Assembly (NCBI RefSeq): GCF_001854805.1
Contig: NZ_MBLO01000063.1
Span: 1 to 34,878, forward strand
From: Pseudofrankia coriaricola
GTDB lineage: Bacteria > Actinomycetota > Actinomycetes > Frankiales > Frankiaceae
Direction: 5' to 3'
Length of the DNA stretch: 34,878 bases
The position numbers and the translations under genes are program-made. Positions within the stretch are counted from its first letter, which is position 1; every line of letters starts with the position of its first letter. The notes below the pieces were generated by a model. That model saw only the letters and a list, made by a program, of their open reading frames with translations. It was not told the origin of the DNA and did no database searches. Below are positions 1 through 34,878 of this stretch, piece after piece.

Positions 1-1
1 A

Positions 2-259
2 CCCTGCGCCTCGTCCGCCGTTCCGCCACCGGGACGGCGGACATTCCCCCCTGACGACTGGCACGCCCAGCTACCCCGGTTCCACGCCGAGATCACCCGC
101 ACGCTCAACCCACCGCGGCGCCACCGCACCTGCCCCCGCGTCGTCAAACGCCCCCGCCACAACAGCTACCGCGTCAAGAAACGCGACGAACCCGCCTCAA
201 TCCGCCATCCAGGCCCGCCAACGATCCGGCTCCACCCGCTCGCCCCACGCGCAGCATGA
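2..259 (+). pseudogene. IS4-like transposase, C-terminal remnant (cut by window edge)
   Basis: An open frame enters from the window edge and ends at TGA 257-259. Its last ~60 residues have the layout I know from the C-terminus of actinobacterial IS4-family transposases: a basic stretch reading CPRVVKRPRHNSYRVKKRD, then RHPGPPTIRLHPLAP near the end. Only the tail is in the window, so the catalytic DDE residues cannot be checked and it is unknown whether the copy is intact. It lies on the same strand and about 40 bp before the serine recombinase, so it may have inserted into, or truncated, the element that carries the recombinase. No terminal inverted repeat was recognised downstream of the stop. 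The family call rests on recall of the tail motif only. Confidence 0.55.
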
Positions 260-301
260 CCACATCCCGGAAAGATCAAACTACGCTTCACGGCATTGCT
301 C

Positions 302-2101
<1,800 letters not shown>

Positions 2102-2191
2102 ATATTTCGATTTCCCTTTGCCGCTTCCCAAACACTACTACATGGTTCGCGGTTCCGGTTTGGTGCCTGTCTGTACCTCTTGCCCGGCCCG

Positions 2192-2920
2192 TCAAGCCGG
2201 TGGTCGAGAGTGTACAGGATCCGTGTCCGGGGCCACCGAGGCGTCCTCATCGGGCATCAGCGCCTGACTTGGGAGGACGGTCCCCACGGTCACGTTCAAC
2301 GGGCCGGTGCCGACCTTATCAGGTCGAACGAGGCCGACATTGTGCTCCACCAGCCGGAACCGTCCGTGTTCGTGCCGCAGCAGCGACCAGCGGCAGTTGC
2401 GCAGCGGGCCGAAGTGCCACCAGGTCCGCGGCGGCAGGCCGAGCAGGTGCCCGATGAGCGACCGGGCCGTCCCGCCGTGCAGGACGAACACGACGAGGCT
2501 GTCAGGCCCGGCCGGCGGCCCGGCCGCGAGGATCTCGTCGAACAGCGCGCCGGCCCGGGCCGCGACCTCGACATAGGTCTCGCCGCCGCCCCGGCGGATG
2601 TCCTCACCGCGCCGCCAGGCGGCGTCCTCCTCCGGGAACAGCCGGCTCGCCTCGGCTGACGTCAGGCCCGACCAGGCGCCGAGGTCGATCTCGCGGAGCC
2701 GCGCGTCCGAGCGGTACGGCAGGCCGAACGCGGCCGCGGTCGCGCGGCACCGCATCAGATCGGACGACACGACCAGATCGGGACCCATCGCCCGGATCAC
2801 CGGCCCCACGGCCGCCGCCTGGGCGCGCCCGACCGCGTCCAGCGGCGGGTCGGCCTGGCCCTGGAAGCGCCCGTTGTCGTTCCATTCCGTCCGGCCGTGC
2901 CGCAGAAGCAGCAGCCTCAC
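2192..2920 (-). CDS. gpgP: Histidine phosphatase, GpgP-like (glucosyl-3-phosphoglycerate phosphatase)
   Basis: A 242-aa member of the histidine phosphatase (phosphoglycerate-mutase-like) superfamily. The catalytic LLLLRHGRTEWN is at the very N-terminus, the second-half histidine is in FVLHGGTARSLIG, and REIDLGAWSGL matches the conserved acid-bearing segment. The GTG start at 2920 overlaps the rsfS stop as GTGA, so translation is probably coupled. In mycobacteria the gene downstream of nadD and rsfS encodes GpgP, which dephosphorylates glucosyl-3-phosphoglycerate in methylglucose lipopolysaccharide synthesis. The same order here supports that name, though the family also contains other phosphatases. 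About 40 C-terminal residues after the domain look unstructured. The family is certain; the substrate is inferred from synteny. Confidence 0.85.
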   Translation of the reverse strand: MRLLLLRHGRTEWNDNGRFQGQADPPLDAVGRAQAAAVGPVIRAMGPDLVVSSDLMRCRATAAAFGLPYRSDARLREIDLGAWSGLTSAEASRLFPEEDAAWRRGEDIRRGGGETYVEVAARAGALFDEILAAGPPAGPDSLVVFVLHGGTARSLIGHLLGLPPRTWWHFGPLRNCRWSLLRHEHGRFRLVEHNVGLVRPDKVGTGPLNVTVGTVLPSQALMPDEDASVAPDTDPVHSRPPA

Positions 2921-3363
2921 CAGGAGCCGGCCGGGCGGTTCGCGTCGGACGCCGCCGGAACGGCCGAGGCGCCGGCGCCGGCACCGACCGTGGCCCTCGC
3001 CTTGTCCTTGTCCTCGAAGTCGACGCGCGGGCAGTCCTTCCACAGCCGCTCGAGGTCGTAGAACTCGCGCTCCTCGGCTCGCTGGATGTGCACGACTATC
3101 TCGGAGAAGTCCAGCAGTACCCAGCGGCCCTCGCGCTCGCCCTCGCGGCGCAGCGGCTTGACCCCGACGAGCCGCAGCTTCTCCTCCACCTCGTCGAGGA
3201 CGGCCTTGACCTGCCGCTCGTTGTCGGCGGACGCGAGCACGAAGCAGTCCGTGAGGGCCAGCCGGTCGCTGACGTCGAGGATGACGAGGTCCTTCGCCAG
3301 CTTGTCGGCGGCGGCCTGGGCGGCGGTCAGAGCGAGCTCGACGGCCCGGGTGGAAGCGGTCAC
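2917..3363 (-). CDS. rsfS: Ribosomal silencing factor RsfS
   Basis: RsfS (YbeB/Iojap) binds ribosomal protein uL14 on the 50S subunit and blocks subunit joining under starvation. The 148-aa product carries the family hallmarks: VILDVSDRLALTDCFVLASADNERQVKAV, read here as VILDVSD...LTDCFV followed by SADNERQVKA, then WVLLDFSEIVVHI and EFYDLERLW. Pro- and Ala-rich residues after about 120 are an added tail. The start is GTG 3363 with GGAG about 10 nt upstream. It sits between nadD and the GpgP-like phosphatase on the minus strand and its stop overlaps the phosphatase start. A 279-bp gap separates it from nadD and leaves room for its own promoter. Confidence 0.95.
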   Translation of the reverse strand: MTASTRAVELALTAAQAAADKLAKDLVILDVSDRLALTDCFVLASADNERQVKAVLDEVEEKLRLVGVKPLRREGEREGRWVLLDFSEIVVHIQRAEEREFYDLERLWKDCPRVDFEDKDKARATVGAGAGASAVPAASDANRPAGSW

Positions 3364-3458
3364 GCTGCGGGTTCTCCAAGGTGGTGAGCGGGCGGGTCCG
3401 GTCGGCTGGAGTCACGGCGGTCAGCCGGCCCGGGACGCCGGAGGTTGCCGGCCAAGTT

Positions 3459-3486
3459 ACGGTAGCCGCGCGGCACACGAGGTCAC
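3459..3486 (-). promoter_or_regulatory. Possible rsfS-gpgP promoter
   Basis: On the minus strand a GTGACC (-35-like) and a TACCGT (-10-like) are 16 nt apart, about 95 nt upstream of the rsfS GTG start. The long nadD-rsfS gap makes a separate promoter reasonable. The match is only fair and no start-site data exist. Confidence 0.25.
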
Positions 3487-3498
3487 GGCGGTTTTCGC

Positions 3499-3538
3499 GT
3501 TGTTTGTCCAGCCGGTGACGGGCGTCACCACGAACAAC
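3499..3538. terminator. Hairpin-forming inverted repeat downstream of nadD
   Basis: A perfect GGTGAC/GTCACC stem with a 4-nt loop (3514-3529) is nested in an outer GTTGTT/AACAAC pair (3499-3504 and 3533-3538). It begins about 105 nt beyond the nadD stop. It could act as a terminator or attenuator between nadD and rsfS, or as an operator. There is no U-tract. Confidence 0.4.
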
Positions 3539-3642
3539 AGACCAGGACAAGCTGACATTCCAGGCCCGGTCGGGCCACTGAAGCCGAATTCAACCTCACG
3601 TTCCGACCCCGCGCATCCGGCCGTCCAGCGATCCGGCCGGCA

Positions 3643-4293
3643 TCAGCTGGCGGCGTGAGGCGCGGGGACGGTCCCGTCCCGGTGGGGGCGGTAGAGGCCG
3701 CGCTTGACGATGTAGCGGACGACGGCGTCCGGGGTCAGGTACCAGATCGGGGCGCCGCGGGCGACACGGTCGCGGATGTCGGACGACGAGATCGCCAGCG
3801 CAGGCACCTCCAGCAGGCTGACGGAGTTCGCCGGCAGGCTCGCGTCGAAGGCGAGGTGGTAGCCGGGCCTGGTCACGCCGACAAAGTGCGCGAGCAGGAA
3901 CAGTTCGTGTACATCGCGCCAGGTGAGAATCTGCGCGAGAGCGTCCGCGCCGGTAATGAAGAACAGTTCGGCGTCCGGGTACACCGCACGCAGGTCGCGC
4001 AGGGTGTCGATCGTGTACGTCAGGCCGCCGCGGTCGACGTCGATCCTGCTGACTGTGAACTGCGGGTTCCCGGCGGTCGCGAGGAACGTCATGAGATAAC
4101 GGTCCTCGGCCGCGGACACCTCCCGATGGGCCTTCTGCCAGGGCTGGCCGCTGGGGACGAAGATCACCCCGTCGAGCGCGAACAACGCGGCGACCTCGCT
4201 CGCCGCGACCAGGTGCCCGTTGTGCACCGGGTCGAACGTCCCGCCCATCACGCCCAGCCGCCTGGCCGAGGACGCGGCCACGCTGGGCGTCAT
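3643..4293 (-). CDS. nadD: Nicotinate-nucleotide adenylyltransferase NadD
   Basis: NadD joins nicotinate mononucleotide and ATP to form deamido-NAD in NAD synthesis. The 216-aa protein has the nucleotidyltransferase signature [19 protein letters not shown] at its N-terminus (HxGH-type HNGH) and the C-terminal [10 protein letters not shown] motif that binds ATP phosphates. ATG 4293 was chosen because CCGGAG lies about 7 nt upstream and it puts the fold at residue ~15; longer in-frame starts would add a basic stretch encoded by repeat DNA. It heads the minus-strand cluster nadD, rsfS, gpgP. In many actinobacteria proA is the gene just upstream; here proA is 22.6 kb away. Confidence 0.96.
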
Positions 4294-4457
4294 CCGACGC
4301 TCCGGAGCCGGCTGGTCGGGAGAGGCACCCAAGCGGTCTCCGCGGCTTGCCCCTCGCCCTCGGCTCCCGAAGGCCTTCCGACATCCCATGGGCTTGCACC
4401 GTGATGCTGCGGCACAGGCACGATGTTGTGCCGGCAACCCGTCTGAGCAACCCAACC

Positions 4458-4833
4458 ACCGATGGTGACAGCGCTTCGGCGCAGTACCAACGCAACTTGT
4501 GACCGACCCCGGACCAGACCGACCACCGCCCTATCACCTCACCCCAGAACAGCACGGGAGGGCGCCCAAGCACCCGACACGAGCGATGGCGACAGCGCCT
4601 TGGCGCAAAACCAACGCAACCCGTGACCGACCCCGAACCAGACCGACCACGGCCCTATCACCTCCACCCCAGAACAGCGCGGGAGGGCGCCCTAGGCGCC
4701 CGACACGAGCGATGGCGACAGCGCCTTGGCGCAAAACCAACGCAACCCGTGACCGACCCCGAACCAGATCAACCACGGCCCTATCACCTCCACCCCAGAA
4801 CAGCGCGGGAGGGCGCCCTAGGCGCCCGACACG
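4458..4833. repeat. Three tandem ~125-bp repeats
   Basis: Three head-to-tail units start at 4458, 4582 and 4708 and are 124, 126 and 126 bp long. Units 2 and 3 are nearly identical; unit 1 is more diverged. Each holds GTGACCGACCCCG, CCCTATCACCTC and CCCCAGAACAGC. Units 2 and 3 end with the palindrome GGGCGCCCTAGGCGCCC. A 126-bp unit is 42 codons, so long frames repeat on both strands, but the encoded Arg/Pro-rich peptides resemble no family I know and lack convincing start signals. The rest of 4294-5044 holds nothing else recognisable. Confidence 0.9.
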
Positions 4834-5044
4834 AGGCGGCCGCGTCCAGCGCGCCGCCTCGGCACTGCCGGACAGTAGCGCCACGCCCGAAGGTCGTGCC
4901 TTCCTTGGACCACGTTCGCCAGTCGGAGTGACCGGCGCCATACCCGTCAACACGCTCCCGCATCGGGAGCGGACGCCTGCCGGGCCGCGAACCGGCCGGG
5001 GCCGGGTCACCGGTTAGTAACCACGTGGACTCCCAAGAGACCCA

Positions 5045-5088
5045 CCAGGACCGGTCCTGGCAGCTAGGCTCGGGGGCGCCCACGGAGG
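5045..5088 (+). promoter_or_regulatory. Palindromic operator candidate, -10 box and SD before pgm
   Basis: CCAGGACCGGTCCTGG at 5045-5060 is a perfect 16-bp palindrome. It is followed 4 bp later by TAGGCT (5065-5070), a typical actinobacterial -10 box, and by GGAGG at 5084-5088. A palindrome occupying the -35 zone suggests control by a dimeric regulator. A second small palindrome, GGTTAGTAACC, lies at 5012-5022. Confidence 0.4.
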
Positions 5089-5185
5089 TACTTGTCACAA
5101 AGGCTGGCACCGATGGGGCACCTGACCTGGCGGGACAGGACGGACCCGCGAGGTCCGCTCCACGCTGGTGACGAGGAGGCCGACG

Positions 5186-5361
5186 ATGTCGGTACCCAGT
5201 TCGCGTCCTACCGGAGGCCATACGACCAGGCCCGGTCCGGCGCGCCCCGGCGGGCCCAGCCGCCCGGTGTCGGCCGCGCGGCCCGACCCGGCTCCGCCGC
5301 GCCCGGCGCCCGGCTCCGGTCCCGGCCGCCCGCTCGCGCACCGGCGAAGCCGGCCGTGGCG

Positions 5362-5365
<4 letters not shown>
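5186..5365 (+). CDS. Possible small Pro/Arg-rich leader ORF coupled to pgm
   Basis: A 59-residue frame starts at ATG 5186 with GAGGAGG about 6 nt upstream, the best ribosome-binding site in this stretch. Its TGA (5363-5365) overlaps the GTG at 5362, the preferred pgm start, in a GTGA arrangement. The product is rich in Pro, Arg, Gly and Ala with no recognisable domain. It overlaps a Pro/Ala-rich N-terminal extension of the pgm frame that is open from TTG 5092, so only one of the two readings need be real. It could be a translational leader, or an artefact of low-complexity GC-rich DNA. Confidence 0.3.
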
Positions 5366-7032
<1,667 letters not shown>

Positions 7033-7066
7033 CGGCGGCTCACCGCGGCAGGCACAGGGAGACAAG

Positions 7067-8644
7067 GTGGGCGGCCGCATTCTCCCTGACTTGGTCGAGC
7101 AGGCACTCGGCAGTCATCGCCGTCGGGCGATACGGGCGACCTCAAGGCTTGGCCAGCAGCTCGATCAGGGCCGCAATGTCGACGCGCTCACGGCTCTTCT
7201 CCAGGTCGTGGCGGCGGGCGGGCCAGCGTCGACCGAGGCCTACCGGAAACTGGACACGGCGTGCGCGGATCCGGCCTTCCTGGACCGCCTGGCCCGCCAC
7301 TGGGTGACCAGTCGCCGCATCCCCGACGATCATTCCGTCACCATTCTCCGGCTTTTGCTCGGCCCGGCGCAGCTGACCATGCACACGCCTTCCATACGGC
7401 TGATCAAATGTCTGGACTCCTGGGGTGGTGTAGATCGTGGGCGGGCGGACGGCCTGGTGTTCGGTGGCCGACGCGCCCCGCTGTGGGTGAAGGAGAACGT
7501 CGCGAGGAAGGTATGCCGCCATTCCTGGTGGTCGCCACCCGTCGATGCCTCCGTTCTCGAGGATCTCCAGGCCGCGCTCAGCGCGACCGACCATCCCGAT
7601 CTGCTGACGGCCATGGCCCGTGAGTGGGCGGACAGCCAGGAGGCCACGGGTCTGGCCGACGCGATCCTGGCCAACCCGCACATTCCAGCGGAACCACGCG
7701 ACGACATCATTCTTGCCGTCCTGCGCGATCGGATGGATCTGGTCGACCGGAGCCGGGCGCAGACGGTCGACATGCTGCTGGACCTGACGGCGAACCGAAA
7801 CAGGGAACTCGCTGCCAGATGCTCGGCGATGCTTCGTGGGCTTGCCCCGGGCGCGGCACGTGATCGGCTGTGTCACCTGGCCCTCCGGCGAGGCGATGCC
7901 CGGCGCATTGTCGACGAACAGGGCTGGTACCCGGACGCGGAGCGGGACCGACTGGTCTTCTTCCTGCTGACGGGCGGGCTGGACCGTGTCATCGAGATGG
8001 ACCCCGGTGGTCAGCGGCTCCTGGCCGCGTACCACAGTCTCCCCTTCGAGATGCGAACGATGATCGGAGACAGGATCGCCTACCTGCTTCTCTCCGCGGA
8101 TGGGGACCGTTTCGCCGAGGTGGATCCGGACGGCGAGCTGTTTCTAACCGCCCGCAGCACCTTCCGCTTCGCGAAGCGCCCAACCCTCGACCGGATCGTG
8201 GCCCTGTTCCTCGCCGGCGAGCTGACTCGGGTCACCAGGGTCGATCCCGGCGGGGAGCTTCTTCGCGCCGCGTACGTCGGTGCCGATACCGGCCAGCGGA
8301 GGAGGATCAGAGAAGCGGTCCGCGATCTCATCCGGCAGACCGGCGAGTACTCCTCGACCGACGGGGGCGACCGGGCCGCGGTCGACCGGCTGCGAGCAGA
8401 TGTCGCCCGGCGGTTCATCCAGGATTCCGCCGCGCCGCGTCCCAGGCGCCCGTCCGCGCGCGACGACGATCGAGAGATGCCGAACGACGCCTGGTTCGAC
8501 TCCTGGGTCTCCAACGACCCGGACTTCGGCGACCCGGACCTCGATGGTGGATTCGGCCACCATGACCGTCCGGACCAGCACGGTGGCTCGGGCCACCACG
8601 ACGGCTCGGACTTCGGCGACCTCGACCGTGGCGGTCCGGACTGA
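7067..8644 (+). CDS. Orphan helical repeat protein with Asp/His-rich tail
   Basis: A 525-aa protein I cannot assign to a named family. GTG 7067 is supported by AGGGAG about 8 nt upstream. The N-terminal half is helical in character and resembles HEAT-type repeats. About residues 290-416 hold three repeats of roughly 40 aa. Each runs from an R(I/L)-hydrophobic-LL segment through a DPGGELL-like core to an AAY or RI end, as in VDPGGELLRAAY. I recall similar units near WD40 propellers in actinobacterial STAND-type proteins, but here no propeller follows. The last ~55 residues are rich in Asp, Gly and His and look disordered or metal-binding. No signal peptide or membrane segment is seen. It lies 34 bp after pgm and converges on the solute-binding gene. 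Confidence 0.75.
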   Translation: MGGRILPDLVEQALGSHRRRAIRATSRLGQQLDQGRNVDALTALLQVVAAGGPASTEAYRKLDTACADPAFLDRLARHWVTSRRIPDDHSVTILRLLLGPAQLTMHTPSIRLIKCLDSWGGVDRGRADGLVFGGRRAPLWVKENVARKVCRHSWWSPPVDASVLEDLQAALSATDHPDLLTAMAREWADSQEATGLADAILANPHIPAEPRDDIILAVLRDRMDLVDRSRAQTVDMLLDLTANRNRELAARCSAMLRGLAPGAARDRLCHLALRRGDARRIVDEQGWYPDAERDRLVFFLLTGGLDRVIEMDPGGQRLLAAYHSLPFEMRTMIGDRIAYLLLSADGDRFAEVDPDGELFLTARSTFRFAKRPTLDRIVALFLAGELTRVTRVDPGGELLRAAYVGADTGQRRRIREAVRDLIRQTGEYSSTDGGDRAAVDRLRADVARRFIQDSAAPRPRRPSARDDDREMPNDAWFDSWVSNDPDFGDPDLDGGFGHHDRPDQHGGSGHHDGSDFGDLDRGGPD

Positions 8645-8714
8645 CGGGCCGTCGACGCCGCTCTCGCCCACGGCCGGCCCGCTCTCGCCGATGGCCGGCC
8701 GTGGAAGCGAGTTC

Positions 8715-10109
8715 TCAGCCGCGCAGGGACAGGGTGATGTCGCGGTGGGCCCTGGCGAGAGCGTCAGCGGGGGTGGCCTGACCGCGCAGGGCGAGGTTGA
8801 TGTTGGTGTAGACGGCGCGGCTGATCTCGGGGTAACGCGGAGTGCCGGCTGGCCGGGCGACCGACCGAACGCCACGGGTCACCGAGATCATCGGGCTTTC
8901 GTTGACCAGCGACAGGTCCTCGAGCACGGACCGGTTCGCGGGCATCTGGCTATACCTGGACAGCGTCCGTTGCGCCGGCACGCTGGTCATCCAGTCGACG
9001 AACGTGCGAACCGCGGCAAGCCGGTGGGTATGCGGGTTGACGAACATGCTCCAGCCTCCGATCGCCGAGAATCCAGGGGCCCGCTGGCCCGCGAACGCGG
9101 GTAGCTGGGTCGCGCGGTACTTCTCCGGTTCGGTGTCGAGCGCCGTGTCGGCGGTGTTCCACCCCCGCATGAAGGCGGCCTCGCCATCGTTGAACAGACT
9201 GGTGGCCAGCGGTTCCCGCAGCGTGGTCAGATCTGGGTGGGTGAGGCCCTGCTCCACGAGTCCGCACATGAAGCGCAGCGCCCGGGCGCAGGGCGGCGAG
9301 TCGATCGTCGAACGGGTGACTCCCGGGTCGACGGTGCTCCCGCCGGCGCTGGCGGCGAACTCGGTCCAAACACAGGTCAGCCCCTCGTAGGCGTCACCCT
9401 GCCAGGCGATGCGGTACTCGGCGTGGGCGACGTCGCGCAGCATCCTCGCCGTCTCGGCGAGCTCCTCCCAGGTGGTGGGCGGCGGGCGGCCGACCTGGCC
9501 GAGCAGGTCCGGCCGGTAGTAGAGCACCCCGCGGTTGGCAAAGTAGGGCACCGCGTAGATACGCCCCCGGTACCTGGACGCGGCGAGCGCGGCCGGGTCG
9601 AACCGGTCCCAGAAGGCCGGCTCGAACTCGTCGTCGAGCGGCATCGCCAGCTGGTCCACGGCGAACTCGGCGGGCCAGATCACATCGCCGAGGTAGACGT
9701 CCGGCTCTCCCGTGCCCGACCGCACCAGTTCGATCAGCGCCTGCCGCTTCGCGTCGGTGCTGAACGGCACCAGCCGCAGCTCGACGGTGATCTCCGGATG
9801 CGCCTTCTGGAAGGCGCTGATGAGCACCTGTCGCGAGTCGACCAGGTTCTGGTCGTTCGAGCTGGCCGCCCAGCGCACCCGACGGGAGTCCGGGTCGCCG
9901 ATCGCGCCGCCGTCGTCCCGGAACGCCCGGGACAGCGCCACCCCGCCCGCGACGCCGATCACGACGGTCGCGGCGGCGGCTCGCAGTACGGTCCGCCGGC
10001 TGGGCCACCCCCGCCCGCCGCCGGCGCTGGGGTCCGCATCGTCGGGACGAGCCTGGGCGGCGCCGTGGTCGTCCGGCGCCGGGCTGTTGTTGGGTTCGGG
10101 TTCGCTCAT
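8715..10109 (-). CDS. Tat-anchored extracellular solute-binding protein (family 1)
   Basis: A 464-aa periplasmic-binding-protein fold of the sugar-binding type. After a 35-residue Asp/Pro-rich cytoplasmic lead comes a twin-arginine motif, PSRRTVLRAAAAT, with a hydrophobic segment to about residue 62 and no lipobox, so it is probably membrane-anchored facing out. Typical features follow: AFQKAHPEITVEL, the DVYLGDVIWPAEFA loop, YRGRIYAVPYFANRGVLYYR, TWEELAETARML and GGWSMFVNPHTHR. Its ATG (10109-10107) overlaps the stop of the TIR-STAND-WD40 gene as ATGA and has no evident SD of its own, which implies translational coupling. No permease or ATPase gene is nearby. A sensory role, handing a ligand signal to the coupled protein, is an inference. 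Confidence 0.88.
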   Translation of the reverse strand: MSEPEPNNSPAPDDHGAAQARPDDADPSAGGGRGWPSRRTVLRAAAATVVIGVAGGVALSRAFRDDGGAIGDPDSRRVRWAASSNDQNLVDSRQVLISAFQKAHPEITVELRLVPFSTDAKRQALIELVRSGTGEPDVYLGDVIWPAEFAVDQLAMPLDDEFEPAFWDRFDPAALAASRYRGRIYAVPYFANRGVLYYRPDLLGQVGRPPPTTWEELAETARMLRDVAHAEYRIAWQGDAYEGLTCVWTEFAASAGGSTVDPGVTRSTIDSPPCARALRFMCGLVEQGLTHPDLTTLREPLATSLFNDGEAAFMRGWNTADTALDTEPEKYRATQLPAFAGQRAPGFSAIGGWSMFVNPHTHRLAAVRTFVDWMTSVPAQRTLSRYSQMPANRSVLEDLSLVNESPMISVTRGVRSVARPAGTPRYPEISRAVYTNINLALRGQATPADALARAHRDITLSLRG

Positions 10110-13100
10110 CGACAGGTCTGCCGATAGTCATCGCTCGGCATGTACTGGGACCATTCCTGCTCGGTCAGTGCCGGCCTGGCCTTACAGATCTCGTCGACGA
10201 CTCGCTGCGCATCGATCCACCAGGTCATCAGGTTTCCGTCGTGGTCGGTGGTGATCAGGGAGGAGCCGTCGGCACTGAACGCGACCGCGCTGGCCTCCCG
10301 GCCGGACAGCACCGCATACAGCTCGCCGGTGCCGGCGTTCCAGATTCGGACCGATCCGTCGACGCTCGCGCCCGCGACCAGGGCGGCGTCAGGACTGAAG
10401 GCGACGGACACGACGGCCTGGTCGGTGCCGGTCAGCGTCCGCACTCCGCGCTGCTGGTAAGGCCCGTCCCGGGAGGGCCGGTCGACCGTCCACAGCCAGA
10501 CCGTCCCGTCATCCGACCCACTGGCCACCAGGCCGCCGTCGGCGCTGATCGCCAACGACTTCATCGGACCCGGCCCGCGCAGGTCGACCCGATCCTGGTC
10601 GGCGCCGGCGAGGTTCCACAGCGTCACCCACCCGTCGTCGCTGGCGCTGACCACGCCGCGTCCGTCAGGCATGAAGCGCACCGCGTTGACGGGATTCTCG
10701 TGCCGGTAGATCGGCTCGCCCAGCTGTCCGGTGACCGCGTCTCCGAGATGCACCGTGTTGTCCGTGGCGCCGATGACAACGCGTCCGCCCTCCGGCGCGA
10801 TATCCACCGCGTTGACGACGAAGTTCACCTCGTCGGCACCGCCGCGCGACGAGTCGTCGGTCAGCACTGTCGGCCGCATCGGGTCGCGTGGGTCGAAGAC
10901 GGTGACCGCGTCACCCTGCGATGCCACCAGACGAGATCCGTCCTTGCTGAGGGCCATCGCGTGGGCGGCCCAGGGGCCCTCCGCGGTGAGGACGGGGAGG
11001 GTGTCGCCGGGCGGTCCGATCGAGGTCAGGTAGGCGGGTGGGTCGAGGTCCCACAACCTGATGGTGCGGTCCGTTCCCGCGGTCGCGACCAGTTGGGATC
11101 GTGCCGCCAGCGGGGATCCGGGCCCGGCGGCGGAGCCCGCCACTGAGCCCTCCGCCGCGGCCAGGGCCGACACCGCGACCGAACCGACGGCCGGCGCCCG
11201 GTCCCGCGGCGCCGGCCGGGAGACATGCCACAGCCCGGTCGTCCGGTCGGCGCCCGCACCGATCAACGTTCGCCCGTCCGGGCTGAAGGCCAGGCACAGC
11301 ACGGCCTCGGTCGGCCCGGACAGGGTGGTGAGGCTGGTCTGGGTTCCGACGTCCCAGAGCCGGACCGACCCCTCGTCGCCACCGCTGGCGAGCACGTCGC
11401 CGTCCGGGGAGAAGGCGACCGTGTCCACCGGCCCGGTGTGTCCGATGAACGTCGCGACCGCCGCCGGCCGGGCTGGGTCGGACACCCGCCACAGCCGCAC
11501 CGTCTTGTCATCGCTGCCGACCGCCAACAGGTCCTCCGACGGGGAGAACGCCACGTCGCGGGCCGTGCCAGCCCGTCCGGGCAGCGTCCCGAGCCGCCCT
11601 CCCCCGGACCCGCCGGCCGGACCGAAGGCCGACGTCGTTCCCGCCGGTCTCGGAGTCGTCAGCGCCGTGGGATCCCAGAGGGACACGGTGTCATCGGCGC
11701 CCGCGGCCGCCAGCGCGGCGCCGTCCCGGCTGAACGCCACGGTGTCCACGGGCCCGGGACCGACCCGGACGACCGCCCGCTGCGTGAGCGTCGGCGTCTC
11801 GAGCAGATAGAGGTTCCCGTCCGCGGAGGCCACCGCCAGCAGGCCGCCGCGGGGATCGAACGCCACCTTGTTGACCGCCTCGCCGGATCCGGGACGCCGG
11901 TGCACCACGGTTCGGCGCTCGACGTCCCACAGGCTGACCGTGCCGTCCTGCTCCCCCGTGGCGAGCAGCCGGCCGTCCGGGCTGAAGGCCACGGTGTAGA
12001 CCGGCGTGTCATGGCTCAGCGTCGTCACCGGCGGCCGCCGGGTCGACGTCGTGTCCCACACCCGTACCCCACCGGTGTGGTCGGCGGTGGCCAGCAGGTG
12101 CCGGTCGGACGGGGCGAAGGCGAGCGCGTGCACCGGGGCGGCGGACCGGGCGAACGTATCGGCGTAGTAGGTCCCCTGCACGCTGAGCAGGTTGCCGCGG
12201 GCCTGCACGGTGGGCGCCATCCGGTAGGCCTCGATGCTGAGCAGCAACGCGACGCGCGGGTCGCTCTGGCGGAGCGTGACCGCTTCCTGGATCAGTCCAC
12301 GGCTGACCGCGAGCCGTCGCTCACGCATCGCCGACTGGCTCGTCACGGAGGCGACCGCGGCCCCGATCAGTGCCATCACCAGCAACGAGGCCAGGATGGC
12401 GATCGCCTGCGCGCGCAGCTGGCGGTCGCGCCGGACGCTCGCCCGGAGGAACTCGACCGCGTCCGCGCTCAGGTCGGTGGTCGCCGCCGCGGACTGGCTG
12501 GTGCGACGGGCCCGTCGGCCGGGCCACCGCGCCAGACCCGACGGCGAGCGCATCCGCGGTCCGAGCCCTCCGGGCCGGGCTCCCGGCCGGTCAGGACTCG
12601 CCGCGGCGGCCGGGCCGGCCCCGGGGCCGGCGGTGAGGAAGGCACGCAGCTGAGGACGGGTCCACAGCAGCGACCTGGGCCGCCCGGCCTCCCGCCACCG
12701 CGTCGCATCACGCTCGATCTCGCGGCGCTGGCGCAGCCCGTCCGCCTCGGATCTGATCCGCTCCGCCAGCGGCGGCCAGGTGGTCACGAACGCCTCGTGC
12801 GCGATGCTGAGCTCGATCCGGTCACCTATCACGTCCGTCGTGACCAGCCGGTGAGCGACGAATGGCTCGAGATGCGCCCGCTGGGTCGGGGTGAGGCTGG
12901 CCCGATCCACGCGTTCCCGGACCATCAGGCCGCCGCTGTCGAGCGTGACCAGCCGCAGCAGGGTGGTCAGCACCTGGGCCTTGGTGACGCCCGCTGGCTG
13001 CGCGGCTCGCGCCAACGCCCGGTCCGCCTGGTGGATGATGGCGTCGCGCACTCCCCCCAGCCGGTGGTACGCGTCCGTGGTGATCTCGCCACCCCGGTCC

Positions 13101-14275
13101 AGATCCGTGGCCAGTTTCCACAGGATGAAGGCCAGCAGGGGCAGGGCCGTTCCGGTCTCGGTGTCGGAGATCATCTCGGCCAGCAGGCGATTGTCGATCT
13201 TGATGCCGGCCTCGCGCGCCGGCCCCTCGATCACCGTCCGCAGCGCGTCGCGGGACAGCGGGTCCAGCGAACGCATGGTCACCGGCAGGTCGCGCAGCGC
13301 CGGATCCGACCGCAGCAGTCCGACGTACTCGGACCGGAACGCGCCGACGATCTGCAGGCGCGACCCCAGGGAGCCGGCGACCAGCGCACCGAACCGGGCC
13401 CGCCCCTGCTCCGAGGTGCTGACCAGCAGCTCCTCGAACTGGTCGATCGAGATCAGCAGATGGTCACAGGACGGTCTCGCTCGCAGCACCTCGTCGACGA
13501 GGTCGAGGAACGACCGTTGGTCGTTCAGGCGTGCTCGCACGTCCTCGCGCCGCCAGCCCAGCCCCAGCACGTCCGACGCCGCGGCGAAGGCGTTCGCCAG
13601 CGCACCGACCGGGTCGACACCCGGGGTGAACGCCGGCAGCGCACGCCACCCCTGCCGATCGAGCACCGCCGGCCGGACGCCGGCTTTGAGCAGGGACGAC
13701 TTTCCGACCCCCGACGGTCCCGAGATGAGCACTATCCGGCCGTCGCCGGCAACCGACGCGGTGAGCAGGCTGAGGACGTGCTGGGTGTCGTCGTCCCGGC
13801 CGAAGAAGACCGCCCTGCGGTCGTCCGCGAACGCCTCCAGTCCCGGATACGGATTGCGGCCCGCGGCCCAGCCGCGGCCGCTGCCCAAATCGACCCGGAC
13901 CAGTTCGTCGACCACAGCCTCGACCGCCCCGTCCGGGTCGGCGACATAGTCGAGATAGTGCAGCGAGCCCAGCAGCGGAAGTTCGACGCCCTTTTCGACC
14001 TGTAACGGCAGCACGACCGCGCCACGGGATCGGGCGACGGCCACCTCCGCCAGGCACCAGTTCGACGCCACGGACGAAGAGGTGATCACGGCAACAAGTG
14101 CGTCCGCCGCCCGCAGCTCGCGGTAGAGCCGCTTTTCCCATTCCTCGCCGATCCGTATTCCCCGGTCGTGCGCGGTGTCGAGGAAGACGTCATGGCCGGC
14201 GGCGACAATCTTTTTGCGAAGCAACTGCCCAACGACGGCGTCCCCGCGTGCGTAGCTAATGAAAACCCTCGCCAT
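10106..14275 (-). CDS. TIR-STAND(nSTAND1)-TM-WD40 protein
   Basis: A 1389-aa multidomain protein. ATG 14275 has GGAGGAG 5-6 nt upstream; an earlier in-frame start at 14320 lacks this. Residues 2-128 form a TIR domain (ARVFISYARGD, FLDTAHDRGIRIGEEWE, SNWCLAEV). Glu77 in WCLAE is at the position of the NADase glutamate of enzymatic TIRs. NPYPGLEAF and VFFGRDDD mark the start of an nSTAND1 NTPase with Walker A GPSGVGKSS (186-194) and Walker B LLISIDQFEEL. A hydrophobic span (ILASLLVMALIGAAVASV, about 625-645) should cross the membrane. About 14 WD-type repeats (roughly 715-1389) could make two seven-bladed propellers. The layout fits STAND-type defence or signalling proteins that sense through WD40 repeats and act through TIR. 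The solute-binding gene is coupled downstream. Confidence 0.93.
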   Translation of the reverse strand: MARVFISYARGDAVVGQLLRKKIVAAGHDVFLDTAHDRGIRIGEEWEKRLYRELRAADALVAVITSSSVASNWCLAEVAVARSRGAVVLPLQVEKGVELPLLGSLHYLDYVADPDGAVEAVVDELVRVDLGSGRGWAAGRNPYPGLEAFADDRRAVFFGRDDDTQHVLSLLTASVAGDGRIVLISGPSGVGKSSLLKAGVRPAVLDRQGWRALPAFTPGVDPVGALANAFAAASDVLGLGWRREDVRARLNDQRSFLDLVDEVLRARPSCDHLLISIDQFEELLVSTSEQGRARFGALVAGSLGSRLQIVGAFRSEYVGLLRSDPALRDLPVTMRSLDPLSRDALRTVIEGPAREAGIKIDNRLLAEMISDTETGTALPLLAFILWKLATDLDRGGEITTDAYHRLGGVRDAIIHQADRALARAAQPAGVTKAQVLTTLLRLVTLDSGGLMVRERVDRASLTPTQRAHLEPFVAHRLVTTDVIGDRIELSIAHEAFVTTWPPLAERIRSEADGLRQRREIERDATRWREAGRPRSLLWTRPQLRAFLTAGPGAGPAAAASPDRPGARPGGLGPRMRSPSGLARWPGRRARRTSQSAAATTDLSADAVEFLRASVRRDRQLRAQAIAILASLLVMALIGAAVASVTSQSAMRERRLAVSRGLIQEAVTLRQSDPRVALLLSIEAYRMAPTVQARGNLLSVQGTYYADTFARSAAPVHALAFAPSDRHLLATADHTGGVRVWDTTSTRRPPVTTLSHDTPVYTVAFSPDGRLLATGEQDGTVSLWDVERRTVVHRRPGSGEAVNKVAFDPRGGLLAVASADGNLYLLETPTLTQRAVVRVGPGPVDTVAFSRDGAALAAAGADDTVSLWDPTALTTPRPAGTTSAFGPAGGSGGGRLGTLPGRAGTARDVAFSPSEDLLAVGSDDKTVRLWRVSDPARPAAVATFIGHTGPVDTVAFSPDGDVLASGGDEGSVRLWDVGTQTSLTTLSGPTEAVLCLAFSPDGRTLIGAGADRTTGLWHVSRPAPRDRAPAVGSVAVSALAAAEGSVAGSAAGPGSPLAARSQLVATAGTDRTIRLWDLDPPAYLTSIGPPGDTLPVLTAEGPWAAHAMALSKDGSRLVASQGDAVTVFDPRDPMRPTVLTDDSSRGGADEVNFVVNAVDIAPEGGRVVIGATDNTVHLGDAVTGQLGEPIYRHENPVNAVRFMPDGRGVVSASDDGWVTLWNLAGADQDRVDLRGPGPMKSLAISADGGLVASGSDDGTVWLWTVDRPSRDGPYQQRGVRTLTGTDQAVVSVAFSPDAALVAGASVDGSVRIWNAGTGELYAVLSGREASAVAFSADGSSLITTDHDGNLMTWWIDAQRVVDEICKARPALTEQEWSQYMPSDDYRQTCR

Positions 14276-14333
14276 CGGGCTCCTCCACACCGGGTCGCGG
14301 TATCCCGCGGGCGAGACCATATCGTCCCGCCGA

Positions 14334-14385
14334 CGAGACCGTCTCGCTACCCTCCTGACCTACCCGGACCGGGCATAAGTGTCAG
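14334..14385 (-). promoter_or_regulatory. Candidate promoter and operator of the TIR-STAND gene
   Basis: On the minus strand CTGACA (-35-like, 14385-14380) and TAGGTC (-10-like, 14362-14357) are exactly 17 nt apart, about 80 nt before the start codon. Just downstream is the palindrome CGAGACCGTCTCG (14334-14346), which could be an operator. Assigned by pattern only. Confidence 0.35.
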
Positions 14386-14471
14386 TAGGCCGAGCGTAGG
14401 TATCGGCTGGGACGTGCGCCAGAGAGTCTCGGTTCCCAGCGTCGCCGCCGCGCGGTCCGGCGGCGACGCCC

Positions 14472-14842
14472 TCAGGCCGGCATCCGGAGATAGCCGACCA
14501 GGACGCGCTTGAGGTCGGTGGCCGCGTCGCCACGGTCCGCCGGCGGGGCGGCGAGAATACCCGGCATGAGCGCACGCGCGACATGGATGCAGACGTCGGC
14601 GGTTCGCCTCCGTTTGACGGGCGTCAGGGCGGGGGCGATCGCGGCGACGACCTCCTCGGCCCGGTCGCACATGCCCTCGTGCAGCGGCGCGACGACGGTG
14701 GCCAGGTCCGGCGAGATTTCGGCTCCCGCCAGCAGGGCCTTGGCGCCCGGGCTCCGAGATGGAACGCGACCAGCGCTTCCACCAGCTGGTCGATCATCTC
14801 CGAGGTCTCGACGGGACCCGGAACGACGGCGAGCGCGACCAT
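14472..14842 (-). pseudogene. TetR-family regulator, frameshifted C-terminal remnant
   Basis: Two minus-strand frames together give a TetR C-terminal domain. The first (to about 14760) reads VETSEMIDQLVEALVAFHLG. The second continues as PGAKALLAGAEISPDL, then APLHEGMCDRAEEVVAA and LKRVLVGYLRMPA before TGA 14474. The switch occurs near 14755-14765, as expected for a small indel. No helix-turn-helix domain can be found upstream, where all three frames are degenerate. The gene is therefore both truncated and frameshifted. It lies upstream of the TIR-STAND gene on the same strand and may once have regulated it or the DUF4349 gene. Confidence 0.5.
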
Positions 14843-14983
14843 CTACCTGCACGGACGCACCAGGGCCCGCCGCGCCCGCGGCGACAGCGCCACGGCCGCC
14901 CGAACCAGCGCAGCCGCCCCCCACCTCCCGTGGGGACCGCGAAGCCGACCCGCGGTGACGACGTGACGCGTCGGCTCCTCGCA

Positions 14984-15031
14984 TGCCGCTGGCTTCGGGC
15001 GGCCGGACAGTCCGACCCGAAGCCAGCGGCA
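14984..15031. terminator. Strong hairpin downstream of the DUF4349 gene
   Basis: TGCCGCTGGCTTCGGG (14984-14999) and its exact reverse complement (15016-15031) form a 16-bp perfect stem around a 16-nt loop. It lies 11 bp past the stop of the minus-strand DUF4349 gene. There is no poly-U run, as is usual for GC-rich actinobacterial terminators. Part of the loop, CGGACAGTCCG, is itself a palindrome. Confidence 0.7.
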
Positions 15032-15041
15032 CGGCGTCGGC

Positions 15042-16487
15042 TCAGCTGGTGGAGCCGGTGGTCGTGTCCGCGGACGCCGCCCCCGCCTCGGCGGCGGGCG
15101 GCGAGCCAGTGCCGGCGTCGCCGCTGCCGGAGGAGCCGGTGGGGCGGGGCGCACCACGGCGGCGCAGGGCGCGGGGCAGGCGGTACAGGAGGTAGAGGAC
15201 GGCGACGACGAGAATGATCAGCGCGATCACGCCGAGGGCCGAGATGATGTTCTCCAGGCCGGCGACGAAGTCATGCCAGGCGGCGCGCAGCGCGTGCAGG
15301 AAGCCGTTCTCCCCCTTCGGCTCGCCGCTCTGGGCGCCCTTCTCGGCGAGGTTGATCGTCAGGGTGGCCAGGTCGCTCTGGTCCGCGAGCACCTTGCGCT
15401 GGCCCTCGAGCTGCTCGATCTGGGTCTGCACCCCGTCGATCTGCTGCTGCACCTGGAGGATCTCGCCGACGGTCGTCGCCTTGCCCAGCAGCGTCAGATA
15501 GGTGGTCCGCGACGTGCCCAGCGCACTCAGGCGGGCCTCGAGGTCGACGTACTCGGCGGTGACGTCCTTGGAGCTCATGGTCGACGTGAGGACGGTGCCG
15601 GCGCCGCCGACGGCGTCCTGCAGCTTGGTGAACGAGCCGGCAGGCACCCGCAGGGTGATGGTCGCGCTCTGCCGGTCGTCGTCGGTCGCCGTCGCGGAGC
15701 CGCTGACCTGGCTGTCCGCGAGGTAACCGCCCAACCCGGTGGCCACGTTGGCGATCTTGCGAATCGCCGGCTCGACGGTGCCGGCGGGAACCTCGACGCT
15801 CATCGACCCGGTCCACACGATCCGCGGCTCGGCCCCGGCCGGCCGGGCGGCGCCGGAAGCGCCGCCGGGCGTCGGGGCCGGGTCCACGGGCCCGACGACA
15901 GACGTTGCGGCGGGGGGTGCGGCGCGTTCGGCGATACCGGAGCCGGCGGAGCCGGCGGAGCCGGCGGCGCTGTCGGAGCCCACGGCGCTGTCGGCGACCC
16001 CGTTCCCCGCGGCGACGTCGGGCTTGATGGCGGCGGGAGCCGGCAGGCTGTAGCTCGACGTGCTGCCACCACCATCGCCCGCCGTACCCAACCCAACGAT
16101 GATCATTATCGCGATAGCCAGGATCACCCCGCCGACGACGGCGCCGCGCCGGGTGACCCTCAGCTGGCGCCCACCTCCGAGCGGGATCCGCGTTCCCCCG
16201 GTGTCGTCCTGATGCCTGGCCGCGAGCGCGGCGCGGGCCGCGAGCCACCCGGCCCGCAGTGCCCCGTCACCGGGCCGCGCGGCCGGCGGAGCCGACGACG
16301 GCGGCCGTACTCCGCCCGGTGCGGCGGCACTGGCGGCGCTCGCAGCCGGTCTGGCGGCGGCCAGAGTCCCGCCGGGCCTCGGTGTCGGCGCCTCCCTCGC
16401 TAGCGTCGCCGTGGCACCCGCCGCCGTGCCCGCGCTCCCGCCGGGCTCCGGCTCTACCCGGTCGTCCAGCCCCTCGTCCGACGCCAT
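15042..16487 (-). CDS. DUF4349 domain membrane protein
   Basis: A 481-aa membrane protein with a DUF4349 domain of unknown function. ATG 16487 has GGAGGG about 7 nt upstream. The order is: an Ala/Pro-rich cytoplasmic N-terminus (about 110 aa); TM1 (VVGGVILAIAIMIIVGLG); a Gly/Ser/Ala linker; the DUF4349 core (IVWTGSMSVEVPAG, TATITLRVPAGSF-like QSATITLRVPAGSF, SSKDVTAEYVDLEARLSAL); a coiled coil (about 360-395, EILQVQQQIDGVQTQIEQLEG); TM2 (ALGVIALIILVVAVLYLLY); and a short cytoplasmic tail. The core should face outside. It is divergent from the DUF4062-NB-ARC gene, with 247 bp between them, and ends at a strong hairpin. In related bacteria such proteins are often lipoproteins; this one has a plain TM anchor. 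Confidence 0.9.
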   Translation of the reverse strand: MASDEGLDDRVEPEPGGSAGTAAGATATLAREAPTPRPGGTLAAARPAASAASAAAPGGVRPPSSAPPAARPGDGALRAGWLAARAALAARHQDDTGGTRIPLGGGRQLRVTRRGAVVGGVILAIAIMIIVGLGTAGDGGGSTSSYSLPAPAAIKPDVAAGNGVADSAVGSDSAAGSAGSAGSGIAERAAPPAATSVVGPVDPAPTPGGASGAARPAGAEPRIVWTGSMSVEVPAGTVEPAIRKIANVATGLGGYLADSQVSGSATATDDDRQSATITLRVPAGSFTKLQDAVGGAGTVLTSTMSSKDVTAEYVDLEARLSALGTSRTTYLTLLGKATTVGEILQVQQQIDGVQTQIEQLEGQRKVLADQSDLATLTINLAEKGAQSGEPKGENGFLHALRAAWHDFVAGLENIISALGVIALIILVVAVLYLLYRLPRALRRRGAPRPTGSSGSGDAGTGSPPAAEAGAASADTTTGSTS

Positions 16488-16734
16488 GGCCGCCCTCCGA
16501 TCCGTGCCTCGCGGCACCTCGAAGGCATTGGACGCGCCCCGCCCGCGATCGGTTTCACCGCGCGTCGCCCTTCGCGGGCGTCGGATCCCGGACAACCGCG
16601 TCCCTGGCTCTGGCCGCCCGGCTCGTAGCCCCTGCCCACGTCGTCATACGACCGGCGAAGCCTGTGACGCTGAAAATGGCCACGGACGGCGAAGCCACCG
16701 GTCGCGACCGGCGGCCCGCGATACCGTCCCGCAT

Positions 16735-19371
16735 GTGGGGGAACTGGGACGGCCTTGGCGGGTCTTTCTGAGCCATACCGGGGACATGCGCGGCTGGCCG
16801 GCGGCGCGGTCCTGGGTCGAGGCCGCCGAGGACGCCGTGAAACGGCTGCGGCACGCGCCCGTCGACATGCGGTACTTCGCCGCCGACGACCGGCCACCGG
16901 CCGACCTGTGCGTCTCGCTGGTCACCGACTGCGATCTTTACGTCGGCATCATCGGCACCCGTTACGGCTCGCCGGTACGCGACGACCCGGCACGGTCCTA
17001 CACCGAGCTGGAGTTCGACACCGCGAGCGAGCTGCGCAAGCGGCGGCTGGTGTTCCTGATCGACGAGACCGCGGCGACGGCGGCGGTGGCGGCCGGCGAC
17101 GCCGGCGCGGCGGCGGCGTCACCGGCCAACGATCCCTGGGCGGCACGCCAGGCCACCTTCCGGCAGCGAGTGCTCGACAGCGGGCTGACGGCGAACTTCG
17201 TGGCCACCCCTGAGGCGCTGGAGACCGGGATCGTCCACGCCGTCGCGCAGCTGATGCTCGCCGACGCCCAGCGCGCCGCCCCGGCGGCGGCATCCGCCCC
17301 GGCGGTGCCCGCGCCGGCCCGGGTGCCGCGCCAGCTCCCACCAGAGGCCGCCGCGTTCGTCGATCGGGTTCACCATTTCCAGCGGCTCTCCGCGCTGCTC
17401 GCCGCTCCCGACGAGCGCCGCGCCTTCATCGGCGTCGTCAGCGGGCCCGCGGGGGTCGGCAAGACCAGCTTCGCCGTACACGTCGCGCACGGTGTGCGCG
17501 GCCGGTTCCCGGACGGCCAGCTCTACGTCGACCTGCGCGGCTACAGCCCACAGCCGCCGCTGCCCCCGGAGGAGGCCCTCGACGGGTTCGTCCGGGCGCT
17601 GGGCGCGGACCCGGCACAGGTGCCGGCCGACGTCGGCGGGCTCGGCGAGTTGTACCGGTCGCTGCTCGATGGGCGGCACGTGCTGGTGATCCTCGACAAC
17701 GCGTTGTCGGCCGAACAGGTCCGGCCGTTGCTCCCGCCGCCGGGAAGCGCCGTGATCGTGACCAGCCGAGGGCCGTTGTCCGGTCTGGTGGTGCAGGACG
17801 GCGCCATGCGGCTGGCCCTGGAGCCCCTGGAACCGCTCCACGCGGAGGCTCTGCTGCGGGCGCTCACCACCGCCGGTCTGGGGCCGGGCGAGCCGGAGCC
17901 CGCGGCGAAGGATGACGTGGACCCGGTGGCCCGCCTCGCGCGCCAGTGCGGCTACCTGCCGCTCGCGCTGCGGATCGCCGCCGAGCAGGCGGCGCTGTCC
18001 GGGCTGAGCCTCGCCGAACTCGTCGACGAGCTGGCCAGCGAGCACGGCCGGCTGGACGCGCTGACCGGCGTCGACGACGACCCGAACTCCGAGGTGCGCA
18101 CCGTCTTCTCCTGGTCGTACCGCAACCTGTCCGAGCCACTGCGTCGTGCCTTCCGGCTGCTGGCGCTGCATCCTGGCGGGGAGCTTCCCACCGCTGCCGC
18201 GGCGGCGGTGCTCGGCGTCCCGATCGGCGCCGCCGGACGCGCGCTGGACAGCCTGGTCGCGTTCAATGTGCTCGAACGGCCCGGCCGGGGTCGCTACCGT
18301 TTCCATGATCTGGTCCGCGAGTACGCCGCCGAACGGCTCATCGCGGACGAACCCGCGGACGAACGCGGGAACGCGCTCGACCGGGAGCTCGACTGGTATC
18401 TGCACGCCGCCGACGCCGCGGACCGGATACTCGCTCCGCTGCGCCGGCATGTGGAACCTGGCGACGCGCTCGAGGGCGTACCAACGGTCGCGTTCGCCGG
18501 TCACGACGCGGCGCTCGCCTGGTGCGACGCCGAGCGGCACAACCTCGCCGCGATGACCGAGCTGGCCGCGGCCACGGGCCGTCCGATGGCCGCCTGGAAG
18601 CTTGCGCTCGCCCCCGTCACGTTCTTCAAGCTGCGTCACCACCACGCCGACTGGCTCGCCGCGAGCGAGGTCGCCGTCGCCGCGACGCGGGCAGCCGGCG
18701 ACCCGTCGGCTGAGGCGTGGGCGCTGACGAACGTCGGCGGCGCCTGCCTCCAGCTCGGCCACCTCGACCGCGCCTGGGACGTCTACCAGGAGTCGCTGAC
18801 CGGCGCGCGGCGGACCGGTGACCGCGTCGGCGAGGCGATGACACTGGCGAACCTCGGCGAGCTCGCCCAGGCACTCGCTCGCTTCGACCAGGCGCTGGAC
18901 TACGGCGGGCAGGCCCGGAATCTGTGGCGGGCGCTCGGTGACCGGCGCCGGGACGAGGCGTTTGCTCTGCAGGACGCGATCGCTCCGGCCTATCGCGCGC
19001 GGGGACAGTTCGACCAGGCGCTGCGTGCCTATGGCGAGGCGTATGAGCTGTGCCGGGGGACCGACCTGCAGGGCGAAGGCCTCATCCTTCGCGACCTCGG
19101 CCGTACCCGTCAGCTGATGGGCGATCCGGCCGGGGCGTCGGCGGACTACGAACACGCGCTCACGGTGCACCGGACCAGCGGGGACCGGGTCGGCGAGGCG
19201 ACCACGCTGCGAGCACTGGCCACGGCTCGCGCCGCGCTGGACGACCAGGTGGGGGCGCAGAGCGCGTTGTTGCAGGCGCTGGCGATCCTCATCGAGCAGG
19301 ACCGCGCGGAGGCGGCCGACGAGGTCCGCGCCGCGCTGCGTGCCATGGGCTTGGATCCCGGCACGGCCTGA
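16735..19371 (+). CDS. DUF4062-NB-ARC-TPR protein
   Basis: An 878-aa STAND-type protein. It begins with a DUF4062 domain, a TIR-like fold: WRVFLSHTGDMRG, YVGIIGTRYGSPVRD, SYTELEFDTASE and RLVFLIDE. The NB-ARC core has Walker A GPAGVGKTSF (about 237-246), Walker B HVLVILDN (about 315), VIVTSR, the GLPLAL-equivalent YLPLALRIAAEQ, and the MHD-equivalent YRFHDLVREYAAERL (about 520). Four or five TPRs fill about 660-860 (for example GHLDRAWDVYQESL). GTG 16735 was chosen because it begins just before the domain; no clear SD precedes it, and the longer frame overlaps the divergent gene. TPR/NB-ARC and TIR-like proteins are known companions of FxsB-type RiPP systems. This gene converges on the FxsB gene, 94 bp apart. 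Signalling or defence is likely; the trigger is unknown. Confidence 0.9.
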   Translation: MGELGRPWRVFLSHTGDMRGWPAARSWVEAAEDAVKRLRHAPVDMRYFAADDRPPADLCVSLVTDCDLYVGIIGTRYGSPVRDDPARSYTELEFDTASELRKRRLVFLIDETAATAAVAAGDAGAAAASPANDPWAARQATFRQRVLDSGLTANFVATPEALETGIVHAVAQLMLADAQRAAPAAASAPAVPAPARVPRQLPPEAAAFVDRVHHFQRLSALLAAPDERRAFIGVVSGPAGVGKTSFAVHVAHGVRGRFPDGQLYVDLRGYSPQPPLPPEEALDGFVRALGADPAQVPADVGGLGELYRSLLDGRHVLVILDNALSAEQVRPLLPPPGSAVIVTSRGPLSGLVVQDGAMRLALEPLEPLHAEALLRALTTAGLGPGEPEPAAKDDVDPVARLARQCGYLPLALRIAAEQAALSGLSLAELVDELASEHGRLDALTGVDDDPNSEVRTVFSWSYRNLSEPLRRAFRLLALHPGGELPTAAAAAVLGVPIGAAGRALDSLVAFNVLERPGRGRYRFHDLVREYAAERLIADEPADERGNALDRELDWYLHAADAADRILAPLRRHVEPGDALEGVPTVAFAGHDAALAWCDAERHNLAAMTELAAATGRPMAAWKLALAPVTFFKLRHHHADWLAASEVAVAATRAAGDPSAEAWALTNVGGACLQLGHLDRAWDVYQESLTGARRTGDRVGEAMTLANLGELAQALARFDQALDYGGQARNLWRALGDRRRDEAFALQDAIAPAYRARGQFDQALRAYGEAYELCRGTDLQGEGLILRDLGRTRQLMGDPAGASADYEHALTVHRTSGDRVGEATTLRALATARAALDDQVGAQSALLQALAILIEQDRAEAADEVRAALRAMGLDPGTA

Positions 19372-19373
19372 CC

Positions 19374-19402
19374 GCGGGCCGGGCCGTGCAGGTTCGGCCC
19401 GC
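19374..19402. terminator. Bidirectional hairpin between NB-ARC-TPR and fxsB genes
   Basis: GCGGGCCG (19374-19381) and CGGCCCGC (19395-19402) form a perfect 8-bp stem with a 13-nt loop. It starts 2 bp after the NB-ARC-TPR stop, in the convergent gap before the fxsB stop. It may terminate both transcripts. Confidence 0.55.
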
Positions 19403-19465
19403 AACGGTCGGGCCAGCGCGGTACTCCGTCAGCGCGGCGCGCCGGCTGGCCCCGTGCGCGGCGAG

Positions 19466-20746
19466 TCAGCCGGCGCGGACAGCCGCCAGCGTGGTGCCTC
19501 GGCGAGCGAGAGCCTCTTCGACGCGCCGCTGCATGTGCGCGATCAGCGCATACTGGTCCGCGCAGTACACCGTCGGATTGGTGTACGCGCCGTGAGACCG
19601 GTAGCGGTGCGGGAACAGCCCGGCACCGCAGGTCGTCACCACCTCGCAGCCGCGGCAACTCTCGGCCAGCCCATGCAGCCCGAGCTGCCGCTGGACGAAT
19701 GCTGGCACGTCGAACAGGGCATCGAGCGGATCGGCAAACACGGTGCGTCCGCTGGCAGCGGCACCCTGGCCGACCGCCTTCATGGTGTCCACCTGCTCGT
19801 AGGAGCCGTCGGACTCAATGACGACGAGCGCCACCGGGGCGAGGCCGAACGACTCGTGCGCGCCCACGCCCCCGAGCAGCAGATGGAGCAGCGACTCGAA
19901 AGTGCGCACCGACAGTGGCCGCACCGGCGCGTCGAACCAGCGGTCGAACAGCGGGATCAGCCAGTCGGCGTAGGGAGTCCGGCCGTCGCCCGGTGCCAGG
20001 CCCGGTGGCGGGAGTTCCCAGGTGCCGTGCGGGAGCAGGAAGTCGACCCCGCCCGCGTCGAGGCCGAGCAGGGCCTCCCACACCCGGACCGGGTCGGCCG
20101 CCAGCTGGATGGTGCACAGCAGCCCGAGAAAGTGCGAACTGAACTCGGGCCGCTGCATCATCTGGATGCCCGCGATGACCTCGTCATAGCTCGACCGGCC
20201 GTCGCCGTAGGTGCGGTGCAGGTCGTTAGCCTGCCGGTCGCCATCCAGACTGATCCCGACACCGATGTCCTCCTCGACCAGGAAGGCGGCCATCGACTCG
20301 CCGAGCAGCACGCCGTTGGTCTGCACCGTGACGATGACCTCGGTCAGCGGGGCGAGGCGCTCCCGCAGCGCGCCGACGATCCGGCGCAGCCGCTCACGGC
20401 CCGCGAGCAGCGGCTCGCCGCCGTGCAGCCGGATGTTGACGAACTCCAGGTCGTGAGTGCGCACGTGTTCGGCGATGCGGTCCGCTGTCGCGGCAACGGT
20501 CGCGTCCGCGATGAACCGTGGCTGCGCCCGCCAGGACTGGTCGGCCAGGTGGTAGACGTAGCAGTAGTCACAGTCGAGGTTGCAGCGCGAGGCCACCTTC
20601 AGCACGAACTCGCGAAACGGTGTCGGAACCCATCCCGACGGCAGCGGCGCGCCCCACGCCGCGGCGGCGCGTTCCGCCGCGGTCGGAGCCGCGCCAGCAT
20701 GCGCCGAGGCCCGGGCCGGCGCAGGCCACGGCAGCGCGGCGGGCAT
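19466..20746 (-). CDS. fxsB: FxsB-family radical SAM/SPASM cyclophane-forming peptide maturase
   Basis: A 426-aa radical SAM enzyme. EFVLKVASRCNLDCDYCYVY contains the CxxxCxxC cluster motif (Cys55, 59, 62). HGGEPLLAG and ISLDG are the SAM-binding motifs. A C-terminal SPASM region has CRGCEVVTTCGAGLFPHRY and VYCAD for auxiliary clusters. These strings are characteristic of FxsB-family enzymes, which join an aromatic side chain to a residue two positions away in a precursor peptide (3-residue cyclophanes). The ATG is 6 bp after the stop of a 67-aa candidate precursor, with GGAGG directly against it, so coupling is likely. About 40 Ala/Pro-rich residues precede the domain. The family call is firm. 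The usual FxSxx-ending substrate is absent; the product is unknown. Confidence 0.93.
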   Translation of the reverse strand: MPAALPWPAPARASAHAGAAPTAAERAAAAWGAPLPSGWVPTPFREFVLKVASRCNLDCDYCYVYHLADQSWRAQPRFIADATVAATADRIAEHVRTHDLEFVNIRLHGGEPLLAGRERLRRIVGALRERLAPLTEVIVTVQTNGVLLGESMAAFLVEEDIGVGISLDGDRQANDLHRTYGDGRSSYDEVIAGIQMMQRPEFSSHFLGLLCTIQLAADPVRVWEALLGLDAGGVDFLLPHGTWELPPPGLAPGDGRTPYADWLIPLFDRWFDAPVRPLSVRTFESLLHLLLGGVGAHESFGLAPVALVVIESDGSYEQVDTMKAVGQGAAASGRTVFADPLDALFDVPAFVQRQLGLHGLAESCRGCEVVTTCGAGLFPHRYRSHGAYTNPTVYCADQYALIAHMQRRVEEALARRGTTLAAVRAG

Positions 20747-20752
20747 CCTCCG

Positions 20753-20956
20753 TCAGTTCTTGGCGTCTGTCAGCTGGGAAGCCGCCGCGGACACCGACCG
20801 GCGCGGGCGGAACAGGCACGGGCCCGAGTTGTGCACATAGGCACCGCTCACCAGGTCACCGTCCGCGGAATTCCGACGGACGAGTGCGTGGTCGAGCGCC
20901 GACAGGTCGACCCCGATGCTCGCTGGGTCGACCGGCGTCACGACGGAGTTGAACAT
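20753..20956 (-). CDS. Candidate RiPP precursor peptide for the FxsB-type enzyme
   Basis: A 67-residue frame starts at ATG 20956, with AGGGGG about 7 nt upstream, and ends 6 bp before the radical SAM start. Size, strand and position are those of a RiPP precursor. The first ~35 residues are leader-like (VDPASIGVDLSALDHALVRR). The rest has a Gly/Ser-rich break, then AYVHNSGPCLFRPRRS, and a C-terminal SVSAAASQLTDAKN. Aromatic residues with partners two positions away are Tyr40-His42, His42-Ser44 and Phe49-Pro51, all possible cyclophane sites. Cys47 is the only cysteine. It does not end in FxSxx, although residues 2-6 read FNSVV. I do not recognise the peptide family. Confidence 0.7.
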   Translation of the reverse strand: MFNSVVTPVDPASIGVDLSALDHALVRRNSADGDLVSGAYVHNSGPCLFRPRRSVSAAASQLTDAKN

Positions 20957-21080
20957 GGCATACCCCCTGCAGCCCGACCATCAACGGCCAGCACGACCGT
21001 TACTTGGTCGTCGCGCAGCCCTACAGGAGCAGTCTCGCACGGTGGTGGACCGTATTCGCCCGGATCCAGGTTTTCCGCCG

Positions 21081-22502
21081 TCAGGTCGGTAGGAGGCGTC
21101 CGATGAAGGCTTCGAGCTGTTCGACGTTTCGGCATTCGACCATCTCGTCGACGATGTCGGAGTAGGCCGTCGTGGCGGAGTCGCCGGAGCCCCAGTAGGA
21201 GCGGGGCTCGGGGTTGAGCCAGTAGGCGTGTCGGGCCTGCTGGCAGAGACGCCTGAACGGGACGGCGGCGGTGGCCCGGTAGTTGTTGCGGGCGTCGCCA
21301 AGGATCAGGAGCGACGTCTTCGGGCCGACGGCGTCGGGGAACTTCTCAGCGAACACCTCGAAGGCATGGCCGTAGTCGCTGTGGCCGTCGAACCAGACCA
21401 GGTCCGCCTCCTTGGCGATCCTGGCCATCATGTCGCCGAGGTCGACGCCGCGAAGGAAACGGGTGATCTCGTCGGTGGTGTCGATGAAACCGAACGCGCG
21501 CACCTTCGAGAACTGCTCGCGCAGCGCGTGGGTGAGCATCAGGGTGAAGTGCGCGAACGACGCGACCGAGCCGGAGACGTCGCAGAGCACAACCAGCTCG
21601 GGCTTGTGCGGCTTGTGCGGGCGGTGCTTCGTCTCCAGGGGGACGCCGCCGGTGGCGAGCGAGGCGCGCACGGTGCGGCGGAAGTCGAGCCGGCCGCTCC
21701 GGCCGAGGCGGCGCTTGGCCGTCAGCCGGGTCGCGAGCCGGCGCGCCAGCGGGTAGACCTGCCGGCGCAGCTCGACGAGGTCCTGGTGGGAGGCCCGCAG
21801 GAACTCGACCTGGTCTGTGAGCGGCTTGACCGCGGTGCGCTCGGTCGCTTCCAGGCCGCGCTCCTCGGCCATCCGGCGGCGGATCTCGCTCTGGACCATC
21901 TCCTCGAAGGAGCGGATCCGGTCGGTGATGGTCTGCCGGGCGATCCGCTCGGCGAGGCCGCCCTTGTCCTGGGGGCCGAGCATCGCGGCGAGCAGCGCCG
22001 CGATCAGCGTGTCCGGCGACATCGCGCGCAGGACCCGGAACACGAACCACGACTTGCCGTTCTGCCCGCCGGCAGGTGCGGAGCCGAAGTTGGAGACCGC
22101 CTGGCGGGCGAGCTCGCGCAGCGCGTCGTCGTCGCCGTCGAGCAGCGCCTGCTGAAGCCGGTCGCGCAGCGCCTTGCGCAGCGCGTCCAGCTCCTCAGGG
22201 GTGAGGTCGCGCGGCTCGTCGCTCGGGTCGCCCTCGCCCAGGCCAGGCACCCCGTCCGCCCCGCCGGCCACCCCGTCGCCGATCCGCGGCGGGAAGTACA
22301 GGTCGAACAGGGTGTCGAAGGCGTTGCGGTAGAGCGGGCGCTTGCACATCGTGGTGGCGAACGCCGCCCGGACAGCCTCCCGGTCGAGCCAGCCGACCGC
22401 GCCGACGGCGCGCGACGCGTCGACGGTCTCCGCGGTACTCACCGGCACACCGGCGCGCCGCAGCGCCGCGGTGAAGTCGACGATGCGATCTACCAGGTTC
22501 AT
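21081..22502 (-). CDS. VWA domain protein, CoxE-like
   Basis: A 473-aa protein with a C-terminal von Willebrand A domain. The MIDAS motif is in ELVVLCDVSGSVASF, with DTTDEITRFL and LLILGDARNNYRA as later parts of the fold. The N-terminal ~250 residues (starting NLVDRIVDFTAALRRAGVPVS) match CoxE-type proteins, which work with a MoxR AAA+ ATPase to insert cofactors into or remodel target enzymes. ATG 22502 has GAGGGGC about 7 nt upstream. It lies 36 bp downstream of moxR, in the same operon. Their target is not evident here. The next genes on the strand are the candidate precursor and fxsB, 124 bp further. Confidence 0.9.
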   Translation of the reverse strand: MNLVDRIVDFTAALRRAGVPVSTAETVDASRAVGAVGWLDREAVRAAFATTMCKRPLYRNAFDTLFDLYFPPRIGDGVAGGADGVPGLGEGDPSDEPRDLTPEELDALRKALRDRLQQALLDGDDDALRELARQAVSNFGSAPAGGQNGKSWFVFRVLRAMSPDTLIAALLAAMLGPQDKGGLAERIARQTITDRIRSFEEMVQSEIRRRMAEERGLEATERTAVKPLTDQVEFLRASHQDLVELRRQVYPLARRLATRLTAKRRLGRSGRLDFRRTVRASLATGGVPLETKHRPHKPHKPELVVLCDVSGSVASFAHFTLMLTHALREQFSKVRAFGFIDTTDEITRFLRGVDLGDMMARIAKEADLVWFDGHSDYGHAFEVFAEKFPDAVGPKTSLLILGDARNNYRATAAVPFRRLCQQARHAYWLNPEPRSYWGSGDSATTAYSDIVDEMVECRNVEQLEAFIGRLLPT

Positions 22503-22538
22503 CGCGTGCCCCTCACTGCTCGCGGGAACGCGGGCCGG

Positions 22539-23429
22539 TCAGTTGGCGCCGAGCTTGAGCTGGCTGATGGCGCGGGCCTGGTCGCTCGCGTGCTTGAGGA
22601 CGACGCCGAGAGTGCTCTTGACCTCTTCCTCGTTGAGCGAGTCGAAGCCGAGGGCGAGCACGGTCTGGCCCCAGTCGATGGTCTCCGCGATCGACGGCGC
22701 CTTCTTCAGTTCCATCGCCCGCAGCGCGCGGACCGTGCGGACCAGCCCCTCGGCAAGCTGCTCGGGCAGCTCTGGCACCCGGGCGAGCAGGATCTCCTTC
22801 TCCCGGGCCGCCGACGGGTAGTCAAGGTTGAGGTAGAGGCAGCGTCGCTTGAGCGCCTCGGACAGCTCACGGGTCGCGTTCGATGTCAGGACGACGAACG
22901 GCCGGCGCGTTGCCTGGATCGTGCCGAGCTCAGGGATCGTCACCTGGAAGTCGGAGAGCACCTCCAGCAGCAGGCCCTCGACCTCGACGTCGGCCTTGTC
23001 TGTCTCGTCGATCAGCAGGACGGTCGGCTCATCGCGGCGGATCGCGGACAGCAGCGGCCGCGCGAGCAGGAACTCCTCGCTGAAGATGTCGTCATGGGTC
23101 GATCGCCAGTCGGCGTCCGCGGAGCCCTCGCCGGAGCCGGCCTGGATACGCAGCAGCTGCTTCTTGTAGTTCCATTCGTAGAGCGCGCGCGCCTCGTCGA
23201 GCCCCTCATAGCACTGCAGGCGGATCAGCTCCGCGCCGACCGACGCCGCCAGTGCCTTGGCGAGCTCGGTCTTGCCGGTGCCCGCCGGTCCCTCGACGAG
23301 CAAGGGCTTGCGCAGCCGGTCGGCGAGAAAGACCGTGGTGGCGATCGCCTCGTCGGCGAGGTAGCCTGTCTCCCTCAGGCGGCCGCGCACGTCCGCGACA
23401 TCGGCGAAGGCGTGTTCCTGCAACGACAT
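22539..23429 (-). CDS. MoxR-family AAA+ ATPase
   Basis: A 296-aa AAA+ ATPase of the MoxR class. Walker A is LLVEGPAGTGKTELAKAL (about 44-61), Walker B VLLIDETDKADVEVE, sensor 1 FVVLTSNATRELSEALKRR with the arginine finger in KRRC, and a C-terminal lid with VRALRAMELKKAPSIAETIDW, the last written here as KKAPSIAETIDWG. Such ATPases are chaperones acting with a VWA partner, which follows 36 bp downstream. The ATG at 23429 has only a weak GGGG upstream. The ~170-bp gap upstream, toward the MarR gene, contains three 7-bp direct repeats at 15-bp spacing. Confidence 0.93.
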   Translation of the reverse strand: MSLQEHAFADVADVRGRLRETGYLADEAIATTVFLADRLRKPLLVEGPAGTGKTELAKALAASVGAELIRLQCYEGLDEARALYEWNYKKQLLRIQAGSGEGSADADWRSTHDDIFSEEFLLARPLLSAIRRDEPTVLLIDETDKADVEVEGLLLEVLSDFQVTIPELGTIQATRRPFVVLTSNATRELSEALKRRCLYLNLDYPSAAREKEILLARVPELPEQLAEGLVRTVRALRAMELKKAPSIAETIDWGQTVLALGFDSLNEEEVKSTLGVVLKHASDQARAISQLKLGAN

Positions 23430-23532
23430 GGGACTTTTCCCCGCTCTACGTCCGCTTGATCCCCTCGGATCCGTTATCCGTCAGACCCATATTGCCAGTG
23501 CGTACGGCCAGATACCTGGACTGCTACGAGTC

Positions 23533-23569
23533 CGGATGGTTGGGGTGCGGACGGTTATGTTTCGGATGG
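23533..23569. repeat. Three CGGAYGG repeats at 15-bp spacing upstream of moxR
   Basis: CGGATGG (23533-23539), CGGACGG (23548-23554) and CGGATGG (23563-23569) recur exactly every 15 bp, between the MarR stop and the moxR start. They may be binding sites of an unidentified regulator of moxR-VWA. Confidence 0.5.
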
Positions 23570-23598
23570 GTAACGATCGGCCAGTCGAGGCTGAGTCA

Positions 23599-24102
23599 TC
23601 ACGACAGGTCGTCCGTCGCACGCAGGCGGTGGGCCAGCGCGATCACGATCTCCTGCTCGGGTTCGAGGGCGGCCACCGCGGCAAGGCCGTCGCACAGGGC
23701 CGTGACGCCGTCGGGACCGAGGCTGGCCCGTAGCCGGTCCAGGTCGGCGGCCCGGGACCGAAGCACGTGGGCGATGGCGTTCTCGGCACGCTGGGTCAAC
23801 GCGAGCAGGGTCCGTCGCCGATCGGCCGAGTCAGTCGATCGGTTGAGGTAGCCGGCCGCGGTGAGGGTGTCAACGGTGCGGCTGACCGCCTGCTTGGTGA
23901 CCGAGAAGAGCATGGCCAACTCGCCGACGGACGCCACGCCCTCCTTGATGAGCCGCAGAAGCTGTAGATCCGCCAGGCGAAGGTCACCGTGGCCAGCCGC
24001 GGCGAGTGCTGCCGCGGTGCGGGCCTGCCAGACCTGGTGGGCGGACGAGAGCCGCAGCCCAAGATCCGGCCCGCTGGATGATTCTCCGTTGGATCCCACC
24101 AC
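23599..24102 (-). CDS. MarR-family transcriptional regulator
   Basis: A 167-aa winged-helix regulator. The HTH reads LADLQLLRLIKEGVASVGEL, then FSVTKQAVSRTVDTLTAAGY. The wing is RSTDSADRRRTLLALTQRAE, the DxRxxxxxLT pattern of MarR proteins. Flanking helices should make the dimer interface. The start is taken as GTG 24102; other GTG or ATG codons nearby are possible and the SD is weak. It is divergent from the LpqC-like esterase gene, with 57 bp between. Overlapping inverted repeats in that gap are the likely operator, so it probably represses itself and the esterase gene. Its ligand is unknown; phenolic compounds are common for the family. Confidence 0.93.
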   Translation of the reverse strand: MVGSNGESSSGPDLGLRLSSAHQVWQARTAAALAAAGHGDLRLADLQLLRLIKEGVASVGELAMLFSVTKQAVSRTVDTLTAAGYLNRSTDSADRRRTLLALTQRAENAIAHVLRSRAADLDRLRASLGPDGVTALCDGLAAVAALEPEQEIVIALAHRLRATDDLS

Positions 24103-24124
24103 CCCAGCGTAATAGACACCTACC

Positions 24125-24147
24125 GTTGACTATCAACCCTAGTTGAC
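24125..24147. promoter_or_regulatory. Candidate MarR operator
   Basis: GTTGACTATCAAC (24125-24137) is a perfect inverted repeat with a 3-bp centre. It overlaps CAACCCTAGTTG (24134-24145), another perfect pair, and GTTGACTA occurs twice. AT-rich palindromes of this kind in a divergent MarR/target gap are typical MarR sites. It lies 13 bp before the esterase start codon. Confidence 0.6.
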
Positions 24148-24159
24148 TACTCTGCCGGA

Positions 24160-25176
24160 ATGACACGCATTGCGGTCGCCTCGATCGTCCGGGCGGGTAC
24201 GGTGAGCCGAGGCAGCGGGCCTCGGCGACGGGTAGGCGCGGCCTTCGCGATGGCGGCGCTCGCGGCGGTGGTCGCCGTCGGCTGCGCCAGTACCCCCGAG
24301 GGGGCGACGCCGGTTGCCGGCTCCGCGACGGCGGGCTGCGCACCCACCCGCCCGGCGCCATCCGTCGCCGGGACACAGGTGTTCCGTTACGACGGGGTCG
24401 ATCGTCCTTACCTGTTGGCGCTACCGGACGGCTACCGGGGCACGGCGGCCAGTCCACTGGTGTTCGACTTCCACGGATTCGGCGGCAGTGTGCGCGACCA
24501 GGAAGCGAGCACGCTGATGGCGGCCACCGGTACCGCGCGTGGATACATCGTGGTCACCCCCGCCGCTCTCGGCGATCCGCCCAAGTGGAACATCCTCGGG
24601 ACTGCCGGCGCCGCCGACGACTACGGCTTCGCGCACGCGCTGCTGACCGATCTGACCTCGCGGCTGTGCGTCGACCCGGACCGGATCTACGCCGCCGGCC
24701 ACTCAAACGGTGGCGCCTTCGCCGGGCTGCTCGCCTGCCGCGCGCCATTCCCCTTCGCGGCGGTCGCGCTGGTGTCGGGCACTCCGCCATCGACCTGCCC
24801 AGCCGCCGCCATCGCCGCCGGCTCCGCGCCGGCCGTGCTCTCCATCAACGGGACGGCGGACACGACGGCGTCCTACGCCGACAACGTCAACCGGCTGGAC
24901 ACCTTCGTCCAGAGCTACGGCTGTCACCCGGCCTCCACGCTGACGACCCTGATGGCCGGGGTCACCCAGCGACGCGATCTCGGCTGCGCCGCCGTGGGCG
25001 CCGAGGGCCGCGACGTCGAGGTGGACCTGGTGACGGTGGATGGCGGCACGCATGTCTGGCCGGGCGGCCCGGCGGCGTCCAGTGACCGTCCGTCGGCGGT
25101 GGGGAACTCGACGGCCGGCCAGACCTTCCCGGCGACCCAGGCCGTGCTCGACTTCTTCGACCGCCACCGCCGGTGA
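24160..25176 (+). CDS. LpqC-like lipoprotein esterase (PHB depolymerase/feruloyl esterase family)
   Basis: A 338-aa secreted alpha/beta hydrolase. A basic N-terminus and hydrophobic segment lead to the lipobox VAVGC (about Cys42), so it should be lipid-anchored outside the membrane. The fold shows FDFHGFGGSVRDQE (oxyanion region), the nucleophile elbow AAGHSNGGAFAGLLAC, the acid in LSINGTADTTASY and the histidine in DGGTHVWPGG. These match LpqC and related polyhydroxybutyrate depolymerase or feruloyl esterase proteins. The exact ester substrate is unknown. ATG 24160 has only a weak CCGGA upstream. The MarR operator candidate overlaps its promoter region, suggesting substrate-induced expression. 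Confidence 0.9.
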   Translation: MTRIAVASIVRAGTVSRGSGPRRRVGAAFAMAALAAVVAVGCASTPEGATPVAGSATAGCAPTRPAPSVAGTQVFRYDGVDRPYLLALPDGYRGTAASPLVFDFHGFGGSVRDQEASTLMAATGTARGYIVVTPAALGDPPKWNILGTAGAADDYGFAHALLTDLTSRLCVDPDRIYAAGHSNGGAFAGLLACRAPFPFAAVALVSGTPPSTCPAAAIAAGSAPAVLSINGTADTTASYADNVNRLDTFVQSYGCHPASTLTTLMAGVTQRRDLGCAAVGAEGRDVEVDLVTVDGGTHVWPGGPAASSDRPSAVGNSTAGQTFPATQAVLDFFDRHRR

Positions 25177-25210
25177 CCAGACCGCCGGTGACCAGACCGC
25201 CGGTGACCAG
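25169..25210 (+). repeat. 15-bp tandem repeat, about three copies, over the esterase stop
   Basis: CGGTGACCAG recurs at 25171, 25186 and 25201 as part of a 15-bp unit (CGCCGGTGACCAGAC). The first copy contains the stop codon of the esterase gene; the others fill the gap before the convergent malate synthase. Probably slippage-generated. Confidence 0.8.
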
Positions 25211-25225
25211 CGGTCCCGCCGAGGC

Positions 25226-26869
25226 TCAGATCCGGTCGTAGGCGGGCAGGGTCAGGAATTCGGCGTAGGGCTCACCGAGCGCCGTCTGCCCGAACAGCTC
25301 CACGGCGTCCTTCCACCGCCCGGCCGCGAACGCCTCGTCGCCGGCGGCGGCGCGCAGCCGCTCGACCTCCTCCGCGAGCACGGCGCGAACCAGCTCCGCG
25401 GTGACGACGCGGCCGTCCGCGAGCTTCGCGCCCGCGGCGACCCACTGGTGGAGCTGGCTGCGGGAGATCTCGGCGGTGGCCGCGTCTTCCATGAGGTTGT
25501 CGATACCGACGGCGCCGGTGCCGCGCAGCCACGCCTCCAGGTACCGCAGGCCGACGCTGATGTTGATCCGCACGCCGGCCTCGGTGATCTCGCCAGGGGT
25601 GGCGGCGACGTCGAGCAGCTGGGCGGCGGTGACGTGGACGTCGTCGCGCTGGCGCGCGAGCTGGTTGGGGGCGTCGCCGAGCACGCCGTCGAAGACCTCG
25701 GTGCAGACAGGCACCAGATCGGGGTGGGCGACCCAGCTGCCGTCGAACCCGTCACCGGACTCGCGCTCCTTGTCGGCCCGTACCTTCGCCAGCGCCGCCG
25801 CGCCCGCCTCCGGGTCACGCCGGGACGGGATGAAGGCGGCCATGCCGCCGATGGCGTGCGCGCCGCGGCGGTGGCAGGTGGCGACGAGCAGTTCGGTGTA
25901 GGCGCGCAGGAACGGCACCGTCATGGTCACCGAGCCGCGGTCCGGCAGCAGGAACTCCGCCGGCCGCGACGCGAACGTCTTGATGGCGGAGAACATGTAG
26001 TCCCAGCGACCGGCGTTGAGCCCGGCCGAGTGCTCGCGCAGCTCGTAGAGGATCTCCTCCATCTCGAACGCGGCGGGCAGCGTCTCGATGAGCACGGTCG
26101 CCCGGATGGTGCCACGTGACAGGCCGAGCGCGTCCTCCGCGGCGGTGAACACGTCGTTCCACAGCCTGGCTTCAAGGTGGCTTTCCAGCTTGGGCAGGTA
26201 GAACGCGGGTGTGCGGCCGGCATCGACGAGCGTGCGCGCGTTGCGGAACAAGTAGAGCCCGGCGTCGAGGAGCGACCCGGACATCGGCGCGCCGTCGACG
26301 AGCACGTGCCGCTCGGGCAGGTGCCAGCCGCGGGGGCGGACGACGAGGGTGGCGACCTTCTCGCCGAGCCGGTAGCCGCGGCCGTCCGGGCTGGTGAAGG
26401 TCAGCGTGCCGGCGATGGCCGCGGTCAGGTTGCGCTGGCCGTCCAGCATGTTCGACCAGGTGGGGACGTTGGCGTCCTCGAAGTCGGCCATGAACAAACG
26501 GGCGCCGCTGTTCAGCGCGTTGATGACCATCTTCGCGTCGGTCGGGCCGGTGATCTCGCAGCGGCGGTCAGTGAGGTCCGGCGCGGGTGGTGCGACCCGC
26601 CAGTCGCCGGCCCGGACGTCGGCGGTCTCGGGCAGGAAGTCGAGGGTGCCGCCGGCGGCGATCAGGGCGCGCCGCTGGGCACGCCGGTGGAGCAGTTCCT
26701 GGCGCCGGGGGCCGAACGTGCGCTGCAGCCCGGCGACGAACGCGAGCGCCTCGTCGCCGAGCACCTCGGCGACCAGCGCCGCCGCGTCGCCCACGGCGAG
26801 CCCCGGCACGTCCCGCTCGACGCGCACCCCGTCGTTCGTCGCCCCCCGCAACCGGCCCGTCACACCCAT
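25226..26869 (-). CDS. aceB: Malate synthase A
   Basis: Malate synthase condenses glyoxylate with acetyl-CoA in the glyoxylate shunt. The 547-aa length is that of the A form (AceB, ~530-550) rather than the G form (~720). The family signature KR-x-H-x2-GLN-x-G-x-WDY is present as [29 protein letters not shown] carries the catalytic arginine and [12 protein letters not shown] the catalytic aspartate; [13 protein letters not shown] is also characteristic. ATG 26869 has GGGAGG 5 nt upstream and was preferred to GTG 26872. It is 49 bp downstream of proA on the same strand. No isocitrate lyase gene is in the window. Confidence 0.96.
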
Positions 26870-26918
26870 CACACCCTCCCGTCCTGACCTACGCGGAGCG
26901 TCCGGCCGCGCGCCAGCC

Positions 26919-28175
26919 CTACACGACGTGACCGTCGCCGATGGCCACCCACGTGGTGGACGTCAGCTCCGGCAGGCCCATGGGGCCGCGGGCGTGCAGC
27001 TTCTGGGTGGAGATGCCGATCTCGGCGCCCATGCCGAACCGCTCACCGTCGGTGAACCGGGTGGAGGCGTTCACCATGATGGCGGCGCTGTCGCAGGTGG
27101 CGATGAAGCGGCGGGACGCGGCGAGCGAGCGGGTGACGATCGCCTCGGTATGGCCAGTGCCGTAGGCGCGGATGTGCTCGACGGCGGCGTCCAGCGACGG
27201 GACGACCTTCACCGCGAGGTCGAGCGAGAGGTACTCGGCGGCCCAGTCGTCCTCGGTCGCGGCCAGTGCGTCCGGGGCGACGGCGCGCACCGCGTCGTCG
27301 CCGTGGATCGTCACGCCGGACTCGCCTAGCGCGGTGAGCACCCGGGGCAGGAACTGGTCGGCGACGTCGGCGTGCACGAGCAGCGTCTCGGCGGAGTTGC
27401 AGACCGACACCCGCTGGATCTTCGAGTTGACCGCGATCGCGACCGCCATGTCGAGGTCCGCGTCCGCGTCGACGTAGACGTGGCAGTTGCCGACTCCGGT
27501 CTCGATCACCGGCACCGTCGACTCCTCGACGACCGCGCGGATCAGTCCGGCGCCGCCGCGCGGGATGAGCACGTCCACCAGCCCACGCAGCTGCATGAGG
27601 TGCTTGACCGACTCGTGGTCGACACCGGGAACCAGCTGGACGGCGTCCGCGGGCAGGCCCGCGGCTTCGGCCGCGTCGCGCAGCACACCGACGAGCGCGG
27701 TGTTGGAGTGCACCGCGGAGGCGCTGCCGCGCAGCAGGACGGCGTTGCCGCTCTTCAGACACAGCCCGGCGGCGTCGACGGTGACGTTCGGCCGGGCCTC
27801 GTAGATGATCCCGACGACGCCGAGCGGGACGCGCACCTGGCGCAGCTCCATCCCGTTCGGCAGCACCCGGCCGCGGATCACCTCGCCGACCGGGTCGTCG
27901 AGCCCGGCGACCTGGCGCAGCCCGTCGGCCATCCCGCCGAGCCGGGCCTTGGTGAGGGTGAGCCGGTCGACCATCGCGGCAGCCATGCCGGCGGCCTGGG
28001 CGGCGACGACGTCCTCGGCGTTGGCGGCGAGCAACTCGTCGGCGCGGACCAGCAGCGCGTCCGCCATCCCCAGCAGCGCGGCGTCCTTGGCGGCCCGCGA
28101 CAGTGGGGCCAGCGCCGCCGCGGCCCGCTTCGCGCGCACGGCGCTCGCTCGGACGTCCTCCGCGGAGACCTGCAT
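26919..28175 (-). CDS. proA: Gamma-glutamyl phosphate reductase ProA
   Basis: ProA reduces gamma-glutamyl phosphate to glutamate semialdehyde in proline synthesis. The 418-aa protein has the aldehyde-dehydrogenase-type fold with [42 protein letters not shown] and the catalytic cysteine in [34 protein letters not shown] is the conserved C-terminal signature. ATG 28175 was chosen, with AGGGG about 10 nt upstream. ProB is not in the window up to 34.9 kb; it is usually directly upstream. In many actinobacteria nadD follows proA; here malate synthase follows and nadD is 22.6 kb away on the same strand. Confidence 0.97.
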
Positions 28176-28382
28176 GACCCGTTCCCCTCTCACCGGATCC
28201 CAGGGGTCGTCCCTGGGCCGGCATCACCGTCCGCCGGAAAGCTGACCCAAGATCAGCGAACACGTCGGGCCGGCGTTGTGCCGGCGCGGCGCGCCGCCCT
28301 CCGAGGCTACCTTCCCCGGCACCGCCGATACCCGCGAGGCGGCACCGGGCGGCACCGGCCAGCGCCCATGGCGCCGGAACGG

Positions 28383-28416
28383 CCTGAGGCCGCGCGGTCA
28401 CCCGCACGGCCTCAGG
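28383..28416. terminator. Hairpin downstream of the MMPL exporter gene
   Basis: CCTGAGGCCG (28383-28392) and CGGCCTCAGG (28407-28416) form a perfect 10-bp stem with a 14-nt loop, about 35 nt past the MMPL stop on the minus strand. It would separate MMPL transcription from proA. No U-tract. Confidence 0.65.
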
Positions 28417-28450
28417 ACCGAGTTCCTGGATCAGGGCACCGCTCGAACGG

Positions 28451-30709
28451 CTAGTCGGCAGCGCGGGCGAGCCGGGACGGCCACCAGATCTTCTTGCCGA
28501 TCTCGTGGCTGAGCGACGGGACCAGGATCGACCGCACGATGATCGTGTCCAGCAGGACGCCGAACGCCACCGTGAACCCGACCTCGGCGAGGAAGACCAG
28601 CGGCAGCACCGCCAGCACCGCGAACGTGGCCGCGAGCACGAAGCCGGCGGAGGTGATGACGCCACCGGTGACGGAAAGCCCGCGCGTGATCCCCCTGCGC
28701 GTGCCGTACATCAACGCTTCCTCGCGCACTCGGGTCATCAGGAAGATGTTGTAGTCGATTCCGAGTGCTACCAAGAAGACGAAGGCGAACAGCGGGAATG
28801 CCGGATCGGCGTTGGCGAAGTCGAGCACGTGGTTGAACACCAGTGCCGACACGCCCAGGGATGCGGCGAACGAGAGCACCACGGTCGCGATCAGCAGCAG
28901 CGGGGCCACCAGCGCGCGCAGCAGCAGTCCGAGCACCAGGAGGATCACCAGCAGCACGATCGGGATCACCAGGTTGCGGTCGTGCCGGGAGGCCGCGTTG
29001 ACGTCGTGGTTGACCGCCGTCGAGCCGCCGACGAGCGCCTCCGCGCCGGGCACCGCGCGCACGGCGTCCCGGATCCGTAGAACCGTCGCGTCCGCCTCCG
29101 ATGTGTCGTACCGGTAGGCGAGCGTCGCGTCGATCGCGAGCCGGCCGTCGACCGGCTTCACCTGGATGGCCGCGGGCGGGCAGGCTCCGCCGGCCAGGTC
29201 GGCAGGCGTGATCGCGCCGGACTTCAGCGCGTCGGGGATCTTGCCGTAGTCGACCTCGACGCAGACCGAGCCCGGCTTGGTGTCCACGCCCTGGACCTTG
29301 GACACCCCGGCGATCACCGCGTCGGCCTGGTCGGCCTTCGCGGTGATGACGGCCGGGGCGCCGGCGCCGGCGTCGAAGTTCGCGTCGTAGATCTTCTGTC
29401 CGACGATCGCGTCCGGCTCCGAGGTGAAGCTGTCCATCGTCGACAGGCCGCCCGTGCGCAGCCCCGGCAGGAACGCGACGCAGATCAGCAGCAGCACGGC
29501 GGTCGAGATCCAGCCGAGCCGGGCACGCCGGCCGACCAGCTCGGCAATCCGCGCCCAGCGGCCGTGGGTGGCGATGTCGGCCTGATGGTCGACCCGCGGC
29601 CGGCGCGGCCAGAACACCCACCGGCCGAACAGCACCAGGAACGCCGGCAGGAAGGTCAGCATGAACAGCATCGTGCAGGCGACGCCGATCGCGCAGACCG
29701 GCCCGAGGCTCTTGTTCGAGTTCAGCTCGCCAAGGGCCAGGCAGAGCAGGCCCAGCACGACCGTGACGCCGGAGGCGGCGATCGCCGGCGCGGCACCCTT
29801 CCAGGCCGCGAGCATCGCGTTCAGCCGGCTGGCGTGGTTGTGCAGCTCCTCGCGGTACCGGCTGACGAGCAGCAGGGCGTAGTCGGTGCCGGCGCCGATC
29901 ACGATGACCGACAGGATGCCCTGGCTCTGGCCGGTGAGGGTCAGCACGTCGTGCTTGGCCAGCGGATAGATCACCAGCGACGACAGGCCGAGCGCGAACA
30001 CCGAGCTGAGCAGCGGGAAGAACCACAGTATCGGGCTGCGGTAGACGACCAGCAGGATGATGATGACCACGAGCCCGGCCGCGAGCAGCAACTGGCCGTC
30101 GAGCCCGCTGAACGCGTCGATGAACGCGACGAGCAGGCCTCCGGCGCCGGCGCTGTGGACCTTCAGGCCGTCCGGCGCGCCGTCGCGGGCCGTGTCGATG
30201 ATCAATTTCTCGGTGTCGCTGAGCTGCTCTCCGTCGACCTCGACGTCGCCGTTCTTGCCGATCAGCGGCACCGACACCGAGGCGACCGAGCCGTCCTTGT
30301 TGAGCTGCGTCGGCCCGAGCTGGTCGGCGGCCACGCCATTGATCTTGCCGAATGCCGTCCGGTCACGCTCGATCTTCGCCTTGTCGCCGCCGGTCAGGCC
30401 ACCGTCGCGCTGGTAGACGATGAAGCCCGGGATCGTCGCCACGGAGCGGAACTTCTCCGACTCGGTGTCGACCTTCGTCGACTCGGCGGACCCCGGCAGG
30501 TAGGAGGCGTTGTCGTTCTTCTGGACCTCCCCCAACTTGCCCTGGAAGGGCAGGCCGACCACGCCCACTATGAAGAAGACGAGGACGACGCCGACGGCCC
30601 CCACCCAGCGGCGCCACGTCGGGCGGCGCTGGTCTGGCGGCGCGGGCGGCGGTGAAAGCGCAGGTAGCTGGGTCTCCGAGCTTTCCTGCTCGGCGGCCAC
30701 GTCGCTCAT
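28451..30709 (-). CDS. MMPL-family RND transporter
   Basis: A 752-aa integral membrane exporter of the MMPL/RND superfamily, which uses the proton gradient to export lipids or drugs. After a 30-residue Pro-rich tail TM1 is at about 34-53. A large extracytoplasmic loop follows, then a bundle of five TMs holding VIGAGTDYALLLVSRYREEL. The second half repeats this: TM7, another loop, then a bundle with LVALGIDYNIFLMTRVREE. The paired GTDYALLL/GIDYNIFL motifs carry the proton-relay Asp-Tyr of MMPL proteins. ATG 30709 has GGGAGAG about 8 nt upstream. No regulator or lipid synthesis gene is adjacent, so the cargo is unknown. A TetR-type palindrome lies 250 bp upstream. Confidence 0.95.
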   Translation of the reverse strand: MSDVAAEQESSETQLPALSPPPAPPDQRRPTWRRWVGAVGVVLVFFIVGVVGLPFQGKLGEVQKNDNASYLPGSAESTKVDTESEKFRSVATIPGFIVYQRDGGLTGGDKAKIERDRTAFGKINGVAADQLGPTQLNKDGSVASVSVPLIGKNGDVEVDGEQLSDTEKLIIDTARDGAPDGLKVHSAGAGGLLVAFIDAFSGLDGQLLLAAGLVVIIILLVVYRSPILWFFPLLSSVFALGLSSLVIYPLAKHDVLTLTGQSQGILSVIVIGAGTDYALLLVSRYREELHNHASRLNAMLAAWKGAAPAIAASGVTVVLGLLCLALGELNSNKSLGPVCAIGVACTMLFMLTFLPAFLVLFGRWVFWPRRPRVDHQADIATHGRWARIAELVGRRARLGWISTAVLLLICVAFLPGLRTGGLSTMDSFTSEPDAIVGQKIYDANFDAGAGAPAVITAKADQADAVIAGVSKVQGVDTKPGSVCVEVDYGKIPDALKSGAITPADLAGGACPPAAIQVKPVDGRLAIDATLAYRYDTSEADATVLRIRDAVRAVPGAEALVGGSTAVNHDVNAASRHDRNLVIPIVLLVILLVLGLLLRALVAPLLLIATVVLSFAASLGVSALVFNHVLDFANADPAFPLFAFVFLVALGIDYNIFLMTRVREEALMYGTRRGITRGLSVTGGVITSAGFVLAATFAVLAVLPLVFLAEVGFTVAFGVLLDTIIVRSILVPSLSHEIGKKIWWPSRLARAAD

Positions 30710-31710
30710 GGTGTTCTCTCCCGGTCGGTTCTCGGGCTCGCTCGTCGTCGACGGCGCAGGTGGCGGTCACTCGTGAACAGGCGTGCGGGTACGGCGGGCG
30801 GCGCCGGCCTGCGCCCGGTGGCGGGCGCCGGCGGGCCACGTTGAGGCTGGCGCCACCGGATCGCACCGAAGGTACTGACCAGGTGCGACAGCTCACGTTC
30901 GAGGCGGGTGACCTCGATGATGTCGTCGCCGGCCGACGGCGCCCATCCGTTATTCGGTTGACTGGCCAGTCAGCCGCCCGGCTCACCCGGTGGATCGGGC
31001 CGCCCCGCACGGCGTCCCGACCCACCCACGCAGGCCAAGGAACTCCGCGCGGATATCGAGAAGACGGCCCAGACCCGGAAAACGCATCGGCCGATCGGCG
31101 AGAAGTGAGGTAAGACACAGCGGCGAGCCACGCCGCCCGGATGCCGGGCCATCCGAACGCCGGGCCGTCCGGCGGCCCGTCGGCGCGCCGCCCACACACC
31201 GAACGGTCGTGGATGGCGGCGCGATGGTCACTGGAGCTGGCCACCGGCTTTGGTTCCAGAAAACCGGCGGCCTCTGGATGCCCCACACCCCCGCGGCTGG
31301 GTGGGGCTGGCCCTACCCGGCGGTGGTCAGCCATCGCGCGGGCGAGACGCGCGGCGCCGGCTGCCATCCGTCGCCGCCGGACCGGTTCGCGGTGATGTCA
31401 TGGTGACCAGCCTGCTGCCTGGCGTGGCTGGCGTCGTCAGCTGGACGGCGGCATCGGCGTACGTCCACGCGCGTACGGACCGCTACGCCAGCACTCCGGC
31501 CGCGCCGAGCGGGCATGGGGTGCGAACCGGACACGAACGGATCGCCTACGCTACCGATGCTCTCGGCACCCCCCACCGAGCCGGCGCCCGGCGCCCGGCG
31601 CCGGCGCGCCGCAGGACGCGGCTTTCGCCGATCCGCCGTCGTGCCGTGACGACGCCCGGCTGGGTCTGGCCGATCGGCGGGGAGGGCTCGGCCCGGCGGG
31701 AAGGGGGGAC
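30710..31710. other. Gene-free interval between MMPL and sbcD
   Basis: About 1 kb between divergent genes. Several frames are open because of high GC, but none has a recognisable domain, a good start signal and sensible composition together. The only clear element is the palindrome at 30959-30972. The part near 31711 should contain the sbcD promoter, but no convincing boxes were found. Confidence 0.6.
30959..30972. promoter_or_regulatory. TetR-type operator palindrome
   Basis: TGACTGGCCAGTCA is a perfect 14-bp palindrome, extending to 20 bp (30956-30975) with one mismatched pair. TGACTGRCCAGTCA-like sites are classic operators of TetR repressors that control efflux genes. It lies 250 bp upstream of the MMPL exporter start; the cognate regulator is not evident in the window. 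Confidence 0.55.
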
Positions 31711-33174
31711 ATGCTCGTCCTGCATACGTCCGACTGGCACCTCGGGCGCGGCCTGCACGGGTATGATCTCGCCGCCGCGCAGGCCGCCTTCGTCGACCAC
31801 CTCGTCGAGGTGGCCCGCGCCGAGCGCGTCGGCCTCGTCGTGGTCGCGGGCGACGTGCACGACCGGGCGATCCCGCCGCTCGGCGCGCTGCGCCTGTTCG
31901 ACGAGGCGCTGTCCCGGCTGCGCGACACCGGCGCCCGTGTGGTGGTCATCAGCGGCAACCACGACGCGCCCGCGCGTCTTGGCGACAAGGCTGGGCTGCT
32001 CGACCCCCGTGTCCGCATCCGTACCGACCCCGCCGAGCTCGCGACGCCCGTGGTGGTCGAGGACCGGTTCGGCCCGGTGCGGGTCTACCCGATCCCCTAC
32101 CTGGAGCCCGCCGCCGTCGCGGACCTCCTTCCCGAGGTCGCCCTTCCCGAGGTCGACGCCCAGGGCGACGGACCGGCCGGCCTGGGCGCTGAGGCCGGCG
32201 CCGGCGCTCACGCGGGCGCCGGCTTCAGTGCCCAGGCGGACGGGCCGGGTGGCTCCTCGGCGCCGGCCGGTGACGCCGCGGGGGTCCCGGCCGGGCCGCC
32301 GCCCCTGGCGGTCGCCGAGGGGCCGGCCGAACCGCCCTTCCCGGGCATGGTCTCGCTCTTCGACGACGACGAGCTGGCCCCGAGCCTCATACCCGCTCCG
32401 GCACGCCCCCCGGCCGCCGCCGGCCGGGCCCGCCGGGCGGAGCAGCTGTCCCACGCGGCGACGATGCGCCGGGCGATGGCCGCCGTCCGGGCCGACCTGG
32501 CCGGCCATCGCGGCGCCAGGTCGGTCGTCGTCGCGCACGCCTGGGTCACCGGCGCCGCCGGCAGCGACAGTGAGCGCGACATCAGCGTCGGAGGCGTCGC
32601 GCACGTCCCGGCGTCACTGTTCGACGGCATCACCTACACCGCGCTCGGCCACCTGCACCGCCCGCAGCGAGTCCAGGACCGGGAGCAGGTGCGCTACAGC
32701 GGCTCACCGCTGGCGTACTCGTTCTCCGAGGCCGGCGACGCGAAGGCCACACTGCTCGCCGAGCTCGGCCCGGCCGGCCTGACCAGGGTGGAGGCGATCC
32801 CGGTCCCGACGCGGCGGCGCATGACGATCCTTCGCGGCCGGCTCGCGGACCTGCTCACCCGGCTGGAGTACGGCGAGCATGCCGACGACTTCATCGCCGC
32901 GGTGCTGACCGACCCAGGCCGCCCGATGGACGCGATGACGGCGCTGCGCGAGCGTTTCCCGCGCACCCTGGTCCTGCGCCACGAACCGGAGAACGCCGAG
33001 GCGGCCGACACCCGCTCGTTCGCGCGGCGCACCCGCGGCCGCGCCGACCTCGACGTCGCCGCCGACTTCGTCGGCTTCGCCCGCGGCACCTCGGCGACCG
33101 AGGCCGAACGCGAGCTGCTCGCCACCGCGCTCACCGAGGCCCGGCTCGCGGCCACGGCGGCGGAGGCTGGCTGA
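31711..33174 (+). CDS. sbcD: Exonuclease SbcD (Mre11-type nuclease)
   Basis: SbcD is the nuclease subunit of SbcCD, which cuts hairpins and blocked DNA ends. The 487-aa protein shows the five phosphoesterase motifs in order: HTSDWHLGR, VVAGDVHDR, ISGNHDAPAR, VVVAHAWVTG and YTALGHLHRPQ, which bind two Mn ions. ATG 31711 has AAGGGGG about 5 nt upstream. About residues 150-225 are a Gly/Ala/Pro-rich insert between motifs, making the protein longer than the usual ~380-410 aa. The stop overlaps the sbcC start as TGATG, so the two subunits are translationally coupled. Confidence 0.96.
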   Translation: MLVLHTSDWHLGRGLHGYDLAAAQAAFVDHLVEVARAERVGLVVVAGDVHDRAIPPLGALRLFDEALSRLRDTGARVVVISGNHDAPARLGDKAGLLDPRVRIRTDPAELATPVVVEDRFGPVRVYPIPYLEPAAVADLLPEVALPEVDAQGDGPAGLGAEAGAGAHAGAGFSAQADGPGGSSAPAGDAAGVPAGPPPLAVAEGPAEPPFPGMVSLFDDDELAPSLIPAPARPPAAAGRARRAEQLSHAATMRRAMAAVRADLAGHRGARSVVVAHAWVTGAAGSDSERDISVGGVAHVPASLFDGITYTALGHLHRPQRVQDREQVRYSGSPLAYSFSEAGDAKATLLAELGPAGLTRVEAIPVPTRRRMTILRGRLADLLTRLEYGEHADDFIAAVLTDPGRPMDAMTALRERFPRTLVLRHEPENAEAADTRSFARRTRGRADLDVAADFVGFARGTSATEAERELLATALTEARLAATAAEAG

Positions 33175-34878
33175 TGCGCCCGCATCGCCTCGAGCTGACC
33201 GCGTTCGGCGCCTTTCCCGGCGCTGTGGAGCTCGATCTCGACCAGCTCGGCACGGGTGGCCTGGTGCTGCTGTGCGGCGAGACGGGCGGCGGGAAGACGA
33301 CGCTGCTCGACGCGCTCGGCTTCGCGCTCTACGGCGCCGTCCCCGGCCTGCGCGGCGTGCGCGACCTGCGGTCCCACCACGCCGCCGCGGACGCGGCCCC
33401 GCGGGTGCGGCTGGAGTACTCGGTACCGGCCGGGCGTTTCCGCGTCACCCGCTCCCCTGGGTGGGACCGGCCGAAGCGTCGCGGCACTGGCACGCAGCGG
33501 GAGCACCCGAAGGCGTCGTTGGAGAAGTGGACCGGATCGGCCTGGCGGACCGAGGCCACGCGCAACGACGACGTCGGCCTCGAGATCAGCGTGCACCTCG
33601 GGATGAAGCCCGAACAGTTCTTCCAGGTCGTCATGCTCCCCCAGGGCCGGTTCGCCGACTTCCTGCACGCCGACAATGACGCCCGCGAGGCGCTGCTCAA
33701 GCAGCTGTTCAGCGTCGGCCTGTTCGAGCGGGTCGAACAGTGGCTCGCCGACCGCGCCAAGCGCGCCGCCGACGACTACGGCCTGGCCCGCCAGTCCCTC
33801 GACCGCGTCCAAGCGAAGATCATCGAAGCCGCCGGCGTCGAGGCGCGCCCGGACGACGAGCGGCAGGACGACGGGCAGCAGGACGACGGGCAGCGGGACG
33901 ACGCGGCGCCGGGCGGCACAGATGGACCGCCGGGGCCGGACTGGGCGGCGTCGCTCGCCGAAGCCGCCCGTGCCGGACAGATATCGGCCGCCACGCGCCG
34001 CGACGAGGCCGCCAAGGCCCGCGAACTCGCCGACCGCCAACTGGCCGCGACGCGCGAGGCGGCGAGGCGGGCCGAGGACCGGGCCCGCCTGCGCGCCCGA
34101 CTCGCCGAGCTCGTCGAGCTCGCGCCCGAGATCACCTCGCTCGCCACGGAGCTGGACGCGGCGGGCCGGGCCAGCACGGTCAGCCGCGCCGTCGCCGACG
34201 CGGCTGGGCGGGCCGACGAGGCCAGCCGGGCCGCGCGGGACGAGGCCGCGGCCCGTGCCGCCCTCGACGCCGCCACCGTGCCCTCCCTCGACGCCGCCCG
34301 CGAGCCGTCCGGGCAGCTGCGCGCCGGCCCCGACGCGGACGCGGGCGGGCTGGGCAGGCTCGCCGCGCTCGCGCACACCGAGTCAGGCAGGCTCGAGGCG
34401 CTGGCGCTCGCGCTCACCACGGCCGACGAGGCCGAGCGGGAGGTGATGGCAGCCGACCGGGACGCCCTCACCCACGCCCAGGCCGCCGAGATCCACGTCA
34501 CCGAGATCGAGACGACGTTCCCCATCGCCCGCGGGACCGCGCAGGACCGCGTCGGACGGGCCAGGCAGGCGGCCCGGCTCGCCCCGGCGCTCGCGGAGCG
34601 CGCCGGCCAGCTGGCCGATCTGGCCGACGCCGTCCGCGCCCGGCACGCGGCGCTCCTCACCGCCGACGAGGCCCAGGCCGCCGCGACGCGTGCCCGCGCC
34701 CGTGCGGCCGAGCTGCGCCAGCAGCGTTTTGACGCGATCACCGCCGAGCTCGCCGCCGCGCTCACCGGCGACACCCCCTGCCCGGTGTGCGGCTCGCTCG
34801 CCCACCCCGACCCCGCCGAGGTCCGCGCCGACCACGTCAACAAGGACGACGAACGAGCCGCCGACGAGGAGGCCGGGC
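33174..34878 (+). CDS. sbcC: Exonuclease subunit SbcC (Rad50-type ATPase), 5' part
   Basis: SbcC is the ATPase and long coiled-coil subunit that partners SbcD. The frame is open from ATG 33174 to the window end (568 codons), so the C-terminal half is missing. The N-terminal ABC-type head has LVLLCGETGGGKTTLLDALG (Walker A, about 35-43) and the Q-loop region FFQVVMLPQGRFADFL. A Gln/Asp-rich insert (RQDDGQQDDGQRDDAAP, about 224-241) is followed by Ala/Glu/Arg-rich coiled coil. TPCPVCGSLAHP near residue 536 is the CxxC zinc hook by which two complexes dimerise. The start overlaps the sbcD stop by one base. Confidence 0.95.
   Translation, partial: MRPHRLELTAFGAFPGAVELDLDQLGTGGLVLLCGETGGGKTTLLDALGFALYGAVPGLRGVRDLRSHHAAADAAPRVRLEYSVPAGRFRVTRSPGWDRPKRRGTGTQREHPKASLEKWTGSAWRTEATRNDDVGLEISVHLGMKPEQFFQVVMLPQGRFADFLHADNDAREALLKQLFSVGLFERVEQWLADRAKRAADDYGLARQSLDRVQAKIIEAAGVEARPDDERQDDGQQDDGQRDDAAPGGTDGPPGPDWAASLAEAARAGQISAATRRDEAAKARELADRQLAATREAARRAEDRARLRARLAELVELAPEITSLATELDAAGRASTVSRAVADAAGRADEASRAARDEAAARAALDAATVPSLDAAREPSGQLRAGPDADAGGLGRLAALAHTESGRLEALALALTTADEAEREVMAADRDALTHAQAAEIHVTEIETTFPIARGTAQDRVGRARQAARLAPALAERAGQLADLADAVRARHAALLTADEAQAAATRARARAAELRQQRFDAITAELAAALTGDTPCPVCGSLAHPDPAEVRADHVNKDDERAADEEAG

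What the first reader, a model, noticed from the sequence alone, without database searches (positions are those of the whole stretch)
20753..20956. A 67-aa candidate precursor for an FxsB-type radical SAM enzyme without the FxSxx C-terminus
Seen: a small frame with a good SD stops 6 bp before an FxsB-type gene. Known: FxsB substrates normally end in FxSxx at the carboxyl end. Here the peptide ends SQLTDAKN, and its aromatic residues sit in AYVHNSGPCLFRP. Inferred: this is a precursor of a different cyclophane RiPP class, with Tyr40, His42 or Phe49 as possible crosslink donors. If the family is new, so is the product.
Basis: partly seen in the sequence, partly recalled or inferred. Interest (0 to 1): 0.82.

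Follow-up and report, generated by a model that had tools for sequence, protein, structure and literature searches.

The report
New peptide partner for FxsB-type enzyme
A small conserved peptide gene of Frankia-type bacteria travels with a radical SAM enzyme from a family known to tie peptides into rings, but it lacks the family's usual FxS ring site and keeps a Tyr-x-His-Asn-Ser segment instead, so it probably yields a ring-bearing peptide of a new sequence type.

Summary
The 67-aa frame (20956-20753, minus) ends 6 bp before an enzyme over the NCBIfam FxsB cut-off (469 vs 370 bits). The peptide is in 6 of 35 Frankiaceae genomes held, own included, each time directly before an enzyme ortholog 76-89% identical to the window's; all other homologs found are 52% or less. 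The block SAL.HAL.RR...GAY[VA]HNSGP..F.PR is under purifying selection. The six enzymes form one clade (100/100), beside the main FxsB group (joining fork only 88/61). Peptide and enzyme are a portable unit: their usual site is empty in relatives and one genus has the unit elsewhere. In 3 of 6 genomes a convergent DUF4062-NTPase-TPR gene, found in no other family genome searched, adjoins. The HExxH hydroxylase domain, seen at 33 of 35 other FxsB homolog loci, is absent at all 6. Most likely a triceptide-like precursor with its ring within Tyr40-Ser44; His42-Asn43-Ser44 sits at the FxS position, but that register is weakly supported. No chemistry was tested. New variant of a known kind.

The parts
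20753..20956 (-). precursor peptide gene, 67 aa
   Evidence: conserved in 6 of 35 family genomes; purifying selection
20963..20968 (-). AGGGGG, ribosome-binding-site-like element of the peptide gene
   Evidence: AGGG(G/A)G in all six orthologs
20801..20902 (-). conserved block, residues 19-52 (putative leader plus core)
20819..20845 (-). GAYVHNSGP, residues 38-46, putative core
   Evidence: pN/pS 0.056
20825..20833 (-). His42-Asn43-Ser44, preferred candidate for the three-residue ring
   Evidence: register (weak); invariant in six
19466..20746 (-). radical SAM/SPASM maturase of an FxsB-related clade, 426 aa
16735..19371 (+). convergent DUF4062-NTPase(NB-ARC-like)-TPR gene (open frame from 16411); optional third member of the unit
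   Evidence: 3 of 35 family genomes, each time beside the pair

Best explanation
The 67-aa gene encodes the precursor of a triceptide-like RiPP, and the adjacent FxsB-related radical SAM/SPASM enzyme is its maturase. Residues about 19-36 (SALxHALxRR...) act as recognition leader, GAY[VA]HNSGPxxFxPR holds the core, and the last ~13 residues are a dispensable tail. The enzyme is expected to join an aromatic side chain to the beta carbon of the residue two positions on (-2 Da per ring). Most likely site: His42-Asn43-Ser44, which lies where FxS lies in FxsA (about 0.45); next Tyr40-x-His42 (about 0.27). Shown: gene pair, conservation, co-mobility, enzyme family, absence of the core Phe and of the HExxH hydroxylase. 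Inferred: leader function, modification, its site, any cleavage, and the role, perhaps a signal or toxin of a conflict system given the NTPase-TPR partner in half the loci.
For: Peptide directly before the enzyme in 6 of 6 genomes with the clade enzyme; protein-level conservation strongest in GAYVHNSGP; enzyme over the FxsB cut-off with all radical SAM and C-terminal cluster-region cysteines kept in 6 of 6; closest solved structure is ChlB, 1.8e-78, called a multiple cyclophane synthase in a reference title seen; unit present or absent as a whole at the vWA site and elsewhere in G017; His serves as ring donor for HaaB and YhhB (review PMC11002830, passages); an FxsA of the same genus (G006, L030, 43 bits on TIGR04268) has His-Thr-Ser at the FxS position and then His-Asn-Ser.
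Against: No biochemical evidence. Leader homology to FxsA is not established: no TIGR04268 match for the three peptides tested; leader-only matrix not significant and preferring another register; best local matches reached by 85-104 of 300 shuffles; hhalign probability 2.7, E 0.017. The 27-column match that puts HNS at FxS is reached by 13-60 of 2000 shuffles, includes the core columns and was built with L030 in it. All six genomes are close kin, so invariance of a residue says little about its role. In G004 no ATG, GTG or TTG lies between the peptide's stop and the enzyme's cluster motif.
Confidence: 0.6

Rival explanations
1. Same precursor-enzyme pair, but the ring joins Tyr40 to the beta carbon of His42 (Tyr-x-His), as YxdB and YhhB act on Tyr-x-x motifs.
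For: Tyr40 and His42 invariant; Tyr donors known for YxdB and YhhB (passages); the leader-only matrix shifts the core column towards AYV (residue 39), not HNS.
Against: The 27-column register puts His42, not Tyr40, at the Phe of FxS in all six; His as ring acceptor is not among the cases in the passages seen.
Confidence: 0.27
2. The ring is at Phe49-x-Pro51 (or Phe49 to another residue) and the HNS block is only recognition sequence.
For: Phe49, Pro51 and Arg52 invariant in six; Phe is the usual FxsB donor.
Against: Proline as acceptor is not among the cases in the passages seen; the lowest pN/pS was measured for GAYVHNSGP, though Phe49-Arg52 was not measured alone.
Confidence: 0.08
3. The peptide is not a substrate but a regulator or partner of the enzyme or of the NTPase-TPR protein.
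For: Direct proof of modification is lacking; the unit contains a STAND-like gene in 3 of 6 genomes.
Against: Gene order (small peptide, then 3-CyFE-type enzyme) matches FxsA/FxsB and YhhA/YhhB pairs in the same genome; conserved aromatic-x-x motifs.
Confidence: 0.08
4. The pair is a decaying remnant of an FxsA/FxsB system without function.
For: FxS and the hydroxylase are missing; the G004 enzyme frame lacks an ordinary start codon.
Against: Peptide pN/pS 0.19 and enzyme dN/dS 0.11-0.18 (0.26-0.29 for pairs with G004), cluster cysteines intact in six of six.
Confidence: 0.04

Closest known systems
FxsA/FxsB (FxSxx-COOH) systems, TIGR04268/TIGR04269
   Same: Enzyme over the TIGR04269 cut-off; small peptide gene beside it; related systems in the same genomes; TPR/NTPase partner type.
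   Different: No FxS, no TIGR04268 match in the three peptides tested, separate enzyme clade, no HExxH hydroxylase domain at 6 of 6 loci against 33 of 35 others.
YhhA/YhhB and ChlB (fused rSAM-HExxH)
   Same: Family of related cyclophane enzymes; Tyr and His ring donors; YhhA ends SYDRMHHRHNRS with aromatic-x-Arg motifs.
   Different: YhhB score 355 is under its cut-off 445; no fused hydroxylase domain; core is Tyr-x-His-Asn-Ser, no YhhA match; YhhB rows branch apart (100/100).
HaaA/HaaB/HaaT and ScaB
   Same: Ring from a His side chain (review passages); the window's TPR protein matches HaaT in part, 271 bits.
   Different: Core is His-Asn-Ser, not His-Ala-Ala; HaaT cut-off is 1125 bits and AfsR scores higher (302), so the TPR gene is no HaaT; HaaB itself could not be placed in the tree.
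Actinobacterial peptide-processing modules of conflict systems (Kaur et al. 2020, PMC7159879)
   Same: rSAM, small peptide and ATPase with C-terminal TPRs (section read).
   Different: Their four peptide types are FxSxx, RxD, acidic and FtsH-associated; this is none of them by motif, and the zincin-like (HExxH) gene is missing.

Membership tests
FxsB maturase (TIGR04269) | score over the curated cut-off (370 bits) | tested here: met
   469.2 bits; not exclusive, a YhhB of the same genome scores 450
FxsB maturase (TIGR04269) | falls within the main FxsB clade | tested here: not met
   own clade 100/100 outside the 34-row FxsB group (100/98); joining fork 88/61; three further FxsB-like rows, one with an FxS peptide (L026), lie outside both
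FxSxx-COOH precursor (TIGR04268) | match to the model, FxS at or near the C-terminus | tested here: not met
   no match at E<=10 for 3 of the 6 peptides tested; no FxS in any of six
FxSxx-COOH system | HExxH hydroxylase domain near by | tested here: not met
   0 of 6 loci, window and five stretches of about 20 kb; 33 of 35 other homolog loci have it
YhhA/YhhB | enzyme over 445 bits, YhhA peptide | tested here: not met
   355.1 bits; no NF041705 match for the window peptide while the model recognises three YhhA peptides
HaaA/HaaB | His-Ala-Ala core with HaaB-type enzyme | tested here: inconclusive
   no HAA in the six peptides; HaaB sequence not at hand; presence of a HaaA model in the library not checked
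Triceptides (three-residue cyclophanes) | C-C bond from an aromatic ring to the beta carbon two residues on | not testable with these tools
   needs MS and NMR

The most novel reading that the evidence does not exclude
The invariant Tyr-x-His-Asn-Ser segment is crosslinked twice by one enzyme, Tyr40 to His42 and His42 to Ser44, so that one histidine is both acceptor (beta carbon) and donor (imidazole): a fused bicyclic cyclophane from overlapping three-residue motifs, made by a hydroxylase-free, portable precursor-maturase(-NTPase) unit of Frankiaceae.
Probability: 0.1. Interest if true: 0.78.

Novelty: new variant of a known kind. Interest (0 to 1): 0.52.

Why it matters
An enzyme that the standard model scores as FxsB belongs to a distinct clade with a different substrate, so automatic annotation would call it an FxSxx maturase and probably miss the peptide. 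If the ring is at His-Asn-Ser or Tyr-x-His it adds a sequence type to the triceptides, and the pair is small enough for a simple co-expression test. The link with an NTPase-TPR gene bears on the open question of what such peptides do in actinobacterial conflict systems.

Tried and rejected
Thioether at Cys47: not general, Cys is Ala in G004. MoxR-like AAA and vWA genes upstream as parts: rejected, vWA is in 24 of the 25 family genomes and also where the unit is absent. DUF885 downstream in G001, G004, G005 as leader peptidase: rejected as a specific part, it follows vWA directly in G003, which has no unit; a search for HExxH in the three proteins found none. Leader homology to FxsA: tried by model scan, matrix, local matches and hhalign, not established. 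Wider relatives: the genome-contig scan gave 158 candidate stretches and 3 confirmed loci, all in genomes already seen; it used leader patterns, so a relative with another leader could be missed. Profile A1 in 396 genomes of the phylum: 69 with a match at E<=0.1, only the own genome strong, the next 24.7 bits, not inspected one by one. Family search: two weak hits (G014, G020) were read and show no resemblance. Plasmids: 11 records, none over 60% identity. AlphaFold model of the enzyme with 7 sequences: mean pLDDT 53, not used. The count of C-terminal FxSxx (13 of 41) includes antisense and in-gene frames and is not used; its look for Y.HN-like blocks gave only one unrelated frame (L023) among the 35 other homolog loci. 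Precursors of those 35 loci: 15 FxsA-type peptides were collected, some with FQD or HTS in place of FxS, L023 shows FNSFI, four more give weaker profile hits (L031, L036, L049, L055); for the rest none was found in the stretch held. Literature: eight searches listed no paper on this peptide; the primary triceptide papers are not held, so earlier notice there cannot be excluded. PMC3023750 passages gave nothing used.

Full report
Observation. The frame at 20956-20753 (minus) is as described: 67 codons, ATG start, AGGGGG upstream, stop six bases before the ATG of the next gene. That gene (20746-19466) scores 469 bits on TIGR04269 (SAM_SPASM_FxsB, cut-off 370) and 355 on YhhB (cut-off 445). The peptide matches no NCBIfam family at E<=10 and no Pfam family at E<=1; two orthologs (G001, G004) also match no NCBIfam family at E<=10. 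The library does recognise such short precursors: FxsA-type peptides as TIGR04268 and YhhA peptides as NF041705.

Conservation. Of 146 genomes around the window's own, 6 hold the peptide, own genome included. A profile search of the 35 family genomes held finds the same 6 at E 3e-29 or better; the next best (E 9e-4, 22 bits) and a second weak one were read and show no resemblance. Three of the six are named in genome contigs: Parafrankia soli, Pseudofrankia asymbiotica and Frankia nepalensis; their contig lengths equal those of G017, G005 and G004. In all six the peptide lies directly before the enzyme. Invariant positions: S19 A20 L21 H23 A24 L25 R27 R28 S30 D32 D34 V36 G38 A39 Y40 H42 N43 S44 G45 P46 F49 P51 R52. 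Pooled pN/pS is 0.19 over residues 19-52 and 0.056 over residues 38-46, so the protein is what is kept. The N-terminus and the Ser-rich tail vary, and the G004 peptide lacks the last 13 alignment columns.

Enzyme clade. The five orthologs are 76-89% identical to the window's enzyme; the next homologs are 52% or less both in the relatives search (38 of 146 genomes with a match at E<=1e-60) and in the class search (48 of 393 at E<=1e-110). In a tree of 46 enzymes the six form one clade (100/100, stem 0.52) outside a 34-row FxsB group (100/98); the fork joining the two has only 88/61, and three further FxsB-like rows lie outside both, one of them (L026) with an FxS peptide. So loss of FxS within a wider FxsB family is plausible but not shown. 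The cluster cysteines are kept in six of six; some positions conserved in 37 FxsB rows differ in all six, notably R176 to Leu and D214 to Gln; ChlB, the closest solved structure (9gm3, 1.8e-78), also has Leu at the first. The Parafrankia copy (other genus) falls among the Pseudofrankia-group copies inside a 100/99 fork that leaves out G004, which suggests transfer.

A portable unit. In five genomes the pair follows a vWA (CoxE-like) gene and precedes DUF885 (G001, G004, G005) or the NTPase-TPR gene and DUF4349 (G000, G002). The vWA gene is in 24 of the 25 family genomes. In G003 DUF885 follows vWA directly with no unit; G006 and the vWA site of G017 have none either, while G017 holds peptide, enzyme and a convergent DUF4062-NTPase-TPR gene elsewhere. 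That third gene occurs in 3 of 35 family genomes at E<=1e-100 (G000, G002, G017), each time beside the pair. MoxR, vWA and DUF885 are neighbours, not parts.

How it differs from FxSxx systems. The own genome also has a canonical FxsA (...AIAGFKSSI) with FxsB and an HExxH gene on contig C125, and a YhhA/YhhB pair on C44. Of 35 other homolog loci 33 show an HExxH-domain match (E<=1e-3) in the stretch held; the six here show none, nor do the window and five stretches of about 20 kb. All 27 FxsA peptides printed keep the core Phe (27 of the 30 loci; three matches inside frames of 757 codons or more were left out), though four of them have no S two residues on. One more FxsA of the same genus, G006 L030, has His-Thr-Ser there and then His-Asn-Ser.

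Where the ring may be. From the S of SAL, His42 lies 23 residues on, as do the Phe of FxsA L025 and the His of L030 (counted on the sequences). An ungapped 27-column matrix of 16 FxsA-type peptides puts HNS of all six at FxS, but 13 to 60 of 2000 shuffles score as well; the leader columns alone are not significant (105 to 1195 of 2000) and prefer another register. Best local matches of three peptides are reached by 85-104 of 300 shuffles, their summed scores by 5-38 of 300; hhalign gives E 0.017, probability 2.7. I hold His42-Ser44 at about 0.45, Tyr40-His42 at about 0.27, both at about 0.1, Phe49 at about 0.08.

Comparison. The review PMC11002830 (passages) reports His C2 to Ala beta bonds by HaaB, Tyr C3 to Asp beta by YxdB, and Tyr- and His-to-Arg bonds by YhhB. 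ChlB is called a multiple cyclophane synthase in a reference title seen in PMC12636437 (passages), which also reports that HExxH domains formerly taken for peptidases hydroxylate such peptides. Kaur et al. (PMC7159879, passages, section read) describe modules with rSAM and TPR ATPases and four peptide motifs, none of which is this one, and suggest the peptide is a toxin or signal. The papers that define triceptides could not be read; a 2022 ACS Chem. Biol. paper on actinobacterial FxsB-type maturases is recalled, not seen.

Verdict. The finding is sound and passes its own main test. It is best called a new variant of a known kind: a conserved, mobile precursor-maturase pair in a clade beside FxsB, without FxS and without the hydroxylase. 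The chemistry is unproven.

Noticed in passing
L044:16043-16400 (G004, Frankia nepalensis): Peptide and enzyme share one frame with a single TGA between them, and no ATG, GTG or TTG lies between that stop and the enzyme's cluster motif, yet the enzyme frame is intact and constrained (dN/dS 0.26-0.29). How it is translated is unclear.
   Followed up: partly
L030/L096 (G006:C1:4130184-4130312): An FxsA-type peptide (43 bits on TIGR04268) with HTS at the FxS position followed by HNS, beside an FxsB homolog: a possible His-x-Ser variant of FxSxx.
   Followed up: partly
L095:1321-3452 (G005:C92): FxsA-like peptide (24.7 bits, under the cut-off) ending FGGYRRRR, followed by an HExxH hydroxylase-type gene; no FxsB paralog besides the new-clade enzyme was found in this genome at E<=1e-60.
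   Followed up: partly
L046:4500-6964 (G000:C44) and L045 (G000:C125): The window's genome also carries a YhhA/YhhB pair (43 and 451 bits, both over cut-off) and a canonical FxsA/FxsB pair, so three such systems coexist.
   Followed up: yes
window 10106-14320 (-): 1404-aa protein with nSTAND1 NTPase and WD40 repeats and a TIR-like N-terminus (weak match to ThcB4 of Thoeris), near the unit; relation not tested.
   Followed up: no
L063, L080, L081, L083, L085, L088: FxsA-type peptides of Frankiaceae with further residues after FxS, about 43 in L088.
   Followed up: no
L070, L073, L089, L072: FxsA-model matches with FVN, FIN or FDA instead of FxS: other core variants in the FxsB family.
   Followed up: no
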